Assembly: GCF_019203965.1 (NCBI RefSeq)
Contig: NZ_CP076448.1
Location: 2,433,001-2,497,000, forward strand
Source: Elioraea tepida
Lineage (GTDB): Bacteria > Pseudomonadota > Alphaproteobacteria > Acetobacterales > Acetobacteraceae
DNA: 64,000 nucleotides
Reading direction: 5' to 3'
Positions within the stretch are counted from its first letter, which is position 1. Each line of letters starts with the position of its first letter. Below, in pieces: positions 1 through 64,000 of the stretch. A program made the position numbers and the translations under genes. The notes under the pieces are model-generated. The model was not told the DNA's origin, searched no databases, and saw only the letters and a list, made by a program, of their open reading frames with translations.

Positions 1-717
1 GTGACGCCTGCCGGAGCCACCCCTGCCTCCTTCATGAGCTACGGGGTGGCGCGGCGCATGGCGAGGCCCGGCGAGGTGCCGTTCGGCAAGGGCCGGATCG
101 AGGGCGTGATCGCGCCTGAGACGGCGGCGCACGCGGCCGGCACCTCGGCGCTTCTGCCGATGCTCGCGCTTGGCGTGCCAGGCTCCCCAACCGCCGCGGT
201 GCTCTTGGGCGGGCTGATGATGTGGGGCCTACAGCCCGGGCCGATGCTGTTCGTCGAGCAGGCGGATTTCGTCTGGGGCCTGATCGCCTCGATGTATCTC
301 GGCAACCTCGTCGGCCTCCTGCTCGTGCTGTTCGCGGTGCCGTGGTTCGCGGCCATCCTGCGCGTTCCCTTCGCGGTGATCGCCGCCCTGATCCTCGTGA
401 TCTGCTCGATCGGCGCCTACACGGTGAACAACGCCTGGTTCGACGTCGTGGTGATGCTCGCCTTCGGCGTGCTCGGCTATGCGATGAAGAAGCTCGACTA
501 TCCGCTCGCGCCACTCGTGCTCGCGCTTGTGCTCGGCAACCGCACCGAGCAGGCCTTCCGACAGTCGATGCTGTCCTCGCAAGGCGACCTTGGCGTCTTC
601 TTCTCCAACTGGCTCGTCGGCTCGATCATGACGGCCGGGCTCGTGCTTCTGTTCTGGCCACTGTTCAGCCGCCTGCGCGGGGCGGTGCAGGTGGCGCTCT
701 CGCGTCGCGCGGGCTGA
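1..717 (+). CDS. TctA-family tripartite tricarboxylate transporter large permease, C-terminal part
   Basis: This is the C-terminal 238 residues of an integral membrane permease; the frame is already open at base 1, so the start lies outside the window. TctA proteins are the large (about 500-residue) subunit of tripartite tricarboxylate transporters, which import carboxylates using a periplasmic TctC receptor and a small TctB subunit. The family-typical motif GVPGSPTAAVLLGG is at about residues 58-71, followed by several long hydrophobic segments and the ending typical of the family (EQAFRQSML, then a last membrane helix). No TctB or TctC gene follows; the rest of the system, if present, would lie upstream. 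The substrate cannot be told. Confidence 0.9.
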   Translation: MTPAGATPASFMSYGVARRMARPGEVPFGKGRIEGVIAPETAAHAAGTSALLPMLALGVPGSPTAAVLLGGLMMWGLQPGPMLFVEQADFVWGLIASMYLGNLVGLLLVLFAVPWFAAILRVPFAVIAALILVICSIGAYTVNNAWFDVVVMLAFGVLGYAMKKLDYPLAPLVLALVLGNRTEQAFRQSMLSSQGDLGVFFSNWLVGSIMTAGLVLLFWPLFSRLRGAVQVALSRRAG

Positions 718-960
718 GCGGCACGAGGCGTCTCGGCAGCCAGGCTCGGGCATCCCGGTCGCAGGATCCCGGTGCACGACCGCGCGGGCGAAGCGACGCG
801 TGCGAGGCCGGCGCCGGATCCGCATCGATCGAGGGGTGCAATGTCCGCCTCCGCAGGCCTGGGCGACCATCCTGCTCTCGCAAGGACGTTCTCAGCGGAC
901 TAGCCGGGGCAGCGGATGCGCGCGATGCTCGCGCCCGCCACGCCATCAGAGAGGCCGCCG

Positions 961-2088
961 ATGCTGCAGACACCGCCCGCGCTTCCCGGCATGCCCGAAG
1001 ACGAGATCGACACGCCTGCGCTGCTGCTCGACCTCGACGCCTTCGAGCGGAACCTCGACACCATGGCCGCCCTGCTCGCGCCGACCGGAGCGAGGCTCCG
1101 GGCCCATGCGAAGACCCACAAATCCGCCACGATCGCCCGGCTTCAGGCCGAGCGCGCCGGCGCGGTGGGGCAATGCGTTCAGAAGGTCGGCGAGGCCGAG
1201 GCGCTCATCTGGGGCGGCATCGGCGACGTCATCGTCACCAACGAGGTGGTCGGCCGGGAGAAGCTCGCGCGACTCTTCGGCCTCACGCGTCTTGCGCGCG
1301 TCTCCGTCTGCGTTGATGACCCGGTCCAGATCGCCCTGCTCGAGGGGGCGGCGGAAGCAACCGGCGGGCGGATCGAGGCGCTCGTCGAGATCGATGTCGG
1401 GATGGAGCGCTGCGGCATCGCGCCCGGGCCCCCTGCGGTCGCGCTCGCCGAGCGGATCGCCGGCTCGCGGCATCTCGTGTTCGGGGGGCTTCAGGCCTAT
1501 CACGGCCGCGCGCAGCATCTGCGAAGGGCGGAAGAGCGTCAGGCGGCGATTGCAGAGGCAGCCGAGGCGACGCGCCGGACGGTGGAGCAGCTCCGCCAGC
1601 GCGGCCTCGTCTGCCGCGTTGTGGGCGGCGCCGGCACGGGAACCTTCGCGCTCGAGGCCGCTTCCGGCATCTGGAACGAGATCCAGGCCGGCTCGTTCTG
1701 CTTCATGGACGCCGACTACGCCCGAAACCTCGAGGCGGACGGTTCACCGGTCTCGACCTTCCGCCACGCCCTGTTCGTGCTCGCGACCGTGATCAGCACG
1801 CCGCGGCCTGGCCTTGCCGTGCTCGATGTCGGCCACAAGGGGGTCGCGGTCGATTGCGGCCTGCCGCTCGTGTGGCAGATGCCGGATGTGCGCTACGTCG
1901 GTGCCTCGGACGAGCATGGCAAACTCGTCTGGGAGGGCGGCGACCGCCGGCTCGCGATCGGGCAGAAGCTCCGCCTCATCCCCGGGCACTGCGACCCGAC
2001 GGTCGATCGCTACGACTGGTATGTCGGCGTCAGGGGGGGGCGGGTGGAGAGCGTCTTTCCCGTCGATGCCCGCGGCGCGATGCGCTGA
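961..2088 (+). CDS. D-threonine aldolase / D-serine dehydratase-like PLP enzyme
   Basis: A 375-residue pyridoxal-phosphate enzyme of the alanine-racemase-fold D-threonine aldolase / DSD1 family, which cleaves or dehydrates D-beta-hydroxy amino acids. The N-terminal TPALLLDLDAFERN opening and the RAHAKTHKS motif with the presumed Schiff-base lysine at about residue 51 are present. The C-terminal metal-site motif GHCDPTVD of this family is also visible. The ATG at 961 is chosen because AGAGAGG lies 6 nt before it (948-954); an in-frame ATG at 916 would add 15 residues with no family similarity. It faces the downstream carboxypeptidase gene, with 29 nt between their stops. The exact substrate (threonine, hydroxyaspartate or serine, D forms) is not decided by sequence. 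Confidence 0.85.
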   Translation: MLQTPPALPGMPEDEIDTPALLLDLDAFERNLDTMAALLAPTGARLRAHAKTHKSATIARLQAERAGAVGQCVQKVGEAEALIWGGIGDVIVTNEVVGREKLARLFGLTRLARVSVCVDDPVQIALLEGAAEATGGRIEALVEIDVGMERCGIAPGPPAVALAERIAGSRHLVFGGLQAYHGRAQHLRRAEERQAAIAEAAEATRRTVEQLRQRGLVCRVVGGAGTGTFALEAASGIWNEIQAGSFCFMDADYARNLEADGSPVSTFRHALFVLATVISTPRPGLAVLDVGHKGVAVDCGLPLVWQMPDVRYVGASDEHGKLVWEGGDRRLAIGQKLRLIPGHCDPTVDRYDWYVGVRGGRVESVFPVDARGAMR

Positions 2089-2117
2089 CGGCAGGCGGGG
2101 CCGGCCTGTTCTGCTCC

Positions 2118-3347
2118 TCAGTCGCGTGGGCGTGGGCTCGACGCCACGCCAGCGGGGGGGATCGCCGTGCAGGCCTGCTTGCGGCGCGCGCGATCGGAAC
2201 ACGCGCGCTGCGCCTCTGCCGCCGTGAGGTTCGTCACCTGGGCGCGGAACAGCGTGCGGCCGGAGCGGGTCCGCACCGGCGTGACGGTGCTCTCGGCGCG
2301 CGCGATGCCGATCTGGCGCTCGGCGTTCCGGGCGGCCGAGAGCGCCTGGGCGCGCGTCGAGAAGGCGCCGACCTGCACCGCCCAGTCGGTCACGGGCCCC
2401 TGGCGGCCGCGCGTCGCCTGGCGTTCCGCCCTGTGCATCGCAGCACGCTCCGGTTGAGGTGTCGCGGCATTGGCGCGCGAGACCAGGGCGAAGGAGGTGT
2501 GGGAGGCGAACCGGGCCGTGCCGCCGAAGGCGTCGTCGAGCAGGCTTGCCACATGCCGGTCGCGCTCCTCCGCCGTCGCTCCGCCGAACACGGCGGCGAC
2601 CACGCGACGGCCGTCACGCTCAGCCGAGACAAGGACGTTGAAGCCGCTCTCGCGGATGAAGCCGGTCTTGATCCCGTCCGTCCCCTCATAGCCGGTCAAG
2701 AGCCGAAGGTTGTGGTTGCGGTGCACTTTGCCGCGGAAGCGGAACTGTTCCGTCGCGAAGTAGCGATAGAAGCCCGGATGGTCGAGGATGATGCGTCGCC
2801 CAAGCGTGGCCATGTCCCGTGCGGTGGTGACCTGCTCGCGGTCGGGCAGGCCGGAGGCGTTCCGGAACACGGTCTCCCGCATGCCGATCGAGCGCGCCTT
2901 TAGCGTCATCAGCCGCGCGAAGGCCGGCTCCGATCCGGCGAAGTGCTCGGCGATCGCGACCGCGACGTCGTTCGCCGACTTGGTGATGATGGCAAGCAGG
3001 GCCTGCTCGAGCGTGATCCGCGTGCCGGGCGGCAGGCCGATCTTCGAGGGCGGGGCGGCGGCGGCGTTGGGCGAGATCACGAGGGTGTCGGACAAGCGGG
3101 CGCGGCCCTCCGCCACGGCATCGAACACGAGGAACGCCGTCATCACCTTGGCGAGCGAGGCGGGGCGGCGGGGTTCGTCCGGATCGACGGCCGAGAGCAC
3201 CCGGCCGGACGCCGCGTCGATCACGATCGAGGCGTAGCGCCCGCTGCCGATCTGCGCGGTGGCCGGCGCGGCGGCTAAGGCGAGGAGGATCGCGGCGAGA
3301 ACGGACCTGAGGAAGCCGCCGGCGCGCCGCAGGAGGGGGTGATCCAT
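2118..3347 (-). CDS. D-alanyl-D-alanine carboxypeptidase with SPOR domain
   Basis: A 409-residue low-molecular-weight penicillin-binding protein of the S11 peptidase family that trims the terminal D-Ala of peptidoglycan stem peptides in the periplasm. A signal peptide covers about residues 11-32 (ending ATAQ). The three active-site motifs are visible: SLAK (nucleophile Ser64, Lys67), SAN (124-126) and KTG (227-229). A C-terminal SPOR domain (about residues 315-400, starting WAVQVGAFST) should bind denuded septal glycan, so a role at division sites is likely. The ATG at 3347 is chosen over a longer frame because the signal peptide follows directly and GAGGA precedes it. Divergent from the phasin gene. 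Confidence 0.93.
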   Translation of the reverse strand: MDHPLLRRAGGFLRSVLAAILLALAAAPATAQIGSGRYASIVIDAASGRVLSAVDPDEPRRPASLAKVMTAFLVFDAVAEGRARLSDTLVISPNAAAAPPSKIGLPPGTRITLEQALLAIITKSANDVAVAIAEHFAGSEPAFARLMTLKARSIGMRETVFRNASGLPDREQVTTARDMATLGRRIILDHPGFYRYFATEQFRFRGKVHRNHNLRLLTGYEGTDGIKTGFIRESGFNVLVSAERDGRRVVAAVFGGATAEERDRHVASLLDDAFGGTARFASHTSFALVSRANAATPQPERAAMHRAERQATRGRQGPVTDWAVQVGAFSTRAQALSAARNAERQIGIARAESTVTPVRTRSGRTLFRAQVTNLTAAEAQRACSDRARRKQACTAIPPAGVASSPRPRD

Positions 3348-3515
3348 TCGTCCTCGCCCTTTTCGTTCTCGCCCGTCCTTTTCAGCCGGTGCACGCCGGC
3401 GCGATGCTCCGACCGTAGGTAGTTCCGCCGTGGCCTGTCCAGACGGAAGAAGCGTAAACGCAGACACTTAGCGGCGATTGTTGCAGGCAGGCCACGCTCC
3501 GCGCAGGACTCGGCC

Positions 3516-3532
3516 GTTGTGCAGTGCAACAA
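3516..3532. promoter_or_regulatory. PhaR-type operator, upstream box
   Basis: GTTGTGCAGTGCAACAA contains the core TGC-N3-GCA (3520-3528) typical of binding sites for PhaR, the repressor that releases phasin and PHA genes when polyhydroxyalkanoate is present. It lies just upstream of a TTGACC -35-like hexamer. Assignment rests on motif resemblance and on the phasin gene following. Confidence 0.6.
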
Positions 3533-3537
3533 AGCGC

Positions 3538-3566
3538 TTGACCCGGAGCATCATGCACGCCATTTT
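3538..3566 (+). promoter_or_regulatory. putative phasin promoter
   Basis: TTGACC (3538-3543) and CATTTT (3561-3566) are 17 nt apart and lie about 90 nt before the phasin start. The -10 match is weak. The placement between two PhaR-type boxes supports it. Confidence 0.4.
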
Positions 3567-3573
3567 CCGATCG

Positions 3574-3588
3574 TGCTGCAGCGCAGCA
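3574..3588. promoter_or_regulatory. PhaR-type operator, downstream box
   Basis: TGCTGCAGCGCAGCA is a perfect TGCTGC-N3-GCAGCA dyad and contains CTGC-N3-GCAG, the reported core of PhaR sites in Rhodobacter and Paracoccus. It covers the predicted transcription start of the phasin gene, a good position for repression. Confidence 0.7.
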
Positions 3589-3657
3589 AAACGCGCTGCC
3601 ATATGACCCCGATCGTAGGACCGCGGCGACCCCGCGCGTGAAAAGGAAGAGATAACC

Positions 3658-4173
3658 ATGAGCAGCAGGACGAAAGCCGCCCCCGCGATGGACGCCGGTG
3701 TCGAGGCAGTGGACACCCTCGTGAAGCAGGGTGCGGAGATCGCGGAGAAGGGCTTCGAGCAGGCCCATAGCATCCTGAAGCAGAACATGGACGAGGCGCA
3801 GAAGCATGCGGCCGTCGCACAGCGCACGCTCGAGGAGGCGATCGCCTTCGGCCGCGGCAATCTCGAGGCGTTCGTGAAGTCCTCGACGATCCTCACCGAG
3901 GGCATGCAGGAGCTCGCGCGTGCGACGCTCGCCTTCGGCCAGGCCGCCTTCGCCGACGGGATCGAGAACGCCAAGGCGCTGGCCGCCGTGAAGTCGGTGC
4001 GCGAGGCGCTAGACCTCCAGGCTGCGTTCGCCAAGGCCTCGACGGAGAAGATGGTCGCGGAGACGACGAAGCTTACCGAGACCTCTGCGAAGCTCGCCGA
4101 GAAGGTGATGGCGCCGATGATCGAGCGCATGAACCAGGCGGTAAAGACCTTCGGCAAGCCGATCGCCGCCTGA
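3658..4173 (+). CDS. phasin family protein
   Basis: A 171-residue alanine/lysine/glutamate-rich, almost wholly helical protein without signal peptide or membrane segment. It matches the phasin_2 family of polyhydroxyalkanoate granule-associated proteins: conserved stretch KQNMDEAQK near residue 41, amphipathic helices, and a C-terminal segment ending in TFGKP. Phasins coat PHA granules and limit their size. AAGGAAGAG precedes the ATG at 3658. No PHA synthase gene is in the window, so this is a monocistronic phasin. Probable control by PhaR through the two flanking boxes. After the stop come several hairpins before clpS. Confidence 0.9.
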   Translation: MSSRTKAAPAMDAGVEAVDTLVKQGAEIAEKGFEQAHSILKQNMDEAQKHAAVAQRTLEEAIAFGRGNLEAFVKSSTILTEGMQELARATLAFGQAAFADGIENAKALAAVKSVREALDLQAAFAKASTEKMVAETTKLTETSAKLAEKVMAPMIERMNQAVKTFGKPIAA

Positions 4174-4183
4174 GGGGAGCAAT

Positions 4184-4206
4184 TCCGGGCGCGTGCTTCG
4201 CCCGGA
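4184..4206 (+). terminator. stem-loop after phasin gene
   Basis: TCCGGGCG and CGCCCGGA form an 8-bp stem with a 7-nt loop 10 nt after the phasin stop. There is no uridine tract, so it may be an mRNA-stabilising hairpin rather than a strong terminator. Confidence 0.5.
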
Positions 4207-4243
4207 GGCAGCGCTGCCGAATTTCCCGGCAGACCTTCTGTTG

Positions 4244-4271
4244 TGGCCCGGGTGGCTTGCCGCCCGGGCCA
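4244..4271 (+). terminator. second stem-loop between phasin and clpS
   Basis: TGGCCCGGG and CCCGGGCCA form a 9-bp perfect stem with a 10-nt loop, followed by the short T-containing run TTCTCATGT. Candidate intrinsic terminator isolating clpS from the phasin gene. Confidence 0.5.
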
Positions 4272-4473
4272 TTCTCATGTCGCCCGCATCCGGTTCGCCC
4301 GGAGTTTACGGTGTCTCCACCGTCACGCGCGACGCTCGCCGGCATGGAGGCCGCGGCACACCCTTTCAACGCTCGGCCCCGATCCGATATCATCAGCAAG
4401 CTCCGGCAGGGCGCACGCCGCGCCGGATGGGTGGGTGCATCGCGACAGCGGAGTGTTGATACGGCACGCAGCC

Positions 4474-4809
4474 ATGAGCGACACGGAGAGGCGGGGCAAC
4501 CAGGGTGGCGACGCGCCGGGCACCGGCGTGGTGATCAAGACTCGGCCGAAAACGCGCAAGCCCTCGATGTACAAGGTGCTGATGCTGAACGACGACTACA
4601 CGCCAATGGAGTTCGTCGTGCACGTTCTCGAGCGCTTCTTCAACAAGAGCCGGGAGGAGGCGACCCGGATCATGCTGCATGTGCACCGGCGCGGGGTCGG
4701 GGTGTGCGGCGTGTTCACCTACGAGGTCGCCGAGACCAAGGTGACGCAGGTGATGGACCTGGCGCGCCAGCACCAGCACCCGTTGCAGTGCACAATCGAG
4801 AAGGAGTGA
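4474..4809 (+). CDS. clpS: ATP-dependent Clp protease adaptor ClpS
   Basis: A 111-residue ClpS adaptor, which binds ClpA and delivers N-degron substrates to ClpAP. A short disordered N-terminal tail (about residues 1-28) precedes the conserved core. The core shows [13 protein letters not shown] (N-degron pocket region) and [23 protein letters not shown] with the usual ClpA-contact residues. The start at 4474 gives the standard length; upstream in-frame starts would add unrelated residues. It lies 128 nt before clpA in the same direction, the usual alphaproteobacterial order. Confidence 0.97.
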
Positions 4810-4937
4810 TCCTTCCCGGTGCGCGAAGGGGCACGATATCTGCATCATGCCCGGCGGGGGCGATCGGCGGAATGGCCGCCGGAGCCTCCAGGGCAGCGGC
4901 CCTGATGTGAGGCCGCGAGCGCAAGGAGAGCGTGCGC

Positions 4938-7289
4938 ATGTTGTCCCGGACCCTTGAGCAGACACTCCACCGCGCGCTCAGTCTCGCCTCGGAACGCAAG
5001 CACGAATACGCCACACTCGAGCATCTGCTTCTGTCGCTCTTGGACGATCCCGACGCGGCCAACGTGCTGCGCGCCTGTGCGGTGGACAGTGAGCGGCTTC
5101 GCCGTGAGGTGACCGAGTTCCTTGACAAGGACCTCGCCGGCCTCGTCACCGACCGCGGCGGGGATCCAAAGCCGACCGCCGGATTCCAGCGCGTCGTGCA
5201 GCGCGCCGCCATCCATGTGCAGTCCTCCGGCCGCGACGAGGTCACAGGCGCCAACGTGCTCGTCGCGCTGTTCTCCGAACGAGAAAGCCATGCCGTCTAC
5301 TTCCTGCAGCAGCAGGACATGACGCGCCTCGATGCCGTGAACTTCATCAGCCACGGCATCGCCAAGGTGCCTGGGCGGAGCGAGAAGCGCCCCGTGCAGG
5401 GAACGAACGAGGGCGAAGGAGGCGAGGGGCGCGAGGAGAAGCCGTCGCGCCGCAGCCAGGAGGCGCTCAGCACCTATTGCATCAACCTCAACAAGAAGGC
5501 GGCGGCCGGGAAGATCGACCCGCTCATTGGCCGCGAGCAGGAGGTCGAGCGCACCATCCAGATCCTCTGCCGCCGAACGAAGAACAACCCGCTCTATGTG
5601 GGCGACCCGGGCGTGGGCAAGACGGCGATCGCCGAGGGGCTCGCGAAGCGGATCATCGAGGGCGACGTGCCCGAGGTGCTCGCGAAATGCACCATCTACG
5701 CCCTCGACATGGGCGCCCTGCTCGCCGGCACGCGCTACCGCGGCGATTTCGAGGAGCGGCTGAAGGCGGTGGTGTCGGAGCTCGAGGCGCAGGGCGGCTC
5801 GGCCATCCTGTTCATCGACGAGATCCACACCGTTATCGGCGCGGGTGCCACCTCCGGCGGGGCGATGGATGCGTCGAACCTGCTCAAGCCCGCGCTTGCG
5901 TCCGGCACGCTGCGCTGCATCGGCTCCACCACCTACAAGGAGTATCGCAACTATTTCGAGAAGGACCGCGCGCTCGTCCGCCGCTTCCAGAAGATCGACG
6001 TGGCCGAGCCCTCGCTCGATGACGCGATCAAGATCCTCAAGGGGCTCAAGGCGAACTACGAGAAGCACCACAAGGTCCGCTACACCGACGACGCGATCAA
6101 GGCGGCGGTGGAGCTCTCCGCCCGCTACATCCATGACCGCAAGCTCCCCGACAAGGCGATCGACGTGATCGACGAGGTCGGCGCCTCGCGGATGCTCCTG
6201 CCCGAGAACAAGCGCCGCAAGACGGTGACGGTGAAGGATGTCGAGGACATCGTCGCCAAGATCGCGCGGATCCCGCCCAAGGCGGTCTCGACCGACGATC
6301 GCGAGACGCTGCGCAACCTCGAACGCGACCTCAAGGCGATGGTGTTCGGCCAGGACAAGGCGATCGAGGCGCTCGCCTCGGCCATCAAGCTCGCCCGCGC
6401 GGGCCTGCGCGACAGCGACAAGCCGATCGGCAACTACCTGTTCTCCGGCCCCACCGGCGTGGGCAAGACCGAGGTGGCGAAGCAGCTCGCGAAGCTCCTT
6501 GGCATCGAGCTGATACGCTTCGACATGTCGGAGTACATGGAGCGGCACTCGGTCAGCCGCCTGATCGGCGCGCCGCCTGGCTATGTCGGCTTCGACCAGG
6601 GCGGGCTCTTGACCGATGCGGTCGACCAGCACCCGCACTGCGTCCTCCTCCTCGATGAGATCGAGAAGGCGCATCCGGACCTCTACAACATCCTGTTGCA
6701 GGTGATGGACCACGGGAAGCTTACCGACCACAACGGCAAGCAGGTCGACTTCCGAAACGTGATCCTGATCATGACGACGAACGCGGGCGCCTCCGATCTC
6801 GCCAGGAACGCGATCGGCTTCGCACGCGAGGGGCGGGAGGGCGAGGACGAGGACGCGATCAAGCGCCTGTTCACCCCAGAGTTCCGCAACCGACTCGACG
6901 CGATCATCCCCTTCGCGAACCTCACGCCAGACATCGTCGGCCGTGTCGTCGACAAGTTCATTATGCAGCTCGAGGCCCAGCTCGCCGACCGCAACGTCAC
7001 GATCGAGCTGACGGACGGAGCGCGCATGTGGCTCGCCGAGAAGGGTTACGACCGGCTCTATGGCGCCCGGCCGCTTGCCCGGGTGATCCAGGAGCATGTG
7101 AAGAAGCCGCTTGCCGAGGAGCTCCTCTTCGGCCGCCTGACCAAGGGCGGGGCGGTGCGTGTCGGCGTGGACGAGGAGGGCAAGTCGCTGTCCTTCGCCT
7201 TCGTCGAGGCACCGTTGGCTGCGCTGCCGAAGCCGGAGGGCGACGGCGGCGAGGGTGACGAGGAGAGGGCGCCGGAGGCGGTGGAGTAG
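4938..7289 (+). CDS. clpA: ATP-dependent Clp protease ATP-binding subunit ClpA
   Basis: A 783-residue class I Clp/Hsp100 unfoldase that feeds substrates into ClpP. The order is an N-terminal double Clp-repeat domain (about 1-145, [10 protein letters not shown]), a short charged linker, AAA+ domain D1 with Walker [10 protein letters not shown] and Walker B LFIDEIH, then AAA+ domain D2 with Walker [10 protein letters not shown] and Walker [13 protein letters not shown], and a C-terminal small domain. There is no ClpB-type middle coiled coil. The ATG at 4938 lies 8 nt after AGGAGAG; a GTG at 4932 sits too close to that site. The C-terminal tail is acidic and glycine-rich ([17 protein letters not shown]). 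Confidence 0.97.
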
Positions 7290-7312
7290 CGGCGCCGCGC
7301 GAGCGCCTGCGC

Positions 7313-7343
7313 CTCCGCAGCGGCCGAGGTGGCCGCTCCGGAG
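7313..7343 (+). terminator. stem-loop after clpA
   Basis: CTCCG-c-AGCGGCC pairs with GGCCGCT-c-CGGAG around the loop GAGGT, giving 12 base pairs with one mismatch, 24 nt after the clpA stop. No T-run follows. Confidence 0.5.
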
Positions 7344-7582
7344 AACGAGGCCACAGCCCGGGGCGGGGAGGGAAGCGCCGCGGCTCTGACGACTGAGCCT
7401 TTCCCCGCCCGGTGCCCTCCTCACGCCGGTCGCGTGCGCGTCCATCCGAGCTTCGCTAACGCCGCCGACGAGCAACGATCGCGGGGCACTGCGGGCGGGC
7501 AGGCGGCAAGCGGCCCGGGCTCGACTCCAGAGGCGACTCATCCTGCGCGCTTTCGGGCCCGCATCCGTTCCGTCTAGCGTCC

Positions 7583-7596
7583 CTGACACGTGTCAA
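7583..7596. promoter_or_regulatory. Fnr/FixK-type box before the Fnr-family gene
   Basis: CTGACACGTGTCAA matches the Fnr/FixK consensus TTGAY-N4-RTCAA at all positions but the first; its inner 12 nt TGACACGTGTCA are a perfect palindrome. The box ends 80 nt before the start of an Fnr-type regulator gene, so autoregulation is a reasonable inference. Confidence 0.6.
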
Positions 7597-7676
7597 TTCC
7601 GCTCTGGCGCCGAGCTTCGGTTGCGCTACTCTGTGTTCACGACATGGAAGAAACCTGAATGAACAGGGGGATTTGC

Positions 7677-8417
7677 ATGGCCTCGGCCGAGCCTCTTCGC
7701 GTCGTTGCTCAACGTCTCGGCTCCCTGCCCCCGCCCTGCGCCCATTGCGACGCCCGCGAACGGAACTTCTGCGCCGCCCTCGACCCGGCGGAGCTTGCCG
7801 AGCTCGCCAAGGTGATGACGGAGGCAACGCTTCCGCCTGGTGGCGTTCTGTTCCACGAAGGCGCTCCGGCAGACTACGTGATGAACGTCACCGATGGTGC
7901 GGTGAAGCTGTTCAAGCTGCTCGGCGACGGACGGCGGCAGATCCTCGGTTTCCGGTTCGCAGGCGACTTCATCGGCCTTTCCGCCGGCGCCGACTATTCC
8001 TACTCCGCCGAATCGCTCACGGAGGCGAAGCTCTGCCGGTTTCCGCGCCGCAAGCTCGATGCGGTCCGCGAACGTTTTCCCCAGCTCGACCGACGGCTTC
8101 TCTCGCTCTCGATCGACGAGCTGACGGCCGCTCAGGAGCAGCTTCTGCTGCTCGGGCGCAAGACCGCCGAGGAGCGACTCGTGTCGTTCCTCATCCTGCT
8201 CTCGCAGGGGCAGGTCCGCCGCGGCCAGACGGCCGACCCGGTCGTGCTCCCGATGACACGTTCCGACATCGCCGACTATTTGGGCCTGACCATCGAGACG
8301 GTCAGCCGCACCTTCTCGGCCTTGAAGAAGAAAGGGCTGATCGAACTCCAGGACACGACCCACATCCATCTGGTCGACCGCGACCGGCTTGAGGAGATGG
8401 CGTCCGGCCTCGCCTGA
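7677..8417 (+). CDS. Fnr/FnrN-type oxygen-responsive transcription regulator
   Basis: A 246-residue Crp/Fnr-family regulator. An N-terminal cysteine cluster C21-x2-C24-x7-C32 plus a central Cys120 (in EAKLCRFPR) reproduces the four [4Fe-4S] ligands of FnrN/FnrL proteins. A cyclic-nucleotide-binding-like beta roll (about 45-150), a long dimer helix and a C-terminal winged helix follow. The recognition helix reads TIETVSRTFS, with Glu207, Ser210 and Arg211 in the E-x2-S-R pattern that reads TTGAT half-sites. The protein is therefore expected to sense oxygen and activate microaerobic genes. The ATG at 7677 lies 6 nt after AGGGGG; an ATG at 7659 is an alternative adding six residues. Confidence 0.93.
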   Translation: MASAEPLRVVAQRLGSLPPPCAHCDARERNFCAALDPAELAELAKVMTEATLPPGGVLFHEGAPADYVMNVTDGAVKLFKLLGDGRRQILGFRFAGDFIGLSAGADYSYSAESLTEAKLCRFPRRKLDAVRERFPQLDRRLLSLSIDELTAAQEQLLLLGRKTAEERLVSFLILLSQGQVRRGQTADPVVLPMTRSDIADYLGLTIETVSRTFSALKKKGLIELQDTTHIHLVDRDRLEEMASGLA

Positions 8418-8879
8418 GATGGTGCCTTCCTGACCCATCGCCGGGATGCGACCGTGACGGTGACACGGGGTGCGACAAGGCCGCCGTCTCGCGTTGCGAC
8501 CCGGAGCTTGTCCTGAGGCGGTAAACGGGTCGTGCGATGCGGCTCTGCCCCGCGTAGAGGCGCCGAGTGACGCCGCGCTTGGCGTGGCGGTTTCGCGTCA
8601 TCGGGGTCTCGGCACGGTGCCTCGGTCGTTCAGGTGCCGCCTGCTCAAGCGCTGTGGCCCCCGGACACCTGCCGTCCCGAAGCCCCCGTGGGCGAGCATG
8701 ATGACGGGGTTGCTTTTGCACCGTTCCCTCAGCGCGTCGTTGTTCGAGCGGTTGACCTTCCGCGGAGGGGCTGAGGCGGAGTGATGGGCAGGCGAGGGGG
8801 GTTGCCACGGCGGTGGAGCGTGACGCTGCCTGAGCACGTTCGAGCGTGCGGGCGCCAGCGCAGGCTGGAGCCCGGCCGC
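8418..8879. other. intergenic region without a recognisable gene
   Basis: This 462-nt region lies between the 3' ends of the Fnr-type gene (plus) and the minus-strand transporter operon. Short open frames exist on both strands (for example plus 8470-8784, minus 8598-8837), but none has a recognisable protein family or a good ribosome site. No clear terminator hairpin was found. It may be decayed coding sequence. Confidence 0.4.
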
Positions 8880-9854
8880 TCAGCCGAGCGCGTGCTCGTT
8901 GATGCAGGCCACGCGCCTGGCCGGGCCATGTGGCGCGAGAGGTGGCACTGTCTCGGCGCAATCCGCTCGGGCGTGCAGGCAACGCTTGCGGAAGACGCAG
9001 CCCGAGGGCGGATCGGACGGGCTCGGCGGCTCGCCCGACAGCAGGATGCGCCTGGTTCGCCGTGCAGGATCGAGCCGGGGTGTGGCCGAGAGCAGGGCGC
9101 GCGTGTACGGGTGCGCAGGGGCCTCGAACACCGCCCGCACCGGTCCCTCCTCCATCACCCGGCCGAGATACATCACCACCACGCGGTCGCAGAGGTGCCG
9201 CACCACGTGCAGGTCGTGGCTGATCAGCAGCAAGGTCAGCCCGAGCCGTGCCCGCAGCTCGTCGAGCAGTGTGAGGATCTGCGCCTGGATCGAGACGTCG
9301 AGCGCGCTCACCGGCTCGTCGGCGACCAGGAAGGCGGGTTGGACCGCAAGCGCGCGGGCGATGCCGATGCGCTGTCGCTGCCCGCCGGAGAACTCGTGCG
9401 GGAAACGCCGCGCATGGGCCGGTTCGAGCCCGACCTGGCGCAGCAGCGCATCGACCCGCGCGGCGCGCTCGGCAGCGGGAACGAGGCCGTGGATCGCAAG
9501 CCCGTCGGCGATCTGCGCGCCCACCCGCCGCCGCGGGTCGAGGCTGCCGAACGGGTCCTGGAACACGATCTGCAGGTGCCGGCGCAGCCGGCGCCACTCC
9601 GCGCGCGAGACGCCGGCGATCGGGCGCCCCTCGAACAGGATCCGCCCCTCGCTCGGCGGCGTCAGCCCGAGCAGCAGCCGCCCCAGCGTGCTCTTGCCGG
9701 AACCGGATTCGCCGACGACGCCCACCGCCGCGCCGCGCGGGATCGCGAGATCGACGCCGCGCACGGCGTGCACCGGCCGGCCGCGGCGGAACAGGCCACC
9801 GCCCCGGAAGGTCTTGGAGACCCCGACGGCCTCGATCAGTGGCCCGCTGGTCAT
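8880..9854 (-). CDS. peptide-type ABC transporter ATP-binding protein (DppF/OppF-like)
   Basis: A 324-residue cytoplasmic ATPase of the peptide/nickel/opine ABC family. Walker A is GESGSGKST (about residues 49-57), the Q-loop is in FQDPFGSLDP, the signature is FSGGQRQRIG, Walker B is FLVADEPVSALD and the switch is LLISHD. The C-terminal oligopeptide-family extension with cysteines (GCVFRKRCLHARADC) is present. It is the last gene of the minus operon and overlaps the preceding fused gene by ATGA (9851-9854). It would pair with the ATPase half of that fusion. Confidence 0.94.
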   Translation of the reverse strand: MTSGPLIEAVGVSKTFRGGGLFRRGRPVHAVRGVDLAIPRGAAVGVVGESGSGKSTLGRLLLGLTPPSEGRILFEGRPIAGVSRAEWRRLRRHLQIVFQDPFGSLDPRRRVGAQIADGLAIHGLVPAAERAARVDALLRQVGLEPAHARRFPHEFSGGQRQRIGIARALAVQPAFLVADEPVSALDVSIQAQILTLLDELRARLGLTLLLISHDLHVVRHLCDRVVVMYLGRVMEEGPVRAVFEAPAHPYTRALLSATPRLDPARRTRRILLSGEPPSPSDPPSGCVFRKRCLHARADCAETVPPLAPHGPARRVACINEHALG

Positions 9855-11683
9855 GCCGACGCGGTCTCGCCCCGCATGACATCGAGGCGCACGCAGCGCA
9901 CGTGCCGACCCTCCTGCGGCGCGAGCGGTGCAACCCCCGCCGCGCAGGCAGGAGCGGCATGCGGACAGCGCGGCGCGAAGCGGCAGCCGGGCGGCAGGGC
10001 ATGCGGCGGCGGCACCGTGCCGGGAATGGCCTCGGGCTTTGCCTCACCCTCTGGCACAGCGGCGAGCAGCGCGCGCGTGTAGGGATGGAGGGGCCGCGCG
10101 AACACCGACGCCGTGTCGCCCTGCTCGACCACCTGGCCGGCATACATCACGACCACACGGTCGGCGATCTCGGCCACGAGGCCGAGATTGTGGGTAATGA
10201 AGACGACCGCCATGCCGGTCTCGCGCCGGAGATCGGCGAGCAGGTCCAGGATCTGCGCCTGCACCGTCACGTCGAGCGCCGTGGTGGGTTCGTCGGCGAT
10301 CAACAGGCGCGGCTTGTTGGCGATCGCGATCGCGATCATCACGCGCTGGCGCATTCCGCCTGACATCTCGTGCGGGAAGGCCCGGCTCCGCCGCTCCGGG
10401 TCGGCGATGCCGACGCGTCGGAACAGTGCCACCGCCTCGCGGCGCGCCGCCGCCGCGGTGATCGGCCGATGCGCCAGGATCGCCTCCGCCACCTGGTCGC
10501 CGGTGCGGTGAACCGGGTTGAGGCTGCTCATCGGGTCCTGGAACACCATCGCGATGGCGTTGCCGCGCAACTGCCTGAGCGCCGTCTCGTGAAGACGCAG
10601 AAGGTCAACGCCGTCGAACCAGGCCGCACCGGCGGCGACGCGCGCGGCCGGCGGCAGGAGCCCCATCACGGCGGCCGCCGTCAGCGACTTGCCCGATCCC
10701 GACTCGCCGACGATCGCCACCGTCTCACCAGGGCCCACGGCCAGGGAGACGTCCTCGACCGGCCGGATCACCCCGGCCGGCGTATCGATCTCGACCGTCA
10801 GCCCCTCCACCTTCAGAACGGCGTCAGAGCGCGGAGGCGGCAGGAGGCCGGGCAGCACGCGGTCGATCGCGCGCAGCCGGACGGCCGCGGCGGTTCGGGG
10901 GTCAACCCAGTCCCGAAGCGCGTCGCACAGAAGGTTCATCGCAAGGATGGTGACGGTCAGCGCCGCGCAGGGCCAGAGCAGCAGGAGCGGGGCCTGCGCC
11001 ATCGTCGCGCGCGCCCCGCGGATCATGAGCCCCCAGGAGGGTTCGGGCGGGACCACGCCGAGGCCGAGAAAGGAGAGCCCGCTCTCCAGCACCACCGCTG
11101 CCGCGACCGCGAGCGACAGCTGCACCAGGATCGGCCCGGCGACGTTCGGCAGCACCGTGACGAGGAGGATGCGCAAAGGACCCGCGCCGAGCGCGCGAAC
11201 CGCCTCGACGTAGTCGTGGCTGCGTGCCGACAGGACCTCGGCGTAGGTCACCCGCACAAAGCCCGGCAGGAACAGGATCGACAGCACCAGGATCAGCGTG
11301 GCCGTCCCAGGCCCGAGCAGCGTGACGACGAGAAGCGCGAGCAGGATCGGCGGGAAGCAGAGCACGATGTCCATACTGCGCAGCGCGAGGAGCTCACCGA
11401 GACCGCGGAACCAGCCGCCCAGCAGCCCGAGCAGCGTGCCGAGCGCGCAGGCGATGCCGGCCGAGGCGAAGGCGACTGTGAGCGAGGCGCGCGCGCCCCA
11501 GATCAGGCGCGAGAGTACGTCGCGGCCGAACTCGTCGCGCCCGAGCGGGCTGCCCGGGCCGGGGCCGGAAAGGCGTCGGGCGACGTCCTGTCGCACCGGG
11601 TCGGGAAGGTCCAGGAGCGGCGCGGCAAGCGCGATCAGCACGATCGCCGCGACCAGCGCCCCCGGAACCGCAAGCCGCCTCAC
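9851..11683 (-). CDS. fused peptide-type ABC permease and ATP-binding protein (DppC-DppD-like)
   Basis: A single 610-residue reading frame joins two subunits that are normally separate. Residues about 1-262 are a DppC-type permease with its membrane helices, the LGRDEFGRDVLSR motif and the EAA loop (EAVRALGAGPL, about 160-170). A linker of about 25 residues follows. Residues about 289-610 are a DppD-type ATPase with Walker A GESGSGKS (326-333), MSGGMRQRVM signature, LIADEPTTALD Walker B and a C-terminal cysteine-containing extension. The GTG start at 11683 overlaps the dppB-like stop (GTGA). Permease/ATPase fusions are known in this transporter family, so an assembly frameshift is not needed to explain it. 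The substrate is probably a peptide-like or amino-acid-derived compound. Confidence 0.93.
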   Translation of the reverse strand: MRRLAVPGALVAAIVLIALAAPLLDLPDPVRQDVARRLSGPGPGSPLGRDEFGRDVLSRLIWGARASLTVAFASAGIACALGTLLGLLGGWFRGLGELLALRSMDIVLCFPPILLALLVVTLLGPGTATLILVLSILFLPGFVRVTYAEVLSARSHDYVEAVRALGAGPLRILLVTVLPNVAGPILVQLSLAVAAAVVLESGLSFLGLGVVPPEPSWGLMIRGARATMAQAPLLLLWPCAALTVTILAMNLLCDALRDWVDPRTAAAVRLRAIDRVLPGLLPPPRSDAVLKVEGLTVEIDTPAGVIRPVEDVSLAVGPGETVAIVGESGSGKSLTAAAVMGLLPPAARVAAGAAWFDGVDLLRLHETALRQLRGNAIAMVFQDPMSSLNPVHRTGDQVAEAILAHRPITAAAARREAVALFRRVGIADPERRSRAFPHEMSGGMRQRVMIAIAIANKPRLLIADEPTTALDVTVQAQILDLLADLRRETGMAVVFITHNLGLVAEIADRVVVMYAGQVVEQGDTASVFARPLHPYTRALLAAVPEGEAKPEAIPGTVPPPHALPPGCRFAPRCPHAAPACAAGVAPLAPQEGRHVRCVRLDVMRGETASA

Positions 11684-12633
11684 GCGTGCCGGATCCTCGG
11701 GTCGAGCGCGGCGTAGACCAGGTCCATCACCAGGTTGAGCGCGACGAACAGCACCGAGATGGTCAGCACGATGCCGATCACCATCGGGTAGTCGCGCGCC
11801 TCCACCGCCTTGAGCAGCGGCGTCGACAGGCCGGGCCAGTTGAACACGTATTCGACCAGCACCGTGCCGCCGAGCAGCGTGCCCATGTGCAGCGCGAGCA
11901 CGGTCAGCACGGGGATGATGGCGTTGCGCACGACGTGGTGGACCAGGATGCGCGCGGGCGACAGCCCCTTGGCGCGCGCGGTACGCACGAAGTCGCGCGA
12001 GAGCGAATCGAGCACCGCCGCGCGCGTCATGCGGAACACCACCGCGACGAGGCCCTTGGCGATCGCGAGCGCAGGCATGGTCAGGAGCGTCAGGTGCTGC
12101 CACGGGTCCCGCGCCAGCGGCACGTAGCCGCCAGCGGGCATCCAGCGCAGCCACTGCGCGAACACCAGCACCAGCAGCGTGCCGACGACGAAGATCGGCA
12201 CCGCGAGCAGAAGCGCGGCCGTGGCGCTGGTCGCGCGGTCGAACACCGTGCCGCGCCTCAGCGCCGCCTCCGTGCCGACGGGAATGCCGATCATGACCGC
12301 GAGAACGGCACCGGCCGCGATCAGCTCGAGCGTGCGCGGCAGGCGCAGCAACACCTCGTCCATGACCGGATGGTCGTCGATCATCGAGGTGCCGAGATCG
12401 CCGCGTGCGAGCCGGCCGAGGAAGTCGCCGTACTGCACGAGGAATGGGCGGTCGAGGCCGAGCCGCTCGCGCAGCTCGGCCACAGCCGCCGGATCGGGCG
12501 CCACCCCGCCTGAGCTGAGCAGGAGCTCGGCGGGATCGCCCGGAACCAGATGGATCACCGTGAACACCACGGTCGCGACGGTCCAGATCAGCACAAGGCT
12601 GACCACGACGCGCCGGGCCGCCCACAGTAGCAT
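11680..12633 (-). CDS. peptide-type ABC transporter permease (DppB-like)
   Basis: A 317-residue inner-membrane permease with about six hydrophobic helices. It has the family N-terminus (RRVVVSLVLIW), the conserved VIHLVPGDPAELLL region, and the EAA loop RTARAKGLSPARILVHHVVRNA. Its start is 7 nt after the stop of the binding-protein gene, and its end overlaps the fused permease/ATPase. It forms the membrane channel with the DppC half of that fusion. Confidence 0.94.
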   Translation of the reverse strand: MLLWAARRVVVSLVLIWTVATVVFTVIHLVPGDPAELLLSSGGVAPDPAAVAELRERLGLDRPFLVQYGDFLGRLARGDLGTSMIDDHPVMDEVLLRLPRTLELIAAGAVLAVMIGIPVGTEAALRRGTVFDRATSATAALLLAVPIFVVGTLLVLVFAQWLRWMPAGGYVPLARDPWQHLTLLTMPALAIAKGLVAVVFRMTRAAVLDSLSRDFVRTARAKGLSPARILVHHVVRNAIIPVLTVLALHMGTLLGGTVLVEYVFNWPGLSTPLLKAVEARDYPMVIGIVLTISVLFVALNLVMDLVYAALDPRIRHA

Positions 12634-12640
12634 CGGCTGA

Positions 12641-14170
12641 TCAGCCGATCGACGCCTCCTCGAGCGTGATGCCGGAGTAGAAGTTCAGCGCGCCGCCGAG
12701 CGCCTTGAACCCCTTCACCTCGGGCGTCATCGCGTAGCCCTGGCTGCGCCAGGCGAGGCCGACGATCGGCGCCTCGGCGAGCGCGATCCTCTGCAGCTCG
12801 GCGTAGATCGCGCGCCGCTTGCCTCCGTCGAACTCGGCACGACCCGCTGCGAGGAGCTCCTCGATTCGGGGCACGCGCAGCCCGAAACTGCGGACGAACG
12901 AGGGGGCGAGCGAGCCGTCGATCAGCGTGCTCAGCCCGTCCGGGTCGTTGTTCTCGGTCGTCGTGCCCATCACAGCGATGTCGTACTGGCCGCGGTTGCC
13001 GAGGGTGACGCGCGTCGCCCAGTCGGGCAGGCGGAGTTCGGCCTGGATCCCCACCGCGGCGAGGTTCTGCTGCACCACTTCGGCGGTGTCCTTGTGCATT
13101 CCGTATTGCGCCGTCGCGAGGATGCTGGTGGTGAACCCGTTGGGCACCCCCGCCTCGGCGAGCAGGGCGCGTGCGCGCGCGGGGTCATAGCGCCAGCCCG
13201 AAGCGAGCTCCGGGTCGTGGAAGGCGCTGCCCGGCATCAAGGGCAGCCCCTCGAGCGGCGAGCCGCGGCCGAAGAACGCTGCCTTGACGATCTCCTCGCG
13301 CTTGATCGCATGCGCGATCGCGCGGCGGATGCGCGCATCGCCGAGATGGGGCCGCGTCGCGTTGAACACGAGGTACATGAACGGGCCGTCGGTCGCGTCC
13401 AGCCTGAGCTTCGGATCGGCCTCGATCGAGGCCATGGCCTGCCAGGGCACGTACTCGATCAGGTCGACGTCGCCTGCCTGCAGGGCGGCCACGCGCAGGT
13501 TTTCGTCGGCATAGGCGACCATTCGGATGCCGCGCAGCCTCGGAAGGCCGGGTTTGTAGTAACGGTCGAACGCTTCGAGATCGAGCGAGACGCCGCGCTC
13601 CTGCCCCTTCAGCACGAAGGGGCCGGCACCGACCGGCAGGCTGCCTGCGCCGGTCGGCGAGCGCGGCGAGACCATCATCATGTGGTAGCTCGCGAACCAG
13701 AGCGGCAGCGTGACCATCGGCTCCGCCGTGACGATCCGCACGGTGCGCGCGTCGGGCGTCTCGATCCGTGCGATCCGCTGCGCCTGGGCCCGATGATAGG
13801 CGGTCGAGCGTTCCGATGCCATCTGCTCAAGGTTCCAGCGGATGTCCTCGGCGGTGACGCGGTCGCCGTTCTGGAACAGCGCGTTCTCGCGGAGCCGGAA
13901 CGTCCAGCTGGTCGGGCTGTCGTTGCTCCAGGCCTCGGCGAGCTCGCCGCGCAACGAACCGTCCGGTGCGAAGGAGACGAGGCCGCGATGGATCAGAAGC
14001 TTCACGGTCGCCGCCGCTGTGCCGGTGTTCACCCAGGGCTGGATGCTCGGCGGAAAGGAGGAGAGGCCGAAACGCAGCACGCCGGTCTGGCGCTGCGCCC
14101 GCGCCGGCCATGCCCGCAAGAACGGCAGCGCCGCGCCGGCGGCAAGGAGTGAACGACGGGTCGGTGTCAT
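12641..14170 (-). CDS. peptide-type ABC transporter substrate-binding protein (family 5)
   Basis: A 509-residue periplasmic receptor of solute-binding family 5 (DppA/OppA type). The N-terminus TPTRRSLLAAGAALPF has the twin arginine and hydrophobic core of a Tat-type signal, cleaved near PARAQ. The family features LAEAWSNDSPTSWTFRLRENALF and RIRRAIAHAIKREEIVKAAF are clear. It lies between hyuB (45 nt upstream) and the permease gene, so the ligand is probably the substrate or precursor of the hydantoinase-type enzyme. This is inference from context. Confidence 0.93.
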   Translation of the reverse strand: MTPTRRSLLAAGAALPFLRAWPARAQRQTGVLRFGLSSFPPSIQPWVNTGTAAATVKLLIHRGLVSFAPDGSLRGELAEAWSNDSPTSWTFRLRENALFQNGDRVTAEDIRWNLEQMASERSTAYHRAQAQRIARIETPDARTVRIVTAEPMVTLPLWFASYHMMMVSPRSPTGAGSLPVGAGPFVLKGQERGVSLDLEAFDRYYKPGLPRLRGIRMVAYADENLRVAALQAGDVDLIEYVPWQAMASIEADPKLRLDATDGPFMYLVFNATRPHLGDARIRRAIAHAIKREEIVKAAFFGRGSPLEGLPLMPGSAFHDPELASGWRYDPARARALLAEAGVPNGFTTSILATAQYGMHKDTAEVVQQNLAAVGIQAELRLPDWATRVTLGNRGQYDIAVMGTTTENNDPDGLSTLIDGSLAPSFVRSFGLRVPRIEELLAAGRAEFDGGKRRAIYAELQRIALAEAPIVGLAWRSQGYAMTPEVKGFKALGGALNFYSGITLEEASIG

Positions 14171-14215
14171 GGTCGTCTCCCTTGGTGGTGTTCACGGGCC
14201 GGGCCGGCCGGGAGG

Positions 14216-15865
14216 CTAGCCGGCGCCGTAAATCGCCCGCGCCTCGGCCGCGCTGAGGCGGCCCTCGCGGATGTCGCGCTCGACCGCCGCCCGGTCGCGT
14301 CCCGCCGGCGGCCCGTAGCCGCCGCCTCCCGGGGTGATGATCTCCACCCATTGGCCCGGGCGCAATGTCCCGTTGCCGAAATGGAAGGGCTCGACGCCGG
14401 GGCCGAACACGAAGCGGCCCTTGCCACCCGGAAGGCCGCCCCGGAGGCCCCAGGGCGCCGAGCGTAGCCGCGCGCCGTCGAGCCGGAGCCGGCACTCTGC
14501 CTCGGCGCGATAGACGCGGCGCAGCCCCATCCCGCCGCGATGGGTGCCGGGCCCGCCCGAGCCCTCGACCAGCTCGTAGCGCAACACGGTCAGCGGATAC
14601 TCGGTCTCCAGCGCCTCGACCGGCAGGTTGGACGTGTTGGTCGTGTGCACGTGCACGCCGTCGAGCCCGTCCTTGGTCGCGCGCGCGCCGAAGCCGCCGC
14701 CGATCGTCTCGAGATAGACCCAGGGCTCGCCCGTCCCGGGCTGGCGGCCGACGAAGCTCGCGACGAAGCAGGCACCGTTGTGCGCGGCCGTGACGCGCTC
14801 GGGCACGGCCTGGGCGAGCGCGCCGTGGATCAGGTCGACCACGCGCTGGCAGGTCGAGAGCCGAGCGTTCACCGCCGCCGGGTGGACGCAGTTCACAACG
14901 CTGCCTTCACGGGCGGTGACGATCAGCGGGCGGGCGAGGCCGGCATTCGGGAGGATGGTCGGATCGACCACCGTCTTGACGGCGTAATAGACGGTCGCGA
15001 GCAGGGCGGTGTAGGTCATGTTGATCCCGGCGCGCACCTGGTCCGGCCCGTCGAAATGCAGGCGCATCGTGTCGCCGTTGACTTCGAGCTCGATCGAGAG
15101 CGCGAGCTCCCCCTCGATTTCGGGGCTGTCGTGCACGTCCTCGAAGCGCCAGACGCCGTCGGGGATCGCGGCGATGCCGGCGCGCATCTTGCGTTCGGCG
15201 TAGTCGAGCAGCGCGGCGCCGGCCGCGAGAACCGTCTCGGTTCCGTACTTAGCGCACAGCGCCTGCATCCGGGCGACGCCGAGCCGGTTCGCCGCCATCT
15301 GCGCACGCAGGTCGGAGAGGCGCTCGCGCGGCACCTGGCAGTTCAGCAGGATCAGCTCCTGGATGTCCTCCTGCAGCCGGCCTTCACGGTAGAGCCGGAT
15401 CGGCGGGATTCGAAGCCCTTCTTGATAGATGTGGGCGTGGCCGCGATCGGCGAAGTCGGCGTGATGCGCGAGATTGACGGCCCAGGCGACGAGGCGGCCA
15501 GCGACGAAGATCGGCTCGGCGAGCACGATGTCGGGCAGGTGCGTGCCGCCGCCCTCGTACGCGTCGTTGCCGACGAAGACGTCGCCGGGGCGGATCTGCT
15601 CGAGCGGGTGGCGCTTGAGGATTCGCTCGATCACGCCGATGAAGCTGCCCAGGTGGATCGGGATGTGCTCGGCCTGGCAGAGCGTGCGGCCCTCGATGTC
15701 GAACAGGGCGGTCGAGCAGTCGCGCCGCTCCTTGATGTTGGTCGAGTAGGAGGCGCGCACGAGGGTCTCGCCCATCTCCTCGACGATCGAGGAGAGTGCC
15801 GAGCCGATCACCTCGACCGTGATCGGATCGACCTTCGGACGGCCGATGTCGAGCGTCACGTTCAT
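14216..15865 (-). CDS. hydantoinase B / 5-oxoprolinase family subunit
   Basis: A 549-residue HyuB-type subunit of the ATP-dependent hydantoinase/oxoprolinase/acetophenone-carboxylase superfamily. The family start (DPITVEVIGSALSSIVEEMGETLVRASYS), the metal-site region FVGNDAYEGGGTHLPDI and NLAHHADF, and the glycine-rich end ITPGGGGYGPP are visible. It overlaps hyuA by ATGA (15862-15865), as expected for subunits of one complex. The complex typically opens a cyclic amide (N-methylhydantoin, hydantoin, oxoproline) at the cost of ATP. The specific substrate cannot be read from sequence. Confidence 0.93.
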   Translation of the reverse strand: MNVTLDIGRPKVDPITVEVIGSALSSIVEEMGETLVRASYSTNIKERRDCSTALFDIEGRTLCQAEHIPIHLGSFIGVIERILKRHPLEQIRPGDVFVGNDAYEGGGTHLPDIVLAEPIFVAGRLVAWAVNLAHHADFADRGHAHIYQEGLRIPPIRLYREGRLQEDIQELILLNCQVPRERLSDLRAQMAANRLGVARMQALCAKYGTETVLAAGAALLDYAERKMRAGIAAIPDGVWRFEDVHDSPEIEGELALSIELEVNGDTMRLHFDGPDQVRAGINMTYTALLATVYYAVKTVVDPTILPNAGLARPLIVTAREGSVVNCVHPAAVNARLSTCQRVVDLIHGALAQAVPERVTAAHNGACFVASFVGRQPGTGEPWVYLETIGGGFGARATKDGLDGVHVHTTNTSNLPVEALETEYPLTVLRYELVEGSGGPGTHRGGMGLRRVYRAEAECRLRLDGARLRSAPWGLRGGLPGGKGRFVFGPGVEPFHFGNGTLRPGQWVEIITPGGGGYGPPAGRDRAAVERDIREGRLSAAEARAIYGAG

Positions 15866-17916
15866 GCCGTGGCCTCCAGGATCAAGTTTTCGTAGCCGTC
15901 CACGCGCGCCGCCATGCCGGGCAGAACGAGCGTGGTCGAGTCCATCTGCTCGACGATCGCGGGGCCCGCGATCCGGTTGCCCGGGACCAGGCGGTCGCGG
16001 GCATAGACCGGGACCGAGACGAAGCCGCCCGCCTCCGGCAGCCAGACGTCGCGCACGCCCTCGCGTGCGGCGCCCGCATCCTCTGGCCCGGGCGGTCGCG
16101 CAGTGAACGAGGCCTTGCGCACCAGCCCCGTGGCCTCGATGCGGAAGGTGACGAGCTGCACCGGCTCGCCCTCGGCGACGAAGCCGTAGACCCGGCGGTG
16201 CTCGGCGGCGAACCCGTTCGCGAGGAAAGCGAGCGTCGAGGAATCGAAGGGCCCGTCCGGCAGCGCGACGGGCAGCTCGTAGTTCTGCCCGGCGTAGCGC
16301 ATGTCGATGCTGCGCGCCACTCGGCGTGCCTCGGCGGGGATGCCTTCGAGGTCGAACCACGCGGCGGCCTGCGCGGCAAGCGTCTCGAACGCCTCGCGCA
16401 TCGGCGCGAGCGCCTCCTTGTTGAGCGGGGTCAGCCGCGTGGCAGCGAAATCGGCGCGCAGATCGGTCAAGAGCAGCCCGATCGCGCACAGGATTCCCGG
16501 GTTGCGCGGCACCAGAACGCGACGGATCTCGAGCTCGCGTGCAAGCCGCGCCGCGTGCAACGGGCCCGCGCCGCCGAACGCCATCAGCGTGTAGTCGCGC
16601 GGATCGTGGCCGCGCTGCACGCTGATCACGCGGATCGCCTTCGCCATGTTGGCGGTGACGACCGAGAGGATGCCCTGCGCGGTCTCCATCGTCTCCATGC
16701 CAAGCCGCCTCGCCAGCCGCTCGATCGCGGCGATCGCGCGGTCGCGCCGGATCGGCATCCGCCCGCCGAGCAGATGCGTCGGATGCAGCGTGCCGAGCAC
16801 CACATTCGCGTCCGTCACAGTCGGCGCGTCGTTGCCGCGATCGTAACAGACCGGCCCCGGATCGGCGCCGGCGCTGCGCGGGCCGACCTTCAGCAGGCCG
16901 CCGCTGTCCACATGGGCGATCGAGCCGCCGCCCGCGCCCACCGTGTGGATGTCGAGCGTCGGCGCCTTGATCGGATAGCCGTGGACGATGCTCTCGCTCG
17001 CGAGCCTCGGCTCGCCGCTCTTAAGCAGCGCGACATCGGTGCTGGTGCCGCCCATGTCGAAGGTGATCAGGTCGGGGAACCCCGCCATCCGCCCGATCGC
17101 CTGGGCGCCGACCACGCCGGTGGAGGGGCCCGAGAGCACCATGCGGACCGGCAGGTTCGCCGCCGCCTCGAGCCCCATCACGCCGCCGTTCGACTGCGTC
17201 AGGTGCGGCCTCGCCGTCATGCCGAGCGCGGCCAGACGGTCGGCGAGCCGGCGGATGTATCCCTGCATCACCGGGCCGAGATACGCGTTCACCACGGCCG
17301 TCGAGAGGCGCTCGAACTCGCGGAACTCGGGCGCGACCTCGTGGCTTACCGAGAGGAACGCCTCGGGGAATTCCTCGGCGAGGATGCGCCGCGCGGCCCG
17401 TTCGTGCTCGGGGCGGACGAAGGCGTAGAGGAAGCAGACCGCGACCGACGCGACACCGGCCCGCTTCAGCGCGCGCGCGGCCTCGCGCACCGCGATCTCG
17501 TCGAGCCGCGTCTCGACCGTGCCGTCGTGGCGCACCCGCTCAGGCACTTCGAGCCTGAGGTCGCGCGCGACCAGCACCGGCGGCTTGTCCACCTGCAGGT
17601 CGTAGAGATCGGGACGCTTCTGCCGGCCGATCTCGAGCAGGTCGCGGAAGCCCGCGGTGGTGACGAGCCCGGTCGGCACGCCGCGATGTTGGATCAGCGC
17701 ATTGGTCGCGACCGTCGTGCCGTGCCCGAAATAGACGACGTCGCCCGGGACGCCGCCGACCCGGCGCATCCCCTCCTCCACGCCTTGGGCGATCGCGCGC
17801 GACGGATCATCCGGCGTTGAGGCGACCTTCCAGACCTCGATGCGGCCGCTCGTCTCGTCGAAGAGGCAGACATCCGTGAACGTGCCCCCGGAGTCGACGC
17901 CGACACGCCACGTCAT
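15862..17916 (-). CDS. hydantoinase A / 5-oxoprolinase family subunit
   Basis: A 684-residue HyuA-type subunit with the ASKHA-like ATP-binding fold. The first phosphate loop VGVDSGGTFTDV (about residues 6-17), the FGHGTTVATNAL motif, the second loop ITFDMGGTSTDVAL and VGAGGGSIA are all present. The ATG at 17916 is chosen because AAGGGAAG precedes it and the family motif starts five residues later. It is the first gene of the minus operon hyuA-hyuB-SBP-dppB-dppCD-dppF, tying a cyclic-amide hydrolase to a dedicated importer. Expression may be controlled through the AGCATA dyad upstream. Confidence 0.94.
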   Translation of the reverse strand: MTWRVGVDSGGTFTDVCLFDETSGRIEVWKVASTPDDPSRAIAQGVEEGMRRVGGVPGDVVYFGHGTTVATNALIQHRGVPTGLVTTAGFRDLLEIGRQKRPDLYDLQVDKPPVLVARDLRLEVPERVRHDGTVETRLDEIAVREAARALKRAGVASVAVCFLYAFVRPEHERAARRILAEEFPEAFLSVSHEVAPEFREFERLSTAVVNAYLGPVMQGYIRRLADRLAALGMTARPHLTQSNGGVMGLEAAANLPVRMVLSGPSTGVVGAQAIGRMAGFPDLITFDMGGTSTDVALLKSGEPRLASESIVHGYPIKAPTLDIHTVGAGGGSIAHVDSGGLLKVGPRSAGADPGPVCYDRGNDAPTVTDANVVLGTLHPTHLLGGRMPIRRDRAIAAIERLARRLGMETMETAQGILSVVTANMAKAIRVISVQRGHDPRDYTLMAFGGAGPLHAARLARELEIRRVLVPRNPGILCAIGLLLTDLRADFAATRLTPLNKEALAPMREAFETLAAQAAAWFDLEGIPAEARRVARSIDMRYAGQNYELPVALPDGPFDSSTLAFLANGFAAEHRRVYGFVAEGEPVQLVTFRIEATGLVRKASFTARPPGPEDAGAAREGVRDVWLPEAGGFVSVPVYARDRLVPGNRIAGPAIVEQMDSTTLVLPGMAARVDGYENLILEATA

Positions 17917-17941
17917 GCCCAAGCTTCCCTTTGGTCGGTCG

Positions 17942-17961
17942 AGCATATCATGACGTATGCT
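17942..17961. promoter_or_regulatory. candidate operator between hyuA and hutF-like gene
   Basis: AGCATA (17942-17947) and TATGCT (17956-17961) form a 6-bp inverted repeat with an 8-nt spacer in the 101-nt gap between the divergent hyuA and HutF genes. This is the only AT-rich dyad in the gap. The size suits a dimeric GntR- or LysR-type regulator. No regulator gene is adjacent, and TATGCT could equally be a -10 element. Confidence 0.35.
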
Positions 17962-18017
17962 AGCAAGGCCCCGGGGCGCGGCAAGACAGCGGGGCAAGAC
18001 AGCGGGAGCGGAACGGC

Positions 18018-19400
18018 GTGATCGACGTAACGACACTTCATGCGCCCTGGGCGCTCCTGCCCGATGGCTGGGCGCGGGATGTTGCGGTCACGATCGCAGC
18101 GGACGGGACGATCGCCTCGGTCGAGACGGGCGTGCGCCCCGGCGGCGCCACGCCGCTTGCCGGGCCCGTGCTGCCCGGCATGACCAACCTCCACAGCCAT
18201 GCGTTCCAATACGCTATGGCAGGGCTTGCGGAGAGCCGCAGCCCTTCGGGCGAGGACCACTTCTGGTCCTGGCGCGAGACCATGTACCGGTTCCTCGCCC
18301 GGCTCACGCCCGACGACGTCGAGGCGATCGCAGCACAGCTCTATGTCGCCTTGCTGAAGGGCGGCTTCACGAGCCTGGTCGAGTTTCACTATCTGCAGGC
18401 GGATCCCGCAGGCAGGCCCTATGCTGACCCGGCGGAGATGAGCTGGCGCGTCCTCGCCGCAGCGCGGCGGGCCGGGATCGCACGCACCCTCCTGCCGAGC
18501 CTCTATCGCCACGGCGGCTTCGGCCGGCCGCCCGGCGAGGGCCAGCGCCGTTTCCTGCTGCCGGCCGAGACCGTGCTCGATATCATTGCCGCGCTGCGCC
18601 GCGAGGCTCGATCCGATCCGCTGCTCCGGGTCGGCGCGGCGCCGCACAGCCTGCGCGCGGTGACGGTCGAGGAGCTCGGCGACTTCGCTGCGGCGGTCCG
18701 GCACGGTGATGCCGCCGCGCCGCTGCACATCCACGCCGCCGAGCAGCCGCGCGAGGTCGAGGAGTGCCTCGCCGCGACGGGGCAACGCCCGGTCGAGCGG
18801 ATGCTTGCGACTCTCCCCCTCGATCGGTGCTGGTGCGTCGTTCACGCCACGCACATGGACGCAGCGGAGACGGCGGCGCTCGCCGCGACCGGCGCGCTGG
18901 CCGGGCTCTGTCCGACCACGGAGGGCAACCTCGGCGACGGGATCTTCCCCTTCCTCGCCTGGCGCGCTGCGGGCGGCGCCTTCGGCATCGGCACCGACAG
19001 CCACGTCGGCACCGATGCGGCGGGCGAGCTGCGCCTGCTCGAGTACGCGCAGCGGCTCACGCATCTGAGGCGCGCGGTCGGCGCGAGCGAGGCGGAGCCC
19101 TCCACCGGCACCGCCCTGTGGCAGCATGCGGCGGCGGCGGGCGCTCAAGCGGCGGCCCAGCCGGCCGGCGCGATCGCGCCGGGCTGGCGCGCCGATCTCG
19201 TCGTTCTCGACGGCGCCGATCCGCTGCTCGCAGGGCGCGGGGGCGGAGCGATCGCCGACACGCTCGTCTTCGGGCCCGCGCCCCGTCTCATTCGCGACGT
19301 CCATGTCGGCGGGAGGGCTGTGATCACGGCCGGCCGACATGCCGAAGAGGACGCGATCGCCGCACGCTTCGCCGCGACCATGCGGCGACTCTTGGGCTGA
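18018..19400 (+). CDS. hutF: formimidoylglutamate deiminase (HutF-like amidohydrolase)
   Basis: A 460-residue amidohydrolase-superfamily enzyme that closely resembles HutF, which hydrolyses N-formimino-L-glutamate to N-formyl-L-glutamate and ammonia in the five-step histidine pathway. The metal motif NLHSHAFQ (His59, His61), the HutF-typical FWSWRETMYRFL, the ligands in HIHAAEQ and the GTDSHVGTDA aspartate region are visible. The start is a GTG at 18018 preceded by GGGAGCGG. No hutH, hutU, hutI or hutG lies nearby, so it is isolated here beside hydantoinase genes and may act on a related imino compound. Its stop is 3 nt from that of the convergent binding-protein gene. Confidence 0.88.
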   Translation: MIDVTTLHAPWALLPDGWARDVAVTIAADGTIASVETGVRPGGATPLAGPVLPGMTNLHSHAFQYAMAGLAESRSPSGEDHFWSWRETMYRFLARLTPDDVEAIAAQLYVALLKGGFTSLVEFHYLQADPAGRPYADPAEMSWRVLAAARRAGIARTLLPSLYRHGGFGRPPGEGQRRFLLPAETVLDIIAALRREARSDPLLRVGAAPHSLRAVTVEELGDFAAAVRHGDAAAPLHIHAAEQPREVEECLAATGQRPVERMLATLPLDRCWCVVHATHMDAAETAALAATGALAGLCPTTEGNLGDGIFPFLAWRAAGGAFGIGTDSHVGTDAAGELRLLEYAQRLTHLRRAVGASEAEPSTGTALWQHAAAAGAQAAAQPAGAIAPGWRADLVVLDGADPLLAGRGGGAIADTLVFGPAPRLIRDVHVGGRAVITAGRHAEEDAIAARFAATMRRLLG

Positions 19401-19403
19401 GGC

Positions 19404-20918
19404 TCAGCGCAGCGCCGTCTCGGCCGTGAGTGGCGGCGCGAGGTTCAACGAGCCTTCGAGCGCGTAGCCGAGTGCGAGGCGGCTGCTCCGAACCCAGACC
19501 TGGCGCAGGTCGTAGAGCGGCAGGGAGCACGCGGCCTCCATCACCTTCCGCTGCGCCTCCGCCCAGAGCGCCGCCTGCCTCGCGGGATCGGGCTCGCTGC
19601 GCGCCGCATCGATCTCCGCATCGGCCACGCTGCAATGGGCGAAGTTGAGCGCCATGGTCGGTGTGCCCGGAGCGGAGCGCGAGTGGTAGAACTGCGTCAG
19701 GTAGGTATCGGCGACCGGAAAGCGCGCCGCACCGTAGAACGTCACCTGCGAGAGGTCCTGGCGGATTCGGGCGTGGTAGGTGGCATGTTCGACCACGTCC
19801 ATCTCGAGCGTGATCCCGGCGCGACGCAGCTGGGCCTGGATCACCTCCATGATCGGCAGCTGGGTGCTGACCGAAGAGACGACCGCCTTCAAGGTCACGC
19901 CCTGCGGATGCCCAGCTTCGGCAAGCAAGGCGCGCGCCCGGGCAACGTCATGGGGGTAGCGCGGAACATCGGTGGTGGCGCCGAGATAGCCGGGCGGCAC
20001 CGGCGATGGCCAGAGCTGCGCCACGTCCGCCCCGACGAAGCGGACGATGGCCGGCACATCGATCGCATGGATCACCGCGCGCCGCACGCGCACGTCATCA
20101 AGCGGGGCGCTCTTGGTGTTCAGGAGCAGGGTGCGGAACTCGCCCGGGCCGAACACCTCGACCACGGTGTTCGGCAGCTGTTTAATCCTCTCTACCCAGC
20201 GCTGTTCACGCCGCCCGATGAAGAGATCGAGTTCCCCAGCGGTATAGGCGAGCTCCCTCGTCTGGTCGGAGGGGATGAAGCGCACCTGCACCGCGGCAAG
20301 CTTCGGCGTGCCGCGGAAATGTTGCTGGTGCGCGGTGAGCCTCAGCCCGCCCGGCTCGACCGACTCGAACTGGAACGGCCCCGTGCCGACCGGGCGACGC
20401 GCGAAATCGCCCTCCTCAGCCGCGCGCCGCGAGACGATCATGCCGCCGTGATAGTTGGCGAGCAGACCGAGCGCGCTCGGCACCGGCTGGCGGAACACCA
20501 CGCGTACCGTGCGCGGATCGACGACCTCGACAGCGCTGAGATCACGATAATCGCCGGCGAAGGCCGAGCTCTCGGACGATGCGGCGCGGCGCAGCGAGAA
20601 GGCAACATCCTCGGCCGTCAGCGTGCCCATGCCGTGGTGGAACTGGACGCCCTCGCGCAGCGTGAACGTCCAGACGAGACCATCGCCGCTTCGCTCCCAT
20701 CGCTCGGCGAGGTCGGGTTCTAGCCTGGCGGGATCGGCAGAGCCGGGCGGGAAACGCACGAGCCCATCGAACATCCAGCTCACCGGCCCTTTGTCGTGCG
20801 TGGCGGTGGCGCGATGCGGGTCGAGCGTCCCCGATTGCTGGCCGATCTGTCCTACCCTCAGTGTCTGTGCCGCTGCCGGGATGGCGGCGAGCAGAACGAC
20901 GAGAACGAGCCGCAGCAT
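19404..20918 (-). CDS. ABC transporter substrate-binding protein, family 5
   Basis: A 504-residue periplasmic solute-binding protein of the peptide/opine family with a signal peptide (about residues 1-18, ending AAAQ). It is a clear paralogue of the receptor encoded at 29369-30925: they share ARFPVAD-YLTQFYH, the FAHCS/FSHCS segment and AD-AEIDAAR. It stands alone, divergent from the large oxidoreductase operon, and could supply a second specificity to that operon's permease. The ATG at 20918 is chosen for the strong GGAGGGGGG site before it; an ATG at 20945 is possible. Confidence 0.9.
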   Translation of the reverse strand: MLRLVLVVLLAAIPAAAQTLRVGQIGQQSGTLDPHRATATHDKGPVSWMFDGLVRFPPGSADPARLEPDLAERWERSGDGLVWTFTLREGVQFHHGMGTLTAEDVAFSLRRAASSESSAFAGDYRDLSAVEVVDPRTVRVVFRQPVPSALGLLANYHGGMIVSRRAAEEGDFARRPVGTGPFQFESVEPGGLRLTAHQQHFRGTPKLAAVQVRFIPSDQTRELAYTAGELDLFIGRREQRWVERIKQLPNTVVEVFGPGEFRTLLLNTKSAPLDDVRVRRAVIHAIDVPAIVRFVGADVAQLWPSPVPPGYLGATTDVPRYPHDVARARALLAEAGHPQGVTLKAVVSSVSTQLPIMEVIQAQLRRAGITLEMDVVEHATYHARIRQDLSQVTFYGAARFPVADTYLTQFYHSRSAPGTPTMALNFAHCSVADAEIDAARSEPDPARQAALWAEAQRKVMEAACSLPLYDLRQVWVRSSRLALGYALEGSLNLAPPLTAETALR

Positions 20919-20997
20919 GGGCTTTCCCCCCTCCGTCTCAGTCATGCGGAGAGACCTTGCCTTGCAGCGTAAGCCGCTTTGCCGGATACTTCAAACC

Positions 20998-22110
20998 ATG
21001 GCGGATCGGTTCGATGTTGCGGTGATCGGCGGCGGCATGGTGGGCTCGGCCATCGCGGTGGGCTGCGCGAGGCTCGGTGCGCGCACCGTGCTCGTCGACG
21101 AAGGCGATGTCGCGCTGCGTGCCGCCCGCGGCAATTTCGGCCTGATCTGGAGCCAGGGCAAGGGCGACGGCATGCCGGCCTACGCCGCCTGGACGCGCGA
21201 GAGCCTCCGCCACTGGGACGCCTTCGCGGACGCGATGAGCCGTGCCGCCGGAACCGAGATCGGCTATCGCCGCAGCGGCGGCTTGATCTTCGCTGTTGGC
21301 GAGCAGGAGTGGGCGCAGCGCCGGGAGGACGTGCGGCGCCTGCACAACCAGGCCGGCGGGCCGTCCACGCCCGTGCGCCTGCTCGATCGGCACGAGCTCG
21401 AGGAGCTGCTTCCGTCCACACCGCTCGGCAGCAGTGTCGTCGGCGCCTCCTTCGCGCCCGAGGACGGGCACGTCAATCCGCTTCTGTTGCTGCGCGGCAT
21501 GCATGCGGGTCTGCGGGCAGCGGGAGGAGAGCACCGCCCCGGAGCGCCGGTCGAGTCGGTGCGCCCCGGGTTCACGATCCATCGCGGCAACGAGACGATC
21601 GCGAGCGACCGGGTCGTGATCGCCGCAGGGCTTGGCACACCCCGTCTTGCCGCGATGCTTGGGATGCGCATCGCCGTCCATCCGGTGCGTGGCCAGAACA
21701 TGGTCACCGAGCGCCTGCCGCCGCTCCTGCCGCTGCCAGCAAGCGCGATCCGCCAGACCGCCGAAGGTGTGGTGCAGATCGGCGTCAGCTACGAGGAGAA
21801 CCACTGGGAGACGGCGACGACGGTGACCGAGCTCGCGCGGATGGCCGCTCGTGCCGTTGCGGTCCTGCCGCCGCTCGCCCACGCGCGGATGGTCCGCGCC
21901 TGGGGCGCCTTGCGGCCGATGACGCCGGATCGCTACCCGATCTACGCGCAGTCGCGCCTGTACCCCGGCGCCTATGTCGCGGTCTGCCACTCGGGCGTGA
22001 CGCTTGCCGCCGCGCATGCGGGCCCGCTTGCCGCGGGCATCCTCGCTGGGCGTCTGCCGGATCTCGTCGCGGAGCTCGGACCAGACCGGTTCCATGCTGA
22101 CGCGGCCTGA
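20998..22110 (+). CDS. FAD-dependent amine/amino acid oxidoreductase (DAO family)
   Basis: A 370-residue flavoprotein of the D-amino acid oxidase-like family (the catalytic-subunit type seen in HcnC, opine oxidase OoxB and D-hydroxyproline dehydrogenase). The N-terminal FAD dinucleotide fold FDVAVIGGGMVGSAIA (residues 5-20) and the C-terminal GxRPMTPDRYPI-like segment (GALRPMTPDRYPIY) are visible. It is the first gene of the plus-strand operon and overlaps the following small iron-sulfur gene by 17 nt. It carries an oxidoreductase role on an imported amine or amino-acid derivative. The substrate is unknown. Confidence 0.88.
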   Translation: MADRFDVAVIGGGMVGSAIAVGCARLGARTVLVDEGDVALRAARGNFGLIWSQGKGDGMPAYAAWTRESLRHWDAFADAMSRAAGTEIGYRRSGGLIFAVGEQEWAQRREDVRRLHNQAGGPSTPVRLLDRHELEELLPSTPLGSSVVGASFAPEDGHVNPLLLLRGMHAGLRAAGGEHRPGAPVESVRPGFTIHRGNETIASDRVVIAAGLGTPRLAAMLGMRIAVHPVRGQNMVTERLPPLLPLPASAIRQTAEGVVQIGVSYEENHWETATTVTELARMAARAVAVLPPLAHARMVRAWGALRPMTPDRYPIYAQSRLYPGAYVAVCHSGVTLAAAHAGPLAAGILAGRLPDLVAELGPDRFHADAA

Positions 22111-22393
22111 CCCTGGTTCACTCACCCTTCTGTTCGAGGGGCGACCCATTCCCGCGCGCGAAGGAGAGAGTGTCGCATCCGCGCTGATCGCCGCCGGCAT
22201 CCTCGCCTTCCGCACCACGCCGGTGTCCGGCGCCCCGCGCGGACCCTTCTGCATGATGGGGGCCTGCTTCGACTGCCTCGCCGTGGTCGACGGTGTGGGC
22301 AGCGTGCAGACCTGTCTCGTCCAGGTGCGAGACGGCATGCGAATCGAGCGCCAGCAGGGCGCGCGGGATATCGCCTCCGAGACAACGGGATGA
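22094..22393 (+). CDS. small [2Fe-2S] subunit, HcnA-like (set 1)
   Basis: A 99-residue ferredoxin-like subunit with cysteines at 53, 58, 61 and 74 (C-x4-C-x2-C-x12-C), the pattern of HcnA and of the gamma subunits of opine oxidase and D-hydroxyproline dehydrogenase. These small subunits pass electrons between flavins of the heterotrimer. It overlaps the upstream flavoprotein gene by 17 nt and the downstream large-subunit gene by ATGA, so all three are likely made together. Confidence 0.9.
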   Translation: MLTRPDPGSLTLLFEGRPIPAREGESVASALIAAGILAFRTTPVSGAPRGPFCMMGACFDCLAVVDGVGSVQTCLVQVRDGMRIERQQGARDIASETTG

Positions 22394-23769
22394 GAGTGGA
22401 TCTCGCGATCATCGGCGCGGGCCCTGCCGGCATCGCCGCCGCCACCGAGGCGCGCGCGCACGGGTTCTCCGTGCTGGTGCTCGACGAGAACCCCGGTCCC
22501 GGAGGCCGCGTCTGGCAGGCGATCGAAACCCGCCCGCTGCATGGCGATGACGACCGTGTAGCACTGGAAACGGTTCGCGCGTTTCGCGCCTCCGGCGCCG
22601 AGGCGCGATTCGGTGCCACCGTCTGGTGCGTCGAGCCGGAAGGCCGAGTGTATTGGAGCGAGGGGGGGCGCGCGCGGTCGGCTGACGCGGCATGGGTGCT
22701 GATCGCCACGGGCACGACCGAGAGGCCGCTGCCGATTCCGGGATGGACCTTGCCGGGCGTGCTCACGGTCGGTGCGGCGCAGATCGCCCTCAAGACGGCC
22801 GGGCTCGTGCCGTCCGGGGATGTCTGGCTTGCCGGGCAGGGACCGCTGCTTCTGCTCTATGCCGCGCAAGCACTCGCCGCCGGCGGGCGGATTGCCGGCG
22901 TCCTTGACCTTACCGACGGCGGTTCCCTCCGCCGCGCTCTGCCGCATCTGCCGCGCGCGCTGCGTGCCCCGTCGTATCTCGCGCGGGGCGTCGCTTGGCG
23001 GCTCGCGCTGCGCCGCGCCGGGGTGCCGTGGATCCGGGCATCGCAGCTTCGTGCCGAGGGCGAGGGGCGGCTCGAGCGAATTCGCTTCCTCGCCGACGGT
23101 ACGGTCCAGGTGAGACCGGCCTCGCTCTTGCTTCTGCACGACGGCGTGATCCCCTCGGTGCAGATCACGCGCGCGCTCGGCTGCGCGCATGTGTGGGACG
23201 AGGTGCAGCACTGCTGGAAGCCGCTGACCGACATCTGGGGCCGAACGAGCCTCGAGAGGATTTCCGTCGCCGGCGACGGGGCCGGGATCGGCGGCGCCAG
23301 GGTGGCGGAGCTCTCCGGCCGAATCGCCGCCCTCGACATCGCCGCCGCGCTCGGACGGCTGAGCACGGCGGCGCGCGACCGGGCGGCGGCACCGCTGCTC
23401 GCGGCCAGGGAACGGCATCTTGCCGTACGGCCGTTCCTCGATGCCTTGTTCTCCCCCCTCCCGATCGACCCGGCGGACGAGACGATCCTCTGCCGCTGCG
23501 AAGAGGTCACGGCCGGACGGGTGCGCGAAGCCGTCTCGCTTGGCTGCCTCGGCGCGAACCAGGTCAAGGCCTTCACGCGCGCCGGCATGGGTGCGTGTCA
23601 GGGACGGATGTGCGGGCCTGTGGTCGCGGCGGTGATCGCTGCGGCGCGTGGCGTTGCCCCGCGCGATATCGAGCCCTATCGGTTGCGGTTCCCGACCAAG
23701 CCGCTCACCTTGGGCGAACTCGCCGCGCTGCATGCGCAGCCGACGGCGGTCGAGCCGCAGAGCTCATGA
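22390..23769 (+). CDS. FAD/[2Fe-2S] dehydrogenase large subunit, HcnB/OoxA-like (set 1)
   Basis: A 459-residue subunit with an N-terminal FAD-binding fold (DLAIIGAGPAGIAAATEA, about residues 3-20), a pyridine-nucleotide-disulfide-reductase-like second domain (PGWTLPGVLTVGAAQIALKT), and a C-terminal BFD-like [2Fe-2S] domain (about residues 368-410: CRCEEVT, then GACQGRMCG). This architecture is that of HcnB and OoxA. It should accept electrons from the DAO-type subunit and pass them towards the respiratory chain. ATGA overlap with the small subunit gene; 10 nt before the next DAO gene. Confidence 0.92.
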   Translation: MRVDLAIIGAGPAGIAAATEARAHGFSVLVLDENPGPGGRVWQAIETRPLHGDDDRVALETVRAFRASGAEARFGATVWCVEPEGRVYWSEGGRARSADAAWVLIATGTTERPLPIPGWTLPGVLTVGAAQIALKTAGLVPSGDVWLAGQGPLLLLYAAQALAAGGRIAGVLDLTDGGSLRRALPHLPRALRAPSYLARGVAWRLALRRAGVPWIRASQLRAEGEGRLERIRFLADGTVQVRPASLLLLHDGVIPSVQITRALGCAHVWDEVQHCWKPLTDIWGRTSLERISVAGDGAGIGGARVAELSGRIAALDIAAALGRLSTAARDRAAAPLLAARERHLAVRPFLDALFSPLPIDPADETILCRCEEVTAGRVREAVSLGCLGANQVKAFTRAGMGACQGRMCGPVVAAVIAAARGVAPRDIEPYRLRFPTKPLTLGELAALHAQPTAVEPQSS

Positions 23770-23779
23770 CGCGATCCCA

Positions 23780-24897
23780 ATGCTGGAACGCGCGATCGTC
23801 ATCGGGGGCGGGCTGCACGGATTGTCGACAGCGCTGCATCTCGCGCGCAGCGGCTGGTCGGTGACGGTGCTCGAGCGCCGCCATGTGGGGCGGCATTCCT
23901 CGGGCATCAATGCAGGCGGCGTGCGTCGGCTCGGGCGCGACGTGCGCGAGATCGCCTTGGCTCAGGTGGCGCATGAGATGTGGCGGAACCTTCGGGCGCT
24001 GGTGGGCGACGATGGCGGCTTCCGCCCCTCGGGCCAGGTGAAGGTGGCCGAGAACGAAACGGAGCTCACCGCCCTCGAGCACCGCGCAACCGAGTTGCGA
24101 GCCCTCGGCTGGACGCATGAGGAGGTGGTCGACCGCGCCGAGACACGGCGGCTTCTGCCGGCGATCGCGCCGCATGTGGTCGGCGCCCTGGTCGTGCGCG
24201 ACGACGGGGCGGCCGACCCGATGCGGACGGTGATGGCCTTCCGGCACGCTGCCCTCGCTTCCGGTGTGGCGATCGAGGAGGGGGCGAGTGTGCTCGCGCT
24301 CGAACGCACGGCAGGCGGGAACCTGCGCGTCGTCGCAGACCGCGGGTCGTGGGAGGCGACGAGGGTTGCCAACTGCGCCGGCGCTTGGGCGCCCGCGATC
24401 GCACGCTCGGTGGGGGAGACGATCCGCTGCGGCGTCAAGGCCTCCATGATGATCGTCACCGAGCGCCTGCCGCGCTTCGTCGAGCCGACGGTCAGCACCG
24501 TTGCCCGCCCGCTCTCTTTCAAACAAACGGCTGCCGGAACGGTCCTGATCGGTGGCGGCCACCAGGGCCGCGCCGACCCCGCGACGGAGACCGCGGTGGT
24601 GGACGTCCGCAACCTCGCCCGGGCGGCAGGAATCGCCACTGAGCTGTTTCCGCTCATGCGCGGCGTCCGAATCCTGCGCAGCTGGTGCGGCATCGAGGCG
24701 CGCACGCCTGACGATCTCCCGGTGATCGGCGAGAGCACGACCTGCCCCGGGCTCGTGCACTCCTTCGGCTATTCCGGGCATGGCTTCCAGCTCGCGCCGG
24801 CGGCCGGCGCCGCCGTCGCCGAGATCATGATGCGCGGGAGGACGAACCTTCCCGTCGCCCCCTTCGCTCCGGCGCGGCTGATCGAGAGGAGTGCGGC

Positions 24898-24901
<4 letters not shown>
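23780..24901 (+). CDS. FAD-dependent oxidoreductase, HcnC/OoxB-like (set 1)
   Basis: A 373-residue DAO-family flavoprotein, paralogous to those at 20998 and 28205. The FAD fold AIVIGGGLHGLSTALHLA (about residues 4-21) and the C-terminal SWCGIEARTPDDLPVIGES and HSFGYSGHGFQLAP motifs of the glycine oxidase/sarcosine oxidase-like group are clear. Following the A-B order of small and large subunits, it is the C subunit of set 1. It overlaps the ATPase gene downstream by ATGA, joining oxidation and uptake in one transcript. No good ribosome site precedes the ATG at 23780. Confidence 0.9.
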
Positions 24902-25867
<966 letters not shown>

Positions 25868-25875
<8 letters not shown>

Positions 25876-26563
25876 CGCAGAAGGCCGGGTGGTGATGGTG
25901 TCCGGCGCGGCGCGCGGGATCGGCCGGGCGGTCGTGCTCCAGCTGCTCGCGAGCGGCTTCAGCGTCTCTGCAGGCGTGCGCGACCGGCACGACCTCCCTC
26001 CCTCCAACCGGCTGTTCACGCACCGTTACGATGCCGAGGATCCGGCCTCCGCCGACGCCTGGGCCGACGCCACGGCGGATCGGTTCGGCCGTATCGACGC
26101 CGTGGTCGCCGCCGCCGGGATCAATCCCATGGCACGCCTGCTCGATCGCGATGACACCGCGCTCGACGCGCTCTGGGCCGTCAACGTCAAGGGGCCGAAG
26201 CACCTCGTTCGTGCCGCCTGGCCGCATCTTGTGGCCTCGGGCAGCGGCCGTGTCGCGATCCTCGCCTCGCTCTCCGGCAAGCGGGTGGCGAACGAGAACA
26301 TGGGCTACGCGGCGAGCAAATTCGCCGCCGTGGCGCTCGCGCATGCGATCCGCCGCGAGGGCTGGGAGCACGGCATTCGCGCCACCGCGATCTGCCCTGG
26401 CTTCGTCGCGACCGACATGACGGCGCATGTCACGAGCCATCCGCGCGAGCAGATGACCCAACCTGAGGATCTCGCCGTGCTCATCGAGACCGTGCTTCGC
26501 CTTCCGGCGCACGCCGTGGCCGCGGAACTCCTGGTGAACTGCCGGCTGGAGCCGACGCTGTGA
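25868..26563 (+). CDS. short-chain dehydrogenase/reductase
   Basis: A 231-residue NAD(P)-dependent SDR. The cofactor loop is GAARGIGRA (about residues 13-21), the AAAGI segment stands for NNAG, and the catalytic set is Ser (ASLSG), Tyr and Lys in YAASK. It overlaps the preceding ATPase gene by 8 nt and the next small iron-sulfur gene by GTGA. In this operon it may act on the keto or aldehyde product of the flavin dehydrogenases. Substrate unknown. Confidence 0.9.
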
Positions 26564-26832
26564 GGCTCGTGCGTCTTGCCGACACCGATCGGCCGCGTCT
26601 TGCCTTCACGCTCGACGGCGCGCCCGCCGAGGCGCTTGCGGGCGACACGCTTCTGACCGCCATCCTGACGAATGCCGGCCACGTGCGCGCGAGCGAGTTC
26701 GGCGACGGCACTCGCGCCGGGTTCTGTTGGATGGGCGTGTGCCAGGACTGTCTCGTCTGGGTGGACGGGCTTGGGCGCGTGCGCGCCTGCACGACGCCGC
26801 TTGTGCCCGGCATCGCGGTGCGGCGCACATGA
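26560..26832 (+). CDS. small [2Fe-2S] subunit, HcnA-like (set 2)
   Basis: A 90-residue ferredoxin-like protein with cysteines at 56, 61, 64 and 77 (C-x4-C-x2-C-x12-C), the same spacing as the set 1 small subunit. It starts at a GTG overlapping the SDR stop and overlaps the next gene by ATGA. It is the electron-transfer subunit of the second heterotrimer. Confidence 0.9.
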   Translation: MRLVRLADTDRPRLAFTLDGAPAEALAGDTLLTAILTNAGHVRASEFGDGTRAGFCWMGVCQDCLVWVDGLGRVRACTTPLVPGIAVRRT

Positions 26833-28208
26833 CGGGCCCGACGGTCGTGGTGGTCGGTGCCGGGCCTGCGGGGACGCGCGCGGTCGAGGTGCTCGTGCGT
26901 GCCGGGCTTCGCCCCGTCTGGATTGACGAGGCGCCGGCCAACGGGGGCCGCATCTACCAGCGGCCCGTCGCCGGGACGACGCGCAGCTCGCGCGATCTCT
27001 ACGGCACCGAGGCGGCGAAGGCGGAGTCGATCCATGCCGGGGGCGAGCGGCTGTATGCGGCGTGCGACTGGCGCCCCGGAACGCTCGCGTGGAACATCCG
27101 TCCGGGCATGCTCGATACGTTCCACGCCGGGCGGCACGAGGCGGTCGCCTTCGACCGAGCGATCCTCTGCACCGGCGCGATGGAGCGGATCGTTCCGGTG
27201 CCGGGCTGGACGCTTCCTGGCGTGTTCACGCTGGGGGCGGCACAGATCGCCCTGAAGGCGCAAGGGGTGGCGATCGGCAGCCGTGTCGCCTTCATCGGCA
27301 CAGGGCCATTGCTCTGGCTTACGGCCGCCCAGTACCTGAAGGCGGGTGCCACGGTCGCGCTGGTGCTGGACACCACGCCGTTGCGCACCAAGGCGCGCGC
27401 GGCCGCGGGCCTCTTCGCCGATCCCGTCACGTTTGCAAAGGGCCTCGCACTTGTGGCGCGGCTGCGTCTCGCCGGCGTGCGCGTGCTGGAGGGCGGAGTG
27501 CCCGTGGCGTTCGAGGGGACGGACGCGGTCGAGGCCGTGCGCGTTCGCGACCGGAGGGGGCGGGAGCAGCGCATCGCCTGCGACGCGGTCGGCCTCGGCT
27601 TCGGGCTGAAGCCGGAGAGCCAGCTCGCCGATCTCGCCGGCGTGCCGTTCCGCTTCGACGCGATCGAGCGCAACTGGATTCCGGAACGCGATTCGGCGGG
27701 CCGGACGCCCGTCCAGGGTGTCTATCTCGCCGGCGACGGCGCGGGGATTGGCGGGGCGGACGCGGCCGAGCTTGCCGGCGCGCGTGCGGCCTGGGCAGTC
27801 CTCGAGGACGCGGGGGTTGCCTCGGACGCCGCCGAGATCGCGCGGCTTGACCGCGCGCTCGCCCGCCTCCCGCACGTCCGCGCCGCGCTCGAACGCGCCT
27901 TTCCCTACCCGTCCGCGCTCGCTGCGCGCGTTCCCGACGCGACGATCGTCTGCCGGTGCGAGGCGATCACGGCAGGCGAGCTGCGCGCGGCGGCGCGCGC
28001 ACGCCACGTCACGGGTGGCGCGGCGGAGGTCAACCGCGCCAAGGCGTTCACCCGCATCGGCATGGGACGCTGCCAGGGGCGAGTGTGCGGGCCGCCGGCC
28101 GCCGAGATCCTTGCCGATGCGCTCGGCTGCGACATCGCCGCCGTCGGCCGGCTGCGCGGCCAGCCGCCGGTCAAGCCGATCCCGATCCTCGCAGAGGCCG
28201 CGGAATGA
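26829..28208 (+). CDS. FAD/[2Fe-2S] dehydrogenase large subunit, HcnB/OoxA-like (set 2)
   Basis: A 459-residue paralogue of the set 1 large subunit, of identical length. The FAD fold TVVVVGAGPAGTRAVEVL (about residues 5-22), the PGWTLPGVFTLGAAQIALKA motif and the C-terminal BFD-like [2Fe-2S] domain (about residues 375-420: CRCEAIT, then GRCQGRVCG) are present. It lies in the order small-large-DAO, overlapping both neighbours by ATGA. The two sets probably arose by duplication and diverged in substrate. Confidence 0.92.
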   Translation: MTGPTVVVVGAGPAGTRAVEVLVRAGLRPVWIDEAPANGGRIYQRPVAGTTRSSRDLYGTEAAKAESIHAGGERLYAACDWRPGTLAWNIRPGMLDTFHAGRHEAVAFDRAILCTGAMERIVPVPGWTLPGVFTLGAAQIALKAQGVAIGSRVAFIGTGPLLWLTAAQYLKAGATVALVLDTTPLRTKARAAAGLFADPVTFAKGLALVARLRLAGVRVLEGGVPVAFEGTDAVEAVRVRDRRGREQRIACDAVGLGFGLKPESQLADLAGVPFRFDAIERNWIPERDSAGRTPVQGVYLAGDGAGIGGADAAELAGARAAWAVLEDAGVASDAAEIARLDRALARLPHVRAALERAFPYPSALAARVPDATIVCRCEAITAGELRAAARARHVTGGAAEVNRAKAFTRIGMGRCQGRVCGPPAAEILADALGCDIAAVGRLRGQPPVKPIPILAEAAE

Positions 28209-29323
28209 GCGCCGCCTACGACGTGCTGATCCTTGGCGGCGGCGGTGCCGGCTGTTCGGCCGCGCTGCATCTCGCGCGGCGCGGCGCGCGCGTCGCGCTG
28301 TTCGAGCGCGGGCTCGTCGGCAGCCAGGCCTCGGGCGTGAACTATGGCGGCGTGCGACAGAACGGGCGGCACCCGGCGGAGCTGCCGATCGCCCGGCGCG
28401 CGCGCGAGATCTGGGCGCGCCTGCCCGAGCTGATCGGCACGGATTCCGAGTTCGAGGTGACCGGGCATCTGAAGCTCGCGCGCAGCGCCGAGGAGGAGGC
28501 CGAACTCGCCGCCTACATGGAGGTGGCGCGCGCGCATGACTTCCCGCTGGAACTGATCGGTGCCAACCGGCTGCGCGAGCGCTGGCCGTGGCTCGGCCAG
28601 CGCGTGGTCGCGGGCGCCTTCGCACCCGAGGACGGCGCGGCCAACCCGCGCCTGCTCGCTCCGGCCTTCGCGCAGGCTGCGCGCGCGGCAGGCGCCGAGA
28701 TCAACGAGCGGACGCCGGTCGACGAGATCGCGCACGACGGCGCAGCTTTCGTCGTGACGCATGGCGGCCGCAGCTGGCGCGCTCCCGTCGCGCTCAACTG
28801 CATGGGCTACTGGGGCGGGGCGATCGCCGCACGCTTCGGCGAGCCGGTGCCGGTCGCGCCACTCGCGCCGAACATGCTGGTGAGCGAGCCGATCCCTTAC
28901 TTCATCGAGCCGAACATGGGCGTGGTGGGCGGCGACATCTATCTGCGGCAGATACGCCGCGGCAACGTGATCTTCGGCGGCGGCCGCGGCGCGTGCGATC
29001 CCGACACGCCATGGGCGCGACCGCTGCCTGAGGCCACGCTCGCCGCCATGGCACGGGCGGTCGAACTCGTCCCTCGCCTCGCCGGCATCCACGTGATCCG
29101 CAGCTGGACCGGCATCGACGGCGAAATGCCGGACGGGCTGCCGGTGATCGGGCCGAGCCGCACCACGCCCGGGCTGATCCACGCCTTCGGCTTCTCAGGC
29201 CACGGCTTCATGCTCGGCCCCGGGATCGGCGCAATCCTCGCCGACCTCGTGCTCGACGGGCGCACCGACGTGCCGCTCGAGCCCTTCCGCATCGACCGTT
29301 TCGCCCTTGGCAGCGCCAGCTGA
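28205..29323 (+). CDS. FAD-dependent oxidoreductase, HcnC/OoxB-like (set 2)
   Basis: A 372-residue DAO-family flavoprotein with the FAD fold YDVLILGGGGAGCSAALHLA (about residues 5-24) and the C-terminal SWTGIDGEMPDGLPVIG and HAFGFSGHGFMLGP motifs. It is the third subunit of set 2, translationally coupled to the large subunit. The next gene, 45 nt downstream, encodes the importer's receptor, so the oxidised compound is probably what that importer brings in. Confidence 0.9.
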   Translation: MSAAYDVLILGGGGAGCSAALHLARRGARVALFERGLVGSQASGVNYGGVRQNGRHPAELPIARRAREIWARLPELIGTDSEFEVTGHLKLARSAEEEAELAAYMEVARAHDFPLELIGANRLRERWPWLGQRVVAGAFAPEDGAANPRLLAPAFAQAARAAGAEINERTPVDEIAHDGAAFVVTHGGRSWRAPVALNCMGYWGGAIAARFGEPVPVAPLAPNMLVSEPIPYFIEPNMGVVGGDIYLRQIRRGNVIFGGGRGACDPDTPWARPLPEATLAAMARAVELVPRLAGIHVIRSWTGIDGEMPDGLPVIGPSRTTPGLIHAFGFSGHGFMLGPGIGAILADLVLDGRTDVPLEPFRIDRFALGSAS

Positions 29324-29368
29324 TGCCGACATGATCGCGGACTGACGAGAACGATGGGGAGTGGAACG

Positions 29369-30925
29369 ATGAGACTTCGTGCGGCACGGCTTGCGGGCGC
29401 AGCTGTGCTCGGCATCGCGGCGTTCGGCGCAACCGCGTCAGCGCAGCCGCGAACGACGCTCACTGTCGGCATGGCCGCCCAGGATGTCGGCCGGCTTGAC
29501 CCGCATTTCGCGGTCTCGACGATCGACCGTGTGGCGGTCGCCTGGATGTTCAACGGCCTCGTGCGGTTCAAACCCGGCAGCATCAACCCGGCCGAGATCG
29601 AGCCTGACCTCGCCGAGCGCTGGGAGGCGAGCGCGGACGGCCGAACCTGGACCTTCTTCCTGCGTCGCGGCGTGCAGTTCCATGGCGGGTTCGGCGAGGT
29701 CACGGCCGAAGACGTGGCCTTCAGCCTGCGTAAGGCGGCGCAGCCCTCGACGTCAGCCTTCTCCGGCGATTTCCGTGCCTTCGAAGCGGTCGAGGTGGTC
29801 GACCCGTACACGGTGCGGATACGCCTGCGCGAGAACGTTCCGAGCCTGCTCGGGCTCGTGACCAACTATGCCGGCGGCTACATCGTCTCCAAGCGCGCGG
29901 TGGAGCAGAAGGGCGACGCCTTCGTGCGCGCGCCGGTCGGCTCCGGCCCCTTCGCCTTCGCCTCGGTGACGCCGAACCAGTCGCTCGAACTTGCGGCGCA
30001 CGAGGGCTATTTCCGGGGCGCGCCGCAGATCAAGCGGATCTCGTACCGGTTCATTCCGTCCGACGCCTCGCGCGACCTCGCTTTCCAGAACCGCGAGCTC
30101 GACATCAACTACGGCCGCGCCCAGACGGCCTGGATCGAGCGCACGCAGCGTTTGCCGAACGTCATCGTCGACGTCTTCGAACCGGCGGAACTCGCCATCC
30201 TCAACATCAACACGCGCCAACCGCCGTTCGACGACATCCGCGTGCGCCGCGCGATCGCGCACGCGATCGACCGCTCAGAGCTCGTGCGCTGGCGCGGCGA
30301 GGCGGTCGCGCGCGAGGGGCAGTCGCTCGTGCCCCGCGGCTATCTCGGCTTCACCGCCGACGTCCCGCTTCCCGGCTTCGACCAGGCGCGGGCGCGGGCG
30401 CTGCTTGCCGAAGCCGGGCATCCGAACGGGTTCACGGTGCGCGTGATCCACACCCAGTTGCCGGAAATGCTGAGCGCGATGCAGGTGGTGCAGCAGCAGC
30501 TGCGCCGCGTCGGCATCACGCTCGACCTGCAGGTGGTCGAGCACGCGACGTTCCACCAGCAGATCCGCCAGGATCTGAGCCCGCTCGTCTACTATGCCGC
30601 GGCGCGCTTTCCGGTCGCCGACATCTATCTCACGCAGTTCTACCACGGCCGGTCGATCGTCAAGACGCCGACCGCCGTCACCAACTTCAGCCACTGCTCG
30701 ATGGCCGACGCGGAGATCGACGCCGCGCGCATCGAGACCGATCCGCAGAAGCAGCTCGCCCTCTGGGCCGCCGCGCAGCGCAAGCTGGTCGAGGCGGTGT
30801 GCGGCGTGCCGCTGTTCGAGACCATGCTGGTGTTCGCGCGCCACGAGAGCGTCGATTACGGCTACGAGCTCAAGGGCTCGATGTCGCTCGGGCCGCTGAT
30901 CACGGAGGCGACGCGATTCCGGTGA
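29369..30925 (+). CDS. ABC transporter substrate-binding protein, family 5
   Basis: A 518-residue periplasmic receptor of the peptide/opine solute-binding family with a signal peptide (about residues 1-26, ending ASAQ). The family pattern LAERWEASADGRTWTFFLRRGVQF and RVRRAIAHAIDRSELV is clear. It is a close paralogue of the lone receptor at 19404-20918. The ATG at 29369 has GGGGAG 7 nt before it; an ATG at 29354 is in frame but has no such site. It is followed by two permease genes and a DppF-type ATPase gene. Confidence 0.93.
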   Translation: MRLRAARLAGAAVLGIAAFGATASAQPRTTLTVGMAAQDVGRLDPHFAVSTIDRVAVAWMFNGLVRFKPGSINPAEIEPDLAERWEASADGRTWTFFLRRGVQFHGGFGEVTAEDVAFSLRKAAQPSTSAFSGDFRAFEAVEVVDPYTVRIRLRENVPSLLGLVTNYAGGYIVSKRAVEQKGDAFVRAPVGSGPFAFASVTPNQSLELAAHEGYFRGAPQIKRISYRFIPSDASRDLAFQNRELDINYGRAQTAWIERTQRLPNVIVDVFEPAELAILNINTRQPPFDDIRVRRAIAHAIDRSELVRWRGEAVAREGQSLVPRGYLGFTADVPLPGFDQARARALLAEAGHPNGFTVRVIHTQLPEMLSAMQVVQQQLRRVGITLDLQVVEHATFHQQIRQDLSPLVYYAAARFPVADIYLTQFYHGRSIVKTPTAVTNFSHCSMADAEIDAARIETDPQKQLALWAAAQRKLVEAVCGVPLFETMLVFARHESVDYGYELKGSMSLGPLITEATRFR

Positions 30926-30953
30926 GCAAGGGCCGGCCGGCCGGGTCCGGCGG

Positions 30954-31895
30954 ATGATCGGGTTCGTAGTGCGGCGGCTGGTCGCCGCAGTGCCGACCTT
31001 GATCGCCGTGCTGACGCTGGTGTTCGTGATCGTCCGCATCGTGCCGGGCGATCCGGCGCTCGTGATCCTCGGCGATCAGGCGACGCCGGAGGCGATCGCG
31101 GCCCTGCGCGCGCGTCTCGGCCTCGATCGTCCGCTGCACGAGCAATACCTCGACTTCCTGCTCGCGTCGCTGACCGGCGACTTCGGCACCTCGCTCGTCA
31201 CCGGCCGGCCGATCCTCAGCGAGGTCGCGGGTGTGCTGCCGCACACGCTCGATCTCACCGCCGCGGCGATGCTGATCGGCGTGGTGATCGGCGTGCCGGT
31301 CGGGATCTGGGCGGCGTTGCACCGCAACCGCGCGATCGACGTCGCGGCGCGCATCCTCTCGCTGCTCGGCCTATCCTTTCCGGTGTTCGTCTCGGGGATC
31401 TTCCTGCTGCTTCTGTTCGCGCTCCACTGGAGGCTGTTCCCGGTGATCGGCAATGCCAATCTGTCCGATCCCGCCGACAGGCTGCATAAGCTCGTGCTGC
31501 CCGCGATCACGCTTGGACTCGTGATGGCAGCCTACATCACACGGGTGACGCGGAGCGCGATGCTGCAGGTGCTGTCGGAGGACTTCATCCGCACCGCGCG
31601 CGCCAAGGGCGTGCCTTGGCGTGCCGTGGTGTGGAAGCATGGCTTGCGCAACGCCCTCATTCCGGTGGTCACCGTGGTGGGGCTCTATGTCGGAATCCTG
31701 ATCGGCAATTCGGTGCTGACCGAGATCGTCTTCAACCGTCCCGGCCTCGGCAAGATTATCGTCGGTGCCCTGAACCAGCGCGACTACTCCATGCTTCAGG
31801 GCCTGATGGTGATCTACTGCTTCCTGATCGTGGTCGTGAACCTGATCACCGACCTCACCTACGGGCTGATCGATCCGCGGGTGAAGCACGCATGA
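30954..31895 (+). CDS. peptide-type ABC transporter permease (DppB-like)
   Basis: A 313-residue inner-membrane permease with the DppB family N-terminus (VVRRLVAAVPTL), the conserved VRIVPGDPALVILG region, about six hydrophobic helices and the EAA loop RTARAKGVPWRAVVWKHGLRNA. Overlaps the DppC-like gene by ATGA. It belongs to the importer formed with the receptor at 29369 and the ATPases at 24898 and 32767. Confidence 0.95.
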   Translation: MIGFVVRRLVAAVPTLIAVLTLVFVIVRIVPGDPALVILGDQATPEAIAALRARLGLDRPLHEQYLDFLLASLTGDFGTSLVTGRPILSEVAGVLPHTLDLTAAAMLIGVVIGVPVGIWAALHRNRAIDVAARILSLLGLSFPVFVSGIFLLLLFALHWRLFPVIGNANLSDPADRLHKLVLPAITLGLVMAAYITRVTRSAMLQVLSEDFIRTARAKGVPWRAVVWKHGLRNALIPVVTVVGLYVGILIGNSVLTEIVFNRPGLGKIIVGALNQRDYSMLQGLMVIYCFLIVVVNLITDLTYGLIDPRVKHA

Positions 31896-32766
31896 CGACG
31901 AGGGCTGCTGCACCCGCCTTCATGCCTGTTGCGCCGCTGCGTCGCGCGGTCGCGCGGTTCCTCGCGAACCCGACCACAGGTATCGGCATCATCCTCTGCG
32001 TGCTGATCGCACTCTCGGCGATCCTCGCCCCGTGGCTTTCGCCGCACGATCCGATCGAGCAGGATGTGATCGCCCAGTTGAGCCCGCCGAGTGCCAGGCA
32101 TCCGCTCGGAACGGACTATTTCGGTCGCGACGTGCTCTCGCGCATCCTCTGGGGCGGGCGGATCAGCTTGATCGTCTCGCTAACCGCAATCGCCGCGGCG
32201 ATCGTGATCGGCGGCGCGATCGGCATGATCTCGGGATATGTCGGCGGCCGCTTCGACACCTTCGTCATGCAGGTGATGGACGTGCTCTTGTCCTTCCCGA
32301 GCCTCATCCTCGGCCTGGTCGTGGTGGCGCTGCTCGGGCCGGATCTCGTCAATCTGGTGGTCGCGATCGGGCTGACCGCGATTGCGCCCTTCGCGCGGAT
32401 CGCCCGCGCGCCAGTTCTGGCGCTGAAGCAGCGCGCCTTCGTCGAGGCCGGCCGTGCGCTCGGCTACAGCCACGCGCGCATCCTGTTCGTGCACATCCTG
32501 CCAAACATCCTCTCGGAGGTGCTGGTGATGGGCAGCCTCTGGATGGCGACCGCGGTGCGCACCGAGGCGTCGCTCTCGTTCATCGGCCTCGGGGTGAAGC
32601 CGCCGACGCCGACCTGGGGCGGGATGATGCGCGACGGGTTCGAGAACATCCTCGACGCGCCGTGGCTCGCGATCTTCCCAGGAATCGCGATCCTGCTCCT
32701 GGTGCTCGGGCTGAACATGGTGGGGGATGGGCTTCGCGACGCCACCGATCCGAAGCTCCGCGCCGA

Positions 32767-32770
<4 letters not shown>
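31892..32770 (+). CDS. peptide-type ABC transporter permease (DppC-like)
   Basis: A 292-residue permease with an N-terminal cytoplasmic segment, the LGTDYFGRDVLSRILWGGR motif and the EAA loop EAGRALGYSHARILFVHILPN of DppC proteins. It overlaps both the DppB-like gene and the ATPase gene by ATGA. Unlike the minus-strand operon's DppC, it is not fused to an ATPase. Confidence 0.95.
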
Positions 32771-33726
<956 letters not shown>

Positions 33727-33972
33727 TGGCAGAGGGCGGAGGCCGGGCCGCTCAACCGGCTGAGGCGAAGCCTCGGCTGAGGGGGGCGCCACGTCGTCCG
33801 GTCGTCGCGTGTCACCGCGACGAACGTCCTGTGCCCGAGGCAGACACGGGTGGAGGATCGTGACGGGCTGCTACCCTGGTTGACAGTCCGTCGTGCCGCA
33901 CCGCCTGCGCCGCGGGCTGACCCGACCAGCCGTACGTCTCGCCACTTGGCACCGGGTATGGCGGTCCGAACC

Positions 33973-35031
33973 CTAGCGGATGAAGACCTGGACCTCGGTC
34001 GCGGCGATGTCGCGGCGGGTGGAAGCAGACAGGCTCAGCCGCTCCGATGGCAGGCCCATCTCGACGAGCGTCCGCGCCACGCCTTCCGCTTGGCGCCGCG
34101 CCTCCGACGCTGCCCTCGCCTGATCGGCCGGCTCGCCACGCGCCGGCGCGATGCCGACGAGTTCGAAGCTGATGCCGGGGTTGCGATCGAGCGCCGCCGC
34201 GACGGCCTCGTAGAGCGGCTGGCGATAGGCGACATCGGGCCGGTCGAACCGGATCGTCACGAGCGGCCGTCGCGTCGCCGCAACCGGCGCAGGCGGCGGC
34301 CGAAGCGCGGGGGAGGTGGCGATCCGCTGCGACAGCGGCGCGCCGAACATCCGCCCCGAGTTGATGGCGAGCGCGAGCGAGCCGAGCGACCGCCGTTCGG
34401 AGGCGAGCGCCGAGGACTGCCGGCTGATGTCGTCGGTGATGTCGCCGAGCAGGCGATCGATCACCACGAGCGTTCGGTTGGTGTCGTCCTCGAGCAGCCC
34501 GAGGTTGCGATGGTCCTGATCGACGCCGCCCGAGAGACGATAGGCGTTGCGGATCGAGCTCTGCAGGAAATTGGCCTGCGACGCATTCGCCGCGACGCGC
34601 GGCGACAGCGCCGAGAGCCGCGCGAGGTTCTGGTCAAGCTGGCCGAGCAAGGCCTGCGCCTCGTTCCACTGCGCGATCAGTTCCGGGTTCCCCGGGGTGG
34701 TGCCGACCTGGAGCCGGGCGGTCACGGTGCCGACGATCGCCTGGTAGCGCGCCGTCTGATCCACCATCGCCGCGCGGAGGAGCCGGGCCTCCTCGGCATT
34801 ATCGATCACCGACGCCTTGAGGCCCGAGAGCTCGCCCGCGAGAAGCTGCACGCGGGCATCGACCACGGTTCCGGTGGGCACAAGCCGCGGCGCGCCCGGG
34901 GTGAGAGATGACGCATCCGCAGGCAGCGGCGCGGGCTGAAGCTGCGGCGACACGGCCGGCTGGCAGCCGGCGATCGCGAGCGCGGCAAGGGCCGGGAGAA
35001 GACGGGAGCGAGCGGAGCGTCGCGCAGGCAT
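33973..35031 (-). CDS. lipoprotein with OmpA-like C-terminal domain
   Basis: A 352-residue putative outer-membrane lipoprotein. The N-terminus is basic then hydrophobic and ends in the lipobox LAIAGC, with the lipidated Cys at about residue 23. The middle is long, polar and helical. The last about 95 residues (RFDRPDV to EVQVFIR, including ASEARRQAEGVARTLVEMGLP) resemble the OmpA-type peptidoglycan-binding fold, but the full consensus is not met. The ATG at 35031 is chosen because it places the signal peptide correctly; an upstream in-frame start would bury it. Function beyond envelope anchoring is unknown. Confidence 0.7.
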   Translation of the reverse strand: MPARRSARSRLLPALAALAIAGCQPAVSPQLQPAPLPADASSLTPGAPRLVPTGTVVDARVQLLAGELSGLKASVIDNAEEARLLRAAMVDQTARYQAIVGTVTARLQVGTTPGNPELIAQWNEAQALLGQLDQNLARLSALSPRVAANASQANFLQSSIRNAYRLSGGVDQDHRNLGLLEDDTNRTLVVIDRLLGDITDDISRQSSALASERRSLGSLALAINSGRMFGAPLSQRIATSPALRPPPAPVAATRRPLVTIRFDRPDVAYRQPLYEAVAAALDRNPGISFELVGIAPARGEPADQARAASEARRQAEGVARTLVEMGLPSERLSLSASTRRDIAATEVQVFIR

Positions 35032-35369
35032 CGTCAGGGTCAGGTCCCCCTCGGCGGCGATGGGTCTGTCATGGCGATCAGGCGGCGGGCGTGCAACCAA
35101 CGCGGTTCTCTAGCACCCTGCGCGCGCAAGGGTCGAGGGGGGAGGGGAGCGGATTGAAGCCGTTCCGGGGGCGGGGCCGACGAGGGCGCGACCGCTCGGG
35201 AGGAGGACGCACACGCGGGCGATCCGAGGTGGCGGACGCCCCCGCTCGGCGCTTCGGCTCGGGCGTTGTTCCGCCCGGCCCGCGGCCACACGGCGGCGGG
35301 TGCGCGCGCACGGGATTTTCTCCGCGGCCCTGCCGTGCTCGACTGGAGGATGAAACTGAGGAGGGGTGG
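35032..35369. other. divergent intergenic region before the carbamoylase gene
   Basis: This 338-nt stretch is very G+C-rich, with purine-rich runs around 35130-35215. It separates the lipoprotein gene (minus) from the N-carbamoyl-amino-acid hydrolase gene (plus). No convincing gene, promoter pair or dyad was recognised apart from the GAGGAGGGG ribosome site at its right end. Confidence 0.4.
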
Positions 35370-36350
35370 ATGACACGTCGCATCACCGTTGGCGCCGCGC
35401 AGCTCGGCGCGATCCAAAAGTCGGACAGCCGCAAGGTCGCGGTCGAGCGCATGCTGGCGCTGATGGCCGAAGGCCACCGTCGGGGGGTGGAGCTGATAGT
35501 CTTCCCCGAGCTCGCGCTCACCACCTTCTTCCCGCGACATTACGCCGAGCGGATCGAGGAGATGGACCACTGGTTCGAAACGGCGATGCCGTCGAACGAG
35601 ACCGCGCCGCTGTTCGAGGCGGCGCGCCGCTACCGGATGGGCTTCCACCTCGGCTATGCCGAGCTCACGACGGAGGCGGACGAGACGGGAACGGTTCGGC
35701 CGCGCCGGTTCAACACCGCCATCCTCGTCAATCCCGACGGGCGGATCATCCTCAAATACCGGAAGGTGCACCTGCCGGGACATGCCGAGTTCGACCCGAA
35801 CCGCCGCGTGCAGCACCTCGAGAAGCGCTATTTCGAGGTCGGCAATCTCGGCTTTCCCGTGGTCCGCTCGCCCATGGGGCGGGTGGAGGGCGGCATCAAC
35901 ATGGGTCTCCTGATCTGCAACGACCGGCGTTGGCCGGAGGCCTGGCGCGTGCTCGGGCTGCAATCGGTCGAGCTCGTGATGCTCGGCTACAACACCCCCT
36001 CCATCAACCAGGACGCCAAGGGCTGGGAGGCGCACCACCTCCGTGTGTTCCACTCGCACCTTTCCGTCCAGGCCGGCTGCTACCAGAACGCCACCTGGGG
36101 CGTGGCGGTGGCGAAAGCCGGGGTCGAGGACGGGGCGGAACTCTTCGGCCACTCGATCATCGTCAACCCGCAAGGGGAGATCGTGGCGATGGCCGACAGC
36201 TGGGAGGACCAGCTCGTCACCTATGACTGCGACCTCGAGATGTGCCGCCTCGGGCGGACGACCATCTTCAACTTCGCCGCCCATCGCCGTCCCGAGCACT
36301 ATCAGCGGATCGTGTCGCAGGTCGGGGCGGTCGAGCCGCCGATGGTCTAG
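35370..36350 (+). CDS. N-carbamoyl-D-amino acid hydrolase (D-carbamoylase)
   Basis: A 326-residue nitrilase-superfamily amidohydrolase closely resembling the Agrobacterium D-carbamoylase, which converts N-carbamoyl-D-amino acids to D-amino acids, CO2 and ammonia. The Glu-Lys-Cys triad is present: Glu47 in VFPELALTTFFPR, Lys132 in KYRKVHLPGH and Cys183 in LLICNDRRWPEAWR. Further family segments are QHLEKRYFEVGNLGFPV and GYNTP. The strong site GAGGAGGGG precedes the ATG at 35370. A hydantoin-racemase-like gene lies just downstream on the other strand, consistent with a hydantoin pathway. No D-hydantoinase of the dihydropyrimidinase type is in the window. Confidence 0.93.
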   Translation: MTRRITVGAAQLGAIQKSDSRKVAVERMLALMAEGHRRGVELIVFPELALTTFFPRHYAERIEEMDHWFETAMPSNETAPLFEAARRYRMGFHLGYAELTTEADETGTVRPRRFNTAILVNPDGRIILKYRKVHLPGHAEFDPNRRVQHLEKRYFEVGNLGFPVVRSPMGRVEGGINMGLLICNDRRWPEAWRVLGLQSVELVMLGYNTPSINQDAKGWEAHHLRVFHSHLSVQAGCYQNATWGVAVAKAGVEDGAELFGHSIIVNPQGEIVAMADSWEDQLVTYDCDLEMCRLGRTTIFNFAAHRRPEHYQRIVSQVGAVEPPMV

Positions 36351-36483
36351 CCGCGCTCAGGCGACCGGCGACGCGCATCGCGCATCCGGGCCGGCCGGGC
36401 CTGTGCGGTGGGGGGCGGCCGGATGGCCGAGATCGAAGGGCCTCTCGGCAGGGCTTGCGCCAGCCGAGCGGGGCGCGGGCGGA

Positions 36484-36918
36484 TCACCGACCGGCGAAGG
36501 CGCGGTCGAGCTCCTCGCGCTCTGGGCAGCCCGTAGGGCAGAGGCGCGCGAGCGCCGCGCGCTTCTCCTCCGCTTCGGCGCGCCGCCCCTCCTCGAGCAG
36601 CATTACCCCGTAATAGGCGAGCGCCCAGCGGTTCTCCGGGTCGAGCCGGAGCGCGAAGCGGTAATGCGCCGCCGCCTCGTCGCGTCGCCCGGCGTTGCGC
36701 AGCGCGAAGGCGAGATAGACGTGCAGGTCGGGCACCAACGGGTCGCGCTTCACCGCTTCGATCAGGAACGGGATGGAGAGCTCGAACCGTTGTTGCCGCA
36801 CCAGCGCCTCGCCGGTGACCCGATCCTGGTCGATCCCGGGGCCTTCGGCCGGGGGCGGGGCGACCGCGGCGGCCGGCGCGGCCGCGAGCGCGAGGAGGAG
36901 GAGGGAGGGCGCCCTCAT
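36484..36918 (-). CDS. small secreted TPR protein
   Basis: A 144-residue protein with a signal peptide (about residues 1-19, hydrophobic LLLLALAAAPAAA) and about two tetratricopeptide repeats (about residues 35-115; HYRFALRLDPENRWALAYYGVMLLEEGRRAEAEE). TPRs mediate protein contacts. It overlaps the racemase-like gene upstream by ATGA (36915-36918), so the two are co-translated, though a shared function is not obvious. Two C-terminal cysteines (CPTGC) are present. Confidence 0.8.
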   Translation of the reverse strand: MRAPSLLLLALAAAPAAAVAPPPAEGPGIDQDRVTGEALVRQQRFELSIPFLIEAVKRDPLVPDLHVYLAFALRNAGRRDEAAAHYRFALRLDPENRWALAYYGVMLLEEGRRAEAEEKRAALARLCPTGCPEREELDRAFAGR

Positions 36919-37598
36919 TCAGCCGCTCGCTCGATCGCTGCGCCTCGCCCAGGCAGGACACGGGCAAGCGCCGCCGCGGCCGCTGCCTGGGCGGGCTCGA
37001 CCACGGGAAGGCCGACCGCCTGCTCGACCGCCTCCGCATGGTGCGCCATGCCCGCACAGCCGAGCACGATCGCCCCCGCCCCAGCGGCGGCGATCTCTCG
37101 CCCCGCCGCCACCATGCGGTCGCGCACCGCTACCGGGTCGAGCAGCGCCTCGAGGCTGACATCGAGCGGGATCTCGAGGACGAGCTGGCGCTCGGCCCCC
37201 ATCTGGCGCAGGGCGAGCGCGTGCCGTGACACGGAGGGGCGCGCGAGCGCGATCACGCCGAACGAGCCGGCGAGCGCAAGCGCCTGGGCGACTGCCGAAG
37301 AAAACATGCCGAAGACAGGCCGCGTCGTTGCCTCCCGTGCCGCCGGAAGGGCGGGGTCTGAGGCGCAGGCGATCACGAAGGCGTCGGTCCTCGCCTCCTC
37401 GCGGGCGATGCAGGCGAGGATGGGGCCGGATGCGGCGAACCAGTCTGACCAGGAGCGGATCGCCGGCGGCCCCTCGGCGAGCGAAACGACCTCGAGCGCA
37501 GGCAGGCCGGGGGCGCGGAACGGCGCGAGCGCAGCGGCGATGCCGTTACCGCAGGCCGCGTTGCGATTCGGGTTGATGAAGAGGATTCGCCCGCCCAT
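36915..37598 (-). CDS. Asp/Glu/hydantoin racemase family protein
   Basis: A 227-residue cofactor-independent racemase-family protein. The N-terminus RILFINPNRN is that of hydantoin racemase and allied arylmalonate-type enzymes. The two catalytic cysteines are placed as expected: Cys78 in VIACASDP and Cys181 in VLGCAGMA. It may racemise 5-substituted hydantoins or a related amino acid, which would suit the D-carbamoylase gene 0.6 kb away. The ATG at 37598 is preferred to a TTG at 37634. Confidence 0.85.
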   Translation of the reverse strand: MGGRILFINPNRNAACGNGIAAALAPFRAPGLPALEVVSLAEGPPAIRSWSDWFAASGPILACIAREEARTDAFVIACASDPALPAAREATTRPVFGMFSSAVAQALALAGSFGVIALARPSVSRHALALRQMGAERQLVLEIPLDVSLEALLDPVAVRDRMVAAGREIAAAGAGAIVLGCAGMAHHAEAVEQAVGLPVVEPAQAAAAAALARVLPGRGAAIERAAE

Positions 37599-37712
37599 GC
37601 CGCCACTCTGCGCGAGGCCCCGGCCCTCCGCCAAGCGGAGCGCGAGGCCCTTGCACCATCGTCACCGAAGCATCACCATGGTGCATCGCAACACGACGGA
37701 AGCGCCAGAGTG

Positions 37713-38147
37713 ATGACCCACCGGCAGCCGGGGATGCCCGAGGCCCCCGCCGCCCTGTTGCCTCGGCCGCCGCTCTGGACGGCCCTGGCTCGTGGCGCCC
37801 TCTGCCGCTGCCCCTCCTGCGGGGCCGGGCCGCTGTTCGCCGGCTTTCTCGCTCTCCGCCCACGCTGTGCGGCCTGCGGCATTCCGCTCGGCAGGATCAG
37901 GGCGGATGATGCGCCGCCCTATTTCACGATCTTCCTCGTCGGCCACATCGTGGTGCCGCTGATGCTTCTGGTCGAGCGCGCGAGCGCGCCGCCCTTGTGG
38001 CTGATGGCCGCGATCTTCCTGCCGCTGACGCTCGTCCTGTGCCTTCTCTGTCTCCGCCCGGTGAAGGGGGCGACGGTCGGGGTGATGCTCGCCTTCGGCA
38101 TGACAGGGAGCGAGCAGGGGCCGGATCTGCCCGAACGCCCCGGCTGA
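37713..38147 (+). CDS. DUF983 family membrane protein
   Basis: A 144-residue protein of the DUF983 family. A zinc-ribbon-like pair of CxxC motifs (CPSC at about 33-36, CAAC at about 52-55) precedes two long hydrophobic segments (about 70-90 and 95-115). This arrangement is typical of the family, whose function is unknown and which often lies near cytochrome oxidase or basic metabolism genes. A GTG at 37710 is an alternative start. First of a three-gene run with UPF0262 and mtnA. Confidence 0.88.
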   Translation: MTHRQPGMPEAPAALLPRPPLWTALARGALCRCPSCGAGPLFAGFLALRPRCAACGIPLGRIRADDAPPYFTIFLVGHIVVPLMLLVERASAPPLWLMAAIFLPLTLVLCLLCLRPVKGATVGVMLAFGMTGSEQGPDLPERPG

Positions 38148-38151
38148 GCCC

Positions 38152-38631
38152 ATGCCGCAGAGCACCCGCATCGGCCAGGTGGTTCTGGAGGGCGAGGCGC
38201 TGACGCGGCTGAACGACGAACTCGAGGCCGACCGTGCGGCGGCGGTGGCCGACATCCTGCACGAGAACCGTTTCGTTCCCGCAGGGGCCCCGGACGGCCC
38301 CTACACGCTGCATCTCGGCCTGGTCGAGGGGCGGCTCGCCTTCGACATACGCCGCGCCGACGGCACGCCGATCACCGCCGTGGTGCTCGCGATGGGCCCG
38401 TTTCGCCGGCTGATCAAGGACTATCTGATGATGGTGCACGCCCATGCCGAGGCCGTGTCTGAAGGCCGTGAGGCGCGCATCCAGGCGATCGACATGGGCA
38501 GGCGAGGGGTGCACAACGAGGCGGCGGAACTGCTGCGCAAGCGGCTCGAAGGCAAGATCGAGGTGGATTTCGACACCGCGCGCCGGCTGTTCACGCTGAT
38601 CTGCGTCCTGCACCAGAGGATCACCCACTGA
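38152..38631 (+). CDS. UPF0262 family protein
   Basis: A 159-residue soluble protein of the UPF0262 family, which is common in Alphaproteobacteria and has no assigned function. Recognisable family segments are the ILHENRFVP region and FRRLIKDYLMMVHAH-EA near residues 84-100. It has a conserved, charged helical C-terminus. It starts 4 nt after the DUF983 stop and overlaps the mtnA start by one nucleotide. Confidence 0.88.
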   Translation: MPQSTRIGQVVLEGEALTRLNDELEADRAAAVADILHENRFVPAGAPDGPYTLHLGLVEGRLAFDIRRADGTPITAVVLAMGPFRRLIKDYLMMVHAHAEAVSEGREARIQAIDMGRRGVHNEAAELLRKRLEGKIEVDFDTARRLFTLICVLHQRITH

Positions 38632-39716
38632 TGCGGCTCGGCGGCGAGACGACACGGAGCATACGCCCGCGCAGCGACGGAAGCGGCTTCGCCGTGCTCG
38701 ATCAGACGCGCCTGCCCTGGGAGGTCGTGTGGACCGAGATCAAAACGGCCGCCGCGGCGGCGGAGGCGATCAGGACCATGCAGGTGCGCGGCGCGCCGCT
38801 GATCGGCGCCGTGGCCGCCTTTGGCTTCGCGCTTGCCATCGCCGCCGACCCCTCCGATCAAGGGCTCGACGCCGCTGCGACGATGCTCGCCGTGACACGG
38901 CCGACCGCCGTCAACCTCGCCTGGGCGCTTGCCCGCGTTCGCCGCGCCGTCTCGCCCCTGCCGCACGAGCGCCGCGCCGCGCGCGCCTGGGCGGAGGCGG
39001 TCGCGATCGCGGAGGAGGACGCGGCGATGTGCGAGGCGATCGGCCGCCACGGCCTGCCGCTGATCGCCGAGATCGCAAAGCGCAAGGGCGGGCGCGTGAA
39101 CCTGCTCACCCACTGCAACGCGGGCTGGCTTGCGACGGTGGATTGGGGCACCGCGACGGCGCCGATCTACGCCGCGCACGATGCCGGGATCGACCTCCAT
39201 GTCTGGGTGGACGAGACCCGCCCGCGCAATCAGGGCGCGGCGTTGACCGCCTTCGAGCTCGGCGCCCACGGCGTGCCGCACACCGTGGTGGCCGACAACG
39301 CGGGCGGGCACCTGATGCGGCGCGGGCTTGTCGATCTCGTCCTTGTCGGCACCGACCGGGTGGCGCGAAACGGCGATGTCGCCAACAAGATCGGCACCTA
39401 TCTCAAGGCGCTCGCCGCCGCCGACAACGGCGTTCCGTTCTGGGTGGCCCTGCCCTCCTCGACGATCGACTGGTCCCTTCCTTCGGGTGACGACGTGCCG
39501 ATCGAGGAACGATCCGCCGGCGAGGTGACGCACGTCACGGGCCTCGGGGAGGACGGCGCACTGCAGCGCATCCGCGTGGTCGCGCCCGGAAGCGGCGCGG
39601 CCAACCCGGCCTTCGACGTCACGCCGGCTCGGCTCGTCACGGGGCTGATCACCGAGCGCGGCCGCTGTGCCGCCTCCGAAGCCGGGCTGAGGAGCCTCTA
39701 CCCGGAGGCCGCCTGA
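38631..39716 (+). CDS. mtnA: S-methyl-5-thioribose-1-phosphate isomerase
   Basis: A 361-residue MtnA, which isomerises methylthioribose-1-phosphate to methylthioribulose-1-phosphate in the methionine salvage pathway. The substrate-binding loop MQVRGAPLIG (about 50-59), catalytic Cys162 in THCNAGWLAT, VDETRPRNQGA and catalytic Asp242 in GTDRVARNGDVANKIGTY are present. It is related to eIF2B-alpha and to ribose-1,5-bisphosphate isomerases, but the motifs are those of MtnA. No other salvage gene is in the window. Its 3' end overlaps that of the convergent TRAP permease gene by 19 nt. Confidence 0.95.
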   Translation: MRLGGETTRSIRPRSDGSGFAVLDQTRLPWEVVWTEIKTAAAAAEAIRTMQVRGAPLIGAVAAFGFALAIAADPSDQGLDAAATMLAVTRPTAVNLAWALARVRRAVSPLPHERRAARAWAEAVAIAEEDAAMCEAIGRHGLPLIAEIAKRKGGRVNLLTHCNAGWLATVDWGTATAPIYAAHDAGIDLHVWVDETRPRNQGAALTAFELGAHGVPHTVVADNAGGHLMRRGLVDLVLVGTDRVARNGDVANKIGTYLKALAAADNGVPFWVALPSSTIDWSLPSGDDVPIEERSAGEVTHVTGLGEDGALQRIRVVAPGSGAANPAFDVTPARLVTGLITERGRCAASEAGLRSLYPEAA

Positions 39717-41725
39717 GGCCTTCCCCGCGCCGAGAGGTAGTTGACGGTGAGGATCGGCACGACGATCGCGGCGCCAAGGAGTGTGGGGGTGAGCCCGGGC
39801 GAGATCATCAGGAGGCTCGCGGCGAGCAGAGGGGCGCGTGCGAGCCACCCCATCGGCGCGAAGGCGTAGCCGGTGAGCGCGACGCCAAGCGCACAGACGC
39901 CGAGCGCGCAGGAGAGGGTGACGAGCAGAAAGTCGCCCACCGTGAAGCCGGGTGCGACGATCAGCATCGCCGGCGAGTAGGCGAACACGAACGGCACGAG
40001 CGCCTTCGCCGAGCCGAGCCGGAATGCGGTGAGCCCGGTTCGGAACGGGTTCGCGCCGGCGATTCCGGCAGCGGCATAGGCAGCGACGCACACGGGCGGC
40101 GTCAGATCGGCGAGCAGGCCATAGTAGAAGATGAAGAGATGCGCCGCGATCGGGGGCACGCCGAGCTGCTCCACCGCTGGCGCGGCGATCGCGGCGAGCA
40201 CGATGTAGAGCGCCGTGGTCGGGATCCCCGCCCCCATCGCGATGCAGGTGAGGGCGACGAAGAGAAGCGTGAGAAACAGCGTGATCCCGTTGAGGCTTGC
40301 GAGCTCGACGGGCAGGAGGGCGAAGAACGGGTGGATCGTTGCGGCTAGGGTCCCCGCGGCCTGTGTGACCATGAAGGAGAGGCGGAAGGCCGCACCGGTG
40401 AGCGTGATCACGCCGACGACGATGCCCACGGCCGCGGCCGCGACGCCGACCGCGAGCGCGTATTTCGCTCCCGTCTCGAATGCGTCCCACAGCTCCCGAA
40501 GCGTCATCCGGTTCATCGGGTTGATCAGCCCGATGACGATGCAGGCGGTGATGCCGTTGAAGGCGGCGAGATAGGGCGTGTAGCCGCGGATGATGGTGCC
40601 GACGAGGATGATGAGCGGGAGCACCGTCGGCCAGCCGCGCCGGAGGGTCGGCCACAGTCTCGGCAGATCGCTCTCCTCCATGCCGCGTATGCCGCTGCGC
40701 TTGGCTTCGAGGTGCACCTGCACGAGCACGCCGAGATAGTGCATCGCCGCCGGAACGATCGCGGCGAGGATGATCGTCGTGTAGGGCACGCCGAGGAACT
40801 CGGTCATGATGAACGCCGCCGCGCCCATGATCGGCGGCGTGATCTGCCCGCCCGCCGAGGCCGCCGCCTCGACCGCTCCGGCGAAGCTTCCCCGGTAGCC
40901 GATCTTCATCATCGCCGGGATGGTCAGGCTTCCCGTCGTCACCGTATTGGCGATCGAGGAGCCCGAGATGCTGCCGAACAGGGCCGAGGACAGGACCGAC
41001 ACCTTCGCCGGCCCCCCGGGATATCGTCCGGCCGCAACGGTCGCGAGATCGATGAAGAACTGGCCCAGGCCCATCTTGGTCGCGATCACGCCGAACAGCA
41101 CGAAGTGGAACACGAAGGTCGCGACCACCTTCAGCGGGATGCCGAAGATCCCCTCCTGCGTCATGTAGAGCTGGCTGATGAAGTTGCCGAAGCTCGCGCC
41201 GGGGTGGGCGAGCACGCCGGGCACCAGGTAGCCGAACAGACCGTAGAGGATGAACACAAGCACGATGATCGGCAGGACGATGCCCATCGACCGGCGCGTC
41301 GCCTCGAGGATGAGCAGGATGAGGATGGTGCCCGTCACGAGATCGGTCGTGTTCGGCACGCCGATCCGGAAGGTGAGCTGGTCGAAGTCGAGCGGGAGAT
41401 AGGCGACCACCGCGACCGAGGCGGCGGCGAACAGCCAGTCAGTGAGCGGGATGCCGCCGAGGCGGGGGATGAGGCCTTGGCGATCGCTGCGCCCGGCGCC
41501 GAATAGGAGGAAGATCAGCGCGAGCACGGTGCCGAGATAGATGGCGTTGTGCCAGTGCTCCGGCGGCACGCCAAACCCGGCCGTCCAGTACTGGTAGAGC
41601 GAGAGCGAGACGAGGACGACCGAGACGGCGCGGCCGGCCCAGCCGTGCAGCGTGCGGAAGTTCAGTTCCTGGTCGTACTGACGCTCGAGCGCCTCGGCCT
41701 TCGTGTGGTCGAGCGTCGTGCTCAC
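39698..41725 (-). CDS. TRAP transporter fused permease (4TM/12TM)
   Basis: A 675-residue permease in which the small (DctQ-like, N-terminal) and large (DctM-like) TRAP subunits are fused, the form that pairs with TAXI-type receptors. The DctM motifs FGSISGSSIANTVTTG and AAASAGGQITPPIMGAAAFIM are clear. Fifteen or more hydrophobic segments are visible. The start is a GTG at 41725, where an N-terminal hydrophilic segment precedes the first helix; no strong ribosome site is seen. It lies 76 nt downstream of the TAXI receptor gene and should use an ion gradient to import carboxylate-type solutes. Confidence 0.94.
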   Translation of the reverse strand: MSTTLDHTKAEALERQYDQELNFRTLHGWAGRAVSVVLVSLSLYQYWTAGFGVPPEHWHNAIYLGTVLALIFLLFGAGRSDRQGLIPRLGGIPLTDWLFAAASVAVVAYLPLDFDQLTFRIGVPNTTDLVTGTILILLILEATRRSMGIVLPIIVLVFILYGLFGYLVPGVLAHPGASFGNFISQLYMTQEGIFGIPLKVVATFVFHFVLFGVIATKMGLGQFFIDLATVAAGRYPGGPAKVSVLSSALFGSISGSSIANTVTTGSLTIPAMMKIGYRGSFAGAVEAAASAGGQITPPIMGAAAFIMTEFLGVPYTTIILAAIVPAAMHYLGVLVQVHLEAKRSGIRGMEESDLPRLWPTLRRGWPTVLPLIILVGTIIRGYTPYLAAFNGITACIVIGLINPMNRMTLRELWDAFETGAKYALAVGVAAAAVGIVVGVITLTGAAFRLSFMVTQAAGTLAATIHPFFALLPVELASLNGITLFLTLLFVALTCIAMGAGIPTTALYIVLAAIAAPAVEQLGVPPIAAHLFIFYYGLLADLTPPVCVAAYAAAGIAGANPFRTGLTAFRLGSAKALVPFVFAYSPAMLIVAPGFTVGDFLLVTLSCALGVCALGVALTGYAFAPMGWLARAPLLAASLLMISPGLTPTLLGAAIVVPILTVNYLSARGRPQAASG

Positions 41726-41801
41726 GGACTCTGTCTCAACGACAGGACGGCGGCGGATGACGGCGAACCGCCACCCGCCTGCCCGCCGCGCTGGCGCTGG
41801 C

Positions 41802-42827
41802 TCAGCGCAGCATACCCGCCTCGCGGTAGAACCGCTCGGCGCCTGGGTGGAACGGCACCTCGCCGCGGCCGAGCAGGGCGGTCTCGGCGACGATGTCGCG
41901 CGCCCGCACGTGGCCGCGCTGCAGGAGGCTCTTCGTCGTCTCGCTCCAGAGGCTCTTCGTGATCTCGTAGACGAGGGTCTCAGGCACCTGCGCGCCAACG
42001 AGCCACACCGCGCCGACCGAGAGGGTTGGGACGTCCTCCGTCACTCCCTCGTAGGTTCCCTTTGCGATCACGCCTCGGCTGTAGAACGGAGCGCGCTGGC
42101 TGACCGCCTGGATGACCGTGTCGGAGAACGGCAGGAGCCGGCAGCCCGCCCGCGAGCAGAACTCGGTGAAGGCGGCCGCAGGCGCGGCGACGACCTGAAG
42201 AACCGCATCGACGCCACGGTCCTGCATACGCTCGACGCCCTGGGCGGCGGAGAGGAACTCCGGGGTGTAGGCGCCGCGCAGGCCCGCCGCCTCGAGCACG
42301 AGCTCCGACCCGATCCGCGCACCAGACGCCTGCAGGCCCACGACGACACGCCTGCCGCGCAGGTCCTCAAGCCGCTGGATCGGGCTGTCGCGGCGGACCA
42401 CGGCATGCAGTTGCTCGCCGAAGAGGTGCGCGATGAAGCGAAGACGGTCGAGCTTCGGGCGGCCCTCGAACAGACCCGTTCCCGTATACGCCCAGTGCGC
42501 GACGTCGGATTGCGAGAAGCCGCTTTCCGCCGCGCCGGACTGGATCAGGTTTACGTTCTGAACCGAGCCCTGCGTCGCCTGCGCGACCGCGACAAGCCCA
42601 GGCACGCCGGCGGTGCCGCCGGCCTCGCGGCAGGGCGCTCCCGGCGGGCAGGAGATCGCGTTCGCGATCATGCCGCCGACGGGATAGTAAGTGCCGCCCG
42701 CTGCCCCGGTGCCGATCCGGAAAAACTGCGGCGCCTGGGCAGAGGCCGGAGCGGCAAGGCCAAACCCTGCCGCCGCTGCGGCACCAAGCACAAGACGGCG
42801 CGGCATGCCACGCGTGAAGCTCGTCAT
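41802..42827 (-). CDS. TAXI family TRAP transporter solute-binding protein
   Basis: A 341-residue periplasmic receptor of the TAXI group. A signal peptide with RR (MPRRLVLGAAAAAGFG) ends near ASAQA. The family opening FRIGTGAAGGTYYPVGGMIAN and the SGAAESGFSQSDVAH and LRFIAHLFGEQLH segments are typical. The ATG at 42827 follows GGGGAAG. It pairs with the fused TRAP permease encoded downstream. Ligand unknown; TAXI receptors often bind glutamate or other dicarboxylates. Confidence 0.93.
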   Translation of the reverse strand: MTSFTRGMPRRLVLGAAAAAGFGLAAPASAQAPQFFRIGTGAAGGTYYPVGGMIANAISCPPGAPCREAGGTAGVPGLVAVAQATQGSVQNVNLIQSGAAESGFSQSDVAHWAYTGTGLFEGRPKLDRLRFIAHLFGEQLHAVVRRDSPIQRLEDLRGRRVVVGLQASGARIGSELVLEAAGLRGAYTPEFLSAAQGVERMQDRGVDAVLQVVAAPAAAFTEFCSRAGCRLLPFSDTVIQAVSQRAPFYSRGVIAKGTYEGVTEDVPTLSVGAVWLVGAQVPETLVYEITKSLWSETTKSLLQRGHVRARDIVAETALLGRGEVPFHPGAERFYREAGMLR

Positions 42828-42967
42828 CGGTTTTGCTTCCCCTCTTCGGCGACGATGCAGCACGCTATCGCCCCCGCGCGTCGCGATCAACGTGGCGAGG
42901 CGATTGCCGGCCGGCGCGAGCTGAGCGATGCTGAGCGCATCGGAGGTCAACCAGGGGGTCGATCCGA

Positions 42968-43810
42968 ATGGCAACCATGCGCCTTACGCTCGCTTTCGCT
43001 GCCGCTGCGGTGCTCGCTACCGCGACGCCCGGTGCCGCTGAGGCGCCGCTCCGCTGCGCCGTCGATGGCACCTTCGCCCCCCACGCGATGCCGAAGCTCG
43101 GCGGCGGGGTCGAGGGCTTCAACGTCGATCTGTTCACCGAGGTGGCCCGTCGCATGGGCCGGCAGATCATCATCGAGAGCGCGAGCTTCGCGGGCCTGAT
43201 CCCGGCGATGAACGCCGGCCGCTACGACTTCCTCTGCGCGCCGACCACGGCCACGCCTGAGCGGGCGCAGAACATGCTCTTCACCGAAGGCTACCTCTAT
43301 ACCGCCTATCAGTTCGGCATTCGCCGCGGCTCGGCGCCGCTCAAGAGCCTCGAGGACCTGCGCGGCAAGACGATCAGCGTCAACAAGGGCAGCATCTACG
43401 ACACCTGGGCGCAGGCGAACGCCGCCCGCTACGGCTTCACGGTGCAGGCCTATGACACCAATACCGATGCCGTCCAGGCCGTGGTTTCGGGGCGCGCCTA
43501 CGCCAACCTCGCCGGTACGACGGTGATCAAGTTCGCCGCTACACGCTCGCCGCAATTCGTCCCCGATCTGCTCCTCAAGGAGACGCGGGCGCACTGGGCG
43601 GCTCCCTTCCCGCTGCAGTCGGTTGCTCTGCGCAACGAGGTCGATCGCGTGCTCGAGTGCATGAAGAAGGATGGGACGATCGCGCGCCTGTCGGAGAAGT
43701 GGTTCGGCGTGAAGCCCGAGGCGGACGATGCCGAGAACATCGTCTTCCCCGGTTCCGGCGTTCCCGGCCTGCCGGGTTACGACCCCACGCCTCACACCGC
43801 CCCCTGCTGA
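42968..43810 (+). CDS. amino-acid ABC transporter substrate-binding protein (family 3)
   Basis: A 280-residue periplasmic receptor of solute-binding family 3 with a signal peptide (about residues 1-25, ending GAAEA). Typical segments are [33 protein letters not shown] and [13 protein letters not shown]. It is the first of four genes (receptor, ATPase, two permeases) of a polar amino-acid importer and is divergent from the TAXI receptor gene. Ligand not predictable. Confidence 0.92.
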
Positions 43811-43815
43811 GAGGG

Positions 43816-44574
43816 ATGGCGGCCGAAGGAGGCAAGGCGGCGCCGATCCTCGAGGCGCGCGGGATCCACAAGCATTTCGGCGCCCTTCATGTGCTGAAGG
43901 GCGTGGATCTCGTGGTGGCGGAGCGCGAGCTCGTCTTCGTGATCGGCCCCTCGGGAAGCGGCAAATCGACGCTGTTGCGCTGCTGCAACCGGCTCGAGAC
44001 GCCGTCTGCCGGGACGGTCGTCGTCGACGGCATCGACCTCTTGGATCGCCGCACCGACATCAACGCGGCGCGGCGTCGCATCGGCATGGTGTTCCAGCAG
44101 TTCAACCTCTACCCGCACATGACGGCGAAGGGGAACGTCATGCTCGCGCTCCGCAAGGTCGCGGGCAAGACGCGGGCGGAGGCGGAGGAGATCGCGCTCG
44201 AGGCGCTCGCCCGGGTCGGGCTTGCCGACAAGGCCGACGCCTATCCGCTCGAGCTGTCGGGCGGGCAGCAGCAACGGGTCGCGATCGCGCGCGCGATCGC
44301 TCTCGAGCCGCGGGTGATGCTGTTCGATGAGCCGACCTCGGCGCTCGACCCCGAGCTCGTGGGCAGCGTGCTTTCGGTGATGCGCTCGCTCCGCGAGGGG
44401 GGGATGACGATGGTCGTGGTGAGCCACGAGATGGGCTTCGCCCGTGCCGCGGCCGACCGGGTCGTGTTCATGGATCATGGCGTCGTTGTCGAGGAGGGGA
44501 CGCCCGAGCAGATCTTTGGCGCGCCGCGCGAGGAGCGCACCCGCGCCTTCCTCCGCCAGCTCGACCATCACTGA
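43816..44574 (+). CDS. amino-acid ABC transporter ATP-binding protein
   Basis: A 252-residue ATPase of the GlnQ/HisP type. Walker A is GPSGSGKST (about residues 44-52), the Q-loop is in [12 protein letters not shown], the signature is [14 protein letters not shown], Walker B is [14 protein letters not shown] and the switch is VSHEMGFA. It starts 5 nt after the receptor gene's stop, after GAGAGGG. Confidence 0.95.
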
Positions 44575-44599
44575 GCGCACCCGGGCCACCCTGCGAACG

Positions 44600-45280
44600 A
44601 TGAGCGCCTGGGAACGTTTCGTCTTCACCTTTTTCAACCGCGAGGTGATGGCGGCGTATCTGCCGAAGATCGTCGAGGGGTTCATCCTCACGGTCGAGCT
44701 CGCCCTGCTGATCGTCATCTCGGGGCTTGTGCTCGGCTTCCTGCTCGCGGTCGTGCGGAGCTTCGGCATCCGCCCGTTGAACTGGTTGATCGTGTTCTTC
44801 GTCGATCTGTTCCGGGCGCTGCCGCCGCTTGTGATCATCGTTCTGATCTATTTCGGCCTGCCGAGCTTCGGGCCGGCGCCGTCCGGCTTCGTTTCGACCT
44901 GGCTCAGCCTCACGTTGGTGCTCGCCGCCTTCGCCGAGGAGATCCTCTGGGGGGGAATCCTGGCGGTGCCGAAAGGACAGTGGGAGGCGGCGCGGTCGAC
45001 CGGCTTGGGCTTCTCAGCAACGCTCACCCATGTCGTCCTGCCGCAGGCGCTCCGGCTCTCGATCCCGCCGCTGACGAACCGGACGATCGCGATCACGAAG
45101 GGGACGGCGCTCGGCTCCGTGGTGGCGGTCGCGGAGGTCCTCTCCGTCGCCTCCGGAGCGGTGGCCTTCTCCTCCAACCCTTCCCCGCTCACCCTCGGCG
45201 CGATCGCCTATCTCGTCCTGTTCCTTCCCGTGGTGGTGTTCGGGCGCTGGGTCGAGACCCGGTTCGCCTGGAAGCGCTAA
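44600..45280 (+). CDS. amino-acid ABC transporter permease
   Basis: A 226-residue HisM/GlnP-type permease with about five hydrophobic segments, the family loop FRALPPLVIIVLIYFGLP and the EAA loop EAARSTGLGFSATLTHVVLPQA. One of a pair of permease genes; the second starts 5 nt after its stop. Confidence 0.94.
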   Translation: MSAWERFVFTFFNREVMAAYLPKIVEGFILTVELALLIVISGLVLGFLLAVVRSFGIRPLNWLIVFFVDLFRALPPLVIIVLIYFGLPSFGPAPSGFVSTWLSLTLVLAAFAEEILWGGILAVPKGQWEAARSTGLGFSATLTHVVLPQALRLSIPPLTNRTIAITKGTALGSVVAVAEVLSVASGAVAFSSNPSPLTLGAIAYLVLFLPVVVFGRWVETRFAWKR

Positions 45281-45285
45281 CGTCG

Positions 45286-45957
45286 ATGCAGGAGTTTCTC
45301 GCGACCTTTTTCAACATCGAGGTCATGCGGGCGGCCGCGCCGATCCTGCTGCAGGGCCTTCGGATGACGGTGCTGCTCGTGCTCGTCGCCGTCCCCTTGG
45401 GCTTCGCGGGCGGGGTGGTGATCGCTCTCCTCTCGGTGATCCGCCACCCGCTCGTGCGCTGGCCGCTCGTGGCTTGGGTTGATTTCTTCCGCGCCTTTCC
45501 GCCGCTCGTGCTGCTCGTGTTCATCTATGCCGGCCTGCCCTTCGCCGGCATCGAGATCGGCGCTTTCACCTCCGTCGCGATCGGCTTCTTCCTCAACACC
45601 TCGTCCTACTACGGCGAGATCCTGCGCGCCGGCATCGAAAGCATCCCGCGCGGGCAGATGGAGGCAGCGCGTTCGACGGGGCTTTCCGCCGTGCAGGCGA
45701 TGATCTGGGTGATCCTTCCGCAGGGGTTTCGGAACGTTTTGCCCGACCTCGTGTCGAACACGCTCGAGGTGGTGAAGCTCACCTCGATCGCCTCGGTCGT
45801 CGCGCTGCCCGAACTGCTGTTCCAGGCCCGCCAGGCGCAGAGCGTCACCTACAACCCCTCGCCGATCGTCGCGGCGGCACTCCTCTACTTCCTTTTGCTC
45901 TGGCCGGTGGTGCGGCTTCTGAGCCGCCTCGAGCACAAGGCGATCGCCCGGCACTGA
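45286..45957 (+). CDS. amino-acid ABC transporter permease
   Basis: A 223-residue HisM/GlnP-type permease, paralogous to its upstream neighbour: FRAFPPLVLLVFIYAGLP and EAARSTGLSAVQAMIWVILPQG are shared motifs. Together they form the heterodimeric channel of the importer. It is the last gene of the four-gene unit; a 139-nt gap with no recognised gene follows. Confidence 0.94.
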   Translation: MQEFLATFFNIEVMRAAAPILLQGLRMTVLLVLVAVPLGFAGGVVIALLSVIRHPLVRWPLVAWVDFFRAFPPLVLLVFIYAGLPFAGIEIGAFTSVAIGFFLNTSSYYGEILRAGIESIPRGQMEAARSTGLSAVQAMIWVILPQGFRNVLPDLVSNTLEVVKLTSIASVVALPELLFQARQAQSVTYNPSPIVAAALLYFLLLWPVVRLLSRLEHKAIARH

Positions 45958-46096
45958 AGGGCGGCGAGGCAAGCGTGGCGCGCGCCGCCACGGCTCGCGG
46001 AAGCCTGCTGCAGGGCGGGAGGCGCGCTGGTGCCGTCGGCCTAGCAGCCCGCAGCTCAAGCCACGCGCTCGTCCGCGGAGGAGACGCGCCGAGGCG

Positions 46097-46465
46097 TCAG
46101 CGCCGATCGGCCGCGGCGGCGTGCAGAGCGGCGAGCTCCTCGGCGGCAGCCGCGGCAACGCGCGCCTGGATGGCGCGGTAGCGGGCGAGCACCGCCTCGC
46201 CTTCCGGCGTCAGAACCGCACCGCCACCCGAAAGCCCGCCCTTGGTGGCCGAAACGAGCGGAGCGCGGAACATCCTGTTCAGCGTCTCAACCAGCGACCA
46301 GGCGCGCTTGTAGCTCATCCCGAGCCGTCGTCCGGCGGCGGCGATCGAGCCCGTCTCGGCGATTCCCTGCAGAAGATCGGCCTTGCCCGGGCCGAAGGAG
46401 ACGCCGGGCACGAGATCGACTCGCACATGCAGGGCGGGGAGCGCTCCCTTGCCGCGCCGCTTCAT
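46097..46465 (-). CDS. ModE-like winged-helix DNA-binding protein without molybdate domain
   Basis: A 122-residue protein matching the N-terminal DNA-binding domain of ModE (LysR-like winged helix): ADLLQGIAETGSIAAAGRRLGMSYKRAW and the later GGGAVLTPEGEAVLARYR. In ModE, molybdate binds two C-terminal TOBE domains; none exists here, so a different or no effector is likely. The ATG at 46465 follows GAGG at a short distance; a GTG at 46471 is possible. It lies 7 nt downstream of the rhodanese gene and is probably cotranscribed with it. No molybdate transporter gene is nearby. Confidence 0.85.
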   Translation of the reverse strand: MKRRGKGALPALHVRVDLVPGVSFGPGKADLLQGIAETGSIAAAGRRLGMSYKRAWSLVETLNRMFRAPLVSATKGGLSGGGAVLTPEGEAVLARYRAIQARVAAAAAEELAALHAAAADRR

Positions 46466-46472
46466 CCTCACC

Positions 46473-46889
46473 TCATGTCTGTCTCCAGGGCAGGCCGGCG
46501 GCGATCCACCCTGCCCGGGTGCGGCGATGGCCGGCCTCGTCGAGCGGGCCCTCGAATCCGTCGATGATGTTCACCACGCGGGGATAGCCTGCGGCCATCG
46601 CGGCCCGGGCAGCGGCGAGGCTGCGCGCTCCCGACCGGCACAGGAAATAGAGCTCGTTCGCGGGCGTCAGCCCCGCCGCGGCGAGCTCCTCGACGAACCG
46701 CCCGTTCACCGTCATTGACGGGAAGATCTGCCAAGCGATCCGGTGCACCTTCTTGCCGATGGCGGAGAGGTCGGGCAGCCCGACATAGCTCCATTCCGCA
46801 TCGGTGCGCACGTCGACGAGCGCTGCGGACGGATCGCTGCGCAAGGCCTCCCAGGTCTCGGTGACCGTGGCGTGCGGGATGTCGCTCAT
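46473..46889 (-). CDS. rhodanese-like sulfurtransferase
   Basis: A 138-residue single-domain rhodanese. The domain opening ALVDVRTDAEWSYVG and the active-site loop with nucleophile Cys84 in YFLCRSGARS are clear, as is the VNIIDGFEGP segment. Rhodaneses carry sulfane sulfur as a persulfide. The ATG at 46889 follows GAGGCAGAG; longer in-frame starts (46922, 46958, 46988) lack such sites. It is divergent from a cysteine synthase-like gene, 92 nt away, suggesting linked sulfur metabolism. Confidence 0.9.
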   Translation of the reverse strand: MSDIPHATVTETWEALRSDPSAALVDVRTDAEWSYVGLPDLSAIGKKVHRIAWQIFPSMTVNGRFVEELAAAGLTPANELYFLCRSGARSLAAARAAMAAGYPRVVNIIDGFEGPLDEAGHRRTRAGWIAAGLPWRQT

Positions 46890-46981
46890 CTCTGCCTCGT
46901 GCGCGGCGGTGGGTTGCATCATCGCCGGCGAAGGGCTTGTGTAGCGCTCGCGGTTCATCCGGAAAAGCACGGAGACGGGGC

Positions 46982-47998
46982 GTGGCAAGAGGGTGGGGTG
47001 GCATCGCCGAAGGGCTTGTCGGGGCGATCGGCGGTACGCCGCTGATCAAGCTCAGACGTGCCTCCGAGGCGACGGGATGCACCATTCTCGGCAAGGCGGA
47101 ATTCATGAACCCGGGCGGTTCGGTGAAGGACCGCGCCGCACTCGCCATCATCCTCGACGCCGAGGCGAAGGGGACGCTGCGTCCTGGCGGAACGATCGTC
47201 GAGGGCACCGCTGGCAACACAGGGATCGGGCTCACGCTCGTGGGCAATGCGCGCGGCTACCGAAGCGTGATCGTGATGCCCGAGACGCAGAGCCGGGAGA
47301 AGATCGAGTTCCTGCGCATGATCGGCGCCGAGCTCCGGCTCGTTCCGGCCGCGCCCTACAAGGACCCCGGAAATTATGTCCACGTCTCCCGCCGGCTTGC
47401 GGAGGAACTCGCGCGCACCGAGCCGAACGGGGCGATCTGGGCGAACCAGTTCGACAATCTCGCCAACCGCGAGGGCCATCGTGCGACCACCGGAGTTGAG
47501 ATCTGGGAGCAGACGGACGGCCGCGTCGATGCCTTCACCTGCGCCTGCGGCACGGGCGGCACGCTCGCCGGTGTCGCGATGGCGCTGAAGGAGCGCAAGC
47601 CCACCGTGCGGATCACGCTCGCCGACCCGATGGGCAGCGCCCTCTATGCGTGGAAGATGCGCGGCGAGCTCACGCTCGAGGGGGCCTCGATCACCGAGGG
47701 CATCGGCCAGAGCCGGGTTCCTGGCAATCTCGAGGGCGCGCCGATCGACGATGCGATCCAGGTGACGGACGAGGAGGCGCTCGAGCAGGTGTTCGATCTC
47801 ACCATCCACGAGGGTCTGTCGGTGGGCGGCAGCGCAGGGCTGAACGTCGCCGCCGCGATCCGCGTCGCGCGCTCGCTGGGCCCCGGCCATACCGTGGTGA
47901 CGATCCTCTGCGACGGCGGTGCGCGCTACCAGAGCAAGCTGTTCAATCCCGAGTTCCTGCGCAGCAAGGGCCTTCCCGTGCCGCCCTGGATGGCCTGA
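46982..47998 (+). CDS. cysteine synthase family PLP enzyme
   Basis: A 338-residue fold-type II PLP enzyme of the cysteine synthase A / cystathionine beta-synthase group, which makes L-cysteine from O-acetylserine and sulfide or performs related beta-replacement. The Schiff-base lysine is Lys49 in NPGGSVKDRAAL; GTAGNTGIGL binds the substrate carboxylate; CGTGGTLAGVA binds the PLP phosphate. The GTG at 46982 is chosen because GGAGACGGGG precedes it. It is about 30 residues longer than typical CysK, with a C-terminal extension (YQSKLFNPEFLRSKGLPVPPW) typical of a CysK subgroup. Confidence 0.92.
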   Translation: MARGWGGIAEGLVGAIGGTPLIKLRRASEATGCTILGKAEFMNPGGSVKDRAALAIILDAEAKGTLRPGGTIVEGTAGNTGIGLTLVGNARGYRSVIVMPETQSREKIEFLRMIGAELRLVPAAPYKDPGNYVHVSRRLAEELARTEPNGAIWANQFDNLANREGHRATTGVEIWEQTDGRVDAFTCACGTGGTLAGVAMALKERKPTVRITLADPMGSALYAWKMRGELTLEGASITEGIGQSRVPGNLEGAPIDDAIQVTDEEALEQVFDLTIHEGLSVGGSAGLNVAAAIRVARSLGPGHTVVTILCDGGARYQSKLFNPEFLRSKGLPVPPWMA

Positions 47999-48027
47999 GA
48001 GAGAGGGGAGAGAAGGCGGGAACCGTC

Positions 48028-48768
48028 ATGGCAACGGATCGTTTCGAACGCCGTGTGGCGGTCGTCACCGGCGGGGCACGCGGCATCGGGCTTGCGGTGG
48101 CCGAACGCCTCGCGGCCGAGGGGGCACGCGTGGCTCTGTGGGATCTCGACGAGGCGGAGGCGGCGAAGGTCGCGGCGCGTCTGTCCGGACTCGCGCTCCG
48201 GGTCGAGGTCGCCGACGAGGCGTCGGTCGCGGCGGCTGTAGCGGCGACGGAGGCCGCCCTCGGGCCGATCGACATCCTCATCAACAATGCCGGGATCACC
48301 GGCCCGAACGGCCCGGTCGAGACCTATCCGTTCGATGCCTGGCGGCGCGTGATCGAGGTCGACCTGACCGGCGTGTTCCTCTGCTGCCGCGCCGTCGTGC
48401 CGGGGATGCGCGCGCGCAACCGCGGGCGGATCGTCAACGTCGCTTCCATCGCCGGCAAGGAGGGGAACCCCAATGCCTCGGCCTATTCCGCGGCGAAGGC
48501 TGGCGTGATCGCGCTCACCAAATCGCTGGGTAAGGAGCTCGCGGACACGGAGGTTCGCGTCAACTGCGTCACGCCCGCGGCGGTGAAGACCGACATCTTC
48601 GCGCAGATGACCGAGGAGCACATTGCCTGGATGCTCTCGAAGATCCCGCTCGGCCGCTTCGGGCGTGTGGAGGAAATCGCGGCGATGATCTGCTGGCTTG
48701 CTTCCGACGAGGCGTCGTTCTCCACTGGCGCGGTGTTCGACGTCTCGGGCGGGCGGGCGACGTACTGA
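48028..48768 (+). CDS. short-chain dehydrogenase/reductase
   Basis: A 246-residue classical SDR. The cofactor loop is GGARGIGLA (about residues 15-23), an acidic residue after the second strand (WDLDEAEA) suggests NAD, NNAG is at about 90, and catalytic Ser, Tyr and Lys lie in VASIAG and YSAAK. The C-terminus ends FSTGAVFDVSGGRATY. Sugar-acid or hydroxyacid oxidation is a common role for this subgroup, but the substrate is not known. AGAGGGGAGAG lies upstream. Confidence 0.92.
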   Translation: MATDRFERRVAVVTGGARGIGLAVAERLAAEGARVALWDLDEAEAAKVAARLSGLALRVEVADEASVAAAVAATEAALGPIDILINNAGITGPNGPVETYPFDAWRRVIEVDLTGVFLCCRAVVPGMRARNRGRIVNVASIAGKEGNPNASAYSAAKAGVIALTKSLGKELADTEVRVNCVTPAAVKTDIFAQMTEEHIAWMLSKIPLGRFGRVEEIAAMICWLASDEASFSTGAVFDVSGGRATY

Positions 48769-48804
48769 TCTCGCTCGCTTGCGCCAGAGGGGTCAGCACG
48801 CCGC

Positions 48805-49446
48805 ATGAAGAGCGTCGCCGAACGCCTCGCGGCGTGGGCGGAAGGCGAGGAGGCACGCTTCCTCGGTCGCCTCGAGGACGAGGAGCCGTGCAACGGCTGG
48901 ATCGCCGAATATTGGCGGATCGTCGGTGATGCCGCCGGGCGCCTGCACTACCGGCATGTGGATGGCCGGACGGTCGACGAGAACGGTGACCGCTGGGCTT
49001 GGTCGGCCGCTTTCGTCTCGGCGGGGGTGTGGGTCGCGACCGGCGGCGCGCCCTGGTTCGCCTACTGCGAGTGGCACAGCACCTATGTGCGCGATGCGAT
49101 CCAACGCGCAAGCGAGGGGGAACCGCAGCCCTACCGCGCGTTCCCCATCGGCACGTTGCCGCTCCGGCGCGGGGACATTGTCGTTCAGTGGCGCGCAGGG
49201 ATCGGCGACGGGGCACGGGATGCGCCGATCGGCTGGGAGGCGGCGCAACGCATCGCGCCTTTCACGAGCCACGGCGACATCGTCGTCTCGGCCGGCGCCG
49301 ACAGGGCCGAGCTCATCGGCGGCAATCTCGCCGACACGGTGAAGCGTCGAACCTTGGTGCTCGACGGTGCCGGGCGCCTTGTCGACACAGGGCAGGAGCG
49401 CGGGCACTGGTTCGCCCTGATACGTTTCGCCGACGATCACATCTGA
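48805..49446 (+). CDS. DUF2272 domain protein
   Basis: A 213-residue soluble protein of the DUF2272 family, related to amidase/peptidase-like folds. Family-typical segments are AWSAAFVSAGVWVATG and WHSTYVRDAIQR (about residues 65-100), with a conserved Cys and His pattern (FAYCEWHSTY) and HGDIVVS near residue 155. No signal peptide is seen. Function unknown. No close neighbour on its strand suggests an operon partner; tRNA-Arg lies downstream on the opposite strand. Confidence 0.75.
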   Translation: MKSVAERLAAWAEGEEARFLGRLEDEEPCNGWIAEYWRIVGDAAGRLHYRHVDGRTVDENGDRWAWSAAFVSAGVWVATGGAPWFAYCEWHSTYVRDAIQRASEGEPQPYRAFPIGTLPLRRGDIVVQWRAGIGDGARDAPIGWEAAQRIAPFTSHGDIVVSAGADRAELIGGNLADTVKRRTLVLDGAGRLVDTGQERGHWFALIRFADDHI

Positions 49447-49591
49447 CCGTTGCCGCAACGGCCTCTCTCGAGACGGTTGCCGCAAGCGGATGGGGAATGT
49501 GGCGGGCGCCAACCGCGACCGCCTCACGGAGGCCGCCGACACACCCAGCTTGCGCGGCACAGTCCGAAACGTGCCGCAAGGGAAGAGCGGA

Positions 49592-49668
49592 TGGCGGACC
49601 CGGCGCGACTCGAACGCACGACCTCTGCCTTCGGAGGGCAGCGCTCTATCCAACTGAGCTACGGGTCC
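49592..49668 (-). tRNA. tRNA-Arg (anticodon CCG)
   Basis: A complete 77-nt tRNA on the minus strand. The acceptor GGACCCG pairs with CGGGTCC over 7 bp. The D arm GCTC-AGTTGGATA-GAGC, an anticodon stem CTGCC/GGCAG with loop CTCCGAA (anticodon CCG) and a T arm with GTTCGAGTC follow. The 3' CCA is encoded. It reads CGG arginine codons. Confidence 0.97.
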
Positions 49669-49729
49669 GTCCCTCCCTTGGTAGCGGAACCGGCCGCGTC
49701 TGGCAAACAGCGCGACGGCACCGGCCCGC

Positions 49730-50146
49730 TCAATCGTCGCGGTGGGTGCGCTCCATCCGCTCGTGGCGCTCCTGGGCCTCGATCGAGAGGGTCGCGATCG
49801 GTCTCGCTTCGAGTCGCCGGAGGCTGATCGGCTCGCCCGTCTCCTCGCAGTAGCCGTAGGTTCCGTTCTCGATCCGCTCCAGCGCCTGGTCGATCTTCGC
49901 GATCAGTTTGCGCGCCCGGTCACGGGTGCGGAGTTCGAGGGCCCGGTCGGTCTCGAGCGAGGCACGATCGGTCAGGTCGGGTTCCTGCATCCCGCCAGCC
50001 TGGAGGCTTGCGAGGGTCTCGTCGGCCTCCTTCAGAAGCTCGGCCCGCCACGCGAGCAGTTTGCGACGGAAATACTCGAGCTGCAGCGGGTTCATGAACT
50101 CTTCGGCCTCGGAGGGCCGATAGTCAGGCGGCAGCGTCACGATCAT
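49730..50146 (-). CDS. dksA: RNA polymerase-binding transcription factor DksA
   Basis: A 138-residue DksA. The N-terminus TLPPDYRPSEAEEFMNPLQLEYFRR, a coiled coil (about residues 25-90) with the acidic tip region, and a globular C-terminal part GTYGYCEETGEPISLRRLEARP are typical. Only one cysteine of the zinc finger remains, as in many alphaproteobacterial DksA proteins. DksA enters the RNA polymerase secondary channel and, with ppGpp, mediates the stringent response. It lies near fliX, as in other Alphaproteobacteria. Confidence 0.95.
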   Translation of the reverse strand: MIVTLPPDYRPSEAEEFMNPLQLEYFRRKLLAWRAELLKEADETLASLQAGGMQEPDLTDRASLETDRALELRTRDRARKLIAKIDQALERIENGTYGYCEETGEPISLRRLEARPIATLSIEAQERHERMERTHRDD

Positions 50147-50330
50147 CTCACGTCCCCTGCGTCAGGGCCTCAGGCCCCTTGGCCCAACGCCCCGTTTCGC
50201 CACCCGGGGTCGAAGGGCGCGCGGACTATACTTGCGCTGCTTGGTGTCGCCAAGCCGCCAAATGCGGCGCCAAACCATTGAGACAGAACGGTTTCACCGC
50301 GGCCTTCCGCGGTGCAGCAGGGGCGTGCCG

Positions 50331-50771
50331 TCAGCCTCCGTTCGCCACCCCACCCGCGGCCGCGAGCTCGAGGCGTGCGAGCTCCACGCGCGCTCGGAGC
50401 GTGATCGCGCCGACGATCTCGGCGAGCCGCCCGTCAACCGCAACCGCCGGCTGGTCGGCGAGCGCGGCGAGCTCCCGAAGCCGTGCGGCAGAAAGCCGCC
50501 CGCCCAGGATGCCGCGCTGGAGTTCGGCGAGCTCCTCGAGCATCCGATCGGCGCGGGCGCGCGCCTCGCGATCGCGCTCGGCGGCGAGCATCGTCTCCTG
50601 AAGCGCGATCAGCGACGCGGCGATCGAGACCCCCTCGGCCGCGCCGGCGTCTCTCGCCTCGGACGCGGCCCCGGCGGCGCCGTTGCCCGGCAGGCGGAAA
50701 CGCCCCTGCGCGGCCCCTGGCCTCGTCGCGCGGCCAGGGGTCGTGATCGGCCCATAGCCCGTGATCTTCAT
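50331..50771 (-). CDS. fliX: flagellar assembly regulator FliX
   Basis: A 146-residue FliX, the alphaproteobacterial regulator that links early flagellar assembly to activation of later sigma-54-dependent flagellar genes through FlbD (known from Caulobacter). The N-terminus MKITGYGPI and the helical core LIALQETMLAAERDREARARADRMLEEL are characteristic. The ATG at 50771 lies 7 nt after GGAGGAG; an ATG two codons earlier is too close to that site. It is divergent from flgI, the arrangement known in Caulobacter. Confidence 0.9.
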   Translation of the reverse strand: MKITGYGPITTPGRATRPGAAQGRFRLPGNGAAGAASEARDAGAAEGVSIAASLIALQETMLAAERDREARARADRMLEELAELQRGILGGRLSAARLRELAALADQPAVAVDGRLAEIVGAITLRARVELARLELAAAGGVANGG

Positions 50772-50913
50772 CGGCATGCTCCTCCGCAGCGGCCACCGGC
50801 CTTGCGCTGCGCGGCACTCTGCCGATCGGCAGCTTCGTCCGCAATCGGCAGGTTTTGCCGGGCCGTGCCGTGCCAGGCTGCGCCGGAGGCCGCGGTTTTC
50901 CTCGCGCCCGCCT

Positions 50914-50928
50914 TGGCACGGCGATTGC
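50914..50928 (+). promoter_or_regulatory. sigma-54 promoter of flgI
   Basis: TGGCACGGCGATTGC matches the sigma-54 consensus TGGCACG-N4-TTGC at every fixed position (-24 GG and -12 GC). Transcription would start near 50940, about 25-30 nt before the flgI start. With fliX divergent, class II/III flagellar control by sigma-54 is strongly implied. Confidence 0.85.
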
Positions 50929-50971
50929 GGTCCACCCACCGAGACCACCGCGCGAACCGCATGTGAGCCAG

Positions 50972-52081
50972 ATGCTGCGCCTTGCCGTGATGCTCGTCGC
51001 GATCGCCCTCTCCGCCGCGCCGGCCGACGCGCAGGTGCGCATCAAGGACATCGCCGATGTCGAAGGCGTGCGCGAGAACCAGCTCGTCGGCTACGGCCTC
51101 GTCGTCGGCCTCAACGGCACGGGCGACCGGCTGGCCGCCGCCCCGTTCACCCGCCAGAGCCTGATCGGCATGCTCGAGCGCCTCGGCGTCAACGTGCGCG
51201 ACCAGGAGACACGCCTCGACACGAAGAACGTCGCCGCGGTGATGGTCACCGCAACCCTTCCCGGCTTCGCCCGAACCGGGACGCGGATCGACGTCCATGT
51301 CGCGGCGATGGGGGATGCGACCAACCTCACCGGCGGCACCCTGTTGGTGACACCCCTGCTTGGCGCCGACGGCGAGGTCTACGCGGTCGCCCAGGGCCAG
51401 ATCGCGACCGGAGCGATCGCCGCGCGCGGCGCCGCCCAGAGCATCACCCGAGGCGTGCCGACCGCGGGGCGGATCGTCTCGGGCGCGACGATCGAACGCG
51501 AGGTGCCGTTCGCCTTCGGCAGGACCTCCTCGCTCCGGCTCAGCCTGCGCAACCCCGACTTCACCACCGCCCGCCGCGTCGCCGAGGCGATCAACCGCTT
51601 CGCTCGCGAGCCTGTCGCGGCGGCGATCGATCCGGCGACCGTCACGGTCAACATCAGCGCCGGGCGTGCGGCGCAGGACCCGGTGGGCTTCATCACCGAG
51701 ATCGAGCAGCTCCGGATCACGCCCGACCAGACCGCCCGCGTGATCATCGACGAGGCGAACGGAATCATCGTGATGGGCGCGAATGTGCGGGTGAGCACGG
51801 TGGCGATCGCCCAGGGCAACCTGACGATCCGGATCACCGAAACGCCGCAGGTGAGCCAGCCCAACCCCTTCGGCCAGGGCGAGACGGTGGTCGTGCCGCG
51901 CACCGAGATCGAGGTGCAGGAGAACCAGAACCGGCGGCTCGGCATCGTTCCGGCGAACGTGACGCTAGAGGACCTCGTGCGCAGCCTCAACGCGCTCGGC
52001 GTCGGCCCGCGCGACATGATCCAGATCCTGCAGGCGATCAAGGCGGCCGGAGCGCTGCAGGCCGAGTTGGAGATCATGTAA
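50972..52081 (+). CDS. flgI: flagellar P-ring protein FlgI
   Basis: A 369-residue periplasmic protein that polymerises into the P ring around the flagellar rod in peptidoglycan. The signal peptide covers about residues 1-21 (ending ADAQ), followed by the family start VRIKDIADVEGVRENQLVGYGLVVGLNGTGD. The conserved TPLLGADGEVYAVAQG and the end VTLEDLVRSLNALGVGPRDMI are clear. A GTG at 50963 is an alternative start adding three residues. Followed after 1 nt by flgJ. Confidence 0.97.
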   Translation: MLRLAVMLVAIALSAAPADAQVRIKDIADVEGVRENQLVGYGLVVGLNGTGDRLAAAPFTRQSLIGMLERLGVNVRDQETRLDTKNVAAVMVTATLPGFARTGTRIDVHVAAMGDATNLTGGTLLVTPLLGADGEVYAVAQGQIATGAIAARGAAQSITRGVPTAGRIVSGATIEREVPFAFGRTSSLRLSLRNPDFTTARRVAEAINRFAREPVAAAIDPATVTVNISAGRAAQDPVGFITEIEQLRITPDQTARVIIDEANGIIVMGANVRVSTVAIAQGNLTIRITETPQVSQPNPFGQGETVVVPRTEIEVQENQNRRLGIVPANVTLEDLVRSLNALGVGPRDMIQILQAIKAAGALQAELEIM

Positions 52082-52082
52082 G

Positions 52083-52430
52083 ATGGAGCCTCGCGCCACC
52101 ACGGCTGCCGATCTCGCCCTGCGGCCTGTGCCCGAGCTCCGCCGCGCGGGCAGCGACGTCGCGAGCCTGCGCAAGGCGGCGCAGGATTTCGAGGCGATGG
52201 CGCTCGGCGCCCTGTTCCAGCCGATGTTCGAGGGCATCGCCAAGGGCCGCGGCTTCGGCGGCGGCGGCAGGGGCGAAGCGGCGTGGGCGCCGCTTCTCGT
52301 CAACGAATATGCGCGGATCGCGGCGGCCAATGGCGGCCTCGGCATCGGCGAGGCGGTGTTCCGCCAGCTGCTCGCCGCCCAGGAGCGCGCCGGAGCCGGC
52401 ACGAATGCGGCGACCGGCGCGGGAGGATGA
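52083..52430 (+). CDS. flagellar rod-binding protein FlgJ (N-terminal type only)
   Basis: A 115-residue protein with the rod-binding domain of FlgJ (AAQDFEAMALGALFQPMFEGI, about residues 32-52, and GEAVFRQLLAAQ near 90-101). It lacks the C-terminal peptidoglycan hydrolase domain of enterobacterial FlgJ, as usual in Alphaproteobacteria. It caps the growing rod in the periplasm. Its start is 1 nt after the flgI stop, so the two are coupled. Confidence 0.88.
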   Translation: MEPRATTAADLALRPVPELRRAGSDVASLRKAAQDFEAMALGALFQPMFEGIAKGRGFGGGGRGEAAWAPLLVNEYARIAAANGGLGIGEAVFRQLLAAQERAGAGTNAATGAGG

Positions 52431-52455
52431 ACGGCAAGAGGGGAGGGAGACGACC

Positions 52456-52854
52456 ATGTTCCAGGCCCTGATCGCCGCTGGGGTGCGGCTGTCCGACCTG
52501 CTCGTGGCGGAAAACCGCGCTCTCGCGGAGTTCGATCTCGCCACCGCGGCGATGCTCGCGCCCGAGAAGCGACGCGCGGTCGAAGCCTTCGCCGCGGCCG
52601 AGGCGGCGGTGCGCAAGGCAGGGGGCCGCGCCGAGGGGAGCGAGCGGGAGGCGCTCGCCGGGCTTTCGGCACGGCTTGCCGATCTCGCGGCGGCGAACCG
52701 GCGCATGCTCGAACGTGCGCTCGCCGCCCAGGACGCGGTCGTGCGCACGCTCGCCGCCGCCGCCGTGCCGAAACCGGCCCTGTACGGACCTGTCGCCCCC
52801 GCCGGGGGCCATGCCGTGCCGCCCGCGCCGGTGGGGTTCGCCGCCAACGCCTGA
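52456..52854 (+). CDS. FlgN-like flagellar protein
   Basis: A 132-residue, mostly helical, cytoplasmic protein that resembles the FlgN family of export chaperones for hook-associated proteins. It has an N-terminal leucine/glutamate-rich helix (LIAAGVRLSDLLVAENRALAEFD), a central charged helix, and an alanine/proline-rich end. Similarity is weak and the call rests partly on position directly after flgJ. AGGGGAGGGAG precedes the ATG at 52456. Confidence 0.65.
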   Translation: MFQALIAAGVRLSDLLVAENRALAEFDLATAAMLAPEKRRAVEAFAAAEAAVRKAGGRAEGSEREALAGLSARLADLAAANRRMLERALAAQDAVVRTLAAAAVPKPALYGPVAPAGGHAVPPAPVGFAANA

Positions 52855-52941
52855 GCGGAGCGGCGCTGCGGGGCGCGGTCGTTCCGTCTCCGTCGCCCCG
52901 ATTGCCAGGCCACAGCTGCCGGCGCATGGTCGGGGGTCCCG

Positions 52942-53481
52942 ATGCGACCCCGACCGACAGAGCGGGCGCCGGCCGGCGCCACCCGATCAAGCCTCCTGGT
53001 CGTCGGGACCCTCACCGCCGCGAGCGGCCTCGCAACCTGGGCGATCAAGGGAGGCGAGGGTGTGGCGGAGGCGCTCGCCGTCGCGTGGGGCCTGCTCCTC
53101 ACCCTTCTTCCGGTGCTCGGCGCTGCCCTTCTGCTCGCTGGCTTCGTCCAGGCGGGCGTGGCGAAGGAGACGATCGCGCGCTGGCTTGGTGCAGAGAGCG
53201 GGCTGCGGGGCCTTCTCATCGCCACCCTTGCCGGCGCGGCAACGCCAGGCGGGCCGATGGCCGCCTTCCCCCTCGTGTTTGCGCTCGCCGCCGGAGGGGC
53301 GGACCGCGGTGCCCTGATCGCCTACGTCACCGCCTGGTCGCTCAACGGGCTGCAGCGCATCCTCGTCTGGGAAATCCCGATCCTCGGGCCCGAGTTCGCC
53401 GCCCTCCGCTTCGTCGCCTCCCTGCCTCTGCCGATCCTCGCGGGCCTGATGGCGCGCCGGCTGCCGGGCTCGATCGCGTGA
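52942..53481 (+). CDS. half-permease of the YraQ/ArsP_1 type, first copy
   Basis: A 179-residue integral membrane protein with about five hydrophobic segments. The motif GAATPGGPMAAFPLVFALAAGGA (about residues 93-115) matches the glycine-proline permease repeat of the YraQ/ArsP_1 (DUF318) family. The following gene carries the same repeat, so each encodes about half of what is normally one permease of 300-350 residues. It overlaps that gene by GTGA. The start at 52942 is the first ATG; no strong ribosome site is seen. Substrate unknown. Confidence 0.75.
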   Translation: MRPRPTERAPAGATRSSLLVVGTLTAASGLATWAIKGGEGVAEALAVAWGLLLTLLPVLGAALLLAGFVQAGVAKETIARWLGAESGLRGLLIATLAGAATPGGPMAAFPLVFALAAGGADRGALIAYVTAWSLNGLQRILVWEIPILGPEFAALRFVASLPLPILAGLMARRLPGSIA

Positions 53482-53993
53482 GCGCTGCGGGGATCGTCAT
53501 CTGGCTTGCCGCTGCCGTTGCCGCTGTTCTCCTGTGGCGGCGCGATCGGAAGGCGGCGTTGGCGGGCGGGCGGTTCGCGTTCGCAACGCTGAAGGGCGTT
53601 CTGCCGCTGATGCTCCTCGCCCTGCCGATGGCGGGCTTCCTCGCCGTGCTCGTGCCCGAGCGCTTCGCGGCCCTTCTCCTGGGCCCAGAGACGGGGCTTC
53701 GGGGGCATCTCGTTGCGACCGTTGTCGGCGCCTTCATCCCTGGCGGCCCGTTCGTCTCCTTCCCGATCGTGCTCGCGCTCTGGTCGAGCGGGGCGGGGCC
53801 GGCGCAGATGGTGACGCTGATCTCGGCCTGGTCGGTGCTCGCGATCAACCGCGTGATCGTGTGGGAGGCACCGCTGATGGGCTGGCGCTTCGTCGCTCTT
53901 CGCCTCGCCACCGGCTTCTGGCTGCCGCTCGCCTCCGGCCTCGCGGCCGAGGCGCTCCTTGCTCTCCTTCCGCCCGGAACCATCGGGGGGTAG
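53478..53993 (+). CDS. half-permease of the YraQ/ArsP_1 type, second copy
   Basis: A 171-residue membrane protein, paralogous to the upstream one. The shared motif is GAFIPGGPFVSFPIVLALWSSGA (about residues 82-104), followed by a helix with AWSVLAINRVIVWEAP (compare AWSLNGLQRILVWEIP upstream). About five hydrophobic segments. The start is a GTG at 53478 overlapping the upstream stop. The pair presumably assembles into one transporter. Nine nt to the RibD-like gene. Confidence 0.75.
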   Translation: MSAAGIVIWLAAAVAAVLLWRRDRKAALAGGRFAFATLKGVLPLMLLALPMAGFLAVLVPERFAALLLGPETGLRGHLVATVVGAFIPGGPFVSFPIVLALWSSGAGPAQMVTLISAWSVLAINRVIVWEAPLMGWRFVALRLATGFWLPLASGLAAEALLALLPPGTIGG

Positions 53994-54002
53994 AAGCCGC
54001 GC

Positions 54003-54818
54003 ATGGAACGGGGTCGAGAGGAGGCAGGCGCCGAGGCGATGTGGCGTGCCCTGCGCGCGCGGCGCTGCGGCGGCGACGCCCCTCTGCCCGAGCCGTCCGG
54101 CGAGGCGGCCGCCACGCTTGCCGCTTTGCTCGGGCCGCTCACCGGCCCGCCGGTCGCGCCTGACGGTGTGTGGGTGACAGCCCATCTCGCGCAGAGCCTC
54201 GACGGGCGGATCGCCACACGCTCTGGCGTCTCGCAGTGGATCAGCGACCGCGAGGACATCCTCCACACCCACCGGCTGCGTGCCCTGCACCAGGCGATCG
54301 TTGTCGGTGCCGCCACCGTCGCGGCCGATGATCCGCTTCTGACCACGCGCCTTGTTTCCGGCGAGAGCCCGGTGCGTGTCGTGCTCGATCGCGACCGTCG
54401 CCTTGATAAGGGACGGCGCGTGTTCTCCGGTGGCCCGCCCACCCTTCTCGTCTGCGCGGCCGACATGCCTGGACCCGATCGGCACGGCGAGGCGGAAGTG
54501 ATGCGCCTGCCGCGCGACCCCTCGGGAGGGCTCGATCTCGCCATGCTTCTGCGGCGGCTACGCCTGCGCGGCATCACGCATGTGTTCGTCGAGGGAGGCG
54601 GCGTCACCGTGGGCCGCTTCCTCGCCGCCGGGCTGATCGACCGGTTGCACATCGCCGTCGCACCGCTTCTGCTCGGGTCGGGGCTGCCCGCCCTTGTGCT
54701 TCCAGAAGCGGCGCGGCCAGAGGAGGGATTGCGCGCGCCGGCGCTGACCTATCGTCTCGGCGCCGATACGCTGTTCGATCTCGCGATCGGCCGCGCGCGG
54801 CCAGCCTGCGCGCCATGA
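54003..54818 (+). CDS. RibD C-terminal-type reductase
   Basis: A 271-residue protein whose residues about 55-265 match the RibD reductase / dihydrofolate-reductase-like domain: HLAQSLDGRIATRSGVSQWISDRED, HQAIVVGAATVAADDPLLTTR and VFVEGGGVTVGRFLAAGLIDRL. No deaminase domain is present. Such NADPH-dependent enzymes reduce the ribosyl chain of riboflavin precursors or act in other pyrimidine and pterin pathways. It overlaps the next gene by ATGA. The context (pterin-synthase homologue, MDR enzyme, glycosyltransferase) suggests a role outside riboflavin synthesis. Confidence 0.88.
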   Translation: MERGREEAGAEAMWRALRARRCGGDAPLPEPSGEAAATLAALLGPLTGPPVAPDGVWVTAHLAQSLDGRIATRSGVSQWISDREDILHTHRLRALHQAIVVGAATVAADDPLLTTRLVSGESPVRVVLDRDRRLDKGRRVFSGGPPTLLVCAADMPGPDRHGEAEVMRLPRDPSGGLDLAMLLRRLRLRGITHVFVEGGGVTVGRFLAAGLIDRLHIAVAPLLLGSGLPALVLPEAARPEEGLRAPALTYRLGADTLFDLAIGRARPACAP

Positions 54819-55792
54819 GGCAGGCGCGTGCCTTCTGGGTGGTGGCGCCCGGGCGCGGCGAGATACGCGCCGAGACGCTGCGCGCCCCGGCACCCGGCGA
54901 GGCTCTGGTCGAGACGCTCGCAAGCGGCATCTCGCGCGGCACGGAAAGCCTCGTCTTCTCCGGGCGGGTTCCTGCGAGCCAGCATGCGGCGATGCGCTGC
55001 CCGCTTCAGGAGGGCGCGTTCACCTTCCCCGTGAAATACGGCTACAGCGCCGTCGGCATCGTCAGGGACGGGCCCGAGGCCCTGATCGGGCGGCGTGTGT
55101 TCTGCCTCGCGCCGCACCAGACGCGGTTCCTCGCGCCCGCCGCCATGCTCGCCCCGGTGCCTGAGGCCGTGCCGACGCGCCGCGCCGTGCTCGCGGCCAA
55201 CATGGAGACGGCGCTCAACATCTCCTGGGATGCCGCCGCCCTGCCGGGAGAGCGCGTGCTCGTGGTCGGGGCGGGCGTGGTCGGCCTGCTTGCCGCGCAT
55301 CTGCTCGCGCGAATCCCCGGCGTGTCCCTCACGGTGATCGACCGCGATGGCGGCAAGCGGAAGGTTGCGGAGGCGCTCGGCCTTGCCTTCGCCACGCCGG
55401 AGGAGTCGCCCGGCGAGGCGGATCTCGTTGTGCATGCCTCCGGCACGCCGGAGGGGCTGCGCTTCGCTCTCGCCCACGCTGCCGTCGAGGCGCGGATCGT
55501 CGAAGCCTCCTGGTTCGGTGACCGAGAGGTGGCGCTTCCGCTCGGCGAGGCCTTCCACAGCCGCCGCCTGCGCCTCGTCTCCTCGCAGGTCGGCGAGGTC
55601 GGGGGAGCGATGCGCGGGCGAAGGAGCCGTGCCGAGCGCCTCGCCCTCGCCCTCTCCCTGCTCGACGATCCGCGTCTTGATTGCCTCCTCGACGGCCCTT
55701 CAGCCTTCGACGATCTTCCCGCCACCATGGCTCGGCTTGCCGCGAGCCCTGGCGTTCTCTGCCATGTCGTGCTCCACCACCCCGATGCGTGA
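54815..55792 (+). CDS. MDR-family dehydrogenase-like protein
   Basis: A 325-residue medium-chain dehydrogenase/reductase. The N-terminal GroES-like part contains SGISRGTESLVFSGR and FPVKYGYSAVGIV; the nucleotide-binding fold is VLVVGAGVVGLLAAHLLA (about residues 149-166). The classical alcohol-dehydrogenase catalytic-zinc pattern (GHE after the first cysteine) is not evident, and the structural-zinc cysteine lobe is absent, so zinc dependence is uncertain. It lies between the RibD-like and pterin-synthase-like genes, coupled to the first by ATGA. Confidence 0.85.
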   Translation: MRQARAFWVVAPGRGEIRAETLRAPAPGEALVETLASGISRGTESLVFSGRVPASQHAAMRCPLQEGAFTFPVKYGYSAVGIVRDGPEALIGRRVFCLAPHQTRFLAPAAMLAPVPEAVPTRRAVLAANMETALNISWDAAALPGERVLVVGAGVVGLLAAHLLARIPGVSLTVIDRDGGKRKVAEALGLAFATPEESPGEADLVVHASGTPEGLRFALAHAAVEARIVEASWFGDREVALPLGEAFHSRRLRLVSSQVGEVGGAMRGRRSRAERLALALSLLDDPRLDCLLDGPSAFDDLPATMARLAASPGVLCHVVLHHPDA

Positions 55793-55801
55793 GGACCTCT
55801 C

Positions 55802-56203
55802 GTGTTCAGCCTGACCGTCTGCGACCACGTGATGATCGCCCATTCCTTCAAGGGCGAGGTGTTCGGCCCGGCGCAGAAGCTTCATGGCGCGACCTACGCC
55901 GTCGAGGCCGAGTTCCGCGTGCCCTCGCTCGACGAGCACGGTCTCGTGGTCGACATCGGGCTCGCGCGCGCCGAACTGCGCCGCGCGCTCGACAGTTTCG
56001 ACTACGAGAATCTCGACGTTCTGCCGCAATTCGCGGGGCGGAACACCACCACCGAGTTCATGGCCGCGCATGTGCATGGGCTTCTCGCCGCCGCGCTGCG
56101 CGAGGGCAGGCTCGGCGAAAGCGGCAAGCGGATCACGGGGCTGAAGGTGGTGCTGCGCGAGAGCCCCGTCGCCTGGGCCGCTTTCGAAGGGCCTGTGGGC
56201 TAG
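55802..56203 (+). CDS. divergent 6-carboxy/6-pyruvoyl-tetrahydropterin synthase homologue
   Basis: A 133-residue protein with the PTPS/QueD fold signature: FSLTVCDHVMIAHSF, KLHGATYAVEAEF, NTTTEFMAAHVH and a conserved late Glu120. Two usual active-site features differ. The LHGHN zinc motif reads LHGAT, so the third zinc histidine is replaced by Ala30, and the LDHxxLN motif reads FDYENL, so the catalytic His is Tyr68. The catalytic Cys before LHG is also absent. The chemistry must therefore differ from that of QueD, or zinc is bound otherwise. The start is a GTG at 55802, 9 nt after the MDR gene's stop. Confidence 0.82.
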   Translation: MFSLTVCDHVMIAHSFKGEVFGPAQKLHGATYAVEAEFRVPSLDEHGLVVDIGLARAELRRALDSFDYENLDVLPQFAGRNTTTEFMAAHVHGLLAAALREGRLGESGKRITGLKVVLRESPVAWAAFEGPVG

Positions 56204-56207
56204 GGGG

Positions 56208-57251
56208 ATGCGGCTCGCCCTGGTCGTTCCCGCACCGTTCAGCACGGTCAGCGGCGGCTATGCCTACGACCGGCGAATCGTCGCAGGCCTCGTCGCGCGC
56301 GGCCATGCGGTGCGTGTGGTCGAGTTGCCCGGGCGTTTCCCGCTCCCTGACGCTGCCGCAGAGGCGGCCGCCTGGCAGGCGCTTGCAGAGCGTCCGGAGG
56401 GCGAGCTCCTGCTGATCGACGGCCTTGCCCTTCCGGCCTTCGCGCGGTTCGCCGATGCGGTCGCATCAGCCGGGGCGGCTGGGCTGATCCACCATCCCAC
56501 ACCGCTCGAGACCGGCCTGCCCGAGGCCGAGGCGGCACTCCTGCGCGAGAAGGAGTCGGCGCTCCTTCCCGTCCTGTCGCGGCTGATCGCGACGAGCCGA
56601 ACCACCGCGCGAGAGCTCGTCTGCCTCGGCGTGCCCGAGGCGCGTATTGCCGTCGTCGAGCCGGGAACGGACGAGGCGCCGCGTGCGGAAGGCAGCCGTG
56701 CTGCAGGCTGCGCCATCCTCTCGGTCGGCGCCTGTGTGCCGCGCAAGGGCCATGACCTTCTTCTGCGTGCTCTCGGGCGGCTCTCCGACCTCTCCTGGAC
56801 GCTGACGATCGTCGGCTCTCTCGAGCGCGACCCAGTCCATGCGCGCTCTTTGGCGGCTCTTGCCGAGGAGCTCGGCATCGCCGGCCGCGTCACCTTCGCC
56901 GGCGAAGTGGACAATGCCGCCCTCGCCGCCCTCTGGTCGGGCACCGATCTCTTCGCCCTCGCCACCTGGTACGAGGGCTACGGCATGGCGGTGGCGGAAG
57001 CGCTGAAGCGCGGCATCCCGGTTGCCCTCACGGCAGGGGGTGCGGTGGCCGAGCTCGCTCCCCCCGAGGCCTCGGTGATCGTTCCGCCAGGCGACTGGGC
57101 CGCGCTCTCGCGCGCGATGCGCCGGCTCGTGTTCGATGGCGAGCTGCGTCGCCGCATGGCCGAGCACGCCTATGCCGCCGGCCGCAGGCTGCCGAGCTGG
57201 GAAGACCAGGCCGATGCCTTTGCCGCTGCGCTCGCTGAGACTCCGGCATGA
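56208..57251 (+). CDS. glycosyltransferase family 4 protein
   Basis: A 347-residue GT-B-fold glycosyltransferase. The N-terminal FSTVSGGYAYDRRIVAGLVARGH acceptor-side motif, ILSVGACVPRKGHDLLLRAL in the second domain, and the C-terminal donor motif ATWYEGYGMAVAEALKRGIPV with the E-x7-E arrangement are visible. It would transfer a sugar from a nucleotide donor to an unknown acceptor, possibly the product of the preceding reductase and synthase-like enzymes. Overlaps the methyltransferase gene by ATGA. Confidence 0.92.
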   Translation: MRLALVVPAPFSTVSGGYAYDRRIVAGLVARGHAVRVVELPGRFPLPDAAAEAAAWQALAERPEGELLLIDGLALPAFARFADAVASAGAAGLIHHPTPLETGLPEAEAALLREKESALLPVLSRLIATSRTTARELVCLGVPEARIAVVEPGTDEAPRAEGSRAAGCAILSVGACVPRKGHDLLLRALGRLSDLSWTLTIVGSLERDPVHARSLAALAEELGIAGRVTFAGEVDNAALAALWSGTDLFALATWYEGYGMAVAEALKRGIPVALTAGGAVAELAPPEASVIVPPGDWAALSRAMRRLVFDGELRRRMAEHAYAAGRRLPSWEDQADAFAAALAETPA

Positions 57252-58108
57252 GCGAGGGGTTCAGCGCCGAGTGGCTCGCCCGTCGCGAGCCTTTCGATGC
57301 GGTTGCCCGCTCCGCCGCCCTCGCCGCGCGCCTCGCCGACGCCCTGCCACAGCGGCCGCGTCTGCTCGAGCTCGGGGCGGGGGCAGGCTCCCTGTTCCGC
57401 TGGCTGGCCCCGAGGATCGGCCGCGCTCAGGTCTGGACCATGCTCGATGCAGACGGCGATCTGCTCGAGCACGGCTTCGCGCGCACCGCTGCCTGGGCGG
57501 AGACGCGTGGCTGGACCGTCACCACACCATCCGGCGCGCTGATCGTTCACGCCCCGGGCGGCGCATGGCGGATCGAGGCGCGGGTTGCCGATTTCGGCGC
57601 CGGGCCTGAGGCTCTCCCGCTCGCGGGCCATGATGCCGTGGTCTGCTCGGCCTTGATGGATCTCGTCTCGGCGTCCTGGGCGGCACGCTTCGTCGCGCGT
57701 CTCTCCGTTCCCTTTCTCGCCTGCCTGACCGTCGATGGCCGCGACCGGTGGCGTCCGCCCGCTCTCGGCGACAGGCTCGTGGCGAGGAGCTTCGCGCGGC
57801 ACATGCGACGCGACAAGGGGTTCGGGCCGGCGATGGGGCAGGCCGCGCCTCAGATCCTCGTGCGGCTTCTGAGGGCACGCGGCTTCGAGGTCGCCACCGC
57901 GTCGAGCGACTGGCTCATTCCGAGGATCGCCCGCCATCTTCTCACCGACATGGTTGAGGGGCATGCCGCGGCGGCCGCCGAAGCCCTGCCGCGCGCCGCG
58001 GCACGGATCGCGACGTGGCGGGAGGCGAGGCTCTCCGCCATCGCCCGTGGAAGGCTCTCGCTCGTCATCGGCCATCGCGACCTGCTCGCGCTTCCGACAG
58101 AGGACTGA
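57248..58108 (+). CDS. SAM-dependent methyltransferase
   Basis: A 286-residue class I methyltransferase. The SAM-binding motif I is LLELGAGAGSLFRWLA (about residues 39-54), with an acidic residue after the second strand (MLDADGDLLEHG) and DAVVCSALMDLVSASW as motif IV/V. Substrate unknown. It is coupled by ATGA to the glycosyltransferase gene and is 4 nt from the otnK-like gene. Confidence 0.9.
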   Translation: MSEGFSAEWLARREPFDAVARSAALAARLADALPQRPRLLELGAGAGSLFRWLAPRIGRAQVWTMLDADGDLLEHGFARTAAWAETRGWTVTTPSGALIVHAPGGAWRIEARVADFGAGPEALPLAGHDAVVCSALMDLVSASWAARFVARLSVPFLACLTVDGRDRWRPPALGDRLVARSFARHMRRDKGFGPAMGQAAPQILVRLLRARGFEVATASSDWLIPRIARHLLTDMVEGHAAAAAEALPRAAARIATWREARLSAIARGRLSLVIGHRDLLALPTED

Positions 58109-58112
58109 CACC

Positions 58113-59393
58113 ATGCCGATCCTGCTCGGCTCCGTCGCCGACGACGTCACTGGGGCGACCGACCTTGCCAACACGCTGGTGCGCGGCGGGATGCGTACCG
58201 TCCAGATGATCGGCGTGCCCGCTCCAGGCACTGCCGCGCCTGATGCGGATGCGGTCGTCGTCGCGCTCAAGTCGCGCACCGCACCGGTCGGGGAGGCGGT
58301 GGCGCAGAGCCTCGCCGCTCTCGCCTGGCTTCGCTCGTGCGGCGCTGCCCAGGTCCTCTTCAAGGTGTGCTCGACCTTCGACAGCACCGATGCCGGCAAT
58401 ATCGGGCCGGTGGCCGATGCCCTGCTCGCCGCGCTCGGCGCCCCCTTCGCGCCCGTCTGCCCCGCGTTTCCGGCGAACGGCCGCACGGTCTATCAGGGCC
58501 ATCTCTTCGTCGGCAGCGCTCTTCTAAACGAGAGCGGCATGGAGAAGCACCCGCTGACGCCGATGACGGACGCAAATCTTGTGCGCGTTCTCGGGCGTCA
58601 GAGCACGGGCACGGTCGGCCTTGTCCCTTACGCGACCGTCGCGCAGGGCCCGGACGCGATCCGGCGTGCGTGCCTTGCGCTGCCCGAGCGCGGCCACCGC
58701 TACGCGATCGTCGATGCTCTGTCGGACGCTCATCTCGAGTCGCTCGGCGCCGCGTCGTCCGACCTGCCGCTGCTTGTCGGCGGTTCGGGGATCGCGATCG
58801 GGCTCCCCGAGAACTTCCGCCGCTCCGGCCGCCTCGCCGCATCGCAGAGCGCTGATCGCCTCGACGTGCCGGAGGGACACACGGCGGTGATCGCCGGCTC
58901 CTGTTCGCGCGCGACCCTTGGGCAGATCGGCCTCGCGCGCGACCACGTGCCGACGCTCGAGCTCGACCCGCTCGCCGAACCTGACGCCCTGGCGCTCGCG
59001 GCACGCGCTCTCGCCTGGGCGGAGGGCAGGCTTGGGGCGCGGCCGATCGTCATCGCCGCCTCCGCCACGCCCGATCGTGTCGCCCTGCTTCAAGAGCGTC
59101 TTGGCCGCGAGGCTGCCGGCGCTCTCGTCGAAACCGCTCTCTCCGAGATCGCCGCGGGCCTCGTCGCGCGCGGGGTGCGTCGTCTCATCGTGGCGGGTGG
59201 CGAAACCTCGGGCGCGGTGGTGCAGCGCCTTGGCATCACGCGGCTCAGGATCGGCCCTGAGATTGACCCGGGCGTTCCCTGGACGCGCGCCGAAGGCGGG
59301 GACGTGCCGCTGCTTCTGGCGCTGAAGAGCGGCAACTTCGGCGCCCGGGACTTCTTCCTCAAGGCGTTCGAGATGCTGGAGCAGGTGTCATGA
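58113..59393 (+). CDS. otnK: 3-oxo-tetronate kinase (OtnK-like, DUF1537 family)
   Basis: A 426-residue four-carbon acid sugar kinase of the DUF1537 family. The N-terminal substrate-domain motif GSVADDVTGATDLANTLVRGGMRT, FKVCSTFDSTDAGNIGP and the C-terminal nucleotide-domain GGETSGAVVQRLGI and LALKSGNFG are characteristic. OtnK phosphorylates 3-oxo-tetronate (from erythronate or threonate oxidation) to the 4-phosphate. It overlaps the otnC-like gene by ATGA, the usual pair. A dehydrogenase to make the oxo acid is not adjacent, unless the MDR protein does so. Confidence 0.93.
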   Translation: MPILLGSVADDVTGATDLANTLVRGGMRTVQMIGVPAPGTAAPDADAVVVALKSRTAPVGEAVAQSLAALAWLRSCGAAQVLFKVCSTFDSTDAGNIGPVADALLAALGAPFAPVCPAFPANGRTVYQGHLFVGSALLNESGMEKHPLTPMTDANLVRVLGRQSTGTVGLVPYATVAQGPDAIRRACLALPERGHRYAIVDALSDAHLESLGAASSDLPLLVGGSGIAIGLPENFRRSGRLAASQSADRLDVPEGHTAVIAGSCSRATLGQIGLARDHVPTLELDPLAEPDALALAARALAWAEGRLGARPIVIAASATPDRVALLQERLGREAAGALVETALSEIAAGLVARGVRRLIVAGGETSGAVVQRLGITRLRIGPEIDPGVPWTRAEGGDVPLLLALKSGNFGARDFFLKAFEMLEQVS

Positions 59394-60028
59394 CGGCGGA
59401 GGAGGCGGCGGCGCGGGAGGAGATCGTCGCGCTCGCGGCATCACTGTTCGCGCGCGGGTTCTCCGTTGGCAGCGCGGGCAACATCTCGGTGCGCCTCGCT
59501 GACGGCTACCTGATCACGCCAACGAACTCCTGCCTCGGTCGTCTCGACCCGGAGCGCCTCTCGAAGCTTGATGCCGACTTCGTGCCTGTGGGCGGCGACA
59601 GGCCATCGAAGGAGGTGTTCATGCACCGCGCCTTCTATCGTGCGCGCGCCGATGCCGGAGCGGTGGTGCATCTGCATTCGACCTGGGCCACCGCCGTCTC
59701 CTGCCTTGCCGATGTCGATCCCGCGAACCCGATCCCGCCGCTCACGCCCTATTTCGTGATGCGCATCGGCAGAACGATGCCGCTCGTTCCGTATTTCCGG
59801 CCAGGCGACCCGGCGATGGAGCCGGCGATCGCGCAAGCGGCACAAACCGCCCGCGCGGTTCTGCTCGCGAACCACGGCCCTGTCGTGTCGGGTGCCACGC
59901 TCAAGGATGCGGTCTACGCGGCGGAGGAGCTCGAGGAGGCGGCAAAGCTCTTCCTGCTTCTCCCCCGCGAGCGGGCGCGCCTGCTTACCGCGCAGCAGGT
60001 GGACGACCTTCTGGCCACGTTCGGCTGA
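59390..60028 (+). CDS. otnC: 3-oxo-tetronate 4-phosphate decarboxylase (OtnC-like, class II aldolase family)
   Basis: A 212-residue class II aldolase/adducin-family protein. The phosphate-binding start SVGSAGNISVR, the catalytic Glu75 in PSKE, metal ligands His94 and His96 in VHLHS, and His162 in LLANHGPV are visible. OtnC decarboxylates 3-oxo-tetronate 4-phosphate to dihydroxyacetone phosphate. Being the last gene of the nine-gene run, it is followed by a strong terminator. MtnB-type activity is possible for the fold, but the pairing with otnK argues for OtnC. Confidence 0.92.
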   Translation: MTAEEAAAREEIVALAASLFARGFSVGSAGNISVRLADGYLITPTNSCLGRLDPERLSKLDADFVPVGGDRPSKEVFMHRAFYRARADAGAVVHLHSTWATAVSCLADVDPANPIPPLTPYFVMRIGRTMPLVPYFRPGDPAMEPAIAQAAQTARAVLLANHGPVVSGATLKDAVYAAEELEEAAKLFLLLPRERARLLTAQQVDDLLATFG

Positions 60029-60055
60029 GGCGTCGGCCTCGCACACGAGACGCGA

Positions 60056-60086
60056 AACGCGCCGGCAGGGACGCTGCCGGCGCGTT
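60056..60086. terminator. strong bidirectional stem-loop
   Basis: AACGCGCCGGCAG pairs with CTGCCGGCGCGTT over 13 bp around the loop GGACG, between the convergent otnC-like gene and the histone-like gene. TTCTTC follows on the plus strand and a TTTCG-type sequence on the minus strand, so it can serve both. Confidence 0.85.
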
Positions 60087-60127
60087 CTTCGGTGGCGTCT
60101 CCGGCCCTGCTCCGGGCCGGAGAGCCC

Positions 60128-60598
60128 TCAGGTGGTCGGTGTCTCGGGCGCGGGCGCCTCTGGGGCAGGCTCCGCGACCTTGCGCGGGCGACGGGCCGCG
60201 GGCTTCTCCGCTGCCGTCGTCTTCCTCGCCGCGGGCTTCTTCGCCGCCGCGGCGCGCTTCGGAGCAGCTTTCTTGGCGGCCGGCTTCTTCGCTGCCGCGG
60301 TGCGCTTCGGCGCCGCCTTCTTCGCTGCCGCGGCGCGCTTCGGCGCGGCTTTCTTCGCCGCCGGCTTCTTCGCCGCCGTGGCGCGCTTCGGTGCGGCTTT
60401 CTTCGCCGCCGGCTTCTTCGCCGCCGCCGTCCGCCTCGGTGCCGCCTTCTTCGTAGCAGCCCGCATCGCCATCGGCTGTGCGCGGCCTTCGCCGGCATCT
60501 GACTCCTCTGCCGCACGGATGGCCTCGACCGCCGCCGGCACGACCTTGGTGATGGTCACGTGCATGAACTCCTTTCCGCTGAGGTCCTGAAGCGCCAT
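60128..60598 (-). CDS. histone H1-like lysine/alanine/proline-repeat protein
   Basis: A 156-residue protein in two parts: a short folded-looking N-terminus (VTITKVVPAAVEAIRAAEES) and a tail of degenerate 10-16-residue units of the type KKPAAKKAAPKR. A short acidic, proline-rich end (VAEPAPEAPAPETPTT) closes it. Composition is that of eukaryotic H1-like and bacterial AlgP/HctA-like DNA-binding proteins, so nucleoid binding or condensation is expected. An ATG at 60565, after AAAGGAG, is an alternative start giving 145 residues. A TTGACA-type promoter lies far upstream, possibly for both this gene and a small frame before it. Confidence 0.8.
   Translation of the reverse strand: MALQDLSGKEFMHVTITKVVPAAVEAIRAAEESDAGEGRAQPMAMRAATKKAAPRRTAAAKKPAAKKAAPKRATAAKKPAAKKAAPKRAAAAKKAAPKRTAAAKKPAAKKAAPKRAAAAKKPAARKTTAAEKPAARRPRKVAEPAPEAPAPETPTT
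60228..60450 (-). repeat. degenerate tandem repeat coding for KKPAAKKAAPKR units
   Basis: Four to five imperfect units of about 33-48 nt, read on the plus strand as variants of CTTCTTCGCCGCCGGC with GCGCTTCGG blocks. The units encode the basic tail of the histone-like protein; one copy lacks the KKPAA block. Such repeats can change length by slippage or recombination. Confidence 0.8.
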
Positions 60599-60792
60599 GC
60601 CATTTCCCGCTGCACGGGTTCGCCGCGGCGGCGCCAGCGGGCCGCCTGGGCAGCGGGAAACCGGAACCGCCTCGCGCGTGGCTTGCCGCCCGCGATGCAC
60701 GAGAGCATCACGGCCGGGAAACGAACTCCCGCCTCTGGCCTTTCCGGGGGTGTCGTCGCCGCGGTGGCGGCTTCGACAAGCATGCGGTCCAT
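60556..60792 (-). CDS. small hypothetical frame upstream of the histone-like gene
   Basis: A 78-residue open frame with ATG at 60792 preceded at a good distance by GGGAAGGACGG. Its stop overlaps the alternative histone-like start at 60565 by 10 nt, a pattern of translational coupling. The protein is arginine-rich in its second half (GGKPRARRFRFPAAQAARWRRR) and matches no family I know. Third codon positions are G+C-rich for the first 60 codons. It could be a leader peptide or an artefact of G+C-rich sequence. Confidence 0.3.
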   Translation of the reverse strand: MDRMLVEAATAATTPPERPEAGVRFPAVMLSCIAGGKPRARRFRFPAAQAARWRRRGEPVQREMAWRFRTSAERSSCT

Positions 60793-61195
60793 GGACCGTC
60801 CTTCCCTGCGCGGAGCACCATGATGCAGCGATCGCGCCTGCGAATCGGAATGCATCTGCTTCCGCAACATCACGCTATGCGTGTGGTGCGGAGGCGTGTC
60901 AACAAAAACGACATCGCGGCGACGAGATTCGTGCACGATCGCGCGTCCGGTGCGCGTCGTGCGGCGATGATGGTCGCCTCGTGGCGGAACGGCAGCGCGA
61001 CGCGCGCTTCGTCGAGCGCCTCGCGCCCGCAGCCTCGCGCAGGCCACGGGCGATGCGGCGCGCGTCGACGGCGTCAGGCCGGGAACACGAAGGACGACCG
61101 TCGCAGCTTGCCTCTCAGTGCGGCGCGCAAGGTGACGTCGCAGAGGCGGCTCGGACCGGCTCGCCGGCGACAGAACCGCGACCGCGCCGCGCGCC
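60599..61195. other. intergenic region between citrate synthase and histone-like gene
   Basis: This 597-nt region on the minus strand leads from the stop of the citrate synthase gene to the histone-like gene. Its left part contains the small frame at 60556-60792 and a promoter-like pair; a stretch at 60843-60925 is noticeably richer in A+T than its surroundings. The right 250 nt hold nothing recognisable. Confidence 0.5.
60874..60902 (-). promoter_or_regulatory. putative promoter upstream of the histone-like gene
   Basis: Minus strand TTGACA (60902-60897) is a perfect -35 hexamer; 17 nt later CATAGC (60879-60874) is a weak -10. Transcription would start near 60867, giving a leader of about 270 nt to the histone-like start or about 75 nt to the small frame at 60792. 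Confidence 0.45.
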
Positions 61196-62335
61196 TCACC
61201 CGCGGGCGCGGAGCGGCACCACCTTGCGCTCCGCCGCGCCGACATAGTGCGACAACGGGCGGATCAGCCGATTGTCCTGCATCTGCTCGAGCACGTGCGC
61301 TGACCAGCCGGTGATTCGGCTTGCGACGAAGAGCGGGGTGAAGAAATCGATCTCGAACCCCATCATGTAGTAGGTGGGGCCGGCCGGGAAATCGAGGTTG
61401 GGGTGGATCCCCTTCCGCGCGAGCATCTCCTCGGCGAGGATCCGGCTGATCTCGAGCCATTTCTCGCCGCCGCGAAGCCGCGCCACCTCGTCGCGGTATT
61501 TCGCCATCGTCGGCACGCGGCTGTCGCCGGAGCGGTAGACGCGATGGCCGAAGCCCATCACGAGCGCGCGATGCTCGAGCTTGTCGTCGATCCAGCCGCG
61601 CGCCCGCGCGGGCGTGCCCACCTGCTTCAGCATATGCATCACCGCCTCGTTGGCGCCGCCGTGCAGCGGCCCCTTCAGCGCGGCGATCGCTGCCGTCACC
61701 GCGGCGTGGATGTCGGCCTGGGTGCTCGTCACCGTCCGGGCGGTGAAGGTCGAGGCGTTGAAGCTGTGCTCGGCGTAGAGCGTCATCGAGGCGTCGAACG
61801 CCTTGACGATGGCCGGTTCCGGCACCTTGCCGAAGAACATGTGGAAGATGTTCTCGGCGAAGCCGAGCTCGGGCTTGGGGCGGATCGGGCGCAAGCCCTT
61901 GCGGAGACGCGCGATCGCGGCGATCGCGGTCGGGATCTTCGCATAGAGGCGAAGCGCCTTGCGCCGTGTGGCCTCCACCGAGGTGTCGCGCCCTTCCGGG
62001 TCCTCCATCCCCATGAACGACACCGCCGTACGGATGGCGTCCATCGGGTGGGCCTTGCGGGGGAACTCCTCGAGCACGCGGATGAGCGCGCGCGAGATGC
62101 CGCGCTCGGCGGCCTCCGCCTTCCGGAACGCGTTGAGCTGCCTCCGCGTCGGCAGCTCGCCTTCGAGCAGGAGGTAGGCGACTTCCTCGAACCGGCACTG
62201 GTCGGCCAGATCCTGAACCGGATAGCCGCGATAGGTCAGGGAGTTCGTCTCAGGCATCACCTTGGAGACGGCGGTTACGTCGGCCACCACGCCGACGAGG
62301 CCCTTGTGCACTCCTTGGGTCGCCACGTCGTTCAT
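61196..62335 (-). CDS. citrate synthase / 2-methylcitrate synthase
   Basis: A 379-residue citrate synthase-family enzyme of the short type. Typical segments are LTYRGYPVQDLADQCRFEEVAYLLLEGELP, AEHSFNASTFTAR, the catalytic-His loop GPLHGGANEAV, FGHRVYRSGDSR with the second active-site His, and the Asp region FDASMTLYAEH. The short length and the neighbouring PrpD-type gene upstream suggest 2-methylcitrate synthase (propionyl-CoA plus oxaloacetate), though many such enzymes also use acetyl-CoA. It follows the PrpD-family gene after 24 nt. GGGGCGAAGGGAGGACG lies before the ATG. Confidence 0.92.
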   Translation of the reverse strand: MNDVATQGVHKGLVGVVADVTAVSKVMPETNSLTYRGYPVQDLADQCRFEEVAYLLLEGELPTRRQLNAFRKAEAAERGISRALIRVLEEFPRKAHPMDAIRTAVSFMGMEDPEGRDTSVEATRRKALRLYAKIPTAIAAIARLRKGLRPIRPKPELGFAENIFHMFFGKVPEPAIVKAFDASMTLYAEHSFNASTFTARTVTSTQADIHAAVTAAIAALKGPLHGGANEAVMHMLKQVGTPARARGWIDDKLEHRALVMGFGHRVYRSGDSRVPTMAKYRDEVARLRGGEKWLEISRILAEEMLARKGIHPNLDFPAGPTYYMMGFEIDFFTPLFVASRITGWSAHVLEQMQDNRLIRPLSHYVGAAERKVVPLRARG

Positions 62336-62359
62336 CGGTTCGTCCTCCCTTCGCCCCGC

Positions 62360-64000
62360 TCAGCGCGTCCCCTTCGCCGTCCGGCGCAACGCCGTCTTCG
62401 CGGCGCGGCCTTTCCTGCGCTCGAGCGTGCGGGTCTTCTGCGCCGCTGCGCGCAGCTGCCGCTTGGCGCGCGTCTCGGGCTTCGCCACCGGCGGAGCATC
62501 GAAGATCCCCTTGCCTGGCGCGAGCGTCAGCCCTTTCGGCGGCACGGCGATGTTGAGAACTGCAAGCCCCCCGGCCGGAATGGCGGCGAGGTCCTGAACA
62601 TCGGCAAGGAAGCGGTTCGCCTCGCGCGTGGTGATGATGCCGTCCGTCAGTGTCCGGAACTTGCGGATGTAGTCGGGCCGCGTGAATGGGCGGGCACCGA
62701 GGCTGTGGGCGTTCGCGACCGCGAGCTCGTCGACGAGACGTGTGCCGTCCTTGAACAGGATCTCGACGCGCGCTCCGAAGGCCTTCTCCTTTGGATCATC
62801 GGAGTGGTAGCGGCGCGTCCACTCCGGATCCTCCCTCGTCTCGATCTTGTGCCAGAGCGCGACCGTGGAGGGGCGCCGCGCACGCCTCGGGGTGTAGGAG
62901 TCGATGTGGTGCCAGCGCCCGTCCTCGAGGGCGACGGCGAAGATGTACATGATCGAGTGGTCGAGCGTCTCGCGCGAGGCGTTCGGGTCCATCTTCTGCG
63001 GGTCGTTCGCCCCGGTGCCGATCACGTAGTGGGTGTGGTGCGAGGTGTGGATGATCACCTTCTCGATCGCGGAGAAGTCCTCGATCTTCTCGCGCATGCG
63101 GAAGGCGAGGTCGATCAGCGCCTGGCTCTGGTATTCGGCGCTGTGCTCCTTGGTATAGCTCTCGAGGATCGCGCGCTTCGGCTCTCCCGGCTCGGGCAGG
63201 GGCACGAGATACTCGTGCGAGCGGTCCTCGCGGCCGGCGAGCATCCAGGCGATCACGCTGTCCTCGCCTTCGTAGATCGGGTTCGGCGCGCCCTCGCCGC
63301 GCATCGCGCGATCCACCGCCTCGACCGCGAGCTTGCCCGCATGCGCCGGCGCGAAGGCCTTCCAGGAGGAGATCTCGCCCTTGCGGCTCTGGCGCGTGGT
63401 GAAGCTCACATGCACCGCCTGCTGCACGGCCTGGAAGATCACCTCCTGCCTGAGCCCGAGCAGTGCCCCGATTCCGGCCGCAGCGGCCGGGCAGAGATGG
63501 GCGATGTGGTCGATCTTATGCCGGTGCAGGCAGATCCCCTTCACGAGGTCGATGTGGATCTCGTAGGCGGTGGCAAGCCCACGGATGAGGTCACGGCCCG
63601 ATCGGCCCATCGTCTGCGCCACCGCGAGGACGGGGGGGATGTTGTCTGCCGGGTGGGAATAATCCGCCGCGAGGAACGTGTCGTGGAAGTCTAGCTCCCG
63701 CACCGCGGTGCCGTTCGCCCAGGCCGCCCATTCGGGGCTGACCGTCGTCGCGGCAGGCATGCCGAACACGGTCGCCCCGCCCTTGCGCGGATGGGCGAGC
63801 GCCATCATCCGCGCCGATACCACGGGGCGGCGGTTGATCGCGGCGATGGCGACGGCGGCGTTGTCGATGATCCGGTTGATGATCATCTCCGCCACGTCCT
63901 TCGGCACCGGGGCACGGTCGGTCGCGACGCCGGCGATCTTCCACGCGAGCTGCTCCTCGCGCGGCAGAAGGTCCTTCGACGGATGGACGCGGACGGAATG
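62360..64000 (-). CDS. MmgE/PrpD family 2-methylcitrate dehydratase, 5' end outside the window
   Basis: At least 546 residues; the frame stays open to the window edge ([20 protein letters not shown] before the first internal GTG), so the start is missing. PrpD dehydrates 2-methylcitrate in propionate catabolism. Family segments are [57 protein letters not shown] and [11 protein letters not shown]. The C-terminus carries about 45 extra residues rich in Lys and Arg ([20 protein letters not shown]) beyond the usual end. It is the upstream partner of the (methyl)citrate synthase gene. Confidence 0.92.

Follow-up and report, generated by a model that had tools for sequence, protein, structure and literature searches.

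Two PhaR-type boxes flank the predicted promoter of the phasin gene phaP of Elioraea tepida, and both are very probably operators of PhaR, the PHA-granule-binding repressor. The regulator, its consensus and the architecture of its operators are known from other bacteria. The original prediction of PhaR-type boxes at this promoter is borne out by the presence of a phaR gene, the fit of both boxes to a PhaR consensus, the conservation of the pair in relatives and the way in which site numbers follow PhaR among genomes.

The phasin promoter of E. tepida

The elements of the phaP promoter are given below in coordinates of the window, the whole 64-kb stretch of E. tepida DNA that was analysed (C1:2433001-2497000).

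3517-3531, + strand: distal PhaR-type box TTGTGCAGTGCAACA, with the core TGCAGTGCA at 3520-3528, located 6 nt upstream of the -35-like element
3538-3543, + strand: putative -35-like element TTGACC, predicted from the sequence
3561-3566, + strand: putative -10-like element CATTTT, picked by its spacing (17-nt spacer)
3574-3588, + strand: proximal PhaR-type box TGCTGCAGCGCAGCA, with the core TGCAGCGCA at 3577-3585, located at the predicted transcription start
3658-4173, + strand: phasin gene phaP, coding for a 171 aa protein of the Phasin_2 family (PF09361, 84 bits, cut-off 24.9; TIGR01841, 44.6 bits, cut-off 30.2)

A TGC-N3-GCA box just upstream of a -35-like element, a perfect TGCTGC-N3-GCAGCA dyad at the predicted start and a distance of 57 nt between the box centres had been proposed for this region, and all are confirmed from the sequence, with the distal and proximal 15-mers in the respective positions and a transcription start expected near 3573. 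The proximal box is separated from the phaP ATG (3658) by 69 nt, and the strict TGCRNYGCA core is absent from the phaP ORF. A scan of positions 3400-4300 with a sigma-70 consensus called no promoter; the phaP promoter is assigned here because of the spacing of its elements and their conservation in relatives. The nearest named relatives by phasin belong to Elioraea, with the best two sharing 72 and 75% identity.

The original prediction hinged on a phaR gene in this genome, and a single one is encoded (TIGR01848, 157 bits, cut-off 109.45), the product of which carries both PHB_acc domains (PF07879, 107 bits; PF05233, 67 bits). Both phaP boxes fit the PhaR consensus TGCRNYGCASMA reported for phaP1 and phaP4 of Bradyrhizobium diazoefficiens (PMC6201568) in at least one orientation, the distal box doing so on the minus strand. 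An imperfect box, GCATGCAGTGCAACA, is located 24 nt upstream of the likely phaR ATG in E. tepida, and a genome of the same genus also contains a phaR box. Such a box is found in only 4 of 30 phaR loci of the family, within the range obtained with shuffled sequences (mean 1.5, largest 5), and a phaR box as a family trait is not supported. In the published data, Ralstonia PhaR hardly bound its own phaR promoter (PMC3570403). The Bradyrhizobium protein also binds the promoters of phaR and of the PHB depolymerase gene (PMC6201568). The gene beside phaR in E. tepida shows weak similarity to class III synthases (TIGR01836, 124 bits, cut-off 365), and a thiolase-like ORF was read by eye beyond it.

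Conservation of the box pair among relatives

Sixty genomes of the family Acetobacteraceae were sampled, 39 of which have a phasin match; 30 phasin loci were listed and analysed. The strict core TGCRNYGCA occurs within 300 bp upstream of the phasin gene in 29 of the 30 loci listed (shuffles: mean 1.6, largest 7 of 30) and in none of them within 300 bp downstream, while at least two strict cores are found upstream in 26 of the 30. A set of 80 loci from named relatives was also recounted for pairs, with 450 bp of upstream sequence and spacings of 53-61 allowed; two loci with too little upstream sequence were dropped, leaving 78 usable ones. The box pair is kept in all 78, with spacings of 54-60 (mean 56.8), and in none of 77 downstream control stretches. 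A strict core takes the distal role in 78/78 loci and is followed by a TTGA, TTGC, TTGG or TGGAC element in 77 of the 78. Given the overlap between the family and named sets, and the kinship among their members, these counts are not independent trials, and the 15-mer used below was partly learned from the family genomes.

Two strict cores make up the pair in 49 of the 78 named loci, while the remaining 29 combine a strict distal core with a relaxed proximal one. Sixteen of the latter come from Acidocella or Acidiphilium records and the rest from MAGs without a genus name. Their proximal box has a derived form, most often TGCTGCACTGCGGTA. It differs from TGYTGCRNYGCAGCA by two mismatches or fewer in 28 of the 29 loci and by four in the remaining one, compared with 6-9 at a control offset. 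In the Acidocella-type group, where TGCTGCACTGCGGTA is frequent, the proximal box of several loci (among L239, L240, L241, L243, L273 and others) runs into a short inverted repeat, for example CGGTATTTACCG, and a second element may overlap the proximal box there.

Single cores were matched in the control region downstream of the phasin gene in 10 of the 78 named loci, nine of which share one sequence context. These nine look like a coding look-alike, which in the window is clpS coding sequence (4784), rather than operators. In E. tepida the look-alike, CGTTGCAGTGCACAA, lies at 4781-4795 of the window, inside the clpS coding sequence (HPLQCTIE), and a similar sequence recurs downstream of the phasin gene in 9 of the 78 relatives. 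It can mislead motif scans.

Extended motif in the genome and its relation to PhaR

The 3,367,643-base genome of E. tepida contains the perfect dyad TGCTGCN3GCAGCA at three places, and with at most one mismatch allowed the dyad is found at 46 places, as against 14 for the reversed control. The bare core TGCRNYGCA is found 15 times in the window, where base composition would lead to the expectation of about five. The short Rhodobacter form CTGCN3GCAG was tried as a genome-wide marker and rejected, with 127 matches against 162 for the reversed control, i.e. no enrichment, and it is useless for scanning the GC-rich genome of E. tepida. Given the abundance of the bare core and the lack of enrichment of the short form, the extended box is the sole usable form. 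This 15-mer, TKBTGCRNYGCAVMA, the arms of which were derived from phasin and mmgR promoter sites of the family, occurs at eight places in the genome and at none in the control. The idea of a motif usable for the whole genome thus stands in the extended form TKB-TGCRNYGCA-VMA, which is the working motif, while the perfect TGCTGC-N3-GCAGCA that had been put forward is too strict.

Two of the eight places are the phaP boxes, 57 nt apart, two lie at an MmgR-type sRNA gene, one at a gene for a PhaJ-like hydratase, one at an acyl-CoA ligase-like gene and two elsewhere. The four matches at the phaP and mmgR promoters are not independent, as the motif was defined in part from those promoters; the remaining four lie outside them. 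Rather than being common and unrelated to PHA genes, which would have spoken against the original prediction, the motif is rare, and five of its eight places are at phaP, mmgR and the PhaJ-like gene. The two places at genes without an evident PHA link are at window position 37679 and, upstream of a gyrA-like gene, at C1:2788326. The former, TGGTGCATCGCAACA at 37679-37693, lies in the stretch that separates an Asp/Glu racemase gene from a divergent DUF983 gene and is possibly an additional PhaR site.

The numbers of 15-mer sites track the presence of PhaR. A PhaR match is present in 45 of the 60 family genomes (44 over the cut-off), and these 45 contain 686 sites against 50 for the control, a count that includes the motif-defining promoters; with two pairs amounting to four sites, those promoters would explain only part of the mean of 15 sites per genome. 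The 15 PhaR-negative genomes contain 60 sites against 28 for the control, uncorrected for kinship among them, and with two incomplete genomes (82 and 87%) left out, the other 13 contain 36 against 28. The phaR-less genomes, with few such sites, serve as a natural control.

MmgR-type sRNA and other candidate PhaR targets

The best genome match to the MmgR/suhB-type sRNA family (RF00519, 64.2 bits, gathering score 41) is located at C1:2691101-2691172 (L047, 1578-1649, + strand), and its promoter in E. tepida contains two PhaR-type boxes 47 nt apart. The proximal box, TTGTGCACCGCAGCA, is found letter for letter within the Sinorhizobium mmgR site (PMC12542648, Table 3), which was bound efficiently by PhaR in gel shifts (PMC12542648). 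RF00519 is matched in 48 of the 60 family genomes (47 over the cut-off), comprising 45/45 PhaR-positive and 3/15 PhaR-negative genomes, and two of these three PhaR-negative genomes are just 82 and 87% complete. Genome G009, which has the sRNA and neither PhaR nor a phasin match, shows no box before the sRNA and contains no 15-mer at all. Within 300 bp upstream of mmgR the strict core is present in 25 of 30 family loci (shuffles: mean 2.1, largest 7 of 30), with at least two cores in 16 of them; it also occurs within 300 bp downstream of the sRNA in 8 of the 30 (L104-L133), where the largest value for shuffles of the upstream stretch was 7. A relaxed box pair spaced 40-60 nt apart is found at mmgR in 20 of the 30 loci, 18 of which have it at 47-48 nt, so that the spacings of the phasin and mmgR pairs differ by about one helical turn.

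In a crude calculation of duplex energies between MmgR and the two phasin leaders, the values ranked 43 and 73 against 94 background leaders, and neither leader stands out as an MmgR target. A second RF00519 match (46.4 bits, C1:3267366-3267448; L232, 1067-1149, + strand) has no box directly before it as judged by eye. About 38 nt beyond this match comes a near-perfect box, CGCTGCACTGCAGCA, before or inside another ORF. It was also seen by eye that the class I phaC leader (L072, about 1160-1180) contains GAGGAAAC, complementary to GUUUCCUC of the MmgR-like sRNA; GAGGAAAC may be an ordinary ribosome-binding site.

The PhaJ-like MaoC hydratase gene has the 15-mer with 37 nt between box and ATG, and the acyl-CoA ligase-like ORF has it 11 nt before the ATG used; the two genes lie apart in the E. 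tepida genome, each with a perfect dyad. A second phasin gene carries an imperfect box, TGCCGCACTGCACAA, located 6 nt upstream of a TTGACC, the same gap as at phaP. Similar boxes probably place the MmgR-type sRNA, the PhaJ-like hydratase, the ligase-like gene, the second phasin and phaR under PhaR. No 15-mer site was found at the class I phaC gene (C1:114739).

Homologous arrangements were seen in relatives. A box lies at the 5' end of the PhaJ-like gene homologue in G021 (L222), and in G023 (L331, C82:8900-10500) a MaoC gene and a divergent Succ_CoA_lig gene have one box between them, which lies where the Succ_CoA_lig gene starts. In G053 (L317) the first base of a box precedes the start of an Esterase_PHB ORF by 87 nt. 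A survey of possible regulons covered 20 regions at 15-mer places of G053 and G023, apart from those at phaP and mmgR and a further three in G023; genes were chosen by a rough and partly unreliable coding score. Nineteen of the 20 regions contributed 32 ORFs to the scan, and 11 of these ORFs had no Pfam match. Clearly PHA-like are the Esterase_PHB gene and the MaoC and Succ_CoA_lig pair, while most others are not evident PHA genes. These non-PHA neighbours are consistent with regulons as broad as those reported for PhaR in rhizobia, or else with sites that occur by chance.

Comparison with known PhaR systems

The phaP1 gene of Ralstonia eutropha is repressed by PhaR, the operators BS1 and BS2 of which were footprinted, and its sites lie next to the -35 and at the start, as they do at E. 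tepida phaP (PMC12849132). The core TGCRNYGCA is also contained in the Ralstonia motif YTKNTGCRNYGCANMAR; a third site is, however, predicted within the phaP1 ORF of that species (PMC12849132), whereas the E. tepida ORF has no strict core. Bradyrhizobium phaP1 likewise has two sites, the upstream one 6 bp before the -35 as in E. tepida, but its second site is reported 6 bp downstream of the -35, inside the promoter, rather than at the predicted start 57 nt away (PMC6201568). PhaR/AniA of Sinorhizobium meliloti recognises the similar core YGCRNYGCR and has paired sites at both phasin genes, which are positioned at -65/-47 and -75/-47 (18 and 28 apart) as compared with 57 in E. tepida (PMC12542648). 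The PhaR-bound Sinorhizobium mmgR promoter shares the identical 15-mer with the proximal mmgR box of E. tepida, although one site is listed there and two are found here (PMC12542648).

Proposed regulation and alternative explanations

When no polymer is present, PhaR would occupy the distal box, which abuts the -35, together with the proximal box in the start region, and RNA polymerase would be kept off the phaP promoter. As PHA granules form, PhaR would be titrated onto the polymer and the promoter would open; the phasin made would then coat the granules and PhaR would go back to the DNA once they were coated. Titration of PhaR by PHA and its return to DNA are reported for homologous systems and would hold for E. 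tepida by analogy; in Bradyrhizobium, PHB abolished DNA binding by PhaR (PMC6201568). Boxes adjoining the -35 and on the start are in repressor positions, and from box position and the homologous systems, repression of phaP that is relieved by polymer appears to be the best reading. It is improbable that PhaR binds here as an activator, or represses at one box and activates at the other. PhaR does activate phaP3 of R. eutropha, where two of three sites are upstream of the promoter (PMC12849132), and the distal box of E. tepida is placed where contact with the polymerase alpha-subunit would be possible. The same layout, next to the -35 and at the start, nevertheless goes with repression at Ralstonia phaP1 (PMC12849132), the absence of PhaR leads to a strong rise of phasin genes in Bradyrhizobium (PMC6201568) and a rise of phasins in Sinorhizobium (PMC12542648), and the start-region box, a repressor position, is kept in 78/78 relatives.

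While sequence alone does not name the binding protein, the use of the phaP boxes by a different regulator with a TGC-N3-GCA dyad is very improbable: both boxes fit a consensus that was derived from PhaR sites mapped by footprinting (PMC6201568), the 15-mer excess is almost gone in phaR-less genomes (13, with the two incomplete ones left out), and the sRNA promoter of the PhaR-negative G009 has no box. The proximal dyad adjoins the predicted start and could fold into a 5'-terminal hairpin of the phasin mRNA, with a role for example in stability, instead of serving as an operator. As judged by eye, the common variant TGCTGCACTGCGGTA retains pairing via G-U; in a set of 39 distinct proximal boxes, the arm changes at positions 2/14 and 4/12 are likewise mostly of the G-U-keeping kind. 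Two-sided changes to another Watson-Crick pair were, however, not seen in the arms of these 39 boxes, the leader folds no better than shuffled sequences (z -0.61; 52 of 200 shuffles as good) and the same core also lies upstream of the -35, where it is untranscribed, all of which make a hairpin function unlikely. The frequency of the bare core in the window and the lack of enrichment of CTGCN3GCAG would be compatible with chance dyads in GC-rich DNA, an origin that is scarcely credible for boxes whose pairing, position and spacing are conserved in 78/78 relatives against 0/77 for the control region, and whose extended form is found at eight genome places against none for the control. PhaR-mediated repression at both boxes is the reading retained.

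Implications for PHA storage in the Acetobacteraceae

One full-text search of an open-access library on phasin and PhaR in the Acetobacteraceae listed four papers, none of which names either in its title. Possibly new for this family are a box geometry that is fixed across its members, the derived form that the proximal box takes in the Acidocella group, and mmgR, the hydratase and the ligase as targets. The analysis supplies a conserved and specific definition of the PhaR operator for the family and connects these PhaR-type boxes with an MmgR-type sRNA in bacteria other than rhizobia. Tentatively, and with slightly less than even confidence, PhaR of the Acetobacteraceae may command a conserved storage circuit, consisting of the phasin pair at about 57 nt, the mmgR pair at 47-48 nt and single boxes at the PhaJ-like and ligase-like genes, in which polymer would release the phasin, an sRNA brake and monomer-supplying enzymes together.
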